Origin: Fibrobacteraceae bacterium
Lineage (GTDB): Bacteria; Fibrobacterota; Fibrobacteria; Fibrobacterales; Fibrobacteraceae
Reading direction: 5' to 3'
NCBI GenBank assembly: GCA_017631885.1
Contig: JAGBSH010000023.1
Location: forward strand, 1 to 64,000
DNA: 64,000 bases
Shown here: positions 1 to 64,000 of the stretch, one piece after another
How positions within the stretch are numbered: the first letter of the stretch is position 1
How the letters are laid out: each line of letters starts with the position of its first letter
Translations under genes and position numbers: made by a program
Notes under the pieces: model-generated
Told to the model about the DNA's origin: nothing
Databases searched by the model: none
What the model saw: only the letters and a program-made list of their open reading frames with translations

Positions 1-50
1 CGCCGATGGTACTTGGCCTCCGGGCCCGGGAGAGTAGGTCGCCGCCGGAT
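1..50 (+). rRNA. rrf: 5S rRNA, 3' end (partial)
   Basis: The first 50 bases look like the 3' third of a bacterial 5S rRNA: the loop E/helix IV region, the GAGAGTAGGTCGC core and the closing arm that ends in CCGGAT. It is GC-rich, unlike its surroundings. The 5' part lies outside the window. A strong terminator follows within 5 bases, as expected at the end of an rRNA operon. Confidence 0.88.
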
Positions 51-54
51 TCTT

Positions 55-92
55 AGGCCCCTGAGTAACCCTCAGGGGCCTTCCTTTTTTTT
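55..92 (+). terminator. rRNA operon terminator
   Basis: A perfect 11-bp GC-rich stem (55-65 with 71-81) and a 5-nt loop are followed by eight T residues (85-92). It lies directly behind the 5S gene and fits intrinsic termination of the rRNA operon. Confidence 0.93.
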
Positions 93-172
93 ATGGAAAG
101 TTATTTGCTAAGCTGCAATTATTGCTTCTTACACTTTGAGGTAGCTGATAAATCCTTAACAACTTTACCATT

Positions 173-430
173 TTACTCTTCAAGCTGCCCCTCACTTCCA
201 AAGTCACGTCTATATTCATAGCATTCTAGATTGGGTTCTTCCATATCTGAAATATATTCAAGGGCTTGTCGGTTATTATGGAAAAAAGTTCCTAACTTCG
301 TAATATTTTTCTCTCAATTTAGGCATTCTCGAATAGGTTTGAATTGTTTAGGAAGGCTTACCGATTTTTGGGCGGTAAAGCATTGTATATAATTCTCAAA
401 AAAAAGAAAGTTATACTTCAAAAAATTTTT
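173..430 (-). pseudogene. decayed coding remnant, unidentified
   Basis: On the minus strand one reading frame runs from about 430 down to a TAA at 175-173 and is interrupted only by a TGA at 316-314. The roughly 85 codons have a protein-like composition (for example KQFKPIRECLN before the stop and FFHNNRQALEYISDMEEP after it), unlike the poly-A/T around it. No start codon with a ribosome site was found. I do not recognise the family. It may be the C-terminal end of a lost gene or mobile-element protein, or an open frame by chance. The rest of the gap 93-518 holds only AT-rich leader sequence. Confidence 0.33.
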
Positions 431-518
431 TCGCTGCATTAAATAGACTTTTTTTTAAAAAGGTTGCTATTTTTAGCATGTTTGGGAATCACCATTGGTG
501 ATAAAAAAGGAGTGTACT

Positions 519-3500
519 ATGGCAAAACTATGGCTTGCCTTAGCTTTGTTTTTTTGCGTTTCAGTTCACGCAACTTTGACTATTCATATTCAATCGCCTT
601 GGCGAGATAATCCAGCTTATTCAGGGTATACGCTTTATGTTTATGGTGGAGCGACAGGCGGTTATTCGGCAACAGCATCAAATAAAATGCAAGAAGAAGC
701 TGATGGTTGGTTCTCGTTTACATGGGAAAAAAATATCTCAGATTTTTCTTGGGAGTCTTTTAGCATAAGAGCGTGCGCGCCTGGAACTGATCAGAATTGT
801 AACGGCGGTCCTTATTGGAGTGATGCTTCAGATAAGACGTTAGAATTTAAAATGACGGAGACATTTGGTGTTGAAAAAGAACTTTGGTATTATACTGATT
901 CATTAAATCCAAGTAATTATTCCAAAAGTTTTGTTGCTCCAGGATCTAAATTAGTTTGGTTTAAAAGTCCTTGGGGAAACAAAGCCCTCCCTAAGATGAT
1001 TTTTGGTGTGGATTCAGTGGAAATGCGATTTGTTTTTGACGATTCTCTTTCTTGCGGATGGTTTTATGGAGCACTTACGCCAGCAATGCTTTCTAATAAT
1101 CCTTTAAAGAATGTTTATTTTGAACGTTTACATACGCCATATCTTTCAAAACCTTCCAAAGGAACTTTTGATATTTCTTCAGCGTTACAATCAGCGGATA
1201 CCATTTTTATTGATGGTATGGGAGAATCTTTGACTATTAATTCTGGTTTTGTAACACCTGGAACATGTTTTGATTCTTCTAAAACACTTCATATATATCA
1301 CCCATGGCGAACAAACACAACTTATCGTGATAGCGTGCTTTATATAAGTGTTGGTAATAATATTTTAAATAATCCAACTGCAACACAACAAGATGAATTC
1401 CCACGTTGGTGGAAATACGAATTTTCTTCAGATGTGGTGGCGAAACAAGAATGGAGTAGCCCTTCGGCTTATTTTAATATTTATCGACGTCAGAATGAAT
1501 GGCCTCAAGTAACGTATTTTAAAGAAACTGAGCGACCATTAATTTCTGATTTGTTTCCAAAAGGAGTTTATGAAGCTTGGCTTTTTACGACAAAAGATGG
1601 TAAGTTAGATATTAGTTTTTCTCCATTAGAAGAAAAAGTAATACGCTTGATGAGCCCTTGGGATAATATGTCTCCATCACTTTTAGTGAATGGAGATACT
1701 GTGAAAATGGGACCTTTTTCAGCAGATACTTGCGGTTGGTATCAAGCATCTTACTATAAACATGTTTCTTCATGGGATGTTTATTTTAAACAAACATTTG
1801 GTTTTGAATATTACTCTTTAGCAGGTGCAAAAGATGGTGATCCGATTTCATTAGATTCTATTTTAGAAATGAATGATACAATTTGGATTATGCCTTACCC
1901 AACTTTAAGTAGTGCTCCGAAATTTTCAACAGAGTTCCCTGGGCGGTTAGGAGTTTGTCCAACACTTCAAATTTCTGCTATGCTTCTGGATTGGGCTGGT
2001 GAAGCATTTGCTGATAGTATTGATGTGGATTTTGGTGGAATTTATGATGGGAATTCTTATACACAAGTTTCTGTTGGAGATACTTCGTTTCAAAAATGCC
2101 AAGGACATGTTATTGGCATGGTCAAAGAGTTGTTAAGTGAAGATGGTTTTCCAATTAGAACAGATTCTTTAAGGTATCCATGGGAACAATGTTCTGCGGC
2201 AAAAGAAGTAGAAAAATGGTTTATTCCAGTTGAAGTTGCAAAGGATAATGCTGGGAATATATATACTAATGCGACATGTCGTGATATTGATTTACATTTA
2301 GATGAAGAGGGGTTCTGGTTAGCAGATATTTCTGAGAATAGTGAAGAAGGTGGCTTTTTCCCATTAGATGATTTTAAATATTTGGATTCTGCTCAAACTG
2401 TAATGAATCCGAAATTTGATTGGAAAGAAAGTCTTGTGACTTCAAATGGTAAAATGCATAATTATAGTTTTGCAATGAAAATTTCTGCTGAATTCCAATA
2501 TGTAAAAGGGCAGTATTTTGAATTTAGAGGTGATGATGATGTTTGGGTTTTTATTAACAATCGTTTAGTCGTTGATATTGGTGGTTGTCATAGTCCAGTT
2601 GAAGGAGCTGTAGATTTAGATAGTTTAGGGCTTGTAGAAGGTAATACTTATCCATTCCATATTTTCTTTTCGGAAAGAAACGCGACTGGTTCCAATTTTA
2701 AAATGCGGACGTCGATAAATTTACAGACAGAAAAAACATATTATCCAAGAGAAATACCTAAAGATGACGGAACTATTTCGTATGAAATTTGGCAATTACT
2801 TATGGATGAATCTTTAAGTTGTGATATTTCTAGCGTGACAAAGATAGATACAGTTCCTGCGGCTTCGGTATTTTTATTGAGTGGCGGTGATTTACCTTCT
2901 TCTGGAGTTACCCTTTTGCCAGGAGAAAATTACGGAGGAATTTTTATAACAGAAACAATGTCTGGCTTTACGATTGATACAACAGCGATAGTAAAAACAA
3001 GGAAATTACCTCCAGGAAATTATTGCTTACAATTTTTCTTAGAATCAGATTTAAAACAATCTTCAAAAGTTTATTTTACTGTTCCTGAATACCCTTTGCC
3101 AACAATAGCTTTTGCGGATTCTTTAGGCAATGAAATTTCACCAGATACAGTTTCACTTGGACAATATGCTTTTGTTCTTTATCCGGTGTATGTTAAAATA
3201 TTGTATTACGGAGAACTATGTTTAGATTGTGTGGTTTCTCTGGCTTTATCAAGTTCGGATAGTTTGAGTTTTTATGGTGAAAATTCAATAGCAGTAGATT
3301 CAATAAAAACAGATTCTAGCGGGTTTGCAAAATTTTATGTGATGGGAAATAGTGCTGTTGAAAAAGCGTCTTTTAAGGTTTTTGGTTCTGAAGTTGAAAA
3401 TGAATTAGTCTGGAAAAATATTTCGTTAGAAAAACCTCCTGTTCCAATTCCGCAACTTGCAGAAATGCATGATAAAGATGGTGATGGCGTTGGAGATAGT

Positions 3501-4610
3501 TTAGTTATTGTTTATAATGATGTTTTAAAATCTAATGATTATACCTTGGATTCTTTAGCTTGGATGTTTGGCGATTCTTTATGGCATATTACGGCCCCCG
3601 CTTCTGCAGTAGAAAAGAAAATTTCTGGAGATTCTTCTGTAGTATTTACCGCGGATTCTCTTTATGAATTACGGTTTACTGGCGATTTTGAAAAACCTTA
3701 TCAAGGAAATTCAAAGTCACATTTTACGTATGTAGATTCGACAGGAGAAAAAGTGCCGTTTCCACTACTTTATCCGATTGCTGATAGAGTTCCTCCAATG
3801 ATTTCTAAAGCAATTGTAATTCCAAAAGGGGATAAAGCTAGTTTGTTGAGCCTTTATTTTACAGAAGCAATAGATTTTGAAAAATCGTTGGATACGCTTT
3901 TTTCTTTCCGTGTGTGGCGTGATGGAATAGAAATTTCTGAACAGTTAAATATGTTGCGGAAAACACCTTCACAAGATGGTTCTTCTATTGAAATTTTATT
4001 TTCACAAGTTGATGCAAAAGAAGTTTTACCTGCAGTTGGTGATAGTATTCGTTTTGTCCCAGGGAATGTTTTTGATTTGAGTGAAAATGTGTCTCATAAA
4101 AATAATCCTTGGGTTCGTTTAGAAGGAGAACAAAGATTGCGAATAGAAAAGTCCGAAGTATTCGTGGTCTCACCTGATAAAATTCCGAATGAAAAAGAAA
4201 CGATTAGTGTGCATGTTGTGTCAACAGAAAAATCTTTTTCGGCAATTGAAAAAGAAATAGGTTTGCCAGGGCAATTGATTCGGTTTGATTTGAGTGAATT
4301 ACTTTTAGGAGAAGAAAATGTGCAACCTTCAGATATAAAGATTAAATGGGAACAAGGGATTTTTACAAATCTTGGAAGTTATGTAAATTCAGATAATGGA
4401 ATAGTTTCATGTGCAGACAAATTATTCAATGGTGATTGTAGAAAATCTCCAGGGCTTATTTATTTTGCTTGGAACTTAAAAAGTGCGTCTGGGCGTTTAG
4501 CAGGAAGCGGAGCGTATGTTTCCAAAATGGACTTGCAAATTAAAAAGAAAAATAAAACAGTAACCAAAAATTCATCGGCACATGTTTTTGGAATAAAGCG
4601 TGAAAACTAA
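519..4610 (+). CDS. large secreted fibro-slime domain surface protein
   Basis: Secreted protein of 1363 aa, probably exposed on the cell surface. The start is the ATG at 519, behind AAGGAG (507-512); a TTG at 495 is in frame but has no ribosome site. Residues 1-17 are a signal peptide ending VHA. Residues about 20-490 hold four modules, each opening on a PW motif (SPWRDN near 20, SPWGNK near 144, HPWRTN near 255, SPWDNM near 373), in an A-B-A-B order. Residues about 480-740 are a fibro-slime/PA14-like domain with DDDVWVFINNRLVVDIGG near 670. Ig-like segments follow. The end, with the motif SGRLAGSGAYVSKMDL, resembles a FlgD-Ig or sorting-type C-terminus. Fibro-slime proteins are known from Fibrobacter and are linked to adhesion to plant fibre. 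Adhesion and T9SS export here are inference. Confidence 0.85.
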   Translation: MAKLWLALALFFCVSVHATLTIHIQSPWRDNPAYSGYTLYVYGGATGGYSATASNKMQEEADGWFSFTWEKNISDFSWESFSIRACAPGTDQNCNGGPYWSDASDKTLEFKMTETFGVEKELWYYTDSLNPSNYSKSFVAPGSKLVWFKSPWGNKALPKMIFGVDSVEMRFVFDDSLSCGWFYGALTPAMLSNNPLKNVYFERLHTPYLSKPSKGTFDISSALQSADTIFIDGMGESLTINSGFVTPGTCFDSSKTLHIYHPWRTNTTYRDSVLYISVGNNILNNPTATQQDEFPRWWKYEFSSDVVAKQEWSSPSAYFNIYRRQNEWPQVTYFKETERPLISDLFPKGVYEAWLFTTKDGKLDISFSPLEEKVIRLMSPWDNMSPSLLVNGDTVKMGPFSADTCGWYQASYYKHVSSWDVYFKQTFGFEYYSLAGAKDGDPISLDSILEMNDTIWIMPYPTLSSAPKFSTEFPGRLGVCPTLQISAMLLDWAGEAFADSIDVDFGGIYDGNSYTQVSVGDTSFQKCQGHVIGMVKELLSEDGFPIRTDSLRYPWEQCSAAKEVEKWFIPVEVAKDNAGNIYTNATCRDIDLHLDEEGFWLADISENSEEGGFFPLDDFKYLDSAQTVMNPKFDWKESLVTSNGKMHNYSFAMKISAEFQYVKGQYFEFRGDDDVWVFINNRLVVDIGGCHSPVEGAVDLDSLGLVEGNTYPFHIFFSERNATGSNFKMRTSINLQTEKTYYPREIPKDDGTISYEIWQLLMDESLSCDISSVTKIDTVPAASVFLLSGGDLPSSGVTLLPGENYGGIFITETMSGFTIDTTAIVKTRKLPPGNYCLQFFLESDLKQSSKVYFTVPEYPLPTIAFADSLGNEISPDTVSLGQYAFVLYPVYVKILYYGELCLDCVVSLALSSSDSLSFYGENSIAVDSIKTDSSGFAKFYVMGNSAVEKASFKVFGSEVENELVWKNISLEKPPVPIPQLAEMHDKDGDGVGDSLVIVYNDVLKSNDYTLDSLAWMFGDSLWHITAPASAVEKKISGDSSVVFTADSLYELRFTGDFEKPYQGNSKSHFTYVDSTGEKVPFPLLYPIADRVPPMISKAIVIPKGDKASLLSLYFTEAIDFEKSLDTLFSFRVWRDGIEISEQLNMLRKTPSQDGSSIEILFSQVDAKEVLPAVGDSIRFVPGNVFDLSENVSHKNNPWVRLEGEQRLRIEKSEVFVVSPDKIPNEKETISVHVVSTEKSFSAIEKEIGLPGQLIRFDLSELLLGEENVQPSDIKIKWEQGIFTNLGSYVNSDNGIVSCADKLFNGDCRKSPGLIYFAWNLKSASGRLAGSGAYVSKMDLQIKKKNKTVTKNSSAHVFGIKREN

Positions 4611-4614
4611 GAAT

Positions 4615-6441
4615 TTATAAGGGGTATTTTTCTTTTAGGGTTTCTAATTCTGTTGATGCGGTTTCCCATTCAACGAATAGAGACTCTATTTTTTCTTTTG
4701 CATTGTCTAATTTTTTTGCTGTTTCAGAAATTTTTTCGCCATCGCTCCCTGCAGAGATTTCAACTAATAAAGATTCTAATTCAGATGTCTGATTTTCAAA
4801 GAATTGAATTTCTTCTTCTAGTTTCTTGATTTTTTGTTCAAGCGGTTTTAAAAGCTTAGAACGCATGGCAATATAATCAGCTCTTGCTTTTCTATCTTCT
4901 TTAGGTTTTTGAATGCTTTTCTGTTCTATTGCAAATCCAGAAATTTCTTTTTCTTCTTTCCAACCAACATTTTCTAAAAATTCTTTGTAAGTCCCTTCAA
5001 AAACAAAACATTCGCCGCCGTCAAAAACAATTAAACGTTTTGCAAAGGCGTGTAATAAAGCTTCGTCGTGAGTTACAACGACAGATGTTCCTTCAAAATT
5101 TTCCAAAGCTTCTAAAAGGCTTTCAATGGAATCCATGTCAAGATGGTTTGTCGGTTCGTCAAGTAAAAGAAAATTGCATTCTGTAGCAAGAATTTTGGCA
5201 AGTAAAACGCGGCTTCGTTCTCCACCAGAAAGAACTTGTATGCGTTTCATAGCAGCATCACCGGAGAACATCATTAAACCTGCTAAAGATCTTGCTTTTC
5301 CACGAGAAGTGTCTTTTAATGCAGATTGGATTTCTTCTTCGACGGTGTTGTTTAAATGCAGGCGATTGATATTTGTTTGACCAAAATAATTTGTTTGAAC
5401 ATTTGGATTGAATGAAATTTCTCCTAATGTCGGAGAAAGTTCACTAGCAAGTAAATTGAGAAATGTAGTTTTTCCACGACCATTTGGTCCAATGACCGCA
5501 ATCCTATCTCCTTTGAATATTTCAAAAGAAAGGTTTTGGAGTAAGAAATCTTTATCTTTGTAAGCAAAGCCTAAATCAGAAATTTTGCAAAGTCGTTTGC
5601 CTGGAAAAGGAGCTTCTGTAAAAGAAAAATCTAGAACAGATGAATTCGTTTGAATTTCTGTATGAGATAAACGTTCAACTGCTTTTATTTTAGATTGCAC
5701 CATTGCCGCTTTAGAAGCTTTGAAACGGAAACGTTCTATAACGCGTTCAAGTTGTTCTCTTTTTTTAGAATCATTTTCAGCGGTTCGTAAAAGGACTTCT
5801 TCTTCAGCTTCAATGGTTTCAAGTAACTTATTTACAGGGCCTTGAATTTTACGGAACTTGTTTTGGTAAATAGCGGCTGTGTGAGTGCAAACGCTATCCA
5901 TAAATTTTTTATCGTGAGTGATAAGAAGTAGTTCTCCCTTCCAACTGCGTAAAAAGCGAGAAAGCCAACGGGTAGAAACAATATCAAGATAGTTTGTTGG
6001 TTCGTCTAAAAGTAAAATATTTGGTTCTGCGGCTAAAACTTTAGCTAAGTTCAAACGAATTTGAAAACCACCGGATAAAAGGGATGGTGACATTTTTAAA
6101 CTTTCTTGATTAAAACCTAATCCAAATAAAATCGCTTCGACTGAGTGAGTGTCTAACCAACCATCTTCATTGGGTTTTAAAATAGAACAAGCTTCTTCGT
6201 AAACAGTTTGTTTTTCAAAATGCAAGTGTTGGCTTAAATGGCCGAGTGTATAATTTTTAGGAATTTGTATAGAACCACCATCTAAGTGTTCTTCGTTCAA
6301 TAATATTTTAAAAAGCGTTGACTTGCCAGAGCCATTTCTGCCAACTAGTCCAACGCGTTCTTGCGATGCAATTAAAAGGCTTGCATCGTTAAAAATAACT
6401 TGCTCGCCAAATTCTTTTTTAATGTTTTGAATCTGAATCAC
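4615..6441 (-). CDS. ABC-F family ATPase (ribosome-associated type)
   Basis: 608-aa protein with two fused ABC ATPase domains and no membrane segments, typical of ABC-F translation factors such as EttA, Uup and YheS. Domain 1 has Walker A GRNGSGKST near 36-44, a signature LSGG and LLLDEPTNYLD. Domain 2 has GPNGRGKTT near 317, LSGGERSR and LLLDEPTNHLD. The linker is charged, and the C-terminus (about 525-608) is a Lys/Glu-rich coiled coil as in Uup and YheS. The start is a GTG at 6441, the expected family N-terminus (MIQIQNIKKEFGEQ). It lies 18 bp downstream of rsmA, probably in one transcript, and ends 4 bp from the convergent fibro-slime gene. The exact subfamily is not settled. Confidence 0.92.
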   Translation of the reverse strand: MIQIQNIKKEFGEQVIFNDASLLIASQERVGLVGRNGSGKSTLFKILLNEEHLDGGSIQIPKNYTLGHLSQHLHFEKQTVYEEACSILKPNEDGWLDTHSVEAILFGLGFNQESLKMSPSLLSGGFQIRLNLAKVLAAEPNILLLDEPTNYLDIVSTRWLSRFLRSWKGELLLITHDKKFMDSVCTHTAAIYQNKFRKIQGPVNKLLETIEAEEEVLLRTAENDSKKREQLERVIERFRFKASKAAMVQSKIKAVERLSHTEIQTNSSVLDFSFTEAPFPGKRLCKISDLGFAYKDKDFLLQNLSFEIFKGDRIAVIGPNGRGKTTFLNLLASELSPTLGEISFNPNVQTNYFGQTNINRLHLNNTVEEEIQSALKDTSRGKARSLAGLMMFSGDAAMKRIQVLSGGERSRVLLAKILATECNFLLLDEPTNHLDMDSIESLLEALENFEGTSVVVTHDEALLHAFAKRLIVFDGGECFVFEGTYKEFLENVGWKEEKEISGFAIEQKSIQKPKEDRKARADYIAMRSKLLKPLEQKIKKLEEEIQFFENQTSELESLLVEISAGSDGEKISETAKKLDNAKEKIESLFVEWETASTELETLKEKYPL

Positions 6442-6459
6442 AGGGCAAATATAAAAAAG

Positions 6460-7236
6460 TCATTTTAAGCGTAAGAATAATTCTAAAAAAGTTTCTGGAG
6501 AAAGTTCTTCGGCTCTGGTGTTTTCTGAAAGAGATAACGAACTTAAGCATTCAAAAACTTTTTGTTTGGAATAAGAACTTGCAAGTGAATTCGCAAGACG
6601 TTTACGTTTTTGAGAAAAAGAAAGCCGCACAAATTCAAAGAACCCTTCTGGATAATTTAGTGGATTAGATTTTGGCGTGATTAGAACAGTTGCACTATCC
6701 ACATTAGGTTTAGGAGTAAAATGTTCTGGGCTTATTTTCCGGAGAATTTTTGCATTAGCAAAAGATGAAAGATAAACACTTAAACTCCCATAAGCGCTAG
6801 AGCCAGGTTTTGCACAAAGTCTTTCTGCAACTTCTAATTGAACCATTCCCATAAAGCCAAGTGTTTTATGAAGTTTGGGTAAAATACTAGAAATGATTCC
6901 CGTAGAAACGTTGTAGGGGAGGTTCCCTGTAATCCAAGGAGTGTTGTGATTTTTAAGCCACAAATCTAAATCGAATTTTAAAAAATCAATATTTTCTATT
7001 TCGAACAATGGATTTTTTTCAAATTTCTTTTTTAGTATTTCTACGCATTGTTCATCAATTTCAATAGCCGTTAAAGGAGCACCTTTTTGTAAAAGATGAA
7101 TTGTCATTGCGCCATGTCCTGGCCCAATTTCTAAAATCGGCGTTTCATTTGTTGCCTCTAAATCTTCGGCAATCAATTTTGCGGTGTTGTCGTCAAGAAA
7201 GTTTTGACCGAATTTTCTGCGTCTTGCTCTGTCCAT
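6460..7236 (-). CDS. rsmA: 16S rRNA dimethyladenosine transferase RsmA
   Basis: SAM-dependent methyltransferase (258 aa) that dimethylates two adjacent adenosines in 16S rRNA helix 45 (KsgA). Seen: the N-terminal RRKFGQNFL motif, the SAM-binding LEIGPGHGAMT, the acidic AIEID and the catalytic NLPYN motif (GNLPYNVST). Length is normal for the family. ATG start at 7236. It is divergent from the phosphohexomutase gene at 7310; the 73-bp gap must hold both promoters. Co-directional with the ABC-F gene, so both products act on the ribosome. Confidence 0.95.
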   Translation of the reverse strand: MDRARRRKFGQNFLDDNTAKLIAEDLEATNETPILEIGPGHGAMTIHLLQKGAPLTAIEIDEQCVEILKKKFEKNPLFEIENIDFLKFDLDLWLKNHNTPWITGNLPYNVSTGIISSILPKLHKTLGFMGMVQLEVAERLCAKPGSSAYGSLSVYLSSFANAKILRKISPEHFTPKPNVDSATVLITPKSNPLNYPEGFFEFVRLSFSQKRKRLANSLASSYSKQKVFECLSSLSLSENTRAEELSPETFLELFLRLK

Positions 7237-7309
7237 ATTGTGGAATTTAGAATTTCAAAGATTTCTTTGAAGATAAATTTTCCTATTTTGAGGTAAAATT
7301 GGAGTTTTT

Positions 7310-8770
7310 ATGAAAGTATCTATTGGCAAGTTAATGCAAGAAAGTGGTGTTGGTTTTGGAACAAGTGGTGCACGCGGTTTAGTAGTGCAAATGACGGATT
7401 TTGTTTGTTATGCATATACACAAGCTTTTTTATTGCATTGCGAAAAAGAGCATCCTTCTGAAAAGACTTTAGCGATTGCTGGTGATTTGAGACCAAGTAC
7501 GGGGAGAATTTTAACAGCCGTGGCTCAAGCTGCATTAGATTGTGATTGGAAGGTGACTTATTGTGGTAGAATTCCAAGTCCTGCGATTGCTCTTTATGGT
7601 ATTGAAAAAGCTCTTCCGACAGTAATGGTAACAGGGAGTCATATTCCAGAAGATCGTAATGGGATAAAATTTAATCACCCAAAGGGAGAGATTACTAAAA
7701 AAGACGAGCAAGGAATTGTAAAACAAGAAATAGAGATAAATGAAAATTTATTTGATGAAAAGGGAATGTTGTTGAGTCCAACAATGCTTCCTGAAATAGA
7801 TGCTACCGCAGAAGAAATCTATGTTTCTCGCTATGTTTCTTTTTATCCAGAAAATGCTCTTGAAGGTTTAAAAATAGGTGTTTATGAACATTCTGCTGTA
7901 GGTAGAGATATCCTTTCTAAAGTTCTTCAAGAATTAGGCGCAGAAATCATTTCTCTTGGGCGTTCTGAAACTTTTATACCTGTGGATACCGAAGCGATTC
8001 GAGAAGAAGATTCTAGGCTTGCAAGAGAATGGGCAAAAGAAGGCTTTTTTGCGCTTGTAAGTACTGATGGTGATTCGGATAGACCTTTACTTTCTGATGA
8101 AAATGGAGAATGGCTACGAGGAGATGTCCTTGGAATTCTTGCAGCAACCGCACTTGGAATTTCTAGTGTAGCAACTCCTGTGAGCTGTAACACCGCATTA
8201 GAAAAATGCAATCGATTTAAGAAAGTTTGTCGCACTCGAATTGGTAGCCCTTATGTGATAGAAGGTATGGAATCTTTAGCACAAGATTTTAATTCAGTAG
8301 CAGGCTATGAAGCTAATGGTGGGTTCTTATTACAAACTGATGTGGAAAAAGCAGGAAAAATTTTAAAAGCTTTGCCAACAAGAGACGCTTTGCTTCCGAT
8401 TATTAGTGTTTTGGTAAATGCAAAAGATTTAAAAATCAAAGTTTCAGATTTGTTGAAAGAATTACCAAGTCGTTTTTCTGCAAGTGATAGGTTGAAAAAT
8501 TTCCCGACAGAAAAAAGCAAACAAAAAATTGCCGAAATTAAAAGTGAAAATTTAGGAGAAGTATTGTTTGGAAAATTTTCAGGGAAGTTAAAAGCAATTG
8601 ATGAAACAGATGGTTTTAGAATGACTTTTGATTCAGAAGAAATAATTCATTTGCGACCAAGTGGTAATGCTCCGGAATTGCGTTGTTATGTTGAAGCTAC
8701 TTCTCAAGAACGAGCAAAGAAACTATTAACGGATTGTATTCAGGTATTGGAATCTTTCCGCGGAGAATAA
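7310..8770 (+). CDS. phosphohexomutase (phosphomannomutase/phosphoglucomutase family)
   Basis: 486-aa enzyme of the alpha-D-phosphohexomutase superfamily, interconverting hexose 1- and 6-phosphates for nucleotide-sugar synthesis. Seen: the active-site serine loop VTGSHIPEDRNGIKFN near 105-120, the metal loop DGDSDRP near 257, the sugar loop GYEANGGF and the phosphate-binding loop RPSGNAPELR near the C-terminus. The SHIP sequence and the DGDSDRP form suggest a phosphomannomutase rather than GlmM. Ribosome site GGAG lies at 7300-7303. The next gene starts 2 bp after its stop, so the two form an operon. Substrate preference cannot be read from sequence alone. Confidence 0.9.
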   Translation: MKVSIGKLMQESGVGFGTSGARGLVVQMTDFVCYAYTQAFLLHCEKEHPSEKTLAIAGDLRPSTGRILTAVAQAALDCDWKVTYCGRIPSPAIALYGIEKALPTVMVTGSHIPEDRNGIKFNHPKGEITKKDEQGIVKQEIEINENLFDEKGMLLSPTMLPEIDATAEEIYVSRYVSFYPENALEGLKIGVYEHSAVGRDILSKVLQELGAEIISLGRSETFIPVDTEAIREEDSRLAREWAKEGFFALVSTDGDSDRPLLSDENGEWLRGDVLGILAATALGISSVATPVSCNTALEKCNRFKKVCRTRIGSPYVIEGMESLAQDFNSVAGYEANGGFLLQTDVEKAGKILKALPTRDALLPIISVLVNAKDLKIKVSDLLKELPSRFSASDRLKNFPTEKSKQKIAEIKSENLGEVLFGKFSGKLKAIDETDGFRMTFDSEEIIHLRPSGNAPELRCYVEATSQERAKKLLTDCIQVLESFRGE

Positions 8771-8771
8771 C

Positions 8772-9677
8772 GTGAAGAAAATATTTTTCTTAATAACTTT
8801 TTGTGCGTTGGCTTGTTTTGCAGGAGACTATTGGAACGCTGAATCTGGTGCTTCTGCTATGAAATTTCTTTATTTGAAATCGTCACCGCGTATGGCTGCT
8901 TTAGGTGGAGCAGGCATTGCTTTACCACAAAGTGCATCAGAAGTTTCTCGCAATCCTTTAGCGATGCTTACTTCGAGCGAAGCAGAATTTGGTTTGAATC
9001 AGATTATTTTTGCAGAAGACGTTGAAGCAAGTTTTACATCGTTATATTATGCTTTACCATATAAACATTTTGCCTTTAGTGCTGGCTTAGAATTTTTAGG
9101 TTATGGCGATTTAGAAGGCCGAGATGAAGATGGATTTTTAACGGGGGAATATTCTAGTTCGGCTTATGCTCTTCAAGTTGGTGTGGGATTTTCGCCGAAT
9201 ATGTTTAAGTGGGCTTTTACAGCAAGACTAGCTTCTCAGACCATAGATGATGAAACGGCTTTGGGCTTTTTAGTAGATGGCGGCGTTTCTGTTTTATTGA
9301 ATAAATATGTCGCATTTGGAGCTGTAATTACAAATGCTGGCTATGTAACAGCTTATGATTCAAAACACGAAGTGCCACCAACAGCTTTGCAGTCGGGTAT
9401 TACGTTACAAATACCAGATGTTTCCATTTTTGATTTTGCATTACATGCCGATCTTTATCGCCGAGCTGATTCTGATATGCATTTTTTTAGTGGCCTTGAA
9501 ATTGCCTATTTGAAAATTCTTGTGTTGCGAGTCGGTTATGCTGTTAGACCAGATACAGAAGATGGGGTAAGTGGCGGTTTAGGAGTTTGCTTTGGTGGAA
9601 TAAGTGTTGATTACGCTTATGAGGCTAACCCTAGTCTTGGAGGAAACCATCATTTACGGTTAGGATTAGCTTTTTAA
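8772..9677 (+). CDS. PorV/PorQ-like outer membrane protein (type IX secretion)
   Basis: 301-aa outer-membrane beta-barrel with a signal peptide (residues 1-17, ending CFA). The N-terminal signature after the signal, with SSPRMAALGGAGIALP and SRNPLAM, is that of the PorV/PorQ family; PorV is the shuttle/attachment factor of T9SS. The rest alternates aromatic and polar residues as in FadL-like barrels and ends in a C-terminal phenylalanine. GTG start at 8772, two bases after the mutase stop, with GGAG in the last codons of that gene. A SprA-type protein is encoded at 37902-44687, so the assignment has support in this window. PorV cannot be told from PorQ here. Confidence 0.82.
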   Translation: MKKIFFLITFCALACFAGDYWNAESGASAMKFLYLKSSPRMAALGGAGIALPQSASEVSRNPLAMLTSSEAEFGLNQIIFAEDVEASFTSLYYALPYKHFAFSAGLEFLGYGDLEGRDEDGFLTGEYSSSAYALQVGVGFSPNMFKWAFTARLASQTIDDETALGFLVDGGVSVLLNKYVAFGAVITNAGYVTAYDSKHEVPPTALQSGITLQIPDVSIFDFALHADLYRRADSDMHFFSGLEIAYLKILVLRVGYAVRPDTEDGVSGGLGVCFGGISVDYAYEANPSLGGNHHLRLGLAF

Positions 9678-9680
9678 AAT

Positions 9681-9715
9681 AAAGAAATGGGCGCTAAAAG
9701 CGCCCATTTCTTTTA
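9681..9715. terminator. bidirectional terminator
   Basis: A 15-bp perfect stem (9681-9695 with 9699-9713) and 3-nt loop, flanked by A and T runs, lies between the convergent porV-like and RNase G genes and can end transcription from both sides. Confidence 0.9.
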
Positions 9716-9723
9716 AGTATTTA

Positions 9724-11259
9724 TTAAGAGAAATTGAACAAATCAGTAACTTCTTCGCCTTCTTTATTATAAAGCGAGAATTGGTTAACATGAGAACGTT
9801 CATCTTCAACAAGATCAATTTTTATTTTGTTCTTGTATTCAAGGTAATGGAACATCTTGCCCATGTCGCGGCAGAGAATATCAATAATAGCAGTACTTGC
9901 CACTAAAGTAATTTCGTTAAGATGCCCTTTACGTTTTGCACGACCTAAAGAACGATCAATTAAACCAAGTGTTGTATCCCAACGGTAAATATGACCTGCT
10001 CCATTACAAACAGGGCAGTTCATAGTTTTTTCAGTAAACAAGTTGGCTCGCACGCGTTTTCTAGTCACTTCCATAAGACCAAAAGGACTAATTGGAGATG
10101 GACTAATAGGCGTTTTATCGCAACGAATGGCCCGACGGAATTCTTGGTAAACCGCTTCTCTGTCTGTTTCTGTGTCCATATCAATAAAATCAATGATAAT
10201 CAAACCACCGATATCGCGTAGTCTAAGTTGTTTTGCGATTTCATGACAGGCATCAAGATTGGTTTCAAGAATGATTTTTGCTTGATCTTTTCCATGCACT
10301 TTTGGACCAGTATTAACATCGATTGAAACAAGAGCTTCTGTTTGTTCAATAACAATGTTACCACCATGAGCCAAAGGAACCTGACGTTGTAGTGTTCTTG
10401 CGTAGTCGTCTTCTATATGGAACAACTCAAATAAATTTCCAGCTGAATGGAATTTTAATTTATTGATTTTATCCGGAGATAGAATACGCAAATAATTGCG
10501 CAAAGCGATAAATTCATCTTTATCATCAATAAAAACAGATTCCGTATTTTCACTGAAGTATTCACGAATAGTCTGTTCTATAGAATCGGATTCTTCATAG
10601 ATACATGTTTCGGCAGGCATTGTTTCGAAGTTTATTTTGGTTTCTTCCCATTTTGCTTCGAGTTCTTGCATTTGCCTTTTAATTTCAAATTCAGATTCTG
10701 TAAGACCATTAGTGCGGACAATGTAACCAACATCAGGAGCTTTATTATGGCGAACCGCTTTCTTTAATGCGCGACGTTTAGCAGGATCGCGTTCTCTTTT
10801 AGAAACGCCGACGAAATTAGTTCCTGGCATGCAAACAAGAAAGCGACCGGCAAAACTTAGATGAGTTGTTAAACGAGCTCCTTTTGTGCTGATTGGTTCT
10901 TTAATAACTTGAACCATAATCTCTTGCCCTTCGGTAAGGATTTGGTCAATAGGAAGTTCTGAAGAGACAGAATCGTCATCATCACTATCGCCATAATCTT
11001 TACGCAATTCTATGTTGCGATCAATGGCATCATCTTGGTGAAGAAAACCAGCTTTATCAAGACCAATGTCAATAAAAGCGGCTTTAAGGGCGGGTAAAAC
11101 TTTTTGCACGACTCCTTTATAAATATTTCCAAGAACTCTCGTTGAAGAAGATGCTTCTACGACAAGTTCAGAAAGTTCACCATCTTCCATAATGGCAATT
11201 CTTTTCTCATAAGGGGTCTTGCTAATCAAAATTTTCCGCTTGGTGGCGGGTTGTTTCAT
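9724..11259 (-). CDS. rng: ribonuclease G/E family endoribonuclease
   Basis: 511-aa endoribonuclease of the RNase E/G family for rRNA processing and mRNA decay. Seen: an N-terminal S1-type RNA-binding part starting TRVLGNIYKGVVQKVLP, the 5'-sensor region (ISTKGARLTTHLSFAGR), the catalytic aspartates in SIDVNTG (near 312) and IDFIDM (near 356), and the Zn-link CPVCNGAGH (near 414) that joins subunits. It lacks the long C-terminal degradosome scaffold of E. coli RNase E and so is RNase G-like. The S1 part carries an acidic insertion (DSDDDDSVSSE). Start taken as ATG 11259, after AGGAG and AAGG; an upstream TTG at 11292 is less likely. Confidence 0.93.
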   Translation of the reverse strand: MKQPATKRKILISKTPYEKRIAIMEDGELSELVVEASSSTRVLGNIYKGVVQKVLPALKAAFIDIGLDKAGFLHQDDAIDRNIELRKDYGDSDDDDSVSSELPIDQILTEGQEIMVQVIKEPISTKGARLTTHLSFAGRFLVCMPGTNFVGVSKRERDPAKRRALKKAVRHNKAPDVGYIVRTNGLTESEFEIKRQMQELEAKWEETKINFETMPAETCIYEESDSIEQTIREYFSENTESVFIDDKDEFIALRNYLRILSPDKINKLKFHSAGNLFELFHIEDDYARTLQRQVPLAHGGNIVIEQTEALVSIDVNTGPKVHGKDQAKIILETNLDACHEIAKQLRLRDIGGLIIIDFIDMDTETDREAVYQEFRRAIRCDKTPISPSPISPFGLMEVTRKRVRANLFTEKTMNCPVCNGAGHIYRWDTTLGLIDRSLGRAKRKGHLNEITLVASTAIIDILCRDMGKMFHYLEYKNKIKIDLVEDERSHVNQFSLYNKEGEEVTDLFNFS

Positions 11260-11428
11260 AGACCTTAAACTCCTAAAACAAAAATTACACAAACAGAAAA
11301 GCCAATAACTTCTTTTCTGTTTTTAAAACAAAACTCAGAAAATAAATTTCTAAAAAGAAAATATAGTGATTTTAACAAGTAAATGTTTTTCTTTTATTAC
11401 AAGAAAGGCTCAGAAATAGTCAAATTAT

Positions 11429-12388
11429 TCAAGAGGATAAATGAGAAGGCGGCAGAGACGCGTTCTTTTGTATAGAATCGGCATGGTTCTTTAATATTTT
11501 ATCAGCAATTTCTTGCACTTTCCCACAAAGCCACATCCATGTATGAGATTTTTCAGAATAATCAGCTTCTCCAAAGGTTGCAATACGCCCATCTTGTCTT
11601 AAATGTTCTACTTGTTTAAAAGCGTTCATGTCGCCTTTAGGATAAATAGCAAAAGTAGAACCACCATGAGAGTTCAGAATACTGAATGCAGGAACGTCTG
11701 ATGGCCCGTCGGCAATATAAATCATATTACTAAAGGGAATACGTCTATTTTCTTGTTTTATAAATGAATTAACGTCAATTGATTCCGGGAATTTATTTGA
11801 ACCTTTATGGATTTCAAATAGATAACGTGTTTTTGATGTGTTATCAATAGCAACAGCTATCTGAGAAATTTCTTGTTCTGGTTCAATAGGGGCTTCTTTT
11901 GAAAAACCAGGTTGTGCAGGAGATTCAATAAATTCACAACCAAAAATACCATCAACATAAGGAGCAATTGCGCTGCCGCGGATAGTTTCAGAAAATCCTG
12001 TGCTGACAACATAATGTTCAAGCCGAATGCCGTATTTTTGGTATTTTTCGTTTTCTTCAATTGATTTCTTAATTTGTTCGAAAAATAGAGGAAGGCCTGG
12101 ATAAAAAGAAAGCTCTTTTCCGCACTCTCTTAAAATTCTATTAGAAAGACCTTTGAAAATTCCTGCTTTTACGTATGTGAGAATATGATTTAGATAACAA
12201 GTATCTCTGTTAATAGAAATGCCTCTTTTGGAATAATATTCAGAAAGCGAATTCACTTCTTTCCAAAATGTGCCACCATCCACATGGTAGCGTTTGAACA
12301 AAGGGTCTTGCATGTATGTTTGGATTAATGTTTTGTCAAAATCCCAAACCATTGCGATAACGTTTTGTGAAAAAGGAGGCAAAGTCAT
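11429..12388 (-). CDS. HAD-superfamily phosphatase
   Basis: 319-aa haloacid dehalogenase-like hydrolase. Motif I is DFDKTL near residue 16 (nucleophile Asp and general acid Asp), motif II is the Ser/Thr in VVSTGFSETIRG, and motif IV is ADGPSDVPAF. This layout resembles the SerB-like or PF12710 group of phosphatases. No signal peptide is seen. Start is ATG 12388 behind AAAGG; a TTG two codons upstream is in frame. It begins 14 bp after the M23 gene and is probably its operon partner. Substrate unknown. Confidence 0.8.
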   Translation of the reverse strand: MTLPPFSQNVIAMVWDFDKTLIQTYMQDPLFKRYHVDGGTFWKEVNSLSEYYSKRGISINRDTCYLNHILTYVKAGIFKGLSNRILRECGKELSFYPGLPLFFEQIKKSIEENEKYQKYGIRLEHYVVSTGFSETIRGSAIAPYVDGIFGCEFIESPAQPGFSKEAPIEPEQEISQIAVAIDNTSKTRYLFEIHKGSNKFPESIDVNSFIKQENRRIPFSNMIYIADGPSDVPAFSILNSHGGSTFAIYPKGDMNAFKQVEHLRQDGRIATFGEADYSEKSHTWMWLCGKVQEIADKILKNHADSIQKNASLPPSHLSS

Positions 12389-12402
12389 TTTCAAAACCTT
12401 TT

Positions 12403-13245
12403 CTAATCCATTTTTATAGGATATAAAATGTAATGTTCTGGATTGATGGCGTTTCCGTCATAACGAATTTCATAATGAAGTGTTTTTCCTGGAGAACGTC
12501 CGGAGTTTCCAACGATAGCTATAGGCATTCCTCTTTTTACTTGAGAACCTGTTGTAACGAGAGTTTTTTGTAAATGAGCGTAAAATGTTCGAATGTGTTC
12601 TGTGTGTTCTAACTTCAGGGTTAAGCCAAAACCTCTGTGTTCCCGAATTTCAGAAACCATTCCACCGCCTGGAGCAAAAATGGTGTCATTTTGAGTGGGG
12701 ACAAAATCTATCCCTCGGTGCGGAAGATTTTGTTCAATAAAAGGATCAAAAAGAGTTTGGTAACGATTGGTGATAGTGTATGAATCTTTCAAAGGCATTA
12801 CCAAAGGCAATGACTTGGCTATTTGTTTATTTGCTTGTAAAGAGGTGAGTAAAATTTTTCTGTGCTTTGTTAAATCAGGAATGTTATAAGAAGCCACTTG
12901 CAAAGGAAAGAATTCTTTTAGTTGTGAATTTGATATGTGCTGGATTGCTTTATCATGAAACAAAGAATCTTTTAAAGAGTCTGTAATAGCTAATTCTTGT
13001 TTAGCTAATTCCAAATTATTTTTTGTTTTTTGAATTTCTTCTTTCAGGAATTTATTTTCCTGATAGACTCGTAGAACTTGTTTATCAGAAACTAAGCGAA
13101 AGATTTCTAAAGGATTGAATAAAATGAAGCCTGTAATGGAAATGATTACAGCAATAATGAAACAGATAATGCGAGGGACTGAAATTCGGAAAAATTTCTT
13201 ATCTGCTGTTTTTTCTGGGAAAATATGGATTTCAATTTTTTTCAC
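12403..13245 (-). CDS. membrane-anchored LytM/M23-like protein, probably degenerate
   Basis: 280-aa protein with an N-terminal transmembrane segment (about 25-46), a coiled coil (about 55-95) and a C-terminal M23 domain (about 150-275). The zinc ligands of HxxxD are present (HRGID), as is the FYAHL motif. In the last motif, however, where active enzymes read HLH, this protein reads TLHYEI, so the first His is a Thr. Such LytM domains can be regulators rather than peptidases; that is inference. Start is GTG 13245, placed inside the end of the upstream small gene (14-nt overlap), which suggests translational coupling. Confidence 0.8.
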   Translation of the reverse strand: MKKIEIHIFPEKTADKKFFRISVPRIICFIIAVIISITGFILFNPLEIFRLVSDKQVLRVYQENKFLKEEIQKTKNNLELAKQELAITDSLKDSLFHDKAIQHISNSQLKEFFPLQVASYNIPDLTKHRKILLTSLQANKQIAKSLPLVMPLKDSYTITNRYQTLFDPFIEQNLPHRGIDFVPTQNDTIFAPGGGMVSEIREHRGFGLTLKLEHTEHIRTFYAHLQKTLVTTGSQVKRGMPIAIVGNSGRSPGKTLHYEIRYDGNAINPEHYILYPIKMD

Positions 13246-13510
13246 AAGGACCTTTGAAAGATGCTTTTTGACGTAATTCTTGGATTATTTTTTTCTTTTC
13301 TTGGATAGCACCAACAAGTTCTACGATAGAAGGATCGTCTTTTAAAGTGTCAAGTTTGTCATCTAAAACAGCTTGTAATACTTTTTCACCTAAAATTTTG
13401 AAGCGTTTTTCTTGTCTAGACTCTTCTGTAATCAAGTCTAAACGAAAAAGAACTGACGATGCACAATGTGTTGCGCCAGATTTTATTCTTTTTAGAGAGT
13501 TTTTTACCAT
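13232..13510 (-). CDS. small coiled-coil protein upstream of the M23 gene
   Basis: 92-aa charged, helical, cytoplasmic-looking protein. Start is ATG 13510, behind GGAG with 6-nt spacing; a GTG at 13522 is in frame but lies inside the ribosome site. There are two cysteines (near 17 and 89). The C-terminal half is a predicted coiled coil (IVELVGAIQEKKKIIQELR). It overlaps the M23 start by 14 nt. The context (M23 protein with TM and coiled coil) resembles cell-envelope gene pairs, some with bactofilin, but no bactofilin fold is seen. Family not recognised. Confidence 0.68.
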   Translation of the reverse strand: MVKNSLKRIKSGATHCASSVLFRLDLITEESRQEKRFKILGEKVLQAVLDDKLDTLKDDPSIVELVGAIQEKKKIIQELRQKASFKGPCEKN

Positions 13511-13582
13511 AGGGGTCTCCACATTTTTATATTAAAATAGTTATTTTAAGAGAAGTTAAAAAGGAAATCAAGGAGTTTACCA

Positions 13583-13735
13583 ATGAGTCGAAGCGAACGT
13601 CGCCGTGCAAAACGTAAAGCACAGAATTTCGTTCCAAAGAAATCTCGCCAAATTGACAAGCGAATTCTCATTCTTTTGGCGGTAGTGGCAGTTGTCTTTT
13701 TCGTTGGTTCCACTCTATTGAAATATTCAGCATAA
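13583..13735 (+). CDS. 50-aa single-span membrane protein upstream of dnaN
   Basis: A short ORF starts at ATG 13583 behind AAGGAG-like bases (aaggagtttacca, start spaced 8 nt). The product has a very basic N-terminus (RSERRRAKRKAQ), then one hydrophobic span (ILILLAVVAVVFFVGSTLL, about 29-47), so it is a tail-anchored-like inner-membrane protein. It ends 15 bp before dnaN in the same direction, so the two are probably co-transcribed. Function unknown. Confidence 0.72.
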   Translation: MSRSERRRAKRKAQNFVPKKSRQIDKRILILLAVVAVVFFVGSTLLKYSA

Positions 13736-13750
13736 AAAGAAAGGTCCATC

Positions 13751-14875
13751 ATGAAATTTCATATACAGAAGTCGGTTTTACAAGATGTTCTCCAGACTTT
13801 AATAAGTGTGGTTCCTAGTAGAGCAACTATTCCAGTTCTCCACAACTTTTCATTTCGACTAGAAGGTAATGTCCTTGAAGTCGGAGCAACGGACCTAGAC
13901 CAGGGGATTCTTCAAACGGTCGAAGTAGATGGTGAACGAGATGGCGGTATCATTGTGAACGCTCGCCGCTTGTTAGACTTAGTTACAAGCCTTGTAGAAC
14001 CAAGTATTACTACGGTAAGTTTTGACGTTCAGGATTATGTTGTGAATGTGCGTTGGAGTGAAAGAGGCTATTCTACATTGACTGGTTTTGACGTCTCTGA
14101 ATTCCCGGCGTTCCCAGAAGTGAGTGAAGATTCCGTTTTGCACATGAATGCTTCTGAATTGGCATTCCTTGTAGAAAAGACTGCTTTTGCTGTTTCTACT
14201 GATATAAGTCGTATTGCGATGAGCGGTGTTTATCTTGAAACCGAAAATAACCGAGTAACAATGGTCGGAACTGATAGCCATCGTTTAGGACTTGCTTCTT
14301 TGGATTTAGAAAATGCGTCTTTAGACCAGGGCGTAATTATTTCTCCAAAGGTTTTGCGTAATTTCTTGAAGAGCGTTCCTAGTGATGCAGTTGTAGAAAT
14401 TCGTATTTCTCAAGTTTATGTTTTGTTCTTGTATGACAATGTTCAGATGTATTCAAAATTGGTAGAAGGTAAATACGTTCCTTATAAGAATGTTATTCCT
14501 CAGAATTTTACACATGTCATTCAGGTGCCTACTTCTGAACTTATCAATAAAATTCGTTGTGTTATTTCTATGGCGAGTCTTCGTACTCGTAAAATTCGTT
14601 TACAGATACAAGACTCTTCTTTGGAATTGACAGCAACAGATTCTGAAAGTGGTGGATTCTCTTGTGAAGAATTAGCAGTAGCACACGAAGGCGAAGGCTC
14701 TTTCTGCATTGGCTTCAACGGTCAGTTCTTGGCCGATATCTTAAGCATGTGTAAAACAGAACAAGTTAAAATTAAAATGACTGGTTCTAAAGGAGCAAGT
14801 GTCATTGAACCGGTTGGTGATGACTTGAACTTCTCGTTCTTGCTTATGCCACTTCGTGACTTTGGTGACGAATAA
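13751..14875 (+). CDS. dnaN: DNA polymerase III sliding clamp beta subunit
   Basis: 374-aa beta clamp with three repeated clamp domains: an N-terminal domain (VLQTLISVVPSRATIPVLHN), a middle domain with the conserved VGTDSHRL motif (near 177), and a C-terminal end FLLMPLRD, the typical MPMR-type terminus that builds the protein-binding pocket. It dimerises on DNA and tethers polymerase. Length matches the family (about 366-380). It is not next to dnaA or recF here, and no cluster of DnaA boxes is visible upstream, so this is not an obvious origin region. Confidence 0.96.
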   Translation: MKFHIQKSVLQDVLQTLISVVPSRATIPVLHNFSFRLEGNVLEVGATDLDQGILQTVEVDGERDGGIIVNARRLLDLVTSLVEPSITTVSFDVQDYVVNVRWSERGYSTLTGFDVSEFPAFPEVSEDSVLHMNASELAFLVEKTAFAVSTDISRIAMSGVYLETENNRVTMVGTDSHRLGLASLDLENASLDQGVIISPKVLRNFLKSVPSDAVVEIRISQVYVLFLYDNVQMYSKLVEGKYVPYKNVIPQNFTHVIQVPTSELINKIRCVISMASLRTRKIRLQIQDSSLELTATDSESGGFSCEELAVAHEGEGSFCIGFNGQFLADILSMCKTEQVKIKMTGSKGASVIEPVGDDLNFSFLLMPLRDFGDE

Positions 14876-14890
14876 TTTTTAACCTTTTTG

Positions 14891-14916
14891 AAGGGCTCTT
14901 AGGAGCCCTTTCTTTT
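14891..14916 (+). terminator. dnaN terminator overlapping the ttcA ribosome site
   Basis: An 8-bp stem (14891-14898 with 14903-14910), 4-nt loop and TCTTTT tail end the dnaN transcript. The only good Shine-Dalgarno sequence for the next gene, AGGAG at 14901-14905, lies in the loop and downstream arm, and the T tract touches its ATG at 14917. The hairpin could therefore also limit ttcA translation. Confidence 0.8.
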
Positions 14917-15636
14917 ATGGCATCAAATATCCGAAAAAGAATAAGTAAAAAAATAACGAAAGCGTTATTTGATTTCCCGATGATAAATGAAGGGGATAGA
15001 GTTCTTGTTGGACTAAGTGGTGGAAAAGATTCTACCGCACTTTTACTTTCTCTATTTTCAAGGCTTGGAAAATTTGGCGCACCTTTTGAATTAGCTGGTT
15101 TGCATATCCAAAGTGATTTTGGTGATAGCGCTCCAAAAAATTTTGTTAAGAGTTTAGAAACACTAGTAAACATTCCGATTTATTATCTTGATATAGCGAT
15201 TGAAGGTCGCTTGAAAGATGGAGAACGATTAAATTGTTATTGGTGTAGCACACAGCGGCGAACAGAACTTATAAAGTTTGCTAAAGAAAATGGTTTTAAC
15301 AAAATAGCGTTAGGGCACCATTTAGACGATATCCTTGAAACGCTTTTGATGAATATGCTTTATAAAGGGGAATTTTCAGGAATGCCTCCATTTGTTCCTT
15401 ATGAAAAGTACCCAGTATCGGTAATTCGTCCACTTTGTTATTGCGAAGAAACAGAAATTACAGAATTTGTTCAGGAAATGGGTTTAGAATGCCCATCTTG
15501 CAAGTGTATTGCTGCTGGAAATAGCAATCGGCGTTTAATTCGAGAACAAATAGAAGCGTTGACAATGGGAAAATCAACATTAAAACGCAATCTTTTTGAA
15601 AGTATGCGACATATTCGTATGGATTATTTGCTTTAA
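14917..15636 (+). CDS. ttcA: TtcA-like tRNA 2-thiolation enzyme
   Basis: 239-aa PP-loop ATPase of the TtcA family, which thiolates cytidine 32 of tRNA using an Fe-S cluster. Seen: the ATP-binding loop SGGKDS (near 35-40), the CYWC motif (near 108-111), ALGHHLDDILETL, and a further cysteine group CPSCKC near the C-terminus. The N-terminal part matches the family closely (DFPMINEGDRVLVGLSGGK), which supports the ATG at 14917 even though it abuts the dnaN terminator. TtcA is a better fit than TilS because of the paired cysteines. Confidence 0.88.
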   Translation: MASNIRKRISKKITKALFDFPMINEGDRVLVGLSGGKDSTALLLSLFSRLGKFGAPFELAGLHIQSDFGDSAPKNFVKSLETLVNIPIYYLDIAIEGRLKDGERLNCYWCSTQRRTELIKFAKENGFNKIALGHHLDDILETLLMNMLYKGEFSGMPPFVPYEKYPVSVIRPLCYCEETEITEFVQEMGLECPSCKCIAAGNSNRRLIREQIEALTMGKSTLKRNLFESMRHIRMDYLL

Positions 15637-15746
15637 AACGCGTTTTTTGGGGTGAAATTAGCCTTTTATGCGGGGAAATAAAAAAAATATGTGCATAATA
15701 GAAATATTTATATAAATTCAAAGGGTTCTGTAAATAGGAGAAAAAC

Positions 15747-16535
15747 ATGAACTTCAAAATTATAGCCGCCGCTGCTGCTTTTTGTGTTTCGCAATCTTTT
15801 GCTATTATCGGGCTTGGCTTCCATTATGCCCCCAATTTTGGAACGGAGTTAAAGTCCACAACAGAAAAAGAAGTGCTTTCTTTGGATTCAGAAGTCGGCA
15901 ATTTAGGGAACGTAAAATATGCTCATGGTAGTTTCTCTGATATGCAAGGATTTGGTCTTAAACTTTGGATAGATATTTTACCTATCATTGATGTTGAAGC
16001 GACTTACAACATTCAGTTTGGTTCTTATGATGCCGCTTTGTCAATGTATGGTCCTGATGGAGCTTTAATCAAGAAACAAAAGATAGAACTTGAATTTGAC
16101 GGAGTTCCTTTTGGCAAAGCTTCTCCTAAGTTTGTTTCTATGAATGGCGACCTTTCTATTACTTATCCAATTACATTCTTGCCAATAATTCGCCCTTATA
16201 TCGGTGGCGGTGTTACCTATTATTTAAGCACACCAGTTCTTTCTGATAGTTTTGTGGGTAAGTTCATGGAAAGTACTGGTAAAGTTCTTTTGAACCCGGA
16301 AAATTTAACACCAGAAGAAGCTAAACAATTGGCAAATGATTTGTCTGATGCTTTGACTGAAGAAGGTTTGAGTACAGGTATTGGTGGGCATATTTTGGTT
16401 GGGATGAGAGCAAAACTCCCTATAATTCCAATAGCTGCTTATGCTAACTACAAATATTATTTTGGTGGCGAATTTGATGATGAAATTGAATTTGGTCGCC
16501 ATGCTGTAGAAGTGGGCGTAGGGTTTGCACTTTAA
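15747..16535 (+). CDS. outer membrane beta-barrel protein, function unknown
   Basis: 262-aa protein with a signal peptide (about 1-19, ending SFA), then alternating beta-strand sequence and glycine-rich turns (IGGGVTYYLS, IGGHILVGMRAKLPI), ending VGVGFAL, typical of small outer-membrane barrels. Repeated phrases with Pro-Ile-Ile (ILPIIDVEATYNIQF, FLPIIRPYIGGG, KLPIIPIAAYANY) mark successive strands. Good ribosome site AGGAG upstream. It ends 25 bp before a two-component system in the same direction and may be its target or share its transcript. No family name recognised. Confidence 0.72.
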   Translation: MNFKIIAAAAAFCVSQSFAIIGLGFHYAPNFGTELKSTTEKEVLSLDSEVGNLGNVKYAHGSFSDMQGFGLKLWIDILPIIDVEATYNIQFGSYDAALSMYGPDGALIKKQKIELEFDGVPFGKASPKFVSMNGDLSITYPITFLPIIRPYIGGGVTYYLSTPVLSDSFVGKFMESTGKVLLNPENLTPEEAKQLANDLSDALTEEGLSTGIGGHILVGMRAKLPIIPIAAYANYKYYFGGEFDDEIEFGRHAVEVGVGFAL

Positions 16536-16560
16536 TAAAAGTTTTTAAAGAAGGTTCTAT

Positions 16561-17274
16561 ATGACAAACGAAACAAAATCCATCTCTGTATTAATTGTAG
16601 AAGATGAATTGGCTATTGCAGAAGGTCTTGTTGATCTTTGCGAAATGAACGGCTACAATGTTAAACATGTTGCTGATGGTGAATCTGGCCTTGCTGAAGC
16701 ATTAAGTGGAAAGTATGGTTTGGTTTTGCTTGACCTTATGTTGCCTGGTTTAGATGGTTTTACCGTTTGTGATAAAATTCGTGAACAAGATAAATGCCTT
16801 CCAATTATTATCCTTTCAGCCAAAAATTCCGACGATGATATTATCAATGGTTTGAAGTATGGCGCAGATGATTATGTGGCAAAACCGTTCTCTGTGCCAA
16901 TGCTTTTAGCAAGAATTTCTGCAGTATTGCGCCGTAGTCGCCAGCCTATTGAAGGCGATGGAAAATTAGTCGCTGGAAACTTGCGTGTTAATTTCCGTGA
17001 ATATGCAGGCATGCGTGGCTCAGAAGAATTGCAATTTACTCGTAAAGAAATTGAAATCTTGGAATATCTTTGGAAAAACAGAGATAGAGTGGTTTCAAGA
17101 GCTGAACTTCTTCGAGAAGTGTGGGATTACGAAAATGCAGAATCTGTAGATACAAGAACAGTTGATATTCACATAACAAAACTTCGTAAGAAAATAGAAG
17201 ATGATACGTCTCACCCGCAATTGCTGGTAACGTTCCGCGGAGAAGGTTATCAGTTCCGCGTGACTTCTGAATGA
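16561..17274 (+). CDS. OmpR/PhoB-type response regulator
   Basis: 237-aa response regulator with an N-terminal receiver domain (acidic EDE near 14-16, phosphate-accepting Asp near 58 in LLDLMLPG, Lys near 108 in AKPF) and a C-terminal winged-helix DNA-binding domain (VDTRTVDIHITKLRKKIE, FRGEGYQF). The stop overlaps the start of the kinase gene by 4 nt (ATGA), so the pair is translationally coupled. Target genes are unknown; the adjacent barrel gene and phosphofructokinase gene are candidates only by position. Confidence 0.93.
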   Translation: MTNETKSISVLIVEDELAIAEGLVDLCEMNGYNVKHVADGESGLAEALSGKYGLVLLDLMLPGLDGFTVCDKIREQDKCLPIIILSAKNSDDDIINGLKYGADDYVAKPFSVPMLLARISAVLRRSRQPIEGDGKLVAGNLRVNFREYAGMRGSEELQFTRKEIEILEYLWKNRDRVVSRAELLREVWDYENAESVDTRTVDIHITKLRKKIEDDTSHPQLLVTFRGEGYQFRVTSE

Positions 17275-19061
17275 ATCGAATACAATTAATTTTTCTGGTC
17301 GTTTTTTTGGCCATTGCAATTCCGGTCGGGATATTACTATCCCGGTCGTTTTCACAGATACAACTAGGGGCTCAATATGCGTATCAAGAACACGCATATT
17401 TAGTTTTGAAAATGCTAAATGACAGAATCCATTCTGATTTAGCAGTAGAAGAAAAACGTTCTTATTCTGATTATCGTTTTATTCGGACAGTTCCGGTTCT
17501 TGGTGGAGAAGAAGTTACTATTTCGCCACTTGCAGAAATGCCTATTCGTAGTGGTTATCATGGGATTGTCGGGTATTTCCAATTGTTTGCTGATGGCTCT
17601 GTTCAAACGCCTGTTTTGCCAGATGGTTTTTTAGAAAATATTGCTATGGAAGACAGAACAGAAAGAGAACAAGTCCGTGATACTTTGAAATCTATTATTA
17701 AACGAATGGATATTCGGGTTACTCCATTGCCAGAACCGGAACGTTCTTTAGATTCTTCAAAAGCTTTATTGGATAGGCTCTACCAGCACGATTTGCAATT
17801 AGATGCAAAACGTAACATAGAAAGCGGCTTTACTTCTCGTATAGAAGAAAGTTCGCAAAAAGAAACATTTGTTTTTGATGTTGAATCTTCTAGAATAAGA
17901 AAACTTACAGGAAATGGTGACGAATCAGAATCTAGACAAAATCTTATAGTGGTGAAAATAGACCCATTCCAAGCACATTTTAACAGAGATTATATTGTTT
18001 TTTATCGTAATGTAACAAGAGATAGTGAACAATTTATTCAAGGTTATGTGGTTAAATTAAAAGATTATTTTGAATCAATTGTAAGAAAAGAAAACATTTT
18101 TTCGCCACAGGAACAAGAACTCTTGTTAGAATTTTCTTCTAAAACATTGCCTTTGGTCCTATTTGGAAAACGTTCTAATAATTCGGAAATGATTTTTAAA
18201 GCCCCTTTACAATACCCACTGAACGATATGTTTTTACATGTATTTCTTTCTCAAAAAGGCAGTGCTCCTGGAGAAAGCATGGTCCTTGTGTTAGGTGTTC
18301 TGATGTTTGCGATTCTTGGTGGCGGTCTTTTGGCTTTGTATCGCTTGATGAGAACGCAGTTACAGTTAGCAAGTAAACGGCAAGATTTTATTTCTGCAGT
18401 AAGTCATGAATTGAAAACACCATTGACGGCAATTCGTATGTATGCTGAAATGCTTCAGAATTCTTGGTGTGCTAGTGAAGAAAAAAAACAAAAGTACTAT
18501 GGTTTAATTGCTTCTGAAACAGAGAGGCTTTCTCGTTTAATTCAAAATGTTTTGAATTTATCTAAACTAGATAGAAATAGCTGGGCCGTTCAAATGAGAA
18601 AGGGAAATCCTAAAGTGGTGCTTGACGATTTCGTTGCGACTTATGGGAAAAATATTGAAAACAACGGATTTGATTTAACGGTTTCTTGTGATACATGTAA
18701 TTTAGAAGTTTTGATGGATAAAGATGCTATTATGCAAATTTTGATGAATCTGGTGGATAACTCGATAAAGTTTGCTAAAAATGCTCGATATAAAATGATT
18801 GAATTGCGTTTAGCGGTTCAAGATGGCGATATTTATTTTGCCGTTCGCGATTATGGTCCAGGGATTCCGCCAAGTGAAATGAATAAAGTTTTTGAAGAAT
18901 TTTATCGTGTTGAAGATGAAATGACAAGAACAACAAAAGGAACGGGGATTGGACTTTCAATGGTGAAAAAGCTTTGTTCTTTGACAAATATGCGTATTGA
19001 AATGGAAAATGCAAATCCTGGGCTTAGAACAAAAATACATTTTTCTTCCATTTCAATTTAA
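17271..19061 (+). CDS. membrane sensor histidine kinase
   Basis: 596-aa kinase. It has an N-terminal TM segment (about 4-24), a long periplasmic sensor region (about 25-335) with no recognised domain, and a second TM (about 337-358). The HisKA domain carries the phospho-His in SHELKTPLT (near 378). The HATPase domain has the N box NLVDNSIKF (near 493) and G boxes DYGPGIP and GTGIGLSMV. The start overlaps the response regulator stop. The unusually long periplasmic part, over 300 aa, suggests that it senses an envelope or extracellular signal. Confidence 0.92.
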   Translation: MNRIQLIFLVVFLAIAIPVGILLSRSFSQIQLGAQYAYQEHAYLVLKMLNDRIHSDLAVEEKRSYSDYRFIRTVPVLGGEEVTISPLAEMPIRSGYHGIVGYFQLFADGSVQTPVLPDGFLENIAMEDRTEREQVRDTLKSIIKRMDIRVTPLPEPERSLDSSKALLDRLYQHDLQLDAKRNIESGFTSRIEESSQKETFVFDVESSRIRKLTGNGDESESRQNLIVVKIDPFQAHFNRDYIVFYRNVTRDSEQFIQGYVVKLKDYFESIVRKENIFSPQEQELLLEFSSKTLPLVLFGKRSNNSEMIFKAPLQYPLNDMFLHVFLSQKGSAPGESMVLVLGVLMFAILGGGLLALYRLMRTQLQLASKRQDFISAVSHELKTPLTAIRMYAEMLQNSWCASEEKKQKYYGLIASETERLSRLIQNVLNLSKLDRNSWAVQMRKGNPKVVLDDFVATYGKNIENNGFDLTVSCDTCNLEVLMDKDAIMQILMNLVDNSIKFAKNARYKMIELRLAVQDGDIYFAVRDYGPGIPPSEMNKVFEEFYRVEDEMTRTTKGTGIGLSMVKKLCSLTNMRIEMENANPGLRTKIHFSSISI

Positions 19062-19117
19062 ATGGTTTTTATTTAAAATGGTTTGTTAAATTTAAGGCAT
19101 TAAATCGGGGTAACGAG

Positions 19118-20467
19118 ATGAAAAAAGAAGACATTATTCAAAATCCTCAAGAATATGATTTATCCATCGAAACGGTTGGGACAGGAACTTTACGTTCGCC
19201 AATGAGTGGTGTGCGCTTTGTCAGTGATGAACAGAGAGTTTGCCTTACAACGGATATGCAAACATTGGATAAATTGAAAGCAGAAAATTTATCAATACCT
19301 TCTTTAGAAGCTGCCGGCCCAAGAGAAACTATTTTTCATGATCCGAGTTGGACACGTGCTGCTATTGTTACTTGTGGTGGTTTGTGTCCTGGTTTGAATA
19401 ATGTTATCAAGAGTCTTGTTCAAGTACTTTGGTTTGATTATGGAGTCAGAAATATTTTTGGTATTCCGTATGGCTATCGTGGGCTGAATCCTGATTATGG
19501 TTATTCTCCGGTTGTTTTAACGCCAGAAGTTGTAGACGCAATTCAAGAAGATGGTGGAACGATTCTTGGAAGTTCTCGTGGTAATCAGGATACCAAGGTG
19601 ATGGTTGACACCTTGATGCGATTAAATATCAATATGTTGTTCTGTATTGGTGGCGATGGAACTTTACGAGGAGCAAAAGATATTGCAGCAGAAATTAAGC
19701 GCCGTCGTCAGCCAATTTCAGTAGTTGGTATTCCAAAAACAATTGATAACGATTTGAATTTGGTTGATAGAACATTTGGTTTTGAAACAGCAGTTCTTGC
19801 TGCAACAGATGTTATTACTAGTGCTCATACAGAAGCGAATGGCGCTTTTAATGGGCTTGGTCTTGTTAAATTGATGGGTCGGGATTCTGGTTTTATTGCG
19901 GCTTATGCGGCTTTGGCTACAACTGTTGTAAATTTCTGCCTTGTACCAGAAGTGTCGTTCCAATTAGAAGGAGAAGGTGGTCTTTTACAAGCACTTGAAA
20001 ATCGTTACGATATCGGGAAAAAGCATGCTGTTCTTGTTGTTGCAGAAGGTGCAGGGCAATATTTCTTTGAAAACCAGCAAGAACGCCGAGATGCAAGTGG
20101 CAATCTTTTGAAAAATGATATTGGAGAATTCCTTTACGAAAAGATAAAAGCTCATTTTGCAAAAGTAGGTAAAGAAATCAATATTAAATATTTTGACCCG
20201 AGTTATACGGTTCGTAGTATTCCGGCAAAAGGAACCGATGCTATCTTTTGTTACCAGCTAGCAGAAAACGCGGTTCATGCGGCAATGGCTGGGAAAACGA
20301 ATATGGTTGTGGGCAGCATGAATGGGGCTTTTACACATGTTCCAATAGAATTTGCTGTCAGTGAACGTCGTAAAATTGACCCAGCAGGAGTTCTTTGGCA
20401 TGCTGTTCTTGGCGCTACTCGCCAGCAAGACTATTTTTCAGGAAAGTATAAGGGGAAAAACAAATAA
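19118..20467 (+). CDS. pfkA: 6-phosphofructokinase, probably ATP-dependent (long-type)
   Basis: 449-aa phosphofructokinase that phosphorylates fructose 6-phosphate in glycolysis. Seen: GGLCPGLNNVI (near 86), GGDGTLRGA (near 177), PKTIDNDL (near 205, catalytic TIDND) and MGRDSGF (near 250). The Gly after GGD is the ATP-type residue, while the Lys in PKTIDND occurs both in PPi enzymes and in the plant/trypanosome/spirochaete ATP-type clade. The 90-residue N-terminal extension is typical of that clade. ATP use is therefore more likely than PPi. The ribosome site is poor (GGGG at 19108). Confidence 0.92.
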   Translation: MKKEDIIQNPQEYDLSIETVGTGTLRSPMSGVRFVSDEQRVCLTTDMQTLDKLKAENLSIPSLEAAGPRETIFHDPSWTRAAIVTCGGLCPGLNNVIKSLVQVLWFDYGVRNIFGIPYGYRGLNPDYGYSPVVLTPEVVDAIQEDGGTILGSSRGNQDTKVMVDTLMRLNINMLFCIGGDGTLRGAKDIAAEIKRRRQPISVVGIPKTIDNDLNLVDRTFGFETAVLAATDVITSAHTEANGAFNGLGLVKLMGRDSGFIAAYAALATTVVNFCLVPEVSFQLEGEGGLLQALENRYDIGKKHAVLVVAEGAGQYFFENQQERRDASGNLLKNDIGEFLYEKIKAHFAKVGKEINIKYFDPSYTVRSIPAKGTDAIFCYQLAENAVHAAMAGKTNMVVGSMNGAFTHVPIEFAVSERRKIDPAGVLWHAVLGATRQQDYFSGKYKGKNK

Positions 20468-20479
20468 AAGCGAGGAATT

Positions 20480-20623
20480 ATGTTAAAAAGAGAAGAAAAA
20501 ATTTTGATTCGAACCGCTCTTATGGAATACCGGAATTTGTTGTTTAAGGCATTTCATGGAACGGCTGAAGAAAAAGCACGTATAGGCCAGTTGAATAAAT
20601 TATTGCAAAGTTGGAAAATTTAA
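20480..20623 (+). CDS. 47-aa conserved-looking small protein
   Basis: Short ORF 12 bp behind the phosphofructokinase stop, with ATG at 20480 and GAGG (20472-20475) as ribosome site. The product is helical and charged (MLKREEKILIRTALMEYRNLL, then EEKARIGQLNKLLQSWK), with no signal peptide. It ends 13 bp before the next gene, so it sits in a close operon. Function not recognised. Confidence 0.55.
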   Translation: MLKREEKILIRTALMEYRNLLFKAFHGTAEEKARIGQLNKLLQSWKI

Positions 20624-20636
20624 TATTTAGAGCATT

Positions 20637-21398
20637 ATGCCGGGATTGTTTAGATTAGCGACAGTACTTTTATGCTGTTGGACTTTTTCTCTAGCCGACC
20701 CGGCGAGAGTCCTTTTTGTGGCGGATTCTTGTTATGCAACGCGAGCTAACAAAGCAAAAGGCGATAAAGCCAATCGTTCTCAGATAGATAAAACTATAAA
20801 TCTTTATAAATCACTTTTACAAGATTCTCTTTTGGCTGAAAAAGCAGCTCTTGGAATAATGCGAAGTGAATATTTTCGGATTCGTTTTGCAACTAAAAAT
20901 GAAAAAGAAAAAAATAAATTGATAGCGTCTGCAAAAACTCTTGGGGATACGTTACATGCAAGGTTTCCTAAAAATAAAGAAATGACAAGTTTATATGCAA
21001 CGATAACTTCAATGTGGGGGGCAAGTATTGGTCCGTTAAAAGCGGTAAAACAAGGTGTTGCCGCTCGGGTTCGAGATTTAGCTGATAGTGCAGGCGATTA
21101 TCAAATTTTAGGACGCTCTCATCAGTTATTACCTTATATTCCTTTGATTTTACCATGGCCAGATAAAGAACTTGCTTTAAAATATTTGCGATTGGCTGTG
21201 AAAAATCAATCAAAAGATCCTTACTCCTATTTTTTTCTTGGAGAACTTTATTTTGATAGAAAAGAATATGATAATGCTGAAAAAATAATCCAGCAGGGAT
21301 TGGATTTAGGCGTTAGAACCGATTTCTTTTTAGAAGATAAACGCGGGCGATGGCATTTAAAAGAATTGCTGAAAAAAGTAAAAGCTAAACAAAATTGA
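20637..21398 (+). CDS. secreted TPR-like protein
   Basis: 253-aa protein with an N-terminal signal peptide (MPGLFRLATVLLCCWTFSLA). The mature part is helical. A C-terminal tetratricopeptide-like pair (about 185-230) reads DPYSYFFLGELYFDRKEYDNAEKI. The middle part has a KAVKQGVAARVRDLADSAG segment. The layout recalls periplasmic TRAP-T-like or TPR proteins, but no firm family is recognised. Two cysteines in the signal peptide (CC at 12-13) could be a lipobox, though the context after them is poor. The ribosome site is weak. It is convergent with the antiporter gene 8 bp away. Confidence 0.7.
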   Translation: MPGLFRLATVLLCCWTFSLADPARVLFVADSCYATRANKAKGDKANRSQIDKTINLYKSLLQDSLLAEKAALGIMRSEYFRIRFATKNEKEKNKLIASAKTLGDTLHARFPKNKEMTSLYATITSMWGASIGPLKAVKQGVAARVRDLADSAGDYQILGRSHQLLPYIPLILPWPDKELALKYLRLAVKNQSKDPYSYFFLGELYFDRKEYDNAEKIIQQGLDLGVRTDFFLEDKRGRWHLKELLKKVKAKQN

Positions 21399-21406
21399 AA
21401 TTCAAA

Positions 21407-22918
21407 TTAACTTTGCCCTGGTACAAATTCTTCTAAGCTTTCGTGCGTTCCCAATAAGAAAAGAATGTCACCTGATTTGAGTCTCGTTTCGCCATTTGGA
21501 GAAATGATTTTTTTATTTCGAACAATAGCTGTAATAACAACAGAACTGTTTTCGTTTTTTTCTTCAGTGGCTTCTTGAGTTCTTTTAAGCGTTAATTCTT
21601 TAATTTTGGATTTATGCCATGGCTTTTGTGTTTTTATGTCATAAGGAACTGTTTCTGTAATTTGAACATCCATCACTTCAAAATTAGTTTGAGCTAAAGA
21701 AAAAAGTTCCATAAAATAAGGCGAGTGTCTATTTTTAGGGACAGAAAACCCGAGTGTTTTTGCAAAAGGAGAAAGTGTTGTCCCTTGAATAAGGCAAGAA
21801 AGAGTAACCACAAAGAAAACAATATTAAAAACAAAATTGTCTGGGTCTAACCCATAAGCAGCCGGGTATGTGGCAAGCACAACAGGAACAGCTCCTTTTA
21901 AACCGCCCCAAGCAATAAATGTCTGTTCTTTCCATTTGTATTTGAAAGGGAGTAAACTTAAAAGAACGGCTAATGGGCGGGCAATAAAAATTAAAACGAT
22001 TGCTAGTATAATACCTTCCCACCAGACATTTATCATTAAATGTGGCACAACAAGAATACCAAGGAGCAAGAACACACACATATTAGCAAATGAAGAAAGC
22101 GCTGAAACAAAGTGAGAAACACCTCGCTTGAAAACAAATCTTTGGTTGCCAAGCCAATAGCCGGCAAAGAATATAGCGATGATCCCATTTGCTTTTAAAA
22201 GGTCTGCAGAACTATAAGTAGCAAAAAGAATGCCTATGTAGAGAACATAAAAAAGGCCGAGGTTTTCACTTTTGAAATGGTTGTAAATTTTAACGCCGAT
22301 TTTACTTGCAGCAAAAGCAATGAGAATGCCTCCAGCAAATTGCCAAATGAGTTGCAAAACAAAGAAAACATAATCTCCTGCGGTAGCGTTTCCGGCGTTT
22401 TGAATCAAATTTATCATAAAAAGCGTAAGGAGAATAGCCATTGGATCGTTTGCTGCGGATTCAATTTCAAGAGTAGAAGAAATTTTCTTTTGAATGGGGC
22501 GTTCTCTTAAAACAGTCATAACAGCGGCTGCGTCTGTAGAGGAAATAATGGCTCCAAGCATTAAAGAAAAGAGAATATCTTGATCAAGTAAAATATGAAT
22601 AAGAAAACCCAAGATAAGGGTTGTTGCCAAAATACCAAAAGTCGCAAGTGTGAGAGAAGGACCAGCGAATGCGTGGAGGTTTGCTTTTTTTGTATTGAAT
22701 CCACTGTCAAAAAGAATAAACATCAAAGCAATGTTTGCAATGGTGCTAGCGGTTTCTTGACTATCAAAATGGAGAAGGTTCAAAAAATCAGGACCGGCTA
22801 AAATACCAATTCCCATAAAGATAAGAAGAACAGGGATACCAAAGCGCGTGCTGATTCTAGAAGCAAAAGCACTTAATATAATTAGAATGCCAGCAATGAG
22901 TAATAAATAAGAATTCAT
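21407..22918 (-). CDS. K+/H+ antiporter, NhaP2/CvrA type
   Basis: 503-aa cation/proton antiporter of the CPA1 family with about 12 TM segments. The conserved core has GAIISSTDAAAV (near 125-136; proton/cation aspartate) and SAANDPMAI (near 155). The C-terminal 110 residues are cytoplasmic and include a TrkA-C-like domain (LKSGDILFLLGTHESLEEF), as in K+/H+ antiporters of the NhaP2 group. It exports K+ in exchange for protons at the inner membrane. ATG start at 22918. It stands alone after the pta terminator. Confidence 0.88.
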   Translation of the reverse strand: MNSYLLLIAGILIILSAFASRISTRFGIPVLLIFMGIGILAGPDFLNLLHFDSQETASTIANIALMFILFDSGFNTKKANLHAFAGPSLTLATFGILATTLILGFLIHILLDQDILFSLMLGAIISSTDAAAVMTVLRERPIQKKISSTLEIESAANDPMAILLTLFMINLIQNAGNATAGDYVFFVLQLIWQFAGGILIAFAASKIGVKIYNHFKSENLGLFYVLYIGILFATYSSADLLKANGIIAIFFAGYWLGNQRFVFKRGVSHFVSALSSFANMCVFLLLGILVVPHLMINVWWEGIILAIVLIFIARPLAVLLSLLPFKYKWKEQTFIAWGGLKGAVPVVLATYPAAYGLDPDNFVFNIVFFVVTLSCLIQGTTLSPFAKTLGFSVPKNRHSPYFMELFSLAQTNFEVMDVQITETVPYDIKTQKPWHKSKIKELTLKRTQEATEEKNENSSVVITAIVRNKKIISPNGETRLKSGDILFLLGTHESLEEFVPGQS

Positions 22919-22932
22919 TTATTTCCAAATAT

Positions 22933-22974
22933 AAAAATAGACTCTCAAAAAAAGAGAAAAGAGAGTCTATTTTT
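22933..22974 (-). terminator. pta terminator
   Basis: A 14-bp perfect stem (22933-22946 with 22961-22974) whose ends are A and T runs lies just downstream of pta on the minus strand and upstream of the antiporter gene, so the two are separate transcripts. Confidence 0.85.
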
Positions 22975-22992
22975 TCTTTTTTAAAATTAATG

Positions 22993-24453
22993 TTATTCAG
23001 CTTGAGCTTGTATAGCCGTGAGAGCTATTGTGTAAACGATGTCTTCTACAAGAGCTCCACGAGAAAGATCATTGACAGGTTTTGCAAGACCTTGAAGCAT
23101 TGGGCCAACGCTTATTACATTTGGTGCACTTCGTTGAACAGCCTTGTAAGAAATATTTCCCGAATTTAAATCAGGGAAGACAAATACAGAAGCTTTACCG
23201 GCGACAGGGCTTCCAGGCATTTTCTTTTCGGCCACACTTTCTGTAGACGCTGCATCGTATTGAAGAGGTCCGTCAACAAGAATGTCTGGGCGTTCTTGTT
23301 TAAGAATTTCTAAAGCGGCGAGAACTAAATCCACATCATCACCTTTGCCAGATTTGCCAGTGCTGTAACTGAGCATTGCTACTCTAGCAGGGAGACCAAA
23401 AGCTTTTGCAGTGTCGTTTGATTGAGCTGCAATTGTTGCAAGAGTTTCTGCATCTGGATTAGGAGTGATGGCGCAATCTCCATAAACAAGAGTCTCTGAA
23501 GGAAGGCACATAAAGAAAACTGAACTGATAGATTTTACACCTTTAGCCGTTTTGATGATTTGAAGTGCTGGTCGAACGGTGTCGGCGGTAGAATGAACAG
23601 CGCCACTCACTAAACCATCGACTTCTCCCATTTTGAGCATCATGGTGCCAAGCCAAACAGAATCTTTTAAAAGATTAGTGGCTAGTTCTTCGGTCATGCC
23701 TTTTGCTTTGCGAAGTTCAACAAGAGTTGGGATATATTTTTTGCCCGATTCTTCGTTTACTTCAATAATTTCAAGGCCTTCTGGAATTTTTAGGTTCTTG
23801 GATTCGGCCACATTTTCAATTTCTTTTCGGTTCCCTAATAAAACAGGAATGGCAATTTTACGTTCATAAGCAAGAATTGCGGCTTCAATAGTTCTTGGCT
23901 CTGTTCCTTCTGGTAAAACAATTCTTTTAAGATTGGCGCCTGCACGAACAAGAAGACTTGCTCTGAATTCGGCTTGAGAAATTTTAGGTTCTTTTGCTTC
24001 AGTTTTTAAGTCTTCTTCTAGTTTTTGAGAAACTTCATTTTCGGTTACTTTTGCAATGACACGGACACGATTTTCTTGAAGTTCTTTTTCTAGACATTCT
24101 GTTTCTAAAGAAAGTTCTTTTGACGAAACTAAAAGAACAGAAGCGTCAAGAGCTAAAGCAAGCATCTCATTTAATTTACGAGAAATTAAAGGAGAATTTT
24201 CTAAAGAAAGACCTTCTACGATAACGATAGAAGAGTCTTTTGTTTTGTTGGAAAAATCAAGAGCGATATTTTCCATTACAACAGCGCCATTGCCTTTAGA
24301 AAGTTCTTCTGTTATTTTAGGCAATGCTTCTGTAGTAAAAGGTAGAAATGAAGATGCTACTCCATAAGTTTTGGCTTTTTCAAGAGACGAAGCTAAAAGA
24401 GAATCAATCTGAACTTGATTGTCGGTTGGGATAAGTAAATAAACGCGTTTCAT
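22993..24453 (-). CDS. pta: phosphate acetyltransferase
   Basis: 486-aa enzyme converting acetyl-CoA and phosphate to acetyl phosphate, in acetate fermentation. The C-terminal catalytic part (about 160-486) has the family motifs [58 protein letters not shown] and PGSPVAGKA. The N-terminal 150 residues are a reduced P-loop-like domain in which no Walker A (GxxxxGKS) is seen, so the protein is longer than the short 330-aa form and shorter than the 700-aa E. coli form. ackA is not adjacent. ATG start at 24453. Confidence 0.94.
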
Positions 24454-24581
24454 ATATTTCCTTTTTTAGATTAAACTTTTATTTTCAAACAAAACTGTAA
24501 GAAAACTTATAAGAGATAAAATAGCTTTATCTTCTTTTTCTTGCATCAAAAAAATGGAAAAGATGTTTTTTATAAGCATTT

Positions 24582-25487
24582 TTAATCAAGGTTGTTGGAA
24601 ATATGTATACGGCGCAGTTGGTAGCATAGACTTCCACGACTAATGCCTAGTTTTCTAGCAGTAAGTGATTTATTGTTTCCGCAATCATGGAGAGTTTTGG
24701 TTAAAATGTAGGCTTCAGGAGCTTTTTGACGTTTTTTAGCGATTTCTTTTACAGAATAGTTGGCGTGTTCTTCGGCGAGTAACGTTTCTAAAGAAACATT
24801 GCAAGGGTGTAAAAGGTGATAACGTAAAAGGATATTTTTTAGTTGACGGATGTTTCCTGGCCAGTGGTATTCTTGTAGGTGATTTATTTCTTGTAGCGTA
24901 AGTTCTCTGTTCCATTTTCGCTCGGCGTTTTCTCTTTCAACGGATTGCCAAACGCTTTTGACAATGCATTCTATTTCTTTGCCACGGTCTCTGAGAGGAG
25001 GTAAATTGATTGGGAAAACATTTAATCTGAAAAATAAATCTTCACGGAATTCGCCCCGTTGGACTAAAGTGGGAAGGTGGCGATTGGTGGCACAAATGAG
25101 CCTGAAATTAACAGGAATCTCTCTGTGAGAACCGACTGGAAGAACCTTTTTTTCTTGAAGAATGCGTAATAGCCTAGCTTGACTTTGGAGTGGGAGTTCT
25201 CCAATTTCATCAAGGAATAACGTGCCGCCTTCGGCGGCACGAACAACGCCAGTTTTGTCAGCTGTTGCGCCTGTAAAGGCCCCTCGTTCAGAACCTTCTA
25301 AAATGCTTTCTATTAGATTTTGTGGGATAGCACCACAATTTAATGCGATAAAGGGGCCGTTTTTACGTAAACTATTTTTATGAAGGTTTCTTGCTGCCAC
25401 TTCTTTTCCACAGCCAGATTCGCCAAGAATAAGAACAGGAATGTCAGCTTTTGCTGCAATTTCAAGTAATTGTTTAAAATGAGCCAT
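24582..25487 (-). CDS. sigma-54-dependent activator without sensor domain (PspF-like)
   Basis: 301-aa bacterial enhancer-binding protein. It consists of an AAA+ domain (Walker A GESGCGKE near 23-30, the sigma-54 contact loop GAFTGA near 75, Walker B GGTLFLDEIGELPL, arginine finger region REDLFFRLNVFPI) and a C-terminal Fis-type helix-turn-helix (SLTARKLGISRGSLCYQL). There is no N-terminal receiver, GAF or PAS domain, so it is built like PspF and must be controlled by a partner or by level. It needs RpoN. Its start is 235 bp from the divergent lysC. The target promoters are not known. Confidence 0.9.
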   Translation of the reverse strand: MAHFKQLLEIAAKADIPVLILGESGCGKEVAARNLHKNSLRKNGPFIALNCGAIPQNLIESILEGSERGAFTGATADKTGVVRAAEGGTLFLDEIGELPLQSQARLLRILQEKKVLPVGSHREIPVNFRLICATNRHLPTLVQRGEFREDLFFRLNVFPINLPPLRDRGKEIECIVKSVWQSVERENAERKWNRELTLQEINHLQEYHWPGNIRQLKNILLRYHLLHPCNVSLETLLAEEHANYSVKEIAKKRQKAPEAYILTKTLHDCGNNKSLTARKLGISRGSLCYQLRRIHISNNLD

Positions 25488-25591
25488 ATAGAACCTTTTC
25501 TTAGATAAAAAACAAAAAAGATAAACTTCTACTTTTAAAAACGCTTATCCCCCTTATTTCTATCACAAGAGATTACTATTTTTACAAACCG

Positions 25592-25614
25592 TCGGATTTT
25601 TTTACAAAATCCGA
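25592..25614 (+). promoter_or_regulatory. inverted repeat in the lysC / activator intergenic region
   Basis: A perfect 9-bp inverted repeat (25592-25600 with 25606-25614, loop TTTAC) lies 105 bp before the activator start and 109 bp before lysC. There is no T run after it, so it is more likely an operator or leader hairpin than a terminator. Which gene it serves is not clear. Confidence 0.4.
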
Positions 25615-25722
25615 TGAAAACACAAAAAAGTGGCTGGCTAGATGGGTAGGCTTGGGTATATTAGTTGTGAGTCAAGCAACTTTGCTCGAAGCTCGAGAGG
25701 TCTTGCGGCCCGAAAGGAAAAA

Positions 25723-27045
25723 ATGAGTAAAAGAACCGTATGTAAATTCGGCGGCAGTTCTGTTGCTGATGCAGGCCAATTCAAAAAAATTAAGGCCATT
25801 GTTGAATCAGACAAGAATCGTAAAGTTATTGTCGTTTCTGCCCCAGGTAAGCGCAATCCAAAAGAAACAAAGCTTACTGATCTTCTTTATAGCACTTATG
25901 ATTTAGCCTCTAAAGGACTTGATTTTTCAACGCCTTGGAATTTAATTCGTGAACGCTATAATGAAATTTGTAATGAATTAGGTCTTGAAAACAAACTGAC
26001 TGAAGATTTAGACAGTTTAGAAGACAAACTCAAAAATCACCCGGAATCTGTAACAATAGATTTTTTAGTAAGCCGTGGTGAATTTTTGTGTGCTCGTCTT
26101 ATGGCAAAATATTTAGGGGCAAATTTTGTAGATACATTCCCGTTGATTACTTTTGATGATAAGTATCGCATTGTTCCTAAAACGTATGACGATATTGCAA
26201 AAGCTCTTTCAGATGAAAACCAACTTTATGTATTGCCTGGTTTTTATGGTTCTAATCTTCGTGGTGAAGTTAAAACTTTTAGCCGAGGTGGTTCTGATAT
26301 TACTGGAGCAATCCTTGCAAATGGGATTGATGCCCAGAAATATGAAAACTGGACAGACGTTTCTGGAATGCTTATGGCAGACCCACGAATTGTGGAAAAC
26401 CCGCTTCCAATTGAATACGTGAGCTATCGTGAAATCCGAGAACTCGCTTACTCTGGAGCAAGCGTTTTGCACGACGAATCTATTGCGCCTTGTCGCGTAA
26501 AGAAAATCCCTATCAATATTCGAAATACTAATCGCCCTGAAGATGCCGGAACGATTATTGGCCCTACACCAGAAAAAGCTTTACGCCCTATTACAGGCGT
26601 TGCTGGCAGAAAAGGCTTTTCTATGATTTACATTGAAAAGTCTATGATGAATAAAGAAGTGGGTTTTGGTCGTCGTGTTCTTGCGGTTTTAGAATCAGAA
26701 GGCCTTTCTTATGAACTTTGTCCAAGTGCAATTGATTCTATGAGTATTGTGGTAGATTCAAAAGCGCTTGAAGCCGTGCAGAATACGGTTCTTGAAGATA
26801 TTACGCAACAGATGCGGCCAGACAGAATTAAAGTGTTCCCAGGCATTGCTTTAATAGCAACTGTTGGTCATGGCATGACAAACAAAATTGGTGTTGCAGC
26901 AAAGCTTTTTACAGCACTTGCTGATAACAATGTGAACGTGCGTATTATTGACCAAGGCTCTTCTCAGATTAATATCATTACTGGTGTAGATGAAGCGGAT
27001 ACAGAAAAAGCTATTCGCTCAATTTATACAGCGTTTATGAATTAA
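25723..27045 (+). CDS. lysC: aspartate kinase
   Basis: 440-aa monofunctional aspartokinase, the first step from aspartate to lysine, threonine, methionine and diaminopimelate. Seen: the N-terminal KFGGSSVAD (near 7), the catalytic region SRGEFLCARLMA, FSRGGSDITGA and DVSGMLMADPRIV, and two C-terminal ACT domains (about 305-440) for feedback by amino acids. Start is ATG 25723 behind AAGGA; the in-frame sequence upstream lacks a ribosome site. No lysine riboswitch is seen in the leader. lysA, the last step of the same pathway, is at 47609-48868 in this window. Confidence 0.95.
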   Translation: MSKRTVCKFGGSSVADAGQFKKIKAIVESDKNRKVIVVSAPGKRNPKETKLTDLLYSTYDLASKGLDFSTPWNLIRERYNEICNELGLENKLTEDLDSLEDKLKNHPESVTIDFLVSRGEFLCARLMAKYLGANFVDTFPLITFDDKYRIVPKTYDDIAKALSDENQLYVLPGFYGSNLRGEVKTFSRGGSDITGAILANGIDAQKYENWTDVSGMLMADPRIVENPLPIEYVSYREIRELAYSGASVLHDESIAPCRVKKIPINIRNTNRPEDAGTIIGPTPEKALRPITGVAGRKGFSMIYIEKSMMNKEVGFGRRVLAVLESEGLSYELCPSAIDSMSIVVDSKALEAVQNTVLEDITQQMRPDRIKVFPGIALIATVGHGMTNKIGVAAKLFTALADNNVNVRIIDQGSSQINIITGVDEADTEKAIRSIYTAFMN

Positions 27046-27127
27046 TTTTGTGATTAGATAAAAGAAAATCATTTTACAAGAAAAGAATGCAACCATTTAT
27101 TTTCTTGTTTCATCTAAAGATTAAACT

Positions 27128-27176
27128 TTGCCTTTAAGTGTGAATTTTCATTTATATTTAAAGGCAATTTTATTTT
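27128..27176 (+). terminator. probable lysC terminator
   Basis: A 10-bp stem (27128-27137 with 27158-27167) and a 20-nt loop are followed by TTTTATTTT. The loop is long, but the position behind lysC and the T-rich tail fit an intrinsic terminator. Confidence 0.5.
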
Positions 27177-27206
27177 GAAAAAAGGTTTTCTACTTTTGGG
27201 TTTTGT

Positions 27207-27212
27207 TATATT
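27207..27212 (+). promoter_or_regulatory. possible -10 box (TATATT), leaderless start
   Basis: TATATT ends 6 bp before the ATG at 27219, and no ribosome site is seen. A transcript would start at or next to the A of the start codon. The -35 side is not clear. Confidence 0.3.
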
Positions 27213-27218
27213 CCCTGT

Positions 27219-28505
27219 ATGAATTTTATGAAACGTTTTAAATTAGTTATTCTGTTTTTTAGCACAACGCTTTTTGCGGCGGAGTGGACTTTGGAAGATT
27301 GTTTAAAACGAGCCGAAGAATCTAGTCTTTCTATTCAAGTTTCAAAGCTAAGTGAAGAACAAGCAAATGTGGCAATTAAAACAGCAAAAATAGATAGATA
27401 TCCATCTCTTTCTGCAAGTATTAATAACACGCTTTATGATAACCCTTTTGTTGAAGGGCCGCAAGACCATTACCGTCTTTCTCTTGGTTTGAATGGCTCT
27501 ATGGTTCTTTGGAATGGTGGGGCAACATCGCTTTCAATAGAAACCGCTCAAATAGATAAACAAGCGGCAGAACAGCGGACAGCGCTTGCAACATTAAATA
27601 TACAAGTTTCCGTTTTAGAGGCTTTTTACGCATTGCTAAATGCAAATGAAAAAATAGCAGTAGCTAAAAAAGCGCTTGAAATTTCTGAAGCAGAAGCAGA
27701 AAATCAGTTCAAGTTATTTGAAGCTGGGAGTATTACAAAAAGAGATTTGGTTTTGGCAAAAGCCGATGCCGCTCAAAAGAAAGTTTCTTTGCTTTCGGCG
27801 GAACAATCAAAAATAAATGCAGAAACAACTTTACGCCAGCTTTTAGAAATCTCTAGAGAAGAAGAATTTTCTATTAAGTCTGAAAATCTGGAAACGCTTA
27901 CACCAGATTCTCTAGAAAGTCTTTTATCTGTAGAAGATTTATTAAAAAAAGCAAAAGAGAAAAATCCAAATCTTGCTGCAGATAGTTTAGCTATTCTTTC
28001 GGCCGAAAAAAATGTGAAACTGGCCGGCAAAAACAGTTCTATTAGTGTGACTCTTGGAGCACAAGCAGGTACAGGGCTTCAAGCGTGGGAATCAGGAGCT
28101 TATGGCGATCAATTAAAGTATGGCTATAATCATAGTATTACTCTTGGGATAAATATTCCAATTATAGATAAAGGAACAACTACCAATAAAGTTTTAAATG
28201 CTCAGATTCAATCTGAAAAAAGTAAAATCACACAACAAGAAACAGAAAAATCTTTAGAAAATTTAATTGAACAACTTTACTTAAATGCACTTGCTGCAGA
28301 AAATCAATGGCAAGCAACGGTTTTGCAAGTAGAAGCGAACGAAGCCGCTTTTAAAGTGGCTGAAGATCAAAAAAATCTTGGTGCAATAACTTATACAGAT
28401 TACCTTTCTTATCGTAGTGAGTTAGAAACATCAAAGCTTACTTTGACTCAAGCAAAATATACGGCTCTATTAGCGAGAGCGCTTTTGAATTTGTATTGCA
28501 AATAA
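27219..28505 (+). CDS. TolC-like outer membrane efflux protein
   Basis: 428-aa outer membrane factor of the TolC family, which forms the exit duct of tripartite efflux or type I secretion systems. It has a signal peptide (about 1-22, FFSTTLFA), then two homologous halves of long coiled-coil helices with short beta-strand parts (RYPSLSASINNTLYDNPF, then VTLGAQAGTG and INIPIIDKGTTTNKV). The periplasmic helices are rich in Ala, Glu and Lys. No inner-membrane pump or adaptor is adjacent, so its partners are encoded elsewhere. Confidence 0.87.
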   Translation: MNFMKRFKLVILFFSTTLFAAEWTLEDCLKRAEESSLSIQVSKLSEEQANVAIKTAKIDRYPSLSASINNTLYDNPFVEGPQDHYRLSLGLNGSMVLWNGGATSLSIETAQIDKQAAEQRTALATLNIQVSVLEAFYALLNANEKIAVAKKALEISEAEAENQFKLFEAGSITKRDLVLAKADAAQKKVSLLSAEQSKINAETTLRQLLEISREEEFSIKSENLETLTPDSLESLLSVEDLLKKAKEKNPNLAADSLAILSAEKNVKLAGKNSSISVTLGAQAGTGLQAWESGAYGDQLKYGYNHSITLGINIPIIDKGTTTNKVLNAQIQSEKSKITQQETEKSLENLIEQLYLNALAAENQWQATVLQVEANEAAFKVAEDQKNLGAITYTDYLSYRSELETSKLTLTQAKYTALLARALLNLYCK

Positions 28506-28506
28506 A

Positions 28507-28537
28507 AAATACTAGGGCGTAAACCCTAGCATTTTTT
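28507..28537. terminator. bidirectional terminator
   Basis: A stem CTAGGG/CCCTAG (28512-28517 with 28524-28529), extended by A/T runs on both sides with one mismatch, lies between the convergent TolC-like and Hsp20 genes and serves both. Confidence 0.8.
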
Positions 28538-28539
28538 AT

Positions 28540-28911
28540 TTAGAGGATTTCGATTTTCTTCGCTTCTGATTCTTTCTTTTTTGTAAGTTCAAGAACTAGC
28601 AATCCGTTTTCAAAAGAAGCTTTGATTTCATTAGAATCTATTTCGTCAGAAATCTTGAAATCGCGTTTATAAGAAAATTCCATTTCACCTTTTTTACGAG
28701 TGGCAGAAATAGAAAGTAAATTCTTTTCTATGCGGATTTCAATATTTTCTTTGCGAACGCCAGGAAGTTCGACCTCTACTTCATAGCCATTTTCTTTTTC
28801 GTTTATAGAAGAAACAGGCACGTTTTTGTTTTGAACCGATTCTGTTCCAAACGAATTCAAAAAATCTTTCAATTGAAAGAAAGGCGTTGGAAAAATTTGT
28901 GTTGTTGTCAT
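28540..28911 (-). CDS. small heat-shock protein, Hsp20 family
   Basis: 123-aa small heat-shock protein (holdase chaperone). The alpha-crystallin domain covers about residues 35-120, with the family motifs EVEVELPGVRKENIEIRIE and the C-terminal FENGLLVLELTKK, and ends in an IEIL tail (the I-x-I motif used in oligomer assembly). Ribosome site AAGGAG lies upstream of ATG 28911. Two hairpins lie just upstream in the leader. Confidence 0.93.
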   Translation of the reverse strand: MTTTQIFPTPFFQLKDFLNSFGTESVQNKNVPVSSINEKENGYEVEVELPGVRKENIEIRIEKNLLSISATRKKGEMEFSYKRDFKISDEIDSNEIKASFENGLLVLELTKKKESEAKKIEIL

Positions 28912-28930
28912 AATGTATCTCCTTATTTTT

Positions 28931-28974
28931 AGGCTTTAAGCCTATTGTTTCTTTTTGCTTTCTTTAAAGCAAAA
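28931..28974 (-). promoter_or_regulatory. hsp20 leader hairpins
   Basis: Two small inverted repeats, AGGCTT/AAGCCT (28931-28943) and a 9-bp one (28953-28961 with 28966-28974), lie 20-63 bp before the hsp20 start. They do not pair with the ribosome site as read, so a thermosensor is not supported; protein binding or mRNA stability is possible. Confidence 0.3.
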
Positions 28975-29120
28975 GCTGTGCCAAAAAAATGAAATTTTGT
29001 TTTGAGAAAAACTGTTGCAAGAAGAAATATGAAAAATTTTTATGTATGCATTTGCCGAGTTTAGAAAGAGAACAAAATTTGTTTCAAAAGGAGTGAAAAT
29101 TTGTTTCGATTTGGAAAAAG

Positions 29121-29161
29121 CTTGTCATTACTTCGCTCCGTTTGGAATATGTAATGACAAG
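29121..29161. repeat. REP-like palindrome 1
   Basis: An 11-bp perfect inverted repeat (29121-29131 with 29151-29161) begins CTTGTCATTAC. It is of the same kind as the dispersed GTCATTGCGAG-type intergenic repeats known in many bacteria. It is more GC-rich than nearby sequence and lies in a 526-bp gene-free stretch (28912-29437). Confidence 0.6.
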
Positions 29162-29228
29162 ACTTGGGCAAAAAATTTGCGGCAAGAAGGGCGGGCAAGA
29201 ACCGAGCGGTAAGTGTACAAACAACTTA

Positions 29229-29327
29229 TCATGGCGAGAGGCCTTGTGCCTCGTGACCATCTGTTGGCAAGTTGTCATGGCAAGGAGATTACCACGCCGT
29301 GCTTTCTGCACGTCTCGCAATGACAAG
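29229..29327. repeat. REP-like palindromic repeat pair
   Basis: Two similar units in tandem: one starts near 29229 (TCATGGCGAG, inner hairpin GAGGC/GCCTC), the other near 29274 (GTCATGGCAAG, inner hairpin CGTGC/GCACG at 29298-29312, closing GCAATGAC at 29317-29324). The outer ends pair as GTCATGGC/GCAATGAC with one mismatch. They are probably non-coding repeats that do not encode protein. Confidence 0.55.
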
Positions 29328-29437
29328 GTTCTCAGGCAAGAACTGCGGGCAAGTGTGTGTTTGCAAAATAAGAAGGAATGGCTAGTGTTTTTTTTTGCAA
29401 GGAAAAGGTTTGTCGACGATTCGAAATTTATTTCGAA

Positions 29438-30295
29438 TCACCTTTCCGTAAAAAGAGTTTTAAAAATGTTGGCGTTGAGTTCTGTTTTTTGACAAGCAAT
29501 AAAAAGATTTTTGTTTTGCTTGTGCGTTTGTATGCGCATGGCATCTTTTTCGGTGATGATTACAGGCGTGTTTTGATGGAGGATTTTTTCAATTTTTTGT
29601 TCAAAATTTTTGGCGTGGTCTCGGAAGAAATGTTTTTGTGCTATTTGTATTCCGCAATTTTTTATGTCTTGTTCAAATCGTTTTGGATCGCCAATGGCGC
29701 AGGCGATTGTGGCGTTTTGTAGGTGGGCTTTTGAAGCGTTTTGTGTGTTTTCAAAATAGTCTTTAGCGGTGATTATTTTTTCAATTGAGAATTTGCAAAC
29801 AGGATTTTTTCCAAAGCAAGTCCATGTGTTTGTGATGTCGTTGTGGTCTTTTTTGAAGCTGCGACAGTTGCCTTGTGGGAACAAGTCTTTTATGGAGTTT
29901 GCTTTTTCGCCAAAGTCTAAGAATATTTTTTTGTTGGGCAAAAGTCTTTTGTCTTCAAAGCCGTCATCGCATAAAATGTATTCGTATTTTCCGTCTAGTT
30001 TTAAAGCCGTTTTGGCTCGATTGTTTGTGAGGAATATGGCAAGAGATTTGTTTTTCTTTTTGAATAATTTAGCTTCGTCTTGTGCGGAATTGTGTAATAA
30101 AACGGCAACGGAGAAGTTGTTTTTTTGTAAGAAATTAGCGAGTTCTAGAGTGATTGGAGTTTTGCCGGCGCCTCCGATGCGAACACTTCCTATGACCCAT
30201 AGGCTTGATTTTTTTAAAGGGCGCTTTTGGCGTAGACGAGTTCGTTTGTCAACGTTGTAGAAGAAACGGAAAATGTAAGCGAGTAATAATTTCAT
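29438..30295 (-). CDS. lpxK: tetraacyldisaccharide 4'-kinase
   Basis: About 285-aa lipid A kinase that adds the 4'-phosphate to the disaccharide precursor at the inner membrane. Seen: an N-terminal hydrophobic anchor (KLLLAYIFRFF), the P-loop SVRIGGAGKTP (LpxK form of Walker A), ILCDDGFED (usually DDGFQ) and the C-terminal IITEKDAMRI motif. It is somewhat shorter than E. coli LpxK (328 aa). Start choice is uncertain: ATG 30295 lies just after the stop of the upstream helicase gene, while a GTG at 30319 overlaps that gene. It shows that the organism makes LPS. Confidence 0.87.
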   Translation of the reverse strand: MKLLLAYIFRFFYNVDKRTRLRQKRPLKKSSLWVIGSVRIGGAGKTPITLELANFLQKNNFSVAVLLHNSAQDEAKLFKKKNKSLAIFLTNNRAKTALKLDGKYEYILCDDGFEDKRLLPNKKIFLDFGEKANSIKDLFPQGNCRSFKKDHNDITNTWTCFGKNPVCKFSIEKIITAKDYFENTQNASKAHLQNATIACAIGDPKRFEQDIKNCGIQIAQKHFFRDHAKNFEQKIEKILHQNTPVIITEKDAMRIQTHKQNKNLFIACQKTELNANIFKTLFTER

Positions 30296-30305
30296 TGAAT
30301 TAAAC

Positions 30306-32864
30306 TTATAAAGATTCACCGATGCTTTCTAAATAAATTAATACGGCAGAGGCTTTTTTAGATTCTTCTAAAGGAACACAGAAACAAATACTCCAGTCGT
30401 TTAAATCTTCATTGTCTTGAAGCATTTGTTCAATGTATAAGAAGTTGTTTTCTTCTCTAGATATTGTATAAGGTAAGGCTCGCCCTTGTGCGTCTAATCT
30501 GAATTTCCCGTGAGCGCTTTCATAATGGTTAAAAATTTCTTCTAGACGGCGCTCTGTCCAAGGTATGCCTTCTTTGTCTGTTAAAAGCATTCCTTCTGTT
30601 AAATCGTCTGCGAGTAAATCTAAAGCGTCACTATATTGTTTTCTTGAAATAAGGGTTAGCCATTCAAAGATGCGTATGCGACAAAGCCCAAGGAATCGTT
30701 TTTTGTCTGCGGTTATATCTACGGGTAAAGTTCCGCTGAATGCTTGTTCTTCTTTTTGATTTAATTGAAATTCTGGATTTTTTAAGCGTTCCCATTCTTC
30801 CCATAAACTTGAATCTATTCGTTGAATCATTTCACCTAAGTAATTTTCCATTTCTAATAGGGGCTCGTTTTTATAAGAGTCGGGGACGGTTTGAGAAAGG
30901 ACTTTGTAGGTGGCGTTGATATGGCGTAAGAGAATGGCTTCTGAGCGTTGTAAGCTATATTGCTTTACATAAGAAGAAAATGTGGAAAAGTTTTCAAACA
31001 TTTCTCTTACAACGGATTTAGGGTTTACATTGGAATCAACCCAAGGGTGAATTTCTGCAAAGGCATTGTATGTGTCATAAATGAAATCTCGAAGTGGTTT
31101 TGGGTATTCCAAATTTTCAAGTATTTCCATTCGCCTGTCAAATTCAACGCCTTCGGCTTTTAATTCGTTTAAAACTTCTGTTTTTAATTTGTCTAATTGT
31201 TTGCGTAAAATGAGGTCTGGATTTTCTACAATAGATTCTGCTAAAGACAAAACATTCAAGGCGTAATCAGGAGATTCTTTGTCTAGCTTTTGTAATGTGT
31301 CGATTAAGTAAAGGGATAAAGGCTGGTTCATTGAAAAATCATCTTGCAAGTCCAAATTGACTTGTACTTTGGCAAGTCCAGGGAACTCTGGTTTGCAAAA
31401 TTCAATAATCTTTTTTTCAACAAGTGAACGGAAAAGTTGGAAGGCTCGCTTTCTCAAAGAAAGTTTTGCACTTTTGTCTTCATGACAGTCGCGAATCAAG
31501 TGTTTCATGGCAATGCAACCATCTTCTTTTCGAGAAAGAACATTGAGTAACATTCCATGCGTTACTTGAAAACTGGATTTTAAAGGTTCTGGTTCAGAGT
31601 GAATTAATCGTTCAAAGGTTGAATTGTCCCATGGTACAAAGCCTTTTTCAGGAGGCTGTTTTTTAGCAAAGCGTTTTCCGGTTTTAAGTGATTTGGCAGC
31701 AAGTTTTTTATTTTCAATGACATGCTCTGGAGCTTGAGCGACCACATAACCGATATTGTCAAAACCTTTTCGCCCGGCACGCCCAGCGATTTGGTGAAAA
31801 TCACGGACTGATAAAATGGCTGTTTTGTCGCCACTATATTTACAGAGTTTTGTAAATAAAACGGTTCTAATAGGAACGTTTACGCCAACACCGAGAGTAT
31901 CTGTTCCGCAAATTATTTTGAGTAAGCCTTTTTGAGCTAGTTTTTCAACAAGGATTCTGTATTTGGGTAAAAGGCCTGCATGGTGTAAACCAATTCCTAG
32001 ACGAAGCCATCTTTTTATGTCAGGGCCATAAGGACTTGCAAAACGGAAATTTTCTATTTCTTTTGCAATGAGAGCACGTTCTTCTTTATTACAGATTTCA
32101 AGGCAACTTAAATTTTGTGCACTTTGAGACGCTTCGTTTTGTGAAAAATGAACAACATAAACAGGAGCTTTGCCTTCTTGTAATAAGCGTTGAACCTGGC
32201 TTGGTAAGTCTGTTTCTGAATAAGAAAATTCTAATGGGACAGGCCTTTCTGTAGAACGAATCGTTATGCTTTCCCGCCCAGAAATTCTTGTCATTTCTTT
32301 TTCAAAAAAAGCAGTGTTGCCGACAGTGGCTGACATTAATAAGAATCTAGCGTTTGATAAAGTTAATAAAGGCACTTGCCAAGCAACGCCACGTTCTTTA
32401 TCTGAATAGTAATGGAATTCATCCATGACTACATCGGTTATGTTTAGAGAAGAGCCTTCTGCTAAAGCCATGTTCGAAAGGATTTCGGCGGTGCAGCAAA
32501 GAATAGGAGCTTTGTGGTTGACTGTTGCGTCTCCTGTAGAAAGACCAACATTTTCAGGACCAAATTCTTTACATAAAGCCATCCATTTTTCATTAACTAA
32601 GGCTTTAATCGGGCATGTGTAAACGGAACGTCTGCCAAAAACTAAACTTTCAAAATGAAGGGCTAAAGCAACAAGCGATTTACCGCTACCTGTAGGGGTG
32701 TTTAAAAAGACATTTTTTCCAGAAAATAATTCTAGAATTGCTTCTTCTTGTGCTGGGTAAAGAGAAACGCCTTTTGATTCCACCCAAGAGAGAAAAGCAG
32801 TTAAAATGTCTTCTCCTGCTTTAACGGAATCAATTTTTTGTTTTAATAAGGATTGCTCTGCCAT
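30306..32864 (-). CDS. DEAD/DEAH-box (Ski2-like) helicase, DUF3516-type
   Basis: 852-aa superfamily 2 helicase. Motif I is [11 protein letters not shown] (near 60), motif II is DEFHYY, motif III is MSATVG, and motif VI is [10 protein letters not shown]. The second RecA domain has [12 protein letters not shown] and [13 protein letters not shown], as in Ski2/Mtr4-like helicases. The C-terminal 450 residues are helical and resemble the DUF3516 region of a bacterial helicase family best known in Actinobacteria. An RNA substrate is likely by family, but the role is not known. Start taken as ATG 32864 (MAEQ). The end lies 10 bp from lpxK, in the same direction. Confidence 0.85.
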
Positions 32865-32984
32865 GAATGCAAAAAATAACAAGTTCTAGTAGGGGAAAGA
32901 AAAGCGTTTTCTTAAAAAAAGAGTACAAAAAGAAATAGGATTTTTCTATTTTAAACGTAGTTTAACTTTTAAATAAGGATTCCT

Positions 32985-33731
32985 ATGCAATTGAAAACAA
33001 TCGCCGTTGCAGGCATTCTTTCTTTAGCTCTCACTGCTTGTCTTGAACCAGTAGGTCAAGCAAAAACCAAATCCAGCCTTGATACAGAAAAAGACCGTTT
33101 TAGCTATGCTCTCGGTTCTCATTTTGGCGTCCAAGCAGAAGCTCAGCTTATTGCAAGAGATTCTCTTGATGTTGATTTAGATGTTTTTATTCAAGGTTTT
33201 AAGGAACGTTTCAATAAAGATAGTGCAAAATATCTTATGAACGATTCTATGATTTTCGTTACTTTAAATGAACTTTCTCAAAAAGCTCAAGCAGAACGTG
33301 CGAAAAAAGATAGCATTGCTGCAGAACAAGCTCTTTCTGCACAAAAAGCATTCCTTGAAACAAATAAAACTGCAGAAGGCGTTGTAACAACTGCCTCTGG
33401 TTTACAGTATAAAGTAATTAAAGAAGGCACTGGTGCTATGCCAACAGATTCTTCTATCGTTTCTGTTCATTACACTGGCACTCTTTTAGATGGCAAAAAA
33501 TTCGATAGTAGCGTTGACCGCGGTAAACCAATGGAATTCCCTGTTAAAGCAGTTATCCCTGGTTGGACTGAAATGCTTAAGCTTATGAAAGTTGGAGCAA
33601 AAGTTCAAGCTTGGATTCCTAGCGAACTTGGTTATGGCGCTCGTAAAATGCCTACCATTCCAGCCAATAGCTTGCTCGTATTTGAAATGGAACTTTTGGA
33701 AATAAAGGCTCCGGAAGCTCCTAAAAAATAA
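32985..33731 (+). CDS. FKBP-type peptidyl-prolyl isomerase lipoprotein
   Basis: 248-aa periplasmic or outer-membrane-anchored prolyl isomerase like FkpA or Mip. Residues 1-19 are a lipoprotein signal with lipobox LTAC. Residues about 35-130 are an FKBP N-terminal dimerisation domain (RFSYALGSHFGVQAEAQ). Residues about 140-240 are the FKBP domain (VSVHYTGTLLDGKKFDSS, VIPGWTEMLKLMKVGAK, WIPSELGYG, IPANSLLVFEMELLEI). Ribosome site AAGGA. Helps folding of envelope proteins. A terminator follows. Confidence 0.94.
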   Translation: MQLKTIAVAGILSLALTACLEPVGQAKTKSSLDTEKDRFSYALGSHFGVQAEAQLIARDSLDVDLDVFIQGFKERFNKDSAKYLMNDSMIFVTLNELSQKAQAERAKKDSIAAEQALSAQKAFLETNKTAEGVVTTASGLQYKVIKEGTGAMPTDSSIVSVHYTGTLLDGKKFDSSVDRGKPMEFPVKAVIPGWTEMLKLMKVGAKVQAWIPSELGYGARKMPTIPANSLLVFEMELLEIKAPEAPKK

Positions 33732-33746
33732 GAAGTTATGAAAAAG

Positions 33747-33779
33747 GGGAGTCCACAATAGGACTCCCTTTCTTTTTTT
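33747..33779 (+). terminator. terminator of the FKBP gene
   Basis: 8-bp stem (33747-33754 with 33761-33768), 6-nt loop and a run of seven T (33773-33779). Confidence 0.9.
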
Positions 33780-33802
33780 GAATTTCAAAGTTTGAGTTTT
33801 TA

Positions 33803-35110
33803 ATGAAAAGAATCTTTTTGTTTTATATCGTTTCTGTTTTAATTGTTCTTTTAGGTTGTGGTGAAGATGAAAAAATCAAAGCCTTGCAAGAAGAACAACG
33901 TCAATTACTATCTCAAAAAGATTCTTTGTTGAAAAGGCAAAGTGAACTTGAAAAATCTTCTGATTTAACTTTAGTTTCTGATACGGTTAAAGCAGGGAAT
34001 GGACTTTTCCAAGTTCTTGAACGAATGGGACTTTCAGAAGAAGAGCGTCGTTTGATTGTTTTGTCTATTCAAGATAGCGTGGAACTTTCAAAAATGCGAG
34101 TCGGCCAGAAGTTCCATGCTTTGTTAGATGGAAATAAAAAGGTTAAAGTTTTCCGCTATGAAGAAAACCCAGCAACCATTCATTTGCTTTTTAAAACAGA
34201 TTCTGGTTTCGTTTATAATAGACCAGAGAAAACAATAGTTCGTAAACATTCCATATTTGAAGGCAGCTTAGCAGAAGGTTCTACATTAGACGGAACATTG
34301 CGAAGTGTTGGCATTCCAAAACACATGGTTGGTGTGGTTAGTGGAGTGTTGCAATGCAAAGTGGCTTTTCAATTAGCACAACCTGGAGATAAATTCAGGA
34401 TTTTATTAGAAGAAAATTTCTTTGAAGATTCTATTTGGATTAGTGGTAAAGTACTTTATGCTGAATTTGATGGTAAAACAGTTGGTCATCATGAAGCTTT
34501 CCGCTATGAAGATCCGGACCCGAAAAGTTCATTTAATGCACATTATACAGAAACGGGAGAAGCTCTTGTCTTTGATGGGTTACGTTACCCATTAGACAGG
34601 TTGCACGTAACAAGTGCTTATGGTTCAAGAATACACCCGATTACAGGTCAAAGAAAAGTGCACCACGGGATTGATTATGGTAGCCCGACAGGAACACCGG
34701 TTTATGCTGTTGCAGAAGGAGTGGTTACACTTTCTGGTTATGATAATTTGAGTGGAAATAAAATTTCAATCAGACATAGAGATGGTTCTTCTAGCTGGTA
34801 TTTGCATTTGCATACAAGAGCTGTTTCTCAAGGGGCTCATGTTAATGCAAGACAAGTTATTGGTCGAGTCGGGAATACTGGTAGAAGCACGGGCCCGCAT
34901 TTGCATTTTGGATTTAAAGATGAAAAAGGCCGTTGGATAAATCCTTCTAAAAAAACAATGATTGCAACACCCAAATTAGAAGGCGAACGCCTTGCTCGCC
35001 TGAAAAGTCAGGCAAAAGCTATTCGAGAATCTTTGACAGAAACGGCTGCTGTGGCTCCACAAAAAGCTGGAGATTCAGAGGTTCTTGTTCGTATCCGGAA
35101 ATTGCAATAA
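33803..35110 (+). CDS. M23-family peptidase lipoprotein
   Basis: 435-aa cell-wall endopeptidase of the LytM/M23 group. Residues 1-19 are a lipoprotein signal (lipobox VLLGC), followed by a coiled coil (about 25-55) and a central part resembling OapA/LysM-like linker domains. The M23 domain (about 265-390) is complete: zinc ligands in HHGIDYG, and HLHF in GPHLHFG. The YLHLH motif replaces the usual YAHL. This protein keeps all catalytic residues, unlike the M23-like protein at 12403-13245. It probably cuts peptidoglycan cross-bridges in the periplasm. No ribosome site is seen. Confidence 0.88.
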   Translation: MKRIFLFYIVSVLIVLLGCGEDEKIKALQEEQRQLLSQKDSLLKRQSELEKSSDLTLVSDTVKAGNGLFQVLERMGLSEEERRLIVLSIQDSVELSKMRVGQKFHALLDGNKKVKVFRYEENPATIHLLFKTDSGFVYNRPEKTIVRKHSIFEGSLAEGSTLDGTLRSVGIPKHMVGVVSGVLQCKVAFQLAQPGDKFRILLEENFFEDSIWISGKVLYAEFDGKTVGHHEAFRYEDPDPKSSFNAHYTETGEALVFDGLRYPLDRLHVTSAYGSRIHPITGQRKVHHGIDYGSPTGTPVYAVAEGVVTLSGYDNLSGNKISIRHRDGSSSWYLHLHTRAVSQGAHVNARQVIGRVGNTGRSTGPHLHFGFKDEKGRWINPSKKTMIATPKLEGERLARLKSQAKAIRESLTETAAVAPQKAGDSEVLVRIRKLQ

Positions 35111-35115
35111 AAAGT

Positions 35116-35727
35116 TTATTTTAAAAGAATTGAAATTTTTTCTTTTAAGTCATCTAGGGTTTTGTCGTTTTCAATGACTTCTATCCAAGATGATTTTTTT
35201 TTGCAAACAGTTAAAAATTCAAAACTTTCAAGTGAAGGATTTTTTTTCTGAAGGTTTAATCTGTTCTTGGCGTCGTCAAAGGAATGCCCACGTTTAACAA
35301 GGCGTTCTAATAAAACATTTTCTTGTGCGGAGATAAACCATATTTTATCAAGGGATTTTAAAATTTCAGGAATCTTATGGAGTAAAGCAGCTTCAAGAAA
35401 CGCAAATTCTTGCTTGTTTTGTTCACAAGTTTTGAAAAAATCAATAATCACTTGTTTTAAATAAGGATAAACGATGTTTTCTAATTGTTTTAAAGCAGTT
35501 TGATTTTGGAAAACGATAGAAGCTAGATTTTTGCGAGAAATAGCATTAGATTCTAAAATGCTTTCACCAAATGTATCTACCAATTTTTGCTTTAATAAAG
35601 AAGATGTTTCGTAAAGTTGATGAACCGCTTTGTCAGCATCTAATACAGGGTAGCCACTTTCTTGAAGCAGTTTTCCAACAGTGCTTTTTCCAGAGCCAAT
35701 GATTCCTGTAACGCCTATTTTTTGCAT
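35116..35727 (-). CDS. coaE: dephospho-CoA kinase
   Basis: 203-aa kinase of the last step of coenzyme A synthesis. Walker A is GIIGSGKSTV (near 8-17). Asp in VLDADKAVHQLY, and RLVKRGHSFDDAKNRL near the C-terminus is the lid motif of CoaE. ATG start at 35727 (a TTG two codons before is in frame). It lies 9 bp after the barrel gene and is probably co-transcribed. Confidence 0.94.
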   Translation of the reverse strand: MQKIGVTGIIGSGKSTVGKLLQESGYPVLDADKAVHQLYETSSLLKQKLVDTFGESILESNAISRKNLASIVFQNQTALKQLENIVYPYLKQVIIDFFKTCEQNKQEFAFLEAALLHKIPEILKSLDKIWFISAQENVLLERLVKRGHSFDDAKNRLNLQKKNPSLESFEFLTVCKKKSSWIEVIENDKTLDDLKEKISILLK

Positions 35728-35736
35728 AAGCAAAAA

Positions 35737-37047
35737 CTAGAAAAAGATTTTCCCTTCTATTCCAAAGCGATTAGGGGACCATTCTTTTTTAGGCTTTCGT
35801 TTCCAGTGAAATTTAAGGTTAATAGCAATTTGTTCTGTTTTTATTCCAGCTTCATTTCTAAACTGATAAGGTCTTTTGTCTGATGCTCCGTATTCTGGGA
35901 AAATGAATTCCATTTTACAATGAAAAAAAAGGTTGTTTTCTGTTTTAAATCCCAGACTGAATTTTGGAATATGTTGCCATTCATTATAAAAATTGTGTTG
36001 GAGTTTTCCAAAAAATAAAAGGTCTGAAAAAAGAAAAGCCGGTTCTGTTCGGAAGGTGAAAAGATTTTGTTCTGTACTTGAATTTTTATATGCAAGAGCT
36101 GATAAAAATCTAAAGGTTCCTTTCTTCTTTTGGATTTTAAAATTTAATCCATAAAAAACATTTCCAGAATCTAAAGGGATTCGAATTCGTTCTTCAAGAG
36201 AAAAAGAAACATTTTTTAAATTAATGTTTTGGCTTTGTGAAGTCCAGAGTTTGCTACTCTTTACGGATTGTGGTAAATCTAACCAATATTGATCTAAAGA
36301 ATCTTGGTGGAAAAAGAATAATCCCCGCAAATTCCATTTATAAAATTTTCCACCGTTAAAATTAGTTTCCATGCGGAATAAATTTTTCTCTTGTTCAAGT
36401 ATGTGTAATATGGCAAAAGAAAATTCTTTATCAGAAAAATCAAAAGCAAGTGTGTTTTCTGATTTCATATTTAGAACCCAAAAACGTAATTTCCAAAGTT
36501 TTAACATTCCTGCGTAAGATTGGTTTGTCCCAAGTAAGCCACCTAAAGAAAAAATGGAATTATGAAAAGCAATCCAAGAGCCCGGGATTGTTTGCAGAGG
36601 GAATAAAAACTTAATATCAGAATCATTTAAATAGCCTCCAATAGCCTCGTAATTATCTTTTTGATAGGCTAAAAGCCAACGGCCAAAATTATCACCACGG
36701 AATTTCCATGCAGAAAATTTTAAAAGCAATTCTTCTTTGTGGCTGATTATATTGCCACTAGAATCAAGAGAAAGTCTAGAAGAAAAAGAGCCTTGAAACT
36801 TTTTAGGTGTGCGTTTAGGCATTTTTTCTTTTTCTAATAATCCTAAAAAAAAGGCTAAAGCTTCGGCTTCTTCGTCGTTACCATTTTCAAGAAGCTCTAA
36901 AAAATCATAGACTTCAATAGTTTCAATTAAGCCGTCATCAAACCATTCTAAAACTTCCGTTTCTGTTATGGCAAATGAATGACTAAAAAGAAATAAAACA
37001 AGAAAAAAGCAAAATCCTTTGGATAAAGGAAAAATAAATTTTGACAT
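35737..37047 (-). CDS. secreted beta-barrel protein, function unknown
   Basis: 436-aa protein with a signal peptide (about 1-26, LFLFSHSFA). After it comes a short acidic helical part (about 27-75: ETEVLEWFDDGLIETIEVYDF and NGNDEEAEALAFFLGLLE), then about 350 residues of alternating beta-strand sequence with many aromatic residues, ending in Phe (GIEGKIFF), typical of an outer-membrane barrel. The helical part resembles a helix-hairpin-helix. I do not recognise the family; it may be lineage-specific. ATG at 37047. Operon with coaE. Confidence 0.7.
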   Translation of the reverse strand: MSKFIFPLSKGFCFFLVLFLFSHSFAITETEVLEWFDDGLIETIEVYDFLELLENGNDEEAEALAFFLGLLEKEKMPKRTPKKFQGSFSSRLSLDSSGNIISHKEELLLKFSAWKFRGDNFGRWLLAYQKDNYEAIGGYLNDSDIKFLFPLQTIPGSWIAFHNSIFSLGGLLGTNQSYAGMLKLWKLRFWVLNMKSENTLAFDFSDKEFSFAILHILEQEKNLFRMETNFNGGKFYKWNLRGLFFFHQDSLDQYWLDLPQSVKSSKLWTSQSQNINLKNVSFSLEERIRIPLDSGNVFYGLNFKIQKKKGTFRFLSALAYKNSSTEQNLFTFRTEPAFLFSDLLFFGKLQHNFYNEWQHIPKFSLGFKTENNLFFHCKMEFIFPEYGASDKRPYQFRNEAGIKTEQIAINLKFHWKRKPKKEWSPNRFGIEGKIFF

Positions 37048-37200
37048 AGGTTAAAAAATCCTTTTTTAAAAGCCTAGTTTTAGAGAGTAAAAAAGAAACG
37101 CGTTTAATGGCATTTTATTTTTTGCCTCTATTTAAAAGAAACGCTTATCTTCTAAAAAACAGAACAAAAAAATTTTTGATTTATTTTTAATTTTGGATTT

Positions 37201-37905
37201 ATGAAGAATTGGAATAAAAAAGCCCCTCGTTCAACGTTTCCATTATTTGGCGGAAAAAGAGTAACGCCTTCTGTTGAAGGTTTAGATAAATTATTGAAAT
37301 TTCATGGGGTGGAATTAGAAAAAGCAACGCTTCAAATGTTGTGGAAATATCATACGCTTCTTAGAGAAAATAACGGTGACCAGGATTTAACACGGTTAAA
37401 TGCTTTTGAAACGATGGTTGAACGTCATTATGCAGATTGCACTATTATAAATGCTTATGAATCAAATTGGCCAAAGCGAATGATTGATATTGGAAGCGGT
37501 GCCGGATTTCCAGGAATTCCATTAAAAATTTTGAATCCAGAAATTCAATTGACTCTTTGTGAACCTCGCCCGAATCGTGTTAATTTTTTGAATATGGTAA
37601 TTGAAAAATTAGGGCTGAAAAATATAGACGTGTTTGGGCATAAAGTCACAAGTCATAGCATGACTTTGCCTATAGATGGGGCTATTAGTCGTGCGTTTGA
37701 ATTAATGGAAAAAACTTTGCTTCGTTTAGAACATTCATTAAAAGTAGGCGGTAAAGTTTATTTTATGAAAGGACCAGCAATTCAAGAAGAATTGCAAACT
37801 TTAGTTCCTGAAAAATATGGTTATAAGTTAAACGCTGTTCATTACTACAAAATTCCAAATAGCACACAACAGCGGGCTTTAGCTATTCTTGAAAGGATTC
37901 GTTAA
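37201..37905 (+). CDS. rsmG: 16S rRNA (guanine-N7) methyltransferase RsmG
   Basis: 234-aa SAM-dependent methyltransferase that modifies G527 of 16S rRNA. Seen: DLTRLNAFETMVERHYADC (family motif, near 63-80), the SAM-binding IDIGSGAGFPGIPLKI (near 97-112), CEPRPNRVNFL and SRAF. The N-terminal 30 residues are a short extension. The start is ATG at 37201 with a poor ribosome site. The stop overlaps the convergent sprA stop by 4 nt. It is not next to mnmG or parAB. Confidence 0.92.
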   Translation: MKNWNKKAPRSTFPLFGGKRVTPSVEGLDKLLKFHGVELEKATLQMLWKYHTLLRENNGDQDLTRLNAFETMVERHYADCTIINAYESNWPKRMIDIGSGAGFPGIPLKILNPEIQLTLCEPRPNRVNFLNMVIEKLGLKNIDVFGHKVTSHSMTLPIDGAISRAFELMEKTLLRLEHSLKVGGKVYFMKGPAIQEELQTLVPEKYGYKLNAVHYYKIPNSTQQRALAILERIR

Positions 37906-40900
37906 TTAAAACGTAGCATTAAAGCTAGTTCAAACGTTAATATTTGGCGAATATGAGCCGTTTCATCATCTAGCTTTTCATGAATTTGTCTGTATTCTAC
38001 ATAAGCACTGGTGGAAACCATTTTGTTGAATTGGTAAGCCGCACTTGGGCGCAAGAACCATTCATGCGTTCTAGATGGTACTGTTCTTTCGGTTAATTCT
38101 AACTTTGGTTTGTATGCGGTGTATTTATAACCATCAAATTCCCATTCTTTATACACACCGTCAGTTCCACTTTCTTTTTCCCACATATCAAAACCAGGAT
38201 CAGGATCATAGTAACGACGGATGGTTTTACTGAAATCATAACCAGCAGTGAATTTTAAATCAATGTCATTATCAAGTTTGATATACCATTTCCAAAGTTG
38301 GAAACCTCTTTTCGTTTTTAATGGGTAGGTGATGGTTAAGTCATCGCCAATATTTATACCAAAATCTTTATATAAGGCAGTATGCATCCATGGAGTTTCC
38401 CAGAAGTAAGAAGAGGTGTCAGCAATGTTTTCTTCTTTTTCAGGCCAGTTTGTCTGAGCAATAACTTCTTGTTTTGGTTTTCTATCGACCATTTCTATTT
38501 TCAAACGAACGCTATTATCTATGCGAATATTTTTTTGTGTCAAGAAAGAAAGGCGGACAAGTGGGTTGAAATTCCAAGTTGTGTTCCAAGAGTCTTCAGC
38601 GCTTTGGAATGGTTTTACGGTCTTTGTGTGGCTGTAGTCAACACGGTGTGTTGAAGAAACACTCTTGAATCCGTTCAAGAAACTAATGCGTTGAGAGAAA
38701 TTAGGAATGTTTATACCGATTCCCCATTTTGGCCAGACTAATGTACTATCGGTGTAAAGAGGGTATTCACGGGATTGAGAAAAATCTTGTTTCCATTGCA
38801 AATCACCGGTTATACCAATACTCCAGAAAGGTAAAGTAAAGCCAGTTGATAGTTGTAGAGAACGCGAAACGGCGTGTGTAAAGTTACCTTGGTAAACAAG
38901 AGTATCTACGTGACGGTTTCTGTATTCAGCAAAATCTTTGAAATCATCGCGATGGTCAAGTCCCATATCGCCAGAAATAATATTCCAAAGGCCACGATTG
39001 CGATAACCATTGCCAATACCTAAACCATAGAGATAGTATTGTAAAGGATTCACCCCTTGTTCTTCGTAGAGTTGGGCAAGTGTAAAGTTTTCACCGATTG
39101 TAGACAAACTAGTTGTCCAGTTCATTCTTAGTTCACGCCATTTCAATTTTTCAAAGAATTTCTGAGCGGCATTGCCTTTGCCAAATAATTCCATAAATGT
39201 AATGAAACGGAAACTTGGAACAAATTCAAAACGGTTGGTTTGTGAAATAGTCCAGAAATTCTTTTCTACCATGGTTTCATCATAAAGACTAAAATCATCA
39301 GGGATTGTTTTTTGCTGAGTAAAGTCTGTGTTGAAAGTCATGTTGATAGGCAAGAACGGGATAATATTTGGAGTAAAGTTCACCCGGAATTGTCTGTTGC
39401 GTACGCGTTCGTGTTTTAAAATGCCATATTTCGGGCCATAATCTTTTTTACCTAAGCTATCTACTTTATAGAATGTTGTTGTGTCATATAAAATTTTATA
39501 TGAGTCAGGGTTTTGCATGTCAATAGCCATTGTATCGCCGGCGGCATTGACTTGCGGAATGGTATCATAAGGGATAGCGACAATACTATCTGCAGAGACA
39601 TAAACTTTTCTGTCTGTGTGGTCCCAAGCAAAAATTTCATCAGCGGCAAATAAAGAGCCGTCACGACCTGTAAAGAAGTTTTCTTTGACAAACGCTTCTC
39701 TATCGGCTAACATATCGCGTTTTACATTTATGCTGTAGCTAGCATTCAGGAAAGAGAAAATATTCCAGCGGATATTTGCTTTGTGTGTTAAGTCAGCAGT
39801 AAATGTAACGACTTTGTCTACTTGTGGTTCTACAAAATCCGGGTCACGTTCTTGATCAACGTAACGGACATAACTAAAGTCAAACAATGTCAAGTCAAAC
39901 GTTTGTGGCCATGGTTCAAAAGCAGATTCTGAAAGCGGACGCAAATAACGGAACCGGCCAAGAGAAGAGAACGGTTTGAAATTGAATTTATTGTAAGTCC
40001 CGAGTTTATATTCAATAACGGTTCTGTATGAATAAGAAGAATCGGCACTTGTTGTAGAACGATTTTCCGATTCATTATAAGAATAACTGAAAGCCGGTCT
40101 TTCAAGGAAAATTTGTGTTAAATATTCTTGCAATAAATTGTCGTTAGGAATGTAGTCTTTACTATAACTAATGCTGAAATTGCGGTTTTTAGAATAACTT
40201 TCATAACCTTTTGAACGAGCTTCATTTCTTAAATCTTCTTCTTCAGAATTTTTATGGACATCTAATTTGTTTTGTACCATATCAGATACAAGGTCATCGA
40301 AATATTCTCTTTCAAGAAGCATGTCATCAGTAGGTTTCATGTAAGGGCGTTCAGTAACGCTACTATAACCAAGTCCCATTGGAATGTGGAAACCATTCTG
40401 GTCTGGGAAAAATTTATTTAAGCTAAAACTGATGTCACCCGCTACGTCTAATTGAGAGGCTGCATCAGAAAGTTTTGGCTTTGGAGAACCACCCGTTGTT
40501 GATAGAGTTGCAAAGTCACCGTCTTGATAACGCATGGCTCCGGAAACGGTGGCGAAATCTGAAAAATTCATTTGGCCAGAAACGCGAGCGGCATAGCCCC
40601 AATCCAAATCCATTCCTGAAAGGCGTAAATCGTTTAACCAAAAAGTTCCTTTTAAATCAGCCGGCGAAGCATCTTCGTCAGCAATAATAACAAAGCGAAT
40701 CCAGTCAACAGATGTCATAGAAGGGTTACCAACTAATTTCAAACGTTCTTCGCGTTCTCCGCCTAAATCAACTTCAACTGGTTCGGTATAAGGAGGCGTG
40801 CGTCCGATTTTCATATCGGTAAAGGATTTGATTGCCATAGCAAAAGCATTATCTAACCAGTTCATTTCATGACAATCTTCAATGCGTTCAGAAGATGTAC

Positions 40901-43900
40901 AAGAGAATTTTACTGGACGGAAGCTCCATTCGTAATAATTAGAGGAACCTTCTAAAGAACCTTCACCCATTTGGATTGCAAAACGGACAGGAACTTTCTC
41001 AGCTTCGGTTTCGTAATGGATTTCCATTTTAATGGTTTTATAGCTTGTCAAGTCTTTAACGTCTGATTCAAAAATTCTAGTAACGCCAATTTCTTGACCA
41101 GGAGAAAGATTTTTATAATCAAGCACAAGAGCCGTTTCTTTTAAGGCCGCATTGGTTTCTGAATCGCGTTCAGAAGATGTATTTGGCGATTTAAAATAAG
41201 TTCCTGCGTCTTCACGGTTATTTATCGTTGTTACTTGTAAGAACGAAGAGTCAAGAGTTGAACCTGTTTGAGAAATATTAATTTCATTTCCATTGACATC
41301 AACTACTTGAGAATTTTCTGTAGAAGAAGTGACGTACATATCAGAAACATCATTTGCTTCCCAGCTATTTCCAACAACACCAAGATTAACAATTTGAACT
41401 TTAGCTTCTGCAACGCCAGGGTTTAAATTGCCAAGCCAAATTCTTGAGAAAAGAGCTTCTGAAAGAATGGTCTTATACCCATTTCCGCTTGCAGAAACAA
41501 TTGTATCGTATTGGTCAAGAGGAATCCTCCAACGGCGCCAACCATTTTTAAGTTCTTCATATTGTGTTGGGTCATCACTAGAAAGGTCAATGCGGTAACG
41601 GACAAAGCTAATGTCTGTGTCGAGAGAACCATTTCTATTTATGTCTTCAGTATCATAAGCGCGTTCACCAGAGTTGTCTTCTGTTCCGTTTATCAAACGT
41701 GGCGGATCGCTATCTTCATCATAATCGTCGCTGTAATTATCTTGGGCAATGTCTGTCAAAGTCGGGTTTACATTTGCAGAAGTCAATTCTGTAGAAACGC
41801 ACCCTTCAATACGACAATCCCAAACGAGTCTGGTTTCTTCAGAACCAGAAATACCATCAAGACCTTTGTCGTGTAAAGCAGTTGTTGTTCCTAAGGTATT
41901 TTCACCATCAAAATTATCGTTAGGAGCATAACCATTAATAGAAACGTCTTCGCTCAACAAACCAAGGTCCAAATAAAGTGAACCAACATTTCCGCGAGCC
42001 ACAACTTCAACATAACGCATTTCGCTTAAGTCTTGGTAATAAGCGCTATTGGGTCGCATAATACCGCCCCAACTTTTACCCATTAAATTGTCATTTGGGC
42101 GAAGCGTTAATTTTAAAACAGAAAGCCTTTGGTTATCTACTTCAGAATCGCCGACATTTGGGTAAATGTATTTGTAAAGTTCTGTGGTGTTGCTATGCCA
42201 AATAAATTCTCCTTGGTGTCTGTAATCCTGGTCTGGAATATAAGTTCCGATATTGCTAGAAATACCACCTGGAGGAGATGCTTGGTACCAAGAAAGTCTT
42301 GTAAGAGGATACATTAATCCAGTGACTGTGGATTCAAAATCTTCAAGCAAAGCGGTCTTTTTGCCATTAGTGTTTGGATTATGATAGCTACTTGCAAATT
42401 CAGTTTCAAATCGCCAAGTTGAAGGGGCTTTAGAATAAAGGAACGGAATAGCTCCCATCATTTTAGTGATGATTTTTGAAGTATCTTGTAAACGTAAATT
42501 CATTCCCCACAAGAAACTAGAGAACGGTTCGTTTCCAAGAGTTGGAGTGGAGGCTGTTGTACTTTGGCTTTTATAAAGAGCTGTAACACCAAATAAAGAA
42601 CCTTCACCAAAGCCGTAATAAGTTAAAGGAAGTTCCGCTCTAGCTCCTAGTAAAACTTTGTTGTCTATTTCAAATAAAGGTTCACATTCAAATGTGACAG
42701 TAATTTCTTTATTCGGGTCAAGCGCTCTATCACTTAATAATTCAATTTGACCTAGTTCATAGTTTACTTCGTAGTCAATATCACGAACAAGAACTTCTGA
42801 ACCAGCTTTAAGTTTTTCAGTTCCTGGAGAAATATCCATGCAAGCGCCTGCACTCACCGAATGGCTTGAGTTCTGGTCTCGTACACTGATAGTAGAACTG
42901 CGGCGCTTTCCGACAGATTCAAAATAGAACTTGCTTGAATAACGATTTAGGTTTGGAACAGGCAATGTATAAAGCTGAGCCATTGCAGCAGAAGAATCAA
43001 GGTTTCTTAAAGGTTCAAGACAGTTTTGTCTTGCGCGTTCTGCTGCGTTTGCGCCCGAGTATTCTTTTGCAGGCACGCAAGGTAACCACATTTCTCCGCT
43101 ATAACCGCCAGTAGAATTTTTTCTAAAAATGGTAGCGTCATTAACTAAAGGAGCTCCTGTGGTTGTGTCGGCAACACGAAGGCGTTTTAAGTAATCGCCG
43201 CTAACGCCTGATTTTGTTTTCATTCTCAAAACAAAACTAGAAGCGCTTTCATCAGAAATACCAACAGAATAAACATTGCGAAGCATCAACTTGTCAATAT
43301 CTTTTAATTCAGAAAGAGTAGCGTCCCATTGTATAAGTACAAGGCGCGATCCATCGCGAACAGTTGTCCCCGGACGCCCCGTGCCATCACCACTCCAACT
43401 AGCAGCAATCAATGTATTGCGATTGGCTCCAGAAATTTTTAGGATACCTGTCTTTGAATCATAAGTGTAATCTTTAGCAGGGATTTCTGTCATGCGTTCA
43501 ACAGACTTTTCAATGGTTTGCCCTGATGGAGTTACATAAACAACAGTAATATTATCCAAAACATCTTCTGTTGAATTGAGGTTACTTCTCTTATAAAGTT
43601 TAAGCCCAGTTGCTGCATAAGAAGCAGTTGTTTTACCAGCAATCCCTGCGCTGATATAATTGTTTCTTGCTTCATGGTTTAAGAAGTAATAACGATAAGC
43701 CAAAAAATTCTTATCTAAAATTTGAAATTCAGAAGTGCTTTCGCTTGCGTTAATTGTGTAAGATTCTTGACTGCCTCCATCTTGAGAAGCAATAGTGGTG
43801 ACATTCCAGTCGCCAAATTTCCAATCGGCTTTAATGCCAAACAATCCTTGGTGATTTTCAGAATAACCTGTTAATTCTGTACCACTAAGACTTAAAGAAG

Positions 43901-44687
43901 TAGTACCAGCTTCAATTCTTTGTAAAATGTAATCTTCAAATTCGCCTTTGTAAGATTCTTCATAAACAACGCGTACTTGGTTTTTTACGCCAAGACCACT
44001 TTCAACATTGTTTATTTCAACTGTCACATAAGGCCCGATTTTTCCTTTGACCATAAAACTAGGGTCGTAAGAAAGTGAAGGCGATGGGAACAAACTGCGT
44101 TCAGTGCTACCAGGAGCATCATCATATTCACCATAACCTTTCAAACGAATATCCATTGTCCCTTGCAAGAATAATTTTGGTTTATCAAAACCAAAAGTTT
44201 TCATCCAGGCAGGCATTGGAACAGGAATAGAAATGTCAAATTCAGAACCTTTTTCTGGTGGTGTGTAACCATCATTTTTGTTTCCGATAAGCGAGTTAAG
44301 CCAAAGGCGATTTAACCCGATATCGTACATATCGTTTACATAATCAGCGAGTTCTGGGTAACTAGCGGACCAAAGTTCTGTTGTATCTTTTGATAAAGGG
44401 TTTACATATTTTTCTTTAACTTCAAGACTTCTTGTTCCAACATCAATTTCATGATCTTGAATAATGTTTCTTGGAGAAGACATTAACGAATTACTTTGTC
44501 CAATACCACCACTTGGCAATAACCCATCAAGAGGGGTGACATTTGGAGGTAAATCAAAGTATTGGACAGGTGATTTGTATTCAGAAGAATCTTTTGTGTT
44601 ATCGCTTTGCGCAAAAGAAAATACGGCAGCGGATAGTAACCCGACAAACCCGATTTGCGAGATGCGAACCAAAATTTTTTTCTTCAA
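37902..44687 (-). CDS. sprA: SprA/Sov-type outer-membrane translocon of type IX secretion
   Basis: 2261-aa protein with an N-terminal signal peptide (about 1-26, LLSAAVFSFAQ), matching the SprA/Sov family in size (about 2400 aa) and repeated features. SprA forms a very large outer-membrane barrel that is the T9SS exit pore. Seen: the N-terminal SprA-type motif WSASYPELADYVNDM (near 110), KGYGEYDDAPGSTERSLFPS (near 180) and many barrel strands in the C-terminal third ending LTFELALMLRFN, with a C-terminal aromatic as in outer-membrane barrels. The start is a TTG at 44687; no in-frame ATG or GTG is found near it. PorV-like protein is at 8772-9677. Confidence 0.9.
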   Translation of the reverse strand: MKKKILVRISQIGFVGLLSAAVFSFAQSDNTKDSSEYKSPVQYFDLPPNVTPLDGLLPSGGIGQSNSLMSSPRNIIQDHEIDVGTRSLEVKEKYVNPLSKDTTELWSASYPELADYVNDMYDIGLNRLWLNSLIGNKNDGYTPPEKGSEFDISIPVPMPAWMKTFGFDKPKLFLQGTMDIRLKGYGEYDDAPGSTERSLFPSPSLSYDPSFMVKGKIGPYVTVEINNVESGLGVKNQVRVVYEESYKGEFEDYILQRIEAGTTSLSLSGTELTGYSENHQGLFGIKADWKFGDWNVTTIASQDGGSQESYTINASESTSEFQILDKNFLAYRYYFLNHEARNNYISAGIAGKTTASYAATGLKLYKRSNLNSTEDVLDNITVVYVTPSGQTIEKSVERMTEIPAKDYTYDSKTGILKISGANRNTLIAASWSGDGTGRPGTTVRDGSRLVLIQWDATLSELKDIDKLMLRNVYSVGISDESASSFVLRMKTKSGVSGDYLKRLRVADTTTGAPLVNDATIFRKNSTGGYSGEMWLPCVPAKEYSGANAAERARQNCLEPLRNLDSSAAMAQLYTLPVPNLNRYSSKFYFESVGKRRSSTISVRDQNSSHSVSAGACMDISPGTEKLKAGSEVLVRDIDYEVNYELGQIELLSDRALDPNKEITVTFECEPLFEIDNKVLLGARAELPLTYYGFGEGSLFGVTALYKSQSTTASTPTLGNEPFSSFLWGMNLRLQDTSKIITKMMGAIPFLYSKAPSTWRFETEFASSYHNPNTNGKKTALLEDFESTVTGLMYPLTRLSWYQASPPGGISSNIGTYIPDQDYRHQGEFIWHSNTTELYKYIYPNVGDSEVDNQRLSVLKLTLRPNDNLMGKSWGGIMRPNSAYYQDLSEMRYVEVVARGNVGSLYLDLGLLSEDVSINGYAPNDNFDGENTLGTTTALHDKGLDGISGSEETRLVWDCRIEGCVSTELTSANVNPTLTDIAQDNYSDDYDEDSDPPRLINGTEDNSGERAYDTEDINRNGSLDTDISFVRYRIDLSSDDPTQYEELKNGWRRWRIPLDQYDTIVSASGNGYKTILSEALFSRIWLGNLNPGVAEAKVQIVNLGVVGNSWEANDVSDMYVTSSTENSQVVDVNGNEINISQTGSTLDSSFLQVTTINNREDAGTYFKSPNTSSERDSETNAALKETALVLDYKNLSPGQEIGVTRIFESDVKDLTSYKTIKMEIHYETEAEKVPVRFAIQMGEGSLEGSSNYYEWSFRPVKFSCTSSERIEDCHEMNWLDNAFAMAIKSFTDMKIGRTPPYTEPVEVDLGGEREERLKLVGNPSMTSVDWIRFVIIADEDASPADLKGTFWLNDLRLSGMDLDWGYAARVSGQMNFSDFATVSGAMRYQDGDFATLSTTGGSPKPKLSDAASQLDVAGDISFSLNKFFPDQNGFHIPMGLGYSSVTERPYMKPTDDMLLEREYFDDLVSDMVQNKLDVHKNSEEEDLRNEARSKGYESYSKNRNFSISYSKDYIPNDNLLQEYLTQIFLERPAFSYSYNESENRSTTSADSSYSYRTVIEYKLGTYNKFNFKPFSSLGRFRYLRPLSESAFEPWPQTFDLTLFDFSYVRYVDQERDPDFVEPQVDKVVTFTADLTHKANIRWNIFSFLNASYSINVKRDMLADREAFVKENFFTGRDGSLFAADEIFAWDHTDRKVYVSADSIVAIPYDTIPQVNAAGDTMAIDMQNPDSYKILYDTTTFYKVDSLGKKDYGPKYGILKHERVRNRQFRVNFTPNIIPFLPINMTFNTDFTQQKTIPDDFSLYDETMVEKNFWTISQTNRFEFVPSFRFITFMELFGKGNAAQKFFEKLKWRELRMNWTTSLSTIGENFTLAQLYEEQGVNPLQYYLYGLGIGNGYRNRGLWNIISGDMGLDHRDDFKDFAEYRNRHVDTLVYQGNFTHAVSRSLQLSTGFTLPFWSIGITGDLQWKQDFSQSREYPLYTDSTLVWPKWGIGINIPNFSQRISFLNGFKSVSSTHRVDYSHTKTVKPFQSAEDSWNTTWNFNPLVRLSFLTQKNIRIDNSVRLKIEMVDRKPKQEVIAQTNWPEKEENIADTSSYFWETPWMHTALYKDFGINIGDDLTITYPLKTKRGFQLWKWYIKLDNDIDLKFTAGYDFSKTIRRYYDPDPGFDMWEKESGTDGVYKEWEFDGYKYTAYKPKLELTERTVPSRTHEWFLRPSAAYQFNKMVSTSAYVEYRQIHEKLDDETAHIRQILTFELALMLRFN

Positions 44688-44820
44688 AATAAGCTTCTTC
44701 GCGAAAGTTTCGCATTAAGAAAATAAAGCGCCCACAAAATAGAAATTATCTAGATTTAAAACACGACAAAAGTCTTTAAAAACGCTTAAAAATAAACGAG
44801 TTTTCGTAAAGGGAGAAAAT

Positions 44821-44855
44821 AAAAAACAGGTCTCTAAAAAAGAGACCTGTTTTTT
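44821..44855 (-). terminator. nhaA terminator
   Basis: 14-bp stem (44822-44835 with 44841-44854) with A and T runs on its ends, just downstream of nhaA on the minus strand and before sprA. Confidence 0.87.
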
Positions 44856-44867
44856 ATAAAAGAGATT

Positions 44868-46202
44868 TTATTTCTTTTTGCATTTACCAAGTATTGAAAG
44901 GTAAAGAGTTCCTATGATAGCGGCACTAATGCTTCCTAAGAGAATGCCAAGTTTTGCCGAATCTTGGCGTAAACCTGGTTCAAATGCAAGGCTTGACACA
45001 AATAGAGCCATTGTAAAACCAATGCCTGCAAGCATACCGCCACCAAGAAGAGTTCCCCAGGAATACCCAGAAGGTCTTTTTGAAATGCCGATTTTTACAG
45101 CAAGGAAAGAGAAAATGAAAATGCCAATAGGTTTTCCTACAATTAAAGCTATAGCGACTGCAATTAAAACAGGAACTTCAATACCGCCGCCAAGCTTGAT
45201 TTCAACACCGGCATTAGCAAGAGCAAAAACAGGCATAATCAAATAATTTACCCAAGGGTTCAATGTTTTATAAAGGCGTTCTTGCAAAGGTAAACTTTCA
45301 CGAGCGCCACGTTTTAGGGTATTGAAAATTTCAAATTTTTGGTGGCTGTCAATGGCTGGGCCGCCTTGCAAGAAATTGCCAATTCGTGCTGTATAATTAG
45401 CAAGAGTTTCACTGCCAACAATAGATTTTGCCGGGATAGAAAGGCCAAGAAGAACGCCTGCAATTGTTGGGTGAACGCCACTTTTTACAAATGCAGCCCA
45501 AACAACAATACCTAAAACCAGGTGAATCATAAAAGAACGAACGCCTAAACGGAAAAGTGCATTGATTAAAACAAGACAAGCAAATGCAACGCCAAGAGCT
45601 GTAAAAGCAACTCCATCGCCAGAAGGGTAGCCAATAGCAATCACAAGAATAGCACCAATGTCATCGGCAATAGCAAGAGTCAAAATCATAACGCGTAAAG
45701 CATGCGGTACTTTTTTGCCAAGAAGCGCCATACACCCAACAACAAAAGCAATATCGGTAGCGGTAGGAATTCCCCAACCTCGAGTTGCATCTGGAGGGCA
45801 AAGAGCTAAGAATATGAGCGCCGGAGCAAGCATACCGCCAGCGGCTGCAATAATAGGCAAACTTGCCGCTTTAGGGTCTTTTAGCTCTCCATAAGTGATT
45901 TCACCTTTCACTTCTAAGCCAACCACAAAGAAGAAAAGGGTCATTAAAGCATCGTTAATAATCCAATGCAAGTCAGCAGAACCAGTCCAAGACCCTATAG
46001 TCAATGAAACCGCTTGATGGAAAAAATGCTTGTAGGATTCTGGAGAAAGATTTGCCCACAATAAAGCGGCTATAGTCATTACAATAAGAACTATACCACC
46101 AGTCATTTCCATTCGAAGCAAACGTTCAATTGGCGTAGTAATTTTCTGGATTGGAGAATCCGGGAGAAGTTTTTCTAAGCGGTCGCTGCTAGTGACTTTC
46201 AT
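44868..46202 (-). CDS. nhaA: Na+/H+ antiporter NhaA
   Basis: 444-aa inner-membrane antiporter that expels Na+ in exchange for H+. It has about 12 TM segments; the paired ion-binding aspartates are in LAIADDIGAILVIAI (near 184-185). Other family motifs: FFFVVGLEVKGEI, GWGIPTATDIAFVVG and GFTMALFVS. It is about 55 aa longer than E. coli NhaA (388 aa), with an extended N-terminus and an inserted loop near 275-310. AAGGA precedes the ATG. Confidence 0.94.
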   Translation of the reverse strand: MKVTSSDRLEKLLPDSPIQKITTPIERLLRMEMTGGIVLIVMTIAALLWANLSPESYKHFFHQAVSLTIGSWTGSADLHWIINDALMTLFFFVVGLEVKGEITYGELKDPKAASLPIIAAAGGMLAPALIFLALCPPDATRGWGIPTATDIAFVVGCMALLGKKVPHALRVMILTLAIADDIGAILVIAIGYPSGDGVAFTALGVAFACLVLINALFRLGVRSFMIHLVLGIVVWAAFVKSGVHPTIAGVLLGLSIPAKSIVGSETLANYTARIGNFLQGGPAIDSHQKFEIFNTLKRGARESLPLQERLYKTLNPWVNYLIMPVFALANAGVEIKLGGGIEVPVLIAVAIALIVGKPIGIFIFSFLAVKIGISKRPSGYSWGTLLGGGMLAGIGFTMALFVSSLAFEPGLRQDSAKLGILLGSISAAIIGTLYLSILGKCKKK

Positions 46203-46258
46203 AGGGTTCCTTTTTATTGAAAAGTGAATCCAATTTTATTGAGGTTAAACAGAAAAAA

Positions 46259-47428
46259 TTAATAGAAATTAGGAGGCGGCCAACGAGGGTTCTTAGAGCT
46301 CATATCAACTTTGTAGAAGTCTTTTTGGAAACGTCCATCATTTAAACCATACATTTCCATAATATGACGAGCAAGCCATTTTCCAAGTTTCATCACGGTT
46401 AGTTTACGACGAAGACGGCCCTGGCAATCGCGGTTCATAATATCTGGAAGAGTTGATGTTGTGAGAATTTCATCAATAGCAGGGCTATTTAATTTTTCAC
46501 GAGCTTCTGGACTTGTGTGGAAGTGCGTTACCCCAAAGCAAACACGGTTAGGGTTACCCTTTTTAATATGTTCACAACATTGAACGATTGTAGTGCCTGT
46601 GCGAACCATATCATCAAAAACTATTACGTCTTTCCCTTCAATTTCTTCAATACTTATATCAGATAATTCCGGGTTAAAAGTCATGCTGATTTCACGTTCG
46701 CCAGTACGGACTTTATCCATAACCACGCGTTTGCATTCAGATAATTGCAAAGAATCAAAGACGGCGTTCATAAATGGCCTTGCTCCTTTATCCGGAGCGA
46801 CTATTACTAAGTTGTCGCCATCTTTACCCGTTTGTACAAAATTGGATGTTTTAATATAATGAGCGTAAACTTCAGTTGGAATCAAGTTGTGAAAATTTCC
46901 TTCAAAAATTTCAGCAAAGAGATTCTGTACCTTGATACTATGGTTGTGAACAGTTACTACTGCATCTACACCAGATTTTTTTAGAAGTTCAGCGTAAAGA
47001 AGAGAAGTAAAAGCCTGACCATCAAATTTCTTTAAATCAACATCTGGTCTATCTTTTTCGAGTTCACCTATACGGTGAGGACCGCGGTCTTGAGCACTAT
47101 AGAAAAGGTCTGGTTCTACAAGAACCACTTGTTCAGCCCCGTTATCTTTTGCTGCACGAGCAAGAATGCAATTACGCATAGCATAATCATTACGGCTGCG
47201 TTCATGGTTTGAAACAGAGCAAATTAAAACAATTTTTCCTTCTAAACGATTCCCGATATTTTCCATATCGTCAGCATCAAGCATATAACGAGGGCAAAAT
47301 TCAGAATTTGCAAAGGTTTTTAGAGAAACCATATCGGAAATATCTTCACGGAGTCCGATATATTGCGCCATATCAATGGCGAACGGATCGTCGGTGAAAT
47401 TGCCGGTCACGATAAAACGATCAGACAT
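46259..47428 (-). CDS. prs: ribose-phosphate pyrophosphokinase, long form
   Basis: 389-aa PRPP synthetase-type protein making phosphoribosyl pyrophosphate for nucleotides, His and Trp. Seen: the N-terminal half with VSLKTFANSEFCPRYML and LICSVSNHERSRND, the pyrimidine-type region VVTVHNHSIKVQNLFAEIF, and the PRPP-binding motif VIVFDDMVRTGTT (near 280). The protein is some 70 residues longer than usual forms (about 315) and its motifs are divergent, as in the alternative form 2 of this family. ATG at 47428 behind AAGGA. Single gene transcript, separated from lysA by a terminator. Confidence 0.82.
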   Translation of the reverse strand: MSDRFIVTGNFTDDPFAIDMAQYIGLREDISDMVSLKTFANSEFCPRYMLDADDMENIGNRLEGKIVLICSVSNHERSRNDYAMRNCILARAAKDNGAEQVVLVEPDLFYSAQDRGPHRIGELEKDRPDVDLKKFDGQAFTSLLYAELLKKSGVDAVVTVHNHSIKVQNLFAEIFEGNFHNLIPTEVYAHYIKTSNFVQTGKDGDNLVIVAPDKGARPFMNAVFDSLQLSECKRVVMDKVRTGEREISMTFNPELSDISIEEIEGKDVIVFDDMVRTGTTIVQCCEHIKKGNPNRVCFGVTHFHTSPEAREKLNSPAIDEILTTSTLPDIMNRDCQGRLRRKLTVMKLGKWLARHIMEMYGLNDGRFQKDFYKVDMSSKNPRWPPPNFY

Positions 47429-47536
47429 AAAGGTCCTTTTTTTGAAAGGGAGAATTTGAATGTTCCAAATATAAAAATTTATTATTGGCTTTTTTTTCTC
47501 ATTTATAAAAAGGCGATAAATTGCAGGGTAAATGCG

Positions 47537-47574
47537 AAAAAAAGATTTCTCCGATAGCGCAGCTATCGGAGAAA
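47537..47574 (-). terminator. lysA terminator
   Basis: 13-bp perfect stem (47546-47558 with 47562-47574) and 3-nt loop. On the minus strand it is followed by a run of T residues (47537-47543). It lies 35 bp after lysA. Confidence 0.9.
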
Positions 47575-47608
47575 AGGTTAAAACATTATGAATAAAGAGA
47601 ATTTAGAG

Positions 47609-48868
47609 TTAAAAATCAATCACTTTATCGTTTTGAAGCATCTGTTCAAAAGATTGCCTTTCTCTTATAAGTTTGAGTTCACCTTTTGAATACATAGCTT
47701 CTGCAGCATAACGACGGCTATTATAATTACTGCTCATAGAAGCACCATAAGCGCCGGCATCGTGAAGAATTAGCAAATCACCGACTTGTGCTTTGGGCAA
47801 ATTACGGGTGACAACAAAACCGCCTTCTTCTTGAGTGAAAACATCGCCTGATTCACAAAGAGGACCTGCCACAATGACATTTTCGGATTCATTTAATTCG
47901 CGGTCGTCGCAAGCGATAATAGAAATCCCATGATAACTACCATAGAAACTCGGGCGAACCAAATCGGTAAAGCCTGCATTCACTAAGTAGAATGTATTAT
48001 CGGCTTGCTTTTTAATGGCTCTAATTTCTGATACGAGATAACCGCTTTCTGCTACAAGATAACGCCCTGGCTCAACTTCTAAAGAAACAGAATGTCCAAT
48101 GCTTTGTTCAATACGTTTTCTCGCTTTATCCCAAAGTTCAAAATAAAGTTGCATATCAATCCGGTTCCCTTTTTCTTCTTCTTTATAAGAAATAGGGAGA
48201 CCTCCGCCGGCAGAAATAGTTTTAAGATGGCTGCCAAGAGCGCGGGCGGCATCGCACATAGAATCGCAAACTTTGGCTAAGTGTTCAAAGTCTGAACCAG
48301 AACCAATGTGCATGTGTAAGCCAGAAATCCACATTCCATGTTTTTGAGCTAACTTAACACATTCTTTAATTTGTTCATGCCAAACGCCATGCTTTGATAA
48401 ATCTCCACCAGTATTTACCTTGCTTGAGTGACCATGTCCAAAACCAGGATTCACGCGAAGAGTAAGGTCTGTACGAATACCTGCCGCAGCCAGTTGTTCG
48501 ATCATATCTGGAGAGCCAATATTCACCGGAATTTTGTGTTGCTTTACAAGTTCTAAAGCGTCTGCGTCGAAAATGTCAGCAGTATAAACAATTTCCGGAG
48601 CTTTCCCTTTTTCTATTCCACCTTTGTAACCGGCTTTTAAAGCACGAACAATTTCGCCCGCCGAAACGGCATCTACTACAACGCCAAGGCGTTTCATTAA
48701 TGCCAAAACAGAAAGGTTTGAACAAGCTTTTTGTGCATAGCGCACCACATCAAAAACTTTTGTCTCTTTGACGCGTTCTTCTATAGTTTCGCGGTTATAT
48801 ATCCAAAGAGGCGTTCCATACTCTTTGGCGGCTTTTACAAAAATATCTTTAGGAATAGAATAATTCAT
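47609..48868 (-). CDS. lysA: diaminopimelate decarboxylase
   Basis: 419-aa PLP-dependent decarboxylase, the last step of lysine synthesis. Seen: YAQKACSNLSVL (PLP lysine, near 45), the glycine-rich phosphate loop SAGGGLPIS, LEVEPGRYLVAESG and the CESGD motif near the dimer-shared active site. Family usually has YAVKANSN around the Lys; here it is YAQKACSN. ATG start at 48868. lysC in the same window starts this pathway. Confidence 0.92.
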   Translation of the reverse strand: MNYSIPKDIFVKAAKEYGTPLWIYNRETIEERVKETKVFDVVRYAQKACSNLSVLALMKRLGVVVDAVSAGEIVRALKAGYKGGIEKGKAPEIVYTADIFDADALELVKQHKIPVNIGSPDMIEQLAAAGIRTDLTLRVNPGFGHGHSSKVNTGGDLSKHGVWHEQIKECVKLAQKHGMWISGLHMHIGSGSDFEHLAKVCDSMCDAARALGSHLKTISAGGGLPISYKEEEKGNRIDMQLYFELWDKARKRIEQSIGHSVSLEVEPGRYLVAESGYLVSEIRAIKKQADNTFYLVNAGFTDLVRPSFYGSYHGISIIACDDRELNESENVIVAGPLCESGDVFTQEEGGFVVTRNLPKAQVGDLLILHDAGAYGASMSSNYNSRRYAAEAMYSKGELKLIRERQSFEQMLQNDKVIDF

Positions 48869-48955
48869 AAAGAAAATTTAGTAAAATGTTTTGCGCCTTA
48901 TGAATTAAGCAGAGGTAAAGTGGAGAAAAATGCTCATTCTTCTTTTTACAAGAAC

Positions 48956-50035
48956 TCAATCTTTTCGTAAATACCGCACGGCACGTTCTTTGCCATACAA
49001 AACATTACTGGATTTATTGTTTTTAGAATTTGTTCCGTTTATTCTGTAGATTGCCTGGGAATAGGGTTTAATAATATTTTTGTTTTTAAAAATAAGCTGG
49101 GGTTCTTCCTCGTTATAATGAATTTTTGTATACGTAGTATCTATGCTATCTGCCATATAATTATTTGCTATGTGATAAGACAATTCATTTACATTAATAT
49201 TTTTACAAGTAAAAATACGTTCTGGAGAAAATCCATAGTGTTCTATGTAAACAAACTCTCCTTCTATACACTCAGAAGGGGTTATCATACTGTATTTATA
49301 ACATATTTTATTTAGTGTCTTTTTAATTTCATATTTAATGAACTTAAAATCATAATAACATGTCGCATAAGAAGTATCTTTTTTGTACACTAAAAAAAGA
49401 GAGTCATCAAATCGCATATTTAATAAAAAATTCCCCATAGAATCGTTGTAAAATGAATGTGAAATGTGAAAGTATTTTTCTTGTTTTAAGGAATCTGTAA
49501 ATTGTCTTGATTCTAAAAAATCGTTTCGAAAATCAAAAGCTTTAGTAGAATCAGGAATGTAGCCTATAGGAGCAATCCATAAAGAATCAGAGTAATTTTC
49601 TTTTTCTATTGTTAAAATACCAATGTGATGTAATTGAACATACGGAAGAGGTTTAGGGCGGGAATAATCTTCATTGATTTGGATTATGAGTGGAGGAATT
49701 ACAGGATTTGATTTATCTAAACCACCAATTTCTAAAGCATAATAACTTATAGTGTCAAACATATATTTATAAGAGGTACAATTATCTGCTGGGTCTAAAA
49801 AAACACCATTAGAATCATAATTTATAACATTCGCGATATGATAATAGGGGTCATTTATGCTAAAAAATTTTGAGGATTCATCTATAACATTTGGAACAAA
49901 AAATTGAACAGGCCAATAAAATCTATAATTACAATTAAATCTTAAACCCTTATTCACATCATCTAAATGCAAATATCTGGTTTGTGTATATCCTAGTAAA
50001 GAAAAGAAAACGATTATGAAAGCAAGCTTTTTCAT
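48956..50035 (-). CDS. secreted paralogue A, C-terminal tag family
   Basis: 359-aa secreted protein. The N-terminal signal peptide is MKKLAFIIVFFSLLGYTQ; this Met (50035) was chosen because the two paralogues start there, although an in-frame ATG lies at 50047. The middle (about 150-225) shares a block with the paralogues: HIGILTIEKENYSDSLWIAP, SKAFDFRNDF-like segments and a DTSYATCYYDF stretch. The last 35 residues (YRINGTNSKNNKSSNVLYG, then ERAVRYLRKD) are nearly identical to those of the paralogues at DNA level (3-4 differences in 77 bp). Family not recognised. It is the last gene of the cluster. Confidence 0.72.
   Translation of the reverse strand: MKKLAFIIVFFSLLGYTQTRYLHLDDVNKGLRFNCNYRFYWPVQFFVPNVIDESSKFFSINDPYYHIANVINYDSNGVFLDPADNCTSYKYMFDTISYYALEIGGLDKSNPVIPPLIIQINEDYSRPKPLPYVQLHHIGILTIEKENYSDSLWIAPIGYIPDSTKAFDFRNDFLESRQFTDSLKQEKYFHISHSFYNDSMGNFLLNMRFDDSLFLVYKKDTSYATCYYDFKFIKYEIKKTLNKICYKYSMITPSECIEGEFVYIEHYGFSPERIFTCKNINVNELSYHIANNYMADSIDTTYTKIHYNEEEPQLIFKNKNIIKPYSQAIYRINGTNSKNNKSSNVLYGKERAVRYLRKD
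48965..49041 (-). repeat. C-terminal coding repeat, copy A
   Basis: 77-bp segment coding the C-terminal tag of paralogue A. By eye it differs from the copy at 54839-54915 at 3 positions and from the copy at 50065-50141 at 4. Confidence 0.85.
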
Positions 50036-50055
50036 ATTCAATTTCATCCAATTAT

Positions 50056-51147
50056 TTATTCTTTTCGTAAATACCGCACGGCACGTTCTTTGCCATACAA
50101 GATATTACTGGATTTATTTTTTTTAGAATTTGTGCCGTTTACTTTGTATATTGCTGGGTAGTAGGTTTTAACAGAGTTCTTATTTTTTAAGATAGGTTGA
50201 GGTGGATTGTTGTAATCAAAAGTCCAATATATAGTATCCAATTCAAAAGGTAATATGATTTGCTTTATAATTTTATAAGCCAATTCATTTTCATCAACTT
50301 GTTTACAAGTAAAATAACGTTTTGAAAGATATTCGTATTTATTTGTATGAAATTTTTTTTCTTTTAAGCAAGTATCCTTTTTATCGTTATATACTTCACA
50401 GATAACACCTTCAGAATATGAGTACTGAGTGAGAGTTTTGACAGATGCATATTCATAATCATAGTAACATACTGCATAAGAAGTATCCTTTTTATATACG
50501 AAAAAGAGCGAGTCGTCATTTTTTCGAAAGTTTAGAGACATGTTTCCCATAGAATCATTAAAAAAAGCATGTGAAATGTGAAAGTATTTTTCTTGTTTTA
50601 GGGAATCTGTAAATTGTCTTGATTCTAAAAAATCATTTCTAAAATCAAAAGCCTTGGTAGAATCAGGAATGTAACCCATAGGAGCAATCCATAATGAATC
50701 AGAATAATTTTCTTTTTCAATTGTCAAAATACCAATGTGATCTGATGATATATTTGATGATGTTGAATTTGATGATGTTGATGCAAGTACTCCTACACCC
50801 CCTTGAAGCATTTGCACAATTAATGGAGGAAAAACAGAATCCTTTAAATCATAAAATGCTAATGCATAATGTTCCCTTGGGTTTGATATGTACTTATAGT
50901 TTGAACACGTATCTCCATAATCAAATAAAACACCACTGGAATCAAAATTTATAATGCTAATCGCGCGAGTGTCGATATGGTAAAGAGGGTTGTATGAGTC
51001 AAAATATTCTGCAGGCCAAAATATATCGTAATAAATATCTAAACAGTATTCAAAAAACTCATACTTATCATCGTAAAAATGCAAATATCTAGTTTGTGCA
51101 TACCCTAGTAACGCAAAGAAGGCTATTATATAAGCAAGCTTTTTCAT
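50056..51147 (-). CDS. secreted paralogue B, C-terminal tag family
   Basis: 363-aa secreted protein with signal peptide MKKLAYIIAFFALLGYAQ and start ATG 51147 behind AGGAGGGG. It shares with paralogue A a central block (about 145-235: HIGILTIEKENYSDSLWIAP, DSTKAFDFRNDFLESRQF, EKYFHISHAF) and the C-terminal tag. The N-terminal 87 bp of coding and leader sequence are identical to those of paralogue C. Between these parts the paralogues differ greatly. It lies 9 bp after the protease gene, so the two are co-transcribed. Function unknown. Confidence 0.75.
   Translation of the reverse strand: MKKLAYIIAFFALLGYAQTRYLHFYDDKYEFFEYCLDIYYDIFWPAEYFDSYNPLYHIDTRAISIINFDSSGVLFDYGDTCSNYKYISNPREHYALAFYDLKDSVFPPLIVQMLQGGVGVLASTSSNSTSSNISSDHIGILTIEKENYSDSLWIAPMGYIPDSTKAFDFRNDFLESRQFTDSLKQEKYFHISHAFFNDSMGNMSLNFRKNDDSLFFVYKKDTSYAVCYYDYEYASVKTLTQYSYSEGVICEVYNDKKDTCLKEKKFHTNKYEYLSKRYFTCKQVDENELAYKIIKQIILPFELDTIYWTFDYNNPPQPILKNKNSVKTYYPAIYKVNGTNSKKNKSSNILYGKERAVRYLRKE
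50065..50141 (-). repeat. C-terminal coding repeat, copy B
   Basis: 77-bp segment coding the C-terminal tag of paralogue B. It differs from copy C (54839-54915) at a single position by eye. Confidence 0.85.
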
Positions 51148-51168
51148 ATCCCCTCCTTATTCTGTGGC
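51082..51168 (-). repeat. N-terminal/leader repeat, copy 1
   Basis: 87-bp block, identical by eye to 55823-55909. It contains the end of the protease gene, the ribosome site and the signal-peptide codons of paralogue B. Confidence 0.85.
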
Positions 51169-54100
51169 AGCCTTAAAAAGTATAGGCAAAATGGTGTACG
51201 GTAAACTTTCAATCTTTTTAATTCTATAACCAAAACCTTCAACTCCATCGTTATCACTATCTAAAACAATCTTTAATTTGTTTGTATGAAATGTTATGCG
51301 TTTACCTGCAAGTGATGAACCCGTGGATTTGCTTAGCAATTTATCTTTTGCATCATAAATATAAATTGTATCTCCAGAACCGAGAGTTGCCTCCTCGCCA
51401 AAAATAACGTAATTCTCAAGATTATCCCCTAAATCATATTCACATTGCAAAGTTGACATAGGTGGGTATGGGGAAACTACGCCACAAATTGAATCATTTA
51501 AAGGAACATCACTTGCTAAAGATACAACTTGGGCATTTTTATCTGAAATGCCATTCCCTTGGGTAATACTTGTTCCCATTACAACCACTTGCCATATTCC
51601 TGATTCAGGATTATCTACATCAACAACTTCCACATTATTTAAATGGTCAAAACATTCAGAATCTAATCTATAGGGTTTGTTGCAATCTCTTACGGCGTCT
51701 TGAATGTCACGTAATTTTATTTTTTCCGTACCCTTATAACGCCATCCAAAGGTTGTTTTTTCTAATTCATCTGTTGGTAATGGATTTAATTTCCATGGAT
51801 AATGGTATTTCCCTGAAGGTGAAATTAAATATATATCTAAATCATTGACCAATTTAGAATCCGTATAGAAAAGTTTTGGAGGTATTATTGAATCTATCTT
51901 TCCATAAGCATCGTCCCAAACCATGGTTACACGGAAGGCGTCTTTGCTTGGGGCAATATACAGATTCCAACGTTTTTCTACACCATTTGCAATTTCTGTT
52001 TCCAGGTAGCGATTTTCTTCTAAAACTTGAAGTGCTTTTTTTGCATTGACTTTACCCCAACCTGTAGCAAAATCAGGACCTTTTCCATAAGGTGTATAAT
52101 AATTATTCCCATCATTTTCTGAATGTGTAATATCAGGGTTAGGTCTCATATATTTTTTTATTTCTTCTGTAATGGATACTTCCATATCTTCTGCTGTGTG
52201 AATAAGCATAGCTTTGACTGTTGAATTTCGCAATGATTTCTTGTCCAAAGGAATTCCTGTTATTTCTCTGTATCGTTGATAGATTAAAGCGGCAATGCCT
52301 GAAACAAATGGGGCAGACATAGAAGTTCCACCATCTGGCATATCAAAATAACAACTTTCCATATTTTTTTCATTACATGGGTAGGGAGAATGAATAGGGA
52401 TTACTTTTTCATTAACTATTTCTAATTCTGCTCCGGGAGCCATTACATCAGGTTTAATACGACCATCCCAAGTTGGTCCCATACTAGATTTAGAAAAGCG
52501 AATTCCTGTTAAAGCAGAGTAATTCCCAACTGTAATTGCGTTTTTTGAATTAGAAAGAATGGAATGATAACCAATTTGGTAACCGTATTTTTCTCCTGGA
52601 CTAGCAAACCCATTATTGCCAGCTCCTACAACGACTGCTTTTGTTAACGTATCACCATCATCAGTAAAAGTTTTCCAATTGTAAAAAATATTTTTGTCGA
52701 CATTATAATTCGTTATTTCATACCAGCCACACTTATTAACGTCTATATGCGAATGATTAACCACATGGCCAATTTGTCCATTGTAACCATTTGCTCCAGA
52801 GTAAAAATGTACTTTTGGAGCGACTCCACGATATTTGTATTCTGGAGAAAAAGAGCCATTTCCTCCTAAAATGCCAGCAACTGTAGTCGCGTGCCAAAAG
52901 GATGAGTCATTATTTTCCTCAAAGGGTGAGAATTCTTTCATCTGTGCTAATACGTTATCCTTATTCTCTTCTTTAACAAATAACTCCTCTTTTCGAACTT
53001 TTCTAGGAACCATATTTCCATTTTCATCTATTTCATTAAAATCGGGGTGACTCCAATCAATTCCAGAATCATATACTCCTACAACAATTCCTTCTCCAGT
53101 GTAACCTGCATTAGATAGCCATTCTAGATCAGCATTTTTTTGTTTTAAATAATTTTTCCATTCGTCTGAATTTTGCAATTCGGTCACATGAATCGCTTCT
53201 CTACCAACGTCGTTTAAAGGAGCTCCTAAACGTACAACACCTACATACTCAATGTCATTATGTTCTAGCAAACAATCTTTTTGATTTTTGGACAATAACC
53301 CTAAAATCTCATGGTGGTCGATTTTAACATTTTTTACACCACAATTTTGCGCAATGCTTTTACATACTTCCATAGAAACATCAGCAAAACAAGAAATTGT
53401 TATAGAAAGTGAATCTAAATTTTCCTCTTCAGGCAAAAGTTCTAATGTTAATTTTGTAGTATCATCAACAGGGAAGGTGTTATAAAATCCATACATGTTT
53501 TCATTTAAAATTTTCTTCATTTGTTTAGAATGGACTTTTAATAGATACAAAGAAAATCCCTGATATTTACTTCCTTCTAAATCGTCTATCTCATTTTGTT
53601 TTAATAGTTTTCTTTCTTTGCTTGACAAAGGAGTTTCTTTTAACAACCAAAAACGGCCAGGATTTAAAATCTCTGTTGAATCTCCTGAATATGGATAAAT
53701 TACAGATTTTCCGCCTCTATCATACCACAAAACAACATCAGATTTTCTTTTGCCAGAAACGGGATCAACTCCCCACAGCAATTCTTTTGAAGCGTCATAA
53801 ACAGCTACCCAATAATGCGGTTCTGGTGTAGCTGATTTTTGTTGGTAAGAAAAATCTTTTGAGCAATCCCATGCACTCCAATTATTTTTATGTATTCTAA
53901 AATGAATATCTAGTGATTGGGAGGGTTGTAAAACACCCGTTAATTTTATTTGAAAAATATTATATGCTCCAGTAATAAATGATTCTACCTTTGTTGAATA
54001 AAAATAAGTGACGTAATCCACATCTAAAAGAAGGCTAGAATCTTCTGTATTTTCTGCAAAGTAATAAACTTCTGGATTGATAATTGATGTGGTTGATGTA

Positions 54101-54240
54101 TTGGTAAGTTTTAATCTGTATTCAACCCAATTCCATTCAGTGCGATGTCTTTCTGAAAGTAACTGAATTGTCAAGGGGACTTGTTCCTTGGCCAATAACT
54201 GTATTGCAAACAGCAGCAAAAGACAAAGGCCTCTCAACAT
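51157..54240 (-). CDS. subtilisin-like (S8) protease with N-terminal CBM3-like domain
   Basis: 1027-aa secreted serine protease. Signal peptide about 1-17 (MLRGLCLLLLFAIQLLA). Residues about 20-150 resemble a family 3 carbohydrate-binding module (TNTSTTSI, then TGVLQPSQSLDIHFRI and NWSAWDCSKDFSY, then LLWGVDP). The S8 domain (about 395-760) has the triad Asp in GVYDSGIDWSHPD, His in SFWHATTVAG (HAT for the usual HGT) and Ser in GGTSMSAPF. The C-terminal part (about 945-1010) is CUB-like (GSGDTIYIYDAKDKLLSKS). Start is ATG 54240 (a TTG at 54255 is in frame). It lies between a small secreted protein gene and paralogue B. Confidence 0.87.
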   Translation of the reverse strand: MLRGLCLLLLFAIQLLAKEQVPLTIQLLSERHRTEWNWVEYRLKLTNTSTTSIINPEVYYFAENTEDSSLLLDVDYVTYFYSTKVESFITGAYNIFQIKLTGVLQPSQSLDIHFRIHKNNWSAWDCSKDFSYQQKSATPEPHYWVAVYDASKELLWGVDPVSGKRKSDVVLWYDRGGKSVIYPYSGDSTEILNPGRFWLLKETPLSSKERKLLKQNEIDDLEGSKYQGFSLYLLKVHSKQMKKILNENMYGFYNTFPVDDTTKLTLELLPEEENLDSLSITISCFADVSMEVCKSIAQNCGVKNVKIDHHEILGLLSKNQKDCLLEHNDIEYVGVVRLGAPLNDVGREAIHVTELQNSDEWKNYLKQKNADLEWLSNAGYTGEGIVVGVYDSGIDWSHPDFNEIDENGNMVPRKVRKEELFVKEENKDNVLAQMKEFSPFEENNDSSFWHATTVAGILGGNGSFSPEYKYRGVAPKVHFYSGANGYNGQIGHVVNHSHIDVNKCGWYEITNYNVDKNIFYNWKTFTDDGDTLTKAVVVGAGNNGFASPGEKYGYQIGYHSILSNSKNAITVGNYSALTGIRFSKSSMGPTWDGRIKPDVMAPGAELEIVNEKVIPIHSPYPCNEKNMESCYFDMPDGGTSMSAPFVSGIAALIYQRYREITGIPLDKKSLRNSTVKAMLIHTAEDMEVSITEEIKKYMRPNPDITHSENDGNNYYTPYGKGPDFATGWGKVNAKKALQVLEENRYLETEIANGVEKRWNLYIAPSKDAFRVTMVWDDAYGKIDSIIPPKLFYTDSKLVNDLDIYLISPSGKYHYPWKLNPLPTDELEKTTFGWRYKGTEKIKLRDIQDAVRDCNKPYRLDSECFDHLNNVEVVDVDNPESGIWQVVVMGTSITQGNGISDKNAQVVSLASDVPLNDSICGVVSPYPPMSTLQCEYDLGDNLENYVIFGEEATLGSGDTIYIYDAKDKLLSKSTGSSLAGKRITFHTNKLKIVLDSDNDGVEGFGYRIKKIESLPYTILPILFKAATE

Positions 54241-54258
54241 TTGAAAACCTATCAATTG

Positions 54259-54681
54259 TTAAAATTCTTTTTGTTGAATAGCCACTAGAAATACAGCGTT
54301 AGAAACACCTGTAATTTTTTTATAAACAACATTCACAGGATAGCGGTGATTTGCTGCTGACATTGCTATTGAACCTGTCATAACCATGTTCAATGCATCA
54401 GCATTTTCATTTTCGTCAAGGTAATAGAATATGCGTAATGGAACAGAAGTTCCTGAAATATTGGTCGTTTCGTATTCTAAGCAATTAGCTGTTTTACCGA
54501 TATGAAAATTGAGTATTCTTTTGGCAGGCGTAGATTCTTTTGAGTTCATATCATAGGCAAGGCCACAAACATAACCTGTTGCATGACAAGTACCTGTAGG
54601 AAAATTTGAATCATTGCAAATTTCTGCTGTAAAGGCGTTTGTTGCAAAAAGTATGCAAAAAAGCATAAAGAACTTTTTCAT
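54259..54681 (-). CDS. small secreted protein, first gene of the protease operon
   Basis: 140-aa protein with a signal peptide (about 1-19, MKKFFMLFCILFATNAFTA) and AAGGAG in front of its ATG. The mature part has four cysteines (near 22, 32, 39 and 67) which could form disulfides, and beta-type sequence (VPLRIFYYLDENENADA, YPVNVVYKKI). It ends 18 bp before the protease start, so it is the first gene of an operon with the protease and paralogues B and A. A chaperone, inhibitor or substrate role is guesswork. No family recognised. Confidence 0.65.
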   Translation of the reverse strand: MKKFFMLFCILFATNAFTAEICNDSNFPTGTCHATGYVCGLAYDMNSKESTPAKRILNFHIGKTANCLEYETTNISGTSVPLRIFYYLDENENADALNMVMTGSIAMSAANHRYPVNVVYKKITGVSNAVFLVAIQQKEF

Positions 54682-54829
54682 TTTAAACTCCTTGCCTTAA
54701 AAGTGTGTAAGAAAAATATATTTTTTTGAGTTGGTGTCAAGAAATTTTTGTTACTCTAAAAAGAGCAATGCGATTGATAGAGTCCAGGGTGATATCGTGA
54801 TTTTGCTTTCTAAGATAACATAAAATCAT

Positions 54830-55888
54830 TCAATCTTCTCGTAAATACCGCACGGCACGTTCTTTGCCATACAAGATATTACTGGATTTATTGTTTTTAG
54901 AATTTGTGCCGTTTACTCTGTATATTGCTGGGGAGTAGGTTTTTCTAGTGTGATTTTGATGAATAAATCCAGTTAGAATTTTATAACTACTATCAATATA
55001 TGATGGGGGAGGAGTGGGTTTTATAATGGAATAAATAATTTCATCCTCATTAACCTGATTGCAAATAATATATGGATTATGCCTGTAATTGTAATATCTT
55101 TCGACTAAAAATGTTTTTTCAATACATTGAGAACCATCATCAGTATATCGTGTGCATTTTACATCACTAGATTCAGAAAGTAAATCCTTGGCTTTTAATA
55201 CATCTTCAATTGGATAATAATTAAAGTCATAACGACAAACCGCAAAAGAAGTATCCCTTTTATAAATAAAAAATAAAGAATCATCCGAGCGCAAATTTAC
55301 AGAAAAATTTCCTATTGAATCATTATAAAATTTACCTGGTGAGTCAAACCAGTAATAAGACATATCATCAAAATACTTTTCTCTCTCAAGAACAGAAAAA
55401 AAGTCCCGAGACTCTAAAAAATCATTTCTAAAATCTAAAGCTTTACTAGAATCAGAAATATACCCTATTGGAGCAACCCATAATGAATCAGAGTAATTTT
55501 CTTTTTCTATTACAAGAAAACCAAATGCAAAATGACCACAAGACGATCCCCACGATCCCCAAAGAGGACATCCTTCATTTTCTTGTGCATGTAAAATTAA
55601 TGGCGATATGGGCATAGAATCTGGTAAAACTGTAGAATCTAATATCATTGCATTTGGAATAGAATCATGAAAGTAATCATAATCAATGTCTTCAAGAATG
55701 ACCTCTGCAGAGTCAAAAACAAGAAGTCTCGTAGAAATTACACTCCACTGACCAAAATATAAAAACCAATCAGAACCATCTATCTCGCTTTGCGTTCCAT
55801 CCTCATGTTCAGAATTTAAATACAAATATCTAGTTTGTGCATACCCTAGTAACGCAAAGAAGGCTATTATATAAGCAAGCTTTTTCAT
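54830..55888 (-). CDS. secreted paralogue C, C-terminal tag family
   Basis: 352-aa secreted protein with the same signal peptide as paralogue B (MKKLAYIIAFFALLGYAQ), ribosome site AGGAGGGG and start ATG 55888. The central block (about 130-220) is present but less alike (LVIEKENYSDSLWVAPIGYI, SKALDFRNDFLESRDF). The C-terminal tag (YRVNGTNSKNNKSSNILYG, then ERAVRYLRED) is nearly identical. It is separate from the protease operon by 148 bp; it has its own leader that begins with a scar of the protease gene end. Confidence 0.73.
   Translation of the reverse strand: MKKLAYIIAFFALLGYAQTRYLYLNSEHEDGTQSEIDGSDWFLYFGQWSVISTRLLVFDSAEVILEDIDYDYFHDSIPNAMILDSTVLPDSMPISPLILHAQENEGCPLWGSWGSSCGHFAFGFLVIEKENYSDSLWVAPIGYISDSSKALDFRNDFLESRDFFSVLEREKYFDDMSYYWFDSPGKFYNDSIGNFSVNLRSDDSLFFIYKRDTSFAVCRYDFNYYPIEDVLKAKDLLSESSDVKCTRYTDDGSQCIEKTFLVERYYNYRHNPYIICNQVNEDEIIYSIIKPTPPPSYIDSSYKILTGFIHQNHTRKTYSPAIYRVNGTNSKNNKSSNILYGKERAVRYLRED
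54839..54915 (-). repeat. C-terminal coding repeat, copy C
   Basis: 77-bp segment coding the C-terminal tag of paralogue C; one difference from copy B, three from copy A. Confidence 0.85.
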
Positions 55889-55909
55889 ATCCCCTCCTTA
55901 TTCTGTGGC
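55823..55909 (-). repeat. N-terminal/leader repeat, copy 2
   Basis: 87-bp block identical by eye to 51082-51168, covering the signal-peptide codons of paralogue C, its ribosome site and the former end of a protease gene. Confidence 0.85.
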
Positions 55910-55927
55910 TGCCTTATGGGGAAACTA
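55898..55927 (-). pseudogene. remnant of a second protease gene 3' end
   Basis: On the minus strand the bases just before paralogue C read Lys-Ala-Ala-Thr-Glu-stop (55915-55898), the same end as the S8 protease. The next 13 bases (55915-55927) match 51467-51479 inside the protease gene, 292 bp away from its end. This suggests that a protease copy was once here and most of it was deleted. Confidence 0.6.
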
Positions 55928-56001
55928 ATATGTACCCAAAATATATCTTTTTTCTATTTGGAGTCAGGAAATTTTTCTGAATAGAAAAATTTCAAAAAAC
56001 A

Positions 56002-56026
56002 TACCGCCGAGCATAGCTCGGCGGTA
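56002..56026 (-). terminator. terminator of the CBM48-like gene
   Basis: 11-bp perfect GC-rich stem (56002-56012 with 56016-56026), 3-nt loop, followed on the minus strand by a T-rich run. It lies 121 bp after the gene. Confidence 0.85.
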
Positions 56027-56147
56027 GATTCTTATGACAAAAATTTAAAAGCTAAACTAGCAGAATGTTAACAAGTGGGTTTTAAAAAACGCTTGTGCAA
56101 GTTTGCGTAGATTCAACGCCAGTCTTAAGCCAAATACAACAACAAAA

Positions 56148-56525
56148 TTAAACGTGTTTAATCTTGTTATCGCCTTCGTCCCAGTTTTTGCCATCGCATA
56201 CAAACTTGTATTCGTAATCGCCAGGAAGAAGAGAAAGTTTTGCCTTCCAAAGGCCGGTTTTCTTTTCTTTCTTGAGCATGTCTGCATCAACTGCCCAATT
56301 GTTGAAAGCACCTGCAACAGAAACTGTAGTAGCAAGCGGACAATCAGCAACAAATTCAACAGAAACCTTTTTTGGGGCTACTTTCTTAGCAGCAGGTTTT
56401 GCGGCTTTTGCTTCGCAAGTTTTTTTAGTAGCGCAAGTTTTTTTTGCCGGAGCCTTAGTGGCGCAAGCTTTCTTGGCAGTAGCTTTTGGTGCTTTTTCTG
56501 CAGCAGTTTTCTTTGTGGTTGCCAT
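56148..56525 (-). CDS. CBM48-like domain with histone H1-like tail
   Basis: 125-aa protein in two parts. Residues 1-53 are Lys/Ala/Thr-rich with repeated Cys (KKACATKAPAKKTCATKKT, AAKPAAKK), like bacterial histone H1-like tails. Residues 54-125 are a CBM48/AMPK glycogen-binding-type beta fold (VSVAGAFNNWAVDADML, GLWKAKLSLLPGDYEYKF, CDGKNW). No signal peptide. GGAG lies 9 bp before ATG. A role linking carbohydrate (glycogen) to nucleic acid or other partners is possible but only inferred. The combination is unusual. Confidence 0.78.
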   Translation of the reverse strand: MATTKKTAAEKAPKATAKKACATKAPAKKTCATKKTCEAKAAKPAAKKVAPKKVSVEFVADCPLATTVSVAGAFNNWAVDADMLKKEKKTGLWKAKLSLLPGDYEYKFVCDGKNWDEGDNKIKHV

Positions 56526-56668
56526 ATTTCATTTCTCCTATTTTAAGTTAGCACAATATTAAAAAAAATTTACGAATTTGACTAGGTTCTTTTTCGCTTT
56601 ATCAAAAATAAGGGGAAATGGCGCTTAAGAGTCTTTTAGAAAAGAGCAATATTTTTATATTTGGCAGT

Positions 56669-57322
56669 ATGAGTTTACAGCAAATTATCGCTCCAAGTGT
56701 GTTAAATGCCGATTTTCTTGAATTAGGCAAAGGTTTAAAAGCTATTGAAAATGGTGGTGCAGGTCTTGTTCATTTAGATATTATGGATGGCCATTTTGTT
56801 CCAAATGTAAGTTTTGGCCCTGGTGTTTCTAAATGTATCGGCAAAGGAACCTCTCTTCCGCTTGATTGCCATTTAATGATTTCAAACCCAGAACAATATG
56901 TAGAAGAATTTGCAAAAGCAGGCGCAACTTATATTTCTGTTCATGCTGAAACTACAAACCATTTAGACCGTTTATTACACCAAATTCGTGAACTTGGTTG
57001 CAAACCAGCAGTAGCATTAAACCCGGCAACTCCATTGGAAAGTGTTCTACATGTATTAGACATTGTAGATATGGTGCTTATTATGTCGGTAAATCCAGGG
57101 TTTGGTGGTCAAAAATTGATTCCTTATACTCTAGAAAAAATCAAAAGGCTACGAGCACTTTGCCCCGAAAAAGATATTCAAATTGATGGCGGCGTAAACC
57201 TGGAAACAATAGCTTTAGCTAAAGAAGCAGGGGCTAATATTTTTGTTGTGGGGAGTGCTATTTTTGGAACTCCCGATCCAGAAACTACTTGCAAAAAATT
57301 TGTTGAAGCTGTACTAAAGTAA
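56669..57322 (+). CDS. rpe: ribulose-phosphate 3-epimerase
   Basis: 217-aa TIM-barrel epimerase of the pentose phosphate pathway, converting ribulose 5-phosphate and xylulose 5-phosphate. Seen: IAPSVLNADF (near 6), HLDIMDGHFVPN (metal His and Asp), DCHLMI, VNPGFGGQ and the C-terminal IQIDGGVN and FVVGSAIFG. Start chosen as ATG 56669 because it gives the usual N-terminus; an in-frame ATG at 56618 would add 17 residues that do not fit the family. Terminator and tRNA-Val gene follow closely. Confidence 0.93.
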   Translation: MSLQQIIAPSVLNADFLELGKGLKAIENGGAGLVHLDIMDGHFVPNVSFGPGVSKCIGKGTSLPLDCHLMISNPEQYVEEFAKAGATYISVHAETTNHLDRLLHQIRELGCKPAVALNPATPLESVLHVLDIVDMVLIMSVNPGFGGQKLIPYTLEKIKRLRALCPEKDIQIDGGVNLETIALAKEAGANIFVVGSAIFGTPDPETTCKKFVEAVLK

Positions 57323-57328
57323 TATAAA

Positions 57329-57354
57329 AAGTCCCGGGCTTCCGGGACTTTTTT
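57329..57354 (+). terminator. rpe terminator
   Basis: 9-bp stem (57329-57337 with 57342-57350), 4-nt loop and a T run up to 57354, ending next to the convergent tRNA-Val gene. Confidence 0.9.
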
Positions 57355-57355
57355 A

Positions 57356-57430
57356 TGGACAATACTGGATTTGAACCAGTGACCTCTGCCGTGTGAAGGC
57401 AGCGCTCTAAACCAACTGAGCTAATTGTCC
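57356..57430 (-). tRNA. tRNA-Val (anticodon CAC)
   Basis: The minus strand reads a full cloverleaf: a 7-bp acceptor stem (GGACAAT pairs with ATTGTCC), D loop with AGCTCAGTTGGTTAGAGC-like sequence, anticodon loop TTCACAC with anticodon CAC, T loop GGTTCAAATCC. CAC reads GTG (valine). The 3' CCA is not encoded. It lies 5 bp after the PTS gene on the same strand, so it may be cut from that transcript. Confidence 0.93.
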
Positions 57431-57435
57431 TTATT

Positions 57436-57900
57436 TTAAAGGTATTTGTCTTCGGCTTTGCGAAGAATTGTAAGGAAGTCTGATGGAGTTTCTGCTTCAA
57501 TTAAATCTTGACGAACAGCCCCATCAGCGAGCAAGCGACTTACAGAAGAAAGGGCTTTTAAGTGTGGCCCAACCGTGTTTCCTGGGCTAACAATTAAAAT
57601 CAAAAGAAAAACAGGTTCGCCATCAAAAGAATCAAAGTCAATACCATCTTTTACAGTTGCAGCCACCATGCACATGCGATCCACGTAATCTACTTTGGCA
57701 TGAGGAACCGCTAAACCACAACTAATACCAGTAGAGCGAGATTTTTCTCTAGCAAAAACCGCTTCAAAAATTTCATCACGATGTTCTAACTGGTAGGCTC
57801 GGCACAAGGTGTCAACCATTTCATTTAAGATGCTTTCTTTGTCAGTAGACGAAGAATTGATGATAACACAATTGTCTACAAATCTTTCAGAAAGACGCAT
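57436..57900 (-). CDS. PTS IIA domain protein (PtsN-like)
   Basis: 154-aa single-domain phosphotransferase protein of the fructose/nitrogen type. The phospho-accepting His is near 67 in GLAVPHAK. No IIB, IIC or HPr genes are near it, so a regulatory PtsN-like role (nitrogen or potassium control) is more likely than sugar uptake. The N-terminal part (residues 1-40) has the typical RFVDNCVIINSSSTDK segment. ATG 57900. Confidence 0.85.
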   Translation of the reverse strand: MRLSERFVDNCVIINSSSTDKESILNEMVDTLCRAYQLEHRDEIFEAVFAREKSRSTGISCGLAVPHAKVDYVDRMCMVAATVKDGIDFDSFDGEPVFLLILIVSPGNTVGPHLKALSSVSRLLADGAVRQDLIEAETPSDFLTILRKAEDKYL

Positions 57901-57976
57901 AAAAATCCTCGAAAAGAAACAATTAAAGATAGTTTAGCAAAAAATCAGCCGATTGGGGAGATTTTTAAAGAATAAT

Positions 57977-58744
57977 TTAGAGTAAAGATTGATTTAAAAA
58001 CTGACGAATAGCTGTTTCGTCATTAATTTCTGTGATTTTTGTTAAAATCTCGTGCATAAGCCGTACAGAAAGTTGCCCAGGAACAGAAGATTCTAAAATA
58101 CTGCCATAAGAAAGGTTCGCTCCTTTCAACAAAGAAAGTATTCGGCTTGGTTTTCCTGTGTTTCCCATAGCAAATGCTGAAAAATAAGGAAAATCTTTAG
58201 AAAATTCTTGAATAAAGTCGTAGAGAGGGTCTGAATCGCCCTCGGCATTACTCATAGCAGCTATTTTGACGCCAGATGCACCGACTCTTTTTGCATCTTC
58301 TACAAGAGTGGTGAGGACTGGATAAGGCGGGATGCGTAAAAAATTATGCTGAGAAATGAAAATTTTTACATCTCTCGCAGAGGCAAGAGCGTTTAATGCT
58401 TCAAAATCAAAAAGACAATCTTGTTCAAGGTCTAAAAGGTCTGGGGTTTGTTCTTCTGTAAGAATTTGTCCCCAGTTTTTGAGGCGCATAGTTGCACTAG
58501 AATTGTCAAATAATCCTCCATCCCGAACAAGTCGAATCGTTCCTATCTGAAGTTTGTCCGGAAAAATAGAGCGTATGCGAGAAGACAAGCTAGGCCATTC
58601 CGTTTCGTTTTCAAACCAATCGTAACGGATTTCTAAGGCAGAACATAAAGAAGTTATCTGGGCTATTTCACCGCTTGGGTTTTGTTCTAGCTCAAGAAGA
58701 ATCTCGGGATTTAGCAATCCTACAATATGACCTTGCGAAATCAT
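57977..58744 (-). CDS. aroD: 3-dehydroquinate dehydratase, type I
   Basis: 255-aa class I dehydroquinase of the shikimate pathway, which uses a Schiff-base Lys. Seen: EIRYDWF near 42 (ELR-type motif), catalytic His in FISQHNF near 133, Schiff-base Lys in ASGVKIAAM near 160 and SAFAMGNTGKPSR near 190, then SVPGQLSV near 225. Start is ATG 58744; a TTG two codons upstream is in frame. Type I is unlike the type II form found in many bacteria. Divergent from clpP. Confidence 0.9.
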   Translation of the reverse strand: MISQGHIVGLLNPEILLELEQNPSGEIAQITSLCSALEIRYDWFENETEWPSLSSRIRSIFPDKLQIGTIRLVRDGGLFDNSSATMRLKNWGQILTEEQTPDLLDLEQDCLFDFEALNALASARDVKIFISQHNFLRIPPYPVLTTLVEDAKRVGASGVKIAAMSNAEGDSDPLYDFIQEFSKDFPYFSAFAMGNTGKPSRILSLLKGANLSYGSILESSVPGQLSVRLMHEILTKITEINDETAIRQFLNQSLL

Positions 58745-58827
58745 ACGCAAAAGATATCAAATATGCTCTTGCTTGGCGAGATGTTAGAAGGATTTTTTTT
58801 TAAATTTGAGAAAAAATGGAGTTTTTT

Positions 58828-59418
58828 ATGTTTTCTATGAAATGTGAACAAAAACAAGATGAAACAAAGAAAAGTGATTTTTTGAAACAAGCAGAAGAAC
58901 ATCTAGCTAATAATCGACGAATTTTCCTTTGGGGCGGAGTCGATGATGAAAGTGCAGAACGCATTGTAAAGCAATTATTGTATTTAGATTCAATTTCTCA
59001 CGACGATATTATTTTGTTTATCAATAGTCCTGGTGGCGTTATTTCTAGTGGCTTAGCTATTTATGATTGCATGCAGGCAATAGAAAGCGATGTGGTTACG
59101 GTTTGTTGTGGTCAAGCGGCTTCTATGGGGGCAGTTCTTTTAGTGGCTGGGGCAAAAGGTAAGCGTTATGCATGGCCAAATGCTCGTATTATGATTCACC
59201 AGCCATTGATTCACGGACAAATGACAGGTCCTGCTTCAGATATTCAGATTCAGGCAGAAGAAATGCTTCGTATCCGTGAAGTGACGACAGAAATTTTAGC
59301 TCGTCATTCAGGAAAATCAGTTGAAGAAATTGATAAAGATACGGAACGTGATAATTGGTTTGCCGCAGAAGCTGCAAAAGTTTATGGTTTAGTGGATATT
59401 GTAGAGAGTTATCGCTAA
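58828..59418 (+). CDS. clpP: ATP-dependent Clp protease proteolytic subunit
   Basis: 196-aa serine peptidase forming the ClpP chamber that works with ClpX or ClpA ATPases. The catalytic triad is Ser near 99 (GQAASMGAVL), His near 124 (MIHQPL) and Asp near 172 (DKDTERDNWF). Start is ATG 58828 behind GGAG (58818-58821, 6-nt spacing); in-frame ATGs also lie at 58816 and 58837. The TAA stop overlaps the ftsY start by one base. clpX is not adjacent. Confidence 0.94.
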   Translation: MFSMKCEQKQDETKKSDFLKQAEEHLANNRRIFLWGGVDDESAERIVKQLLYLDSISHDDIILFINSPGGVISSGLAIYDCMQAIESDVVTVCCGQAASMGAVLLVAGAKGKRYAWPNARIMIHQPLIHGQMTGPASDIQIQAEEMLRIREVTTEILARHSGKSVEEIDKDTERDNWFAAEAAKVYGLVDIVESYR

Positions 59419-60341
59419 TGGGTCTTTTTTCAGCAATAAAATCTGGTTTGCAAAAAACTCGTGAAGCTTTGCTTGGCGAGTTGAAAGGTATTGTTGGCGT
59501 CGGAAAAATCACTGACGAAACTTTGGAAGATTTAGAAGAACATTTAATTAAAGCGGATGTCGGTGTGGAAGCGGCTTTCTTGTTGACAGATGCTCTGCGT
59601 GAAAATGCTCTTGGAAAATCGTTGACAGAAAAAGAAGTTTTGTCCATTATGCGTAATGAAGCAGAACGTTTATTGCAGGATCCGCCGCAGTTTGAACTTA
59701 AAGGTTCTCCGCATGTGATTCTTGTAATTGGCGTAAATGGTGCTGGTAAAACAACGACTATTGGCAAACTGGCATCGCGTTTTGCTTCTGAAGGTAAAAA
59801 GGTAATGATTGCGGCAGGCGATACGTTCCGCGCGGCAGCTATTGAACAGTTAGAAACTTGGGCGGAACGTTCTGGTGCCGAATTTGTTCGACACCAGGAA
59901 GGCTCAGACCCTGCGGCCGTCGCCTTTGACGCCTGCGCCGCTGCAAAAGCTCGCGGTTGTGATGTTGTTCTTGTAGACACGGCTGGTCGTTTGCATAATA
60001 AAGATTATTTGATGGATGAACTTTCTAAAGTAGTTCGCGTTATGCGAAAACACGACGAAAGCTACCCACATGATATTTGGCTTGTTATTGATGGAACCAC
60101 TGGGCAAAATGCGATAAATCAAACCAAAATTTTCCACAAAAGTTTTCCTTTGACTGGTATTGTGGTTACCAAATTAGATGGTACTGCACGTGGTGGTTCT
60201 GTGTTATCTATAGCAGGTTCTTTGCAGATTCCAATTCGCTGGATTGGCGTTGGTGAAAGAATTGACCAATTAGTGCCTTTTAATAAGCAAGAATTTGTAG
60301 AAGGGCTTTTTGAAAATGCTCTCAGCGAAAGTGAAAATTAA
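59418..60341 (+). CDS. ftsY: signal recognition particle receptor FtsY
   Basis: 307-aa SRP-family GTPase that receives ribosome-nascent-chain complexes at the inner membrane. Seen: the N domain (MGLFSAIKSGLQKTREALLG, LEEHLIKADVGVEAA) and the G domain with P-loop GVNGAGKTTT, DTFRAAAIEQL, DTAGR, TKLDGTARGG. The long acidic N-terminal A domain of E. coli FtsY is missing. The ATG 59418 overlaps the clpP stop. Confidence 0.95.
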   Translation: MGLFSAIKSGLQKTREALLGELKGIVGVGKITDETLEDLEEHLIKADVGVEAAFLLTDALRENALGKSLTEKEVLSIMRNEAERLLQDPPQFELKGSPHVILVIGVNGAGKTTTIGKLASRFASEGKKVMIAAGDTFRAAAIEQLETWAERSGAEFVRHQEGSDPAAVAFDACAAAKARGCDVVLVDTAGRLHNKDYLMDELSKVVRVMRKHDESYPHDIWLVIDGTTGQNAINQTKIFHKSFPLTGIVVTKLDGTARGGSVLSIAGSLQIPIRWIGVGERIDQLVPFNKQEFVEGLFENALSESEN

Positions 60342-60648
60342 AATGGGATTTCTGATATCCTTTTTGATTTTTGTTCTGTGCGCTTGTCAGGAACATTCGG
60401 GAAATATTTCTCCCAATTTTAGTAAAGCTTATGTTGAAATGCGTGCGATAACTGAAATCTATGGAACACGTCCCGAAGCTAATCTTTTAAATAAATCCAT
60501 TCTTGAAAAATATGGATTTACTATTGAGTCGTTTTCAAAAGAATTTGAAAAATTGCAAAAAAATTATTCAATGTGGAATGCTTTTCAAGTAGAAGTGCTT
60601 TCTTATGTAGACACTTTGCAAAAAACAAAAAGTAAGGAGTCCAAATGA
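60316..60648 (+). CDS. small lipoprotein, possibly DUF4296-like
   Basis: 110-aa lipoprotein. The signal has a basic start (LSAKVKIK) and a hydrophobic stretch ending in lipobox VLCAC (Cys near 24). The mature part (residues about 35-105) is helical and resembles DUF4296-type lipoproteins of Bacteroidota (AYVEMRAITEIYGTRP, then ILEKYGFTIESFSKEFEKL). ATG 60316 lies inside the end of ftsY, a 26-nt overlap; a start at 60343 would lose the basic residues. The stop overlaps the thioredoxin gene start by 4 nt. Function unknown. Confidence 0.65.
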   Translation: MLSAKVKIKMGFLISFLIFVLCACQEHSGNISPNFSKAYVEMRAITEIYGTRPEANLLNKSILEKYGFTIESFSKEFEKLQKNYSMWNAFQVEVLSYVDTLQKTKSKESK

Positions 60649-61106
60649 AAGTATTTCTTTTAGGATTATTTTTATTTGTTGGATTTTCTTTTGCAGATTC
60701 CTTTTGGAAACCCATGCAAGAGGCTTTAATGCTTGCAAAAAAAGATAAACGTCCAATATTTGTTGAATATTATGCTGATTGGTGTGTGCCTTGTCAAGTG
60801 ATGCAAGCCAATGTTTTTTCAGATAAAGCCGTGCAGAAAAAAATAGAAGACAATTTTTATGCTGTTCGTTTAAACGTGGATTCAATGGATTCTGTTTTTT
60901 GTGAAAGCAAGAATGTTCCTATAAAAGAATGTTACACAAGCGTTTTAAAATTACAAGGAATCCCCAGCTATGTTATTCTAGATTATTCTGGAGTATCGCT
61001 ACTTTCATTGAGTGGCGCTATGGGAAAAGAGGGAATGTTGCGTTTTTTAGATAAAATTCTTTATGAAGGCTTCCAGAAAAACTCTAAAAAGAAAGGGGTG
61101 CTTTAA
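60645..61106 (+). CDS. secreted thioredoxin-like protein
   Basis: 153-aa protein with a signal peptide (about 1-17, LFLFVGFSFA) and a thioredoxin fold. The redox motif WCVPC is near 47 in EYYADWCVPCQVM, and IPSYVILDYSG is the cis-proline region. It resembles the gamma domain of DsbD or the thioredoxin-like DUF255/Thioredoxin_7 group. Two further cysteines in CESKNVPIKEC may form a disulfide. Probably acts as a periplasmic disulfide reductant. The start overlaps the lipoprotein stop by 4 nt (ATGA). Confidence 0.85.
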   Translation: MKVFLLGLFLFVGFSFADSFWKPMQEALMLAKKDKRPIFVEYYADWCVPCQVMQANVFSDKAVQKKIEDNFYAVRLNVDSMDSVFCESKNVPIKECYTSVLKLQGIPSYVILDYSGVSLLSLSGAMGKEGMLRFLDKILYEGFQKNSKKKGVL

Positions 61107-62731
61107 TGGAAACATATTTGCTAGTGGCAACGATTGTTTTTTGGAGTGCACTTATACTTTTAGTGCATTGCTATATACTTTTCCCTTTGTCATTACCTTG
61201 GTTGAGTGAAGTTTTTAAAAGAAAACCATCTGAAAAGAAAGTCGCTTTGCCAAAAGTGTCTATACTGATTTCAGCCTATAATGAAGAAAGTATAATTGAA
61301 AGGAAAATTGAAAATCTTTTAGAAATAGATTACCCAAAAGAACTCTTGGAAATTTTAATAGGAGACGATGGCTCGGCAGATAAAACGGCTGAAATTGTAG
61401 AGCGTTTTTCAGAGCGCGGCATCACTTTAATTCGCGCAGAAAAAAATGCCGGTAAAGCGGCAATGTTAAATCGGCTTCAACAAAAAGCATCTGGAGAAAT
61501 TCTTTTATTCTGTGATGCAAATACAATGTTTTTTCCAAATGTAGTTCGCCAATTAGTTGCTCCATTTAATGATTCAAAAATAGGGTGTGTATGTGGTCAT
61601 TTAATTCTTTCTGATTTAAGTGGAACGCCTCTAGGTAAAGGTGAAAGTGCTTATTGGGATTTGGAATCTGAAATCAAAAAATTTGAAGGGATGCTTGATC
61701 GTTTAATTGGCGGTAATGGCGCATTGTATGCTATTCGTCGAGAACTTTATACAGCACTCCCAGTGAAAAAAAGTGTTATGGATGATTTTTTTGTAACCGT
61801 AAAAATTTTACAAAAAGGTTATTATTGCACATTTGTAAATGGAGCTATTGGTACTGAAGTGACTTCAAAAGAAGCTTCTGGAGAATACCGTAGAAAAGTG
61901 AGAATCGGGCGAGCTAATTTCAATTATCTCTTCTCTTATTTACCTTTGCTAAATCCATTTCGTCCGCTATTAGCGTATTTATTCTTTTCGCATAAATTGT
62001 TGCGTTGGTTCTCGCCACATTTAGGAATTTTGTGCATTTTATCATCAGCGGTGCTTGCTTTTTCTGCGTCACCATTTTATATCGCTGTTTTTGGTGCTAT
62101 TCTTTTGTTCTTTTTATTGGCGTTACTTAAAATTATTCCACAGGCTTATTATTTTTTATCTATGAATATGGCTATGCTTAAAGGATTTTTCTTGTCGTTT
62201 TGTAAACAGACTGGTGGCGGTTGGGCCCGTGAAGCTCGTAGTGAAGAAAAAACATTTTCTTCGACTATCTTGTCTGTGTTAGGGCTTGTTTTTGCGTTTT
62301 CATTTTTGACACCAACCGATTCGTTTGCCGATGTCGGCTTTTCTGCAGAAGTAGGGACACTTTCTTCTTTAGAAGACAGAGAAGATCTTTTGTTTAATTT
62401 AGATGTAACAGGGCATTTATGGTATCGTTTTGACCAAATGGTTTTCTTTGGAATTGGAAGTGGTTATCAGGATATTTATGGTAAATATTATGTGCCGGTG
62501 ACAGCATCTATTTGGTTGCGCTTGCCTTTTGGTTCTACCGTTTTGCCTGTTTTTACTGGTGATTATGGTTACGCATTTGGAAATGATAAACGTTTGATTT
62601 GGAAATTAGGCGGTGGGGTAGATATCAAAAATGGAGACCGTTCTTCTATTCTGATTCTTGCAGGCTATGAAAAATTACGGAAACGTGGTAACCATATTTA
62701 TGTCCATGGCGGATTATTGTTGGAATTTTAG
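61106..62731 (+). CDS. GT2 glycosyltransferase fused to a predicted outer-membrane barrel
   Basis: 541-aa protein. Residues 1-390 are a membrane family 2 glycosyltransferase: TM near 5-30, VSILISAYNEE (near 52), GDDGSADKT (near 90), FCDANTM (near 135), MDDFFVTVKI (near 227) and a cluster of TM segments (about 275-370). It then has an amphipathic linker WAREARSEEK and a second signal-like stretch (STILSVLGLVFAFSFLTP, then TDSFADVGFS; cleavage likely after SFA near 409), followed by about 130 residues of barrel-like strands (MVFFGIGSGYQDIYGKYY) ending LLLEF. No stop or frameshift separates them. Start overlaps the thioredoxin stop (TAATG). Confidence 0.85.
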   Translation: METYLLVATIVFWSALILLVHCYILFPLSLPWLSEVFKRKPSEKKVALPKVSILISAYNEESIIERKIENLLEIDYPKELLEILIGDDGSADKTAEIVERFSERGITLIRAEKNAGKAAMLNRLQQKASGEILLFCDANTMFFPNVVRQLVAPFNDSKIGCVCGHLILSDLSGTPLGKGESAYWDLESEIKKFEGMLDRLIGGNGALYAIRRELYTALPVKKSVMDDFFVTVKILQKGYYCTFVNGAIGTEVTSKEASGEYRRKVRIGRANFNYLFSYLPLLNPFRPLLAYLFFSHKLLRWFSPHLGILCILSSAVLAFSASPFYIAVFGAILLFFLLALLKIIPQAYYFLSMNMAMLKGFFLSFCKQTGGGWAREARSEEKTFSSTILSVLGLVFAFSFLTPTDSFADVGFSAEVGTLSSLEDREDLLFNLDVTGHLWYRFDQMVFFGIGSGYQDIYGKYYVPVTASIWLRLPFGSTVLPVFTGDYGYAFGNDKRLIWKLGGGVDIKNGDRSSILILAGYEKLRKRGNHIYVHGGLLLEF

Positions 62732-62744
62732 TAGGTAAACTTGT

Positions 62745-63470
62745 ATGAAAAATGTTGGTTTGATATTTGCTGGTGGTGTCGGCTCTCGAATGAATTCTAA
62801 ACAACGTCCAAAACAGTTTTTGGAATTAAATGGCAGAGCTATTATTATTCATACATTAGAATATTTTGAAAGGCATAGAGAAATAGATGCAATATGCATT
62901 GTTTGCGTAGAAGACTGGATTGAACACCTTAAAGAATTGTTAGAAAGGTATCATATTAAAAAGGTAAAGTTTGTTGTGCCTGGTGGCGAAACAGGGCAGG
63001 CTTCTATTTATAATGGATTAAAGGCAATTCATGATAATGATGAATATAAAGATTCCATAGTTTTAATTCATGATGGTGTTCGTCCGTTAATTTCTGAACA
63101 ATTGATTACAGATAATATTTTATGCGTTAAAGAAAATGGATCTGCAATTACTGTAGCCCCGGCAATAGAAACAATAGTTTCTACAGATGTTAAAAATTCC
63201 ATAACTAAGATTATGGATAGAAAAGATTGTAAGCTTGCTCGTGCCCCGCAGAGTTTTTTTATGAAAGATATTTTTGAAGTTCATACAAAAGCTATTGCTG
63301 ATGGAAATACGAATATGATTGATTCAGCAAGCTTAATGCAACATTATGGTTTTAAATTAACAACGGTTGATGGTCCTGTAGAAAACATTAAAATCACAAC
63401 GCCAATGGATTTTTATTTATTCAGAGCAATTTATGAAATCCGTGAAAATTCTCAAATTTTTGGATTTTAA
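62745..63470 (+). CDS. TarI/IspD-type cytidylyltransferase
   Basis: 241-aa nucleotidyltransferase. It has IFAGGVGSRMNS (near 6), RPKQFLELNGRAIIIHTLE, IHDGVRPLIS (near 105) and ARAPQSFFMKDIFEVH, then PVENIKITTPMDFYLF near the C-terminus, as in IspD and in ribitol-5-phosphate cytidylyltransferases (TarI, Bcs1). The C-terminal ENIKITTP form and the neighbours (glycosyltransferase before, epimerase after) suggest a polyol-phosphate enzyme for surface polysaccharide rather than the isoprenoid enzyme IspD. Start ATG 62745. Confidence 0.8.
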   Translation: MKNVGLIFAGGVGSRMNSKQRPKQFLELNGRAIIIHTLEYFERHREIDAICIVCVEDWIEHLKELLERYHIKKVKFVVPGGETGQASIYNGLKAIHDNDEYKDSIVLIHDGVRPLISEQLITDNILCVKENGSAITVAPAIETIVSTDVKNSITKIMDRKDCKLARAPQSFFMKDIFEVHTKAIADGNTNMIDSASLMQHYGFKLTTVDGPVENIKITTPMDFYLFRAIYEIRENSQIFGF

Positions 63471-63472
63471 TT

Positions 63473-64000
63473 ATGTTAGAAGCTAAAAAAGATAGTGTAT
63501 TACAAGAAGATTTAGAAATTATTGCTTTCTCAAATGTGGATTGGAATCTATTAGATGGTTCAACCATTTTAGTTACAGGTGCAACTGGCTTAATTGGGTC
63601 TCAAATAATAAAAGCTCTTGCTTGTCGTAATCGAATTTGTAACGCGAGTATTAAAATTTTAGCTTGTGTTCGAAACATGGAAAAGGCGAAAGTTGTTTTT
63701 GCTGATATTCTTGATCGCGCTGAATTGAAAATTATTGAAGGAGACGTTACAAAAATATTTGATATTAAAGAAAATGTTGATTATTTAGTTCATACAGCAA
63801 GTGCGACAGCATCAAAAGAATTTGTAACAAAACCAGTGGAAGTTATTCAAACAGCGATTAATGGGACTCAGAACTTTTTAGAACTTGCTAAAAATAAAAA
63901 TGCCAAAGGTGCTGTTTACTTGTCTTCAATGGAAGCTTTTGGCGTTGTTCAAGCGTCTACTAAAAAAGCTGAAGAAAAAGATTTAGGATTTATTGATTTA
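63473..64000 (+). CDS. NAD-dependent epimerase/dehydratase (5' part, runs off the window)
   Basis: The 176 codons up to the window end are open with no stop. After a 25-residue N-terminal segment comes the Rossmann motif ILVTGATGLIGSQI (near 33-46), then VDYLVHTASATASKEF and AVYLSSMEAFG (near 145; Ser and Met of the active site), as in short-chain nucleotide-sugar epimerases. The ATG 63473 lies 2 bases after the cytidylyltransferase stop, so it belongs to the same operon. Product specificity unknown. Confidence 0.85.
   Translation, partial: MLEAKKDSVLQEDLEIIAFSNVDWNLLDGSTILVTGATGLIGSQIIKALACRNRICNASIKILACVRNMEKAKVVFADILDRAELKIIEGDVTKIFDIKENVDYLVHTASATASKEFVTKPVEVIQTAINGTQNFLELAKNKNAKGAVYLSSMEAFGVVQASTKKAEEKDLGFIDL

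What the first reader, a model, noticed from the sequence alone, without database searches (positions are those of the whole stretch)
48956..55888. Candidate undescribed system: protease, small secreted protein and three tagged paralogues
Five minus-strand genes in a row encode secreted proteins. Three are paralogues with the same signal peptide, a shared central block and a shared C-terminus, but with divergent sequence in between. The small secreted protein, the protease and paralogues B and A are spaced 18, 9 and about 20 bp apart, which fits one transcript. I do not recognise the paralogue family. A protease whose partners are variable secreted proteins could be a surface-processing or fibre-adhesion system.
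Basis: partly seen in the sequence, partly recalled or inferred. Interest (0 to 1): 0.62.

Follow-up and report, generated by a model that had tools for sequence, protein, structure and literature searches.

The report
Surface protease module with swappable partners
A family of fibre-digesting gut bacteria keeps a secreted protease with a cellulose-binding-type domain beside a small secreted OB-fold protein and a fast-changing surface partner, and the partner genes move about as cassettes carrying a scrap of the protease gene, which suggests an undescribed, diversifying protease complex on the cell surface.

Summary
In detail: five secreted-protein genes in a row (paralogue C, small protein S, an S8 protease, paralogues B and A). 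In 111 Fibrobacteraceae genomes, all 18 loci with a (near) full-length copy of this protease have S on the same strand. Directly behind the protease lies a relative of the paralogues (P family, 12 of 18), a FISUMP lipoprotein (5) or another lipoprotein (1). Protease: CBM3-type N-domain plus intact S8 triad. S: predicted OB-fold, nearest solved folds AB5-toxin B subunits and SSB/PriB. P: no known family or fold; it has either a signal peptide plus C-terminal tag, or a lipid anchor without tag. P genes away from an intact protease often (17 of 29) carry a protease-gene remnant upstream, like displaced Rhs cassettes. Gene conversion at the paralogue ends is visible between two sister genomes. Best reading: a surface protease complex, working like dentilisin, whose anchored partner is exchanged by recombination. 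The complex, cleavage of P and the target are inferred, not shown. S is confined to one family; no description was found in the papers held.

The parts
54830..55888 (-). paralogue C (P family): signal peptide, conserved central block, C-terminal tag
   Evidence: P profile E 1e-63
55889..55914 (-). upstream of C: about 26 bp that copy the end of the protease gene (last coding bases, stop, RBS), i.e. a short protease-gene remnant
   Evidence: (repeat family D3); too short for the remnant scan
55940..55967 (-). promoter-like site upstream of C, in a 51-nt stretch 76% identical to that upstream of S
   Evidence: (D11)
54713..54740 (-). promoter-like site TTGACA-16-TATTTT upstream of S
54259..54681 (-). 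S: small secreted protein, predicted OB-fold, present at every full-length protease locus
   Evidence: (pLDDT 81)
51157..54255 (-). S8 protease, 1032 aa: signal peptide, CBM3-type domain (res. ~34-165), pro-region (~173-347), subtilase domain (387-714; D396 H455 N547 S645 intact), C-terminal beta domains
50056..51147 (-). paralogue B (P family), 9 bp behind the protease: the partner slot
   Evidence: P profile E 7e-67
48956..50047 (-). paralogue A (P family), tandem copy behind B
   Evidence: P profile E 9e-63

Best explanation
The five genes are one instance of a Fibrobacteraceae module that builds an exported protease complex held at the cell surface. The protease (CBM3-type N-domain, pro-region, subtilase domain with intact triad, beta domains) is exported. 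S, a small secreted OB-fold protein, is its constant partner, probably a binding or assembly subunit. The gene directly behind the protease is a 'partner slot' for a variable, envelope-held protein: a P protein held through its C-terminal tag or a lipid anchor, or a FISUMP lipoprotein. By analogy with dentilisin I infer that the partner docks on, anchors and is trimmed by the protease, and that its variable face sets what the complex meets (fibre, rival cells, phage or host). The slot diversifies as a cassette: recombination through the protease 3' end, the P signal-peptide block and the tag shuffles, duplicates and displaces P genes. Shown: the module, its conservation, the tag/lipid alternation, the remnants and the conversion at gene ends. 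Inferred: location at the surface, the physical complex, P cleavage, the target.
For: S on the same strand at all 18 full-length protease loci; P directly behind the protease at 12, FISUMP lipoproteins at 5, another lipoprotein at 1. Partner class follows the protease tree (3 changes, least possible 2, shuffled mean 6.3, 0 of 200 as low). All seven P genes with a lipobox lack the tag; complete P genes with an ordinary signal peptide bear it; the tag is found on no other protein in 12 genomes. CBM3-type N-domain; catalytic D/H/N/S intact in the window. S is predicted as an OB-fold whose nearest solved folds are AB5 B subunits and SSB/PriB. Remnants of the protease gene lie upstream of 17 of 29 P genes that have no intact protease in front, against 3 of 300 random windows. 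In genome G072 copies of the protease end (dS 0.11) and of S (dS 0.24) are much closer than the P between them (dS 1.16). B carries C-type ends here but A-type ends in sister G110 with a 97% identical body. Dentilisin is a surface subtilase complex with two lipoproteins, one cleaved by it (PMC8167434).
Against: No interaction, cleavage or localisation is shown. P has no usable structure (pLDDT 40) and no family match. Some P genes and a distant P-like family stand alone. Three FISUMP-type proteases have the catalytic Asp replaced by Glu, so proteolysis may not always matter. P orthologues of the two sister species are under purifying, not positive, selection (dN/dS 0.15-0.19). Remnants could also come from simple deletion of most of the protease.
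Confidence: 0.5

Rival explanations
1. Protection model: the protease (with S) is deployed against other cells, and P is an envelope-held inhibitor or immunity protein; solitary and tandem P genes are orphan immunity genes, as in polymorphic toxin systems.
For: P is fast-evolving, tandemly duplicated and kept as solitary genes with protease remnants, which resembles displaced Rhs cassettes (PMC3967940); lipid or tag retention would suit envelope protection.
Against: P lies in a slot that can hold FISUMP lipoproteins instead; no toxin or delivery domain found; no inhibitor family or fold detected for P; the protease's own pro-region is a more obvious inhibitor.
Confidence: 0.17
2. AB-type exported protease: S is an AB5-like B subunit (glycan-binding oligomer) that carries the protease to a target cell, as SubB does for SubA; P is accessory.
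For: Subtilase gene adjacent to a small secreted OB-fold protein; nearest solved folds of S include pertussis toxin S5 (E 1.2e-4), PltB, ArtB and the B subunit of SubAB.
Against: OB is a common fold and SSB/PriB score almost as well; no sequence similarity; oligomer state not testable; the protease is about three times the size of SubA (own knowledge) and has a CBM3-type domain.
Confidence: 0.1
3. Nutritional enzyme: a fibre-attached protease that digests plant or feed protein; P and S are ordinary secreted accessories and the recombination is neutral gene-family turnover.
For: CBM3-type domain in a family of gut bacteria (sister genome: water-deer cecum MAG); remnants may be plain decay, since some S and P copies are broken.
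Against: Does not explain the constant S, the tag/lipid alternation, or why P differs so much more than its flanks.
Confidence: 0.18

Closest known systems
Dentilisin (PrtP-PrcA-PrcB) of Treponema denticola
   Same: Operon of a surface subtilase and lineage-specific partner proteins; partners are lipoproteins, one cleaved by the protease (PMC8167434). Weak PrtP model match (E 2.8e-6; far below cut-off, subtilase domain only).
   Different: PrtP itself is acylated; here the protease has a plain signal peptide, a CBM3-type domain and an OB-fold partner; P matches nothing known and behaves as a cassette.
Rhs/CDI-type polymorphic systems with orphan cassettes
   Same: Displaced cassettes carrying a fragment of the upstream conserved gene (PMC3967940).
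   Different: The variable part here is a separate gene, not a C-terminal domain; no toxin or immunity domain found; solitary P genes mostly keep their own start and signal peptide.
Subtilase cytotoxin SubAB (AB5)
   Same: S8 protease gene beside a small secreted protein of OB-fold.
   Different: No sequence similarity of S to B subunits; much larger multidomain protease; pentamer untested.
KP-43/SubHal-type secreted subtilases
   Same: Best solved relatives of the catalytic domain (1wmd E 1.6e-26, 5fax).
   Different: No CBM3-type N-domain in the solved chains (434 residues) and no S or P partners known to me.
FISUMP proteins (TIGR02145)
   Same: Fill the same slot behind the protease as lipoproteins.
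   Different: P gives no TIGR02145 match.

Membership tests
Peptidase family S8 | subtilase domain above Pfam cut-off | tested here: met
   124 bits against cut-off 21.8, E 9e-36
Peptidase family S8 | catalytic Asp, His, Ser and oxyanion Asn | tested here: met
   D396, H455, S645, N547 aligned over 17 proteases
CBM3 | sequence-profile similarity to solved CBM3 domains | tested here: met
   1g43 E 1.4e-8, other scaffoldin CBM3s E 1e-6 to 1e-5; Pfam itself gave no hit
CBM3 | cellulose binding | not testable with these tools
   binding assay needed
AB5 toxin B subunit | OB-fold with central helix | tested here: inconclusive
   pertussis S5 E 1.2e-4, TM 0.50/0.68; SSB and PriB also score
AB5 toxin B subunit | sequence similarity to known B subunits | tested here: not met
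   no relevant PDB sequence match, no Pfam match
AB5 toxin B subunit | pentamer, glycan binding | not testable with these tools
   no multimer prediction available
Dentilisin complex | acylated subtilase PrtP | tested here: not met
   protease N-terminus MLRGLCLLLLFAIQLLAKEQ has no convincing lipobox (by eye); PrtP model far below cut-off
Dentilisin complex | operon partners that are lipoproteins | tested here: inconclusive
   true for FISUMP and lipid-type P in relatives; in the window P has a tag instead
Type IX secretion cargo | C-terminal domain TIGR04183 | tested here: not met
   no NCBIfam hit on P; tag profile finds only P
Polymorphic toxin systems | orphan cassettes with a fragment of the conserved gene | tested here: met
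   17 of 29 solitary P genes
Polymorphic toxin systems | recognisable toxin and immunity domains | tested here: not met
   no Pfam, NCBIfam or PADLOC match on P or S

The most novel reading that the evidence does not exclude
A polymorphic protease system: a fixed exported protease and OB-fold subunit plus a partner slot whose occupant is exchanged, displaced and stored as orphan cassettes through homology in the 3' end of the protease gene, giving each strain its own surface-held partner for recognition of, or protection against, kin, phage or other microbes.
Probability: 0.25. Interest if true: 0.82.

Novelty: new variant of a known kind. Interest (0 to 1): 0.58.

Why it matters
If true it would be a multi-gene surface protease complex of Fibrobacteraceae, key fibre digesters of herbivores, for which I found no earlier description, and it would extend the orphan-cassette mode of evolution, known from Rhs and CDI toxins, to a slot next to a protease. 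It also joins three uncharacterised things (the P family, the S family and FISUMP lipoproteins) in one testable framework.

Tried and rejected
P structure: AlphaFold model too poor to search. P as a known family: only sub-threshold hits (MACPF_D3 E 0.009, below cut-off). P tag as a generic type IX sorting signal: rejected, found only on P, and P is not matched by TIGR04183. Anti-phage defence: PADLOC hits the protease only through its subtilase domain. CUB-like character of the last ~100 residues of the protease is my reading only; Pfam did not support it. Positive selection on P: not seen.
Full report
OBSERVATION. The five genes are present as described. On the minus strand, in order of transcription: paralogue C (55888-54830), small protein S (54681-54259), protease (54255-51157, probable ATG at 54240), paralogue B (51147-50056), paralogue A (50047-48956). 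The three paralogues share signal peptide, a central block and the C-terminus, with divergent sequence between (57% and 47% identity to B). The own genome (2.37 Mb, 98.8% complete) has no further copies. A promoter-like site lies upstream of both C and S, in similar sequence, so C is probably its own transcript and S-protease-B-A another; this rests on consensus matches only.

COMPARATIVE SEARCH. With the window's three paralogues as query, only the sister genome G110 is found (G110 is a Fibrobacteraceae MAG from water-deer cecum). The third genome of the genus, G109, lacks both paralogues and protease. The protease, however, has relatives in 21 of 111 family genomes (in G018 and G063, and perhaps others, the match is only to its pro-region). 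I fetched the neighbourhoods. At each of 18 loci with a full-length or nearly full-length protease, S lies on the same strand. Directly behind the protease, or behind S, stands a P protein at 12 loci, a FISUMP lipoprotein at 5 (TIGR02145 confirmed for four; the fifth, L046, read by eye at the end of the fetched stretch) and at one a lipoprotein with the protease's own pro-region (L047). Gene order is S-protease-P in the window, its sister and G098, and protease-P-S elsewhere; these three also group in the protease tree, with modest support (82/92).

P FAMILY. Aligned across genera, P proteins are only about 15-20% identical to the window's but share DS(L/I)W, an FxVYKKDxxYxAxC...CxxQDDGSxNF region and the C-terminal tag YkVNGTxxxxxSSNIVIxNKQPKLQLKG, of which the window's VNGTNSKNNKSSNILYGKERAVRYLRKD is the local form. 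Profile searches find P in 36 of 111 family genomes. The tag profile hits only P genes in 12 genomes, so it is not a general sorting signal, and P is not matched by the type IX tail model, although Fibrobacter is thought to use type IX secretion for its cellulases (PMC6851124). Seven P genes (L037, L040, L116, two in L123, L124, L132) encode a lipobox and all seven lack the tag; the complete P genes with an ordinary signal peptide have it or the distant form of it. I read this as two ways to the same end: keeping P in the envelope.

S FAMILY. S is found in 23 of 111 family genomes and nowhere else in the phylum (168 genomes). Conserved cysteines suggest disulfides. The AlphaFold model (18-row alignment, pLDDT 81, pTM 0.73) is an OB-fold with a long helix before the last two strands. 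Foldseek against the PDB gives pertussis toxin S5 first (E 1.2e-4, TM 0.50/0.68), then single-strand DNA-binding OB proteins, PriB, PltB, the B subunit of SubAB, ArtB and LT-II B. Sequence profiles give nothing relevant. For a secreted protein the B-subunit class is the more apt parallel, but OB-folds are common and this is a lead only.

PROTEASE. S8 domain E 9e-36, nearest solved relatives KP-43 and SubHal. Catalytic residues D396, H455, S645 and N547 are intact in the window; three FISUMP-type relatives have Glu for the Asp. Outside Fibrobacteraceae the listed relatives align over the catalytic and following domain, with no match to the N-domain.

CO-OCCURRENCE. Over 111 genomes P and protease co-occur with Fisher p about 4e-9 and S and protease with p about 2e-13 (genomes are related, so the p-values overstate independence). 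Partner class follows the protease phylogeny with 3 changes where 2 is the minimum (shuffled mean 6.3, 0 of 200 as low).

CASSETTE BEHAVIOUR. Many P genes lie away from an intact protease. Of those that neither follow an intact protease nor stand in tandem behind another P, 17 of 29 have a piece of the protease gene in the 600 bp upstream, nearly all from its 3' part; random windows of the same loci give 3 of 300. One search prints 19 of 31; I removed L037 and L040, whose P overlaps the end of an intact protease. One of the 29, L139, starts at a contig edge. Several of these cassettes also keep S in the order fragment-P-S (L113, L116, L117, L119, L120, L124). In L041 and L044 the fragment-plus-P lies downstream of the main locus, as displaced Rhs orphans do (PMC3967940). 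The window's C carries about 26 bp of the protease end ahead of its start. In genome G072, copies of the protease end (dS 0.11) and of S (dS 0.24) are far closer than the P genes between them (dS 1.16), which fits replacement of P between conserved flanks; faster turnover of P could contribute. Between window and sister genome, the signal-peptide block and tag of B are C-type in one and A-type in the other while the body is 97% identical: direct evidence of gene conversion at the ends. Decarboxylase gene, paralogues, S and the protease's N-terminal part are 96-99% identical to the sister genome (the rest of the protease 89-96%), while the genes beside the block are 80-89% and homology ends at 44.9 and 57.3 kb, so parts of the locus have probably been exchanged between the two species recently.

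MECHANISM. Shown: a conserved module with a constant protease-S pair, a partner slot, an anchoring alternative for P, and cassette-like exchange. Inferred: that protease, S and partner form a complex at the surface, that the partner is trimmed and anchors or directs the protease, and that variation is driven by recognition. The closest working parallel is dentilisin, a surface subtilase complex with two lipoproteins, one of which the protease cleaves (PMC8167434). This is not a member: the protease here has no lipobox and the partners are unrelated by any search. The protection model, the AB-type model and the purely nutritional model are kept as rivals. No paper in the library was found that describes this module (subscription journals are largely missing).

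VERDICT. Observation confirmed; interpretation partly supported and extended. A new variant of a known kind: a surface subtilase with operon partners, but with cassette exchange of the partner.

Noticed in passing
L250:6676-7890 (genome G063); similar hits in G018, G089, G085, G040: Lipoprotein carrying the protease's pro-region (residues ~173-347) on its own, twice in L250. Could be a stand-alone protease inhibitor; L047:12255-13040 has one beside a protease and S.
   Followed up: partly
L042, L045, L046 proteases (A8): Catalytic Asp replaced by Glu in three proteases paired with FISUMP lipoproteins; possibly weakened or pseudo-proteases.
   Followed up: partly
window 44868-57304 against L032/L147: Homology to the neighbouring region of sister genome G110 is confined to this block; decarboxylase, paralogues and S are 96-99% identical while the flanking nhaA- and prs-like genes are 80-89%: probable exchange between species.
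   Followed up: partly
L126, L133-L135, L137, L138, L146, L148: Distant P-like secreted proteins with a related tag (YLVNGQSARKNSASGIRVEKERVYR) in genomes that mostly lack protease and S.
   Followed up: no
L036:4475-5532 and L044:12437-13503: Two S genes in tandem with divergent sequence behind one protease and P.
   Followed up: no
G070 (L037, L043), G041 (L034, L038, L047), G098 (L041, L048): Single genomes hold two or three complete modules with different partner classes, so the classes are not mutually exclusive alternatives.
   Followed up: partly
L032:5688-6101: A 137-aa minus-strand ORF sits between the decarboxylase gene and paralogue A in G110 but not in the window (about 460 bp insertion).
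   Followed up: no
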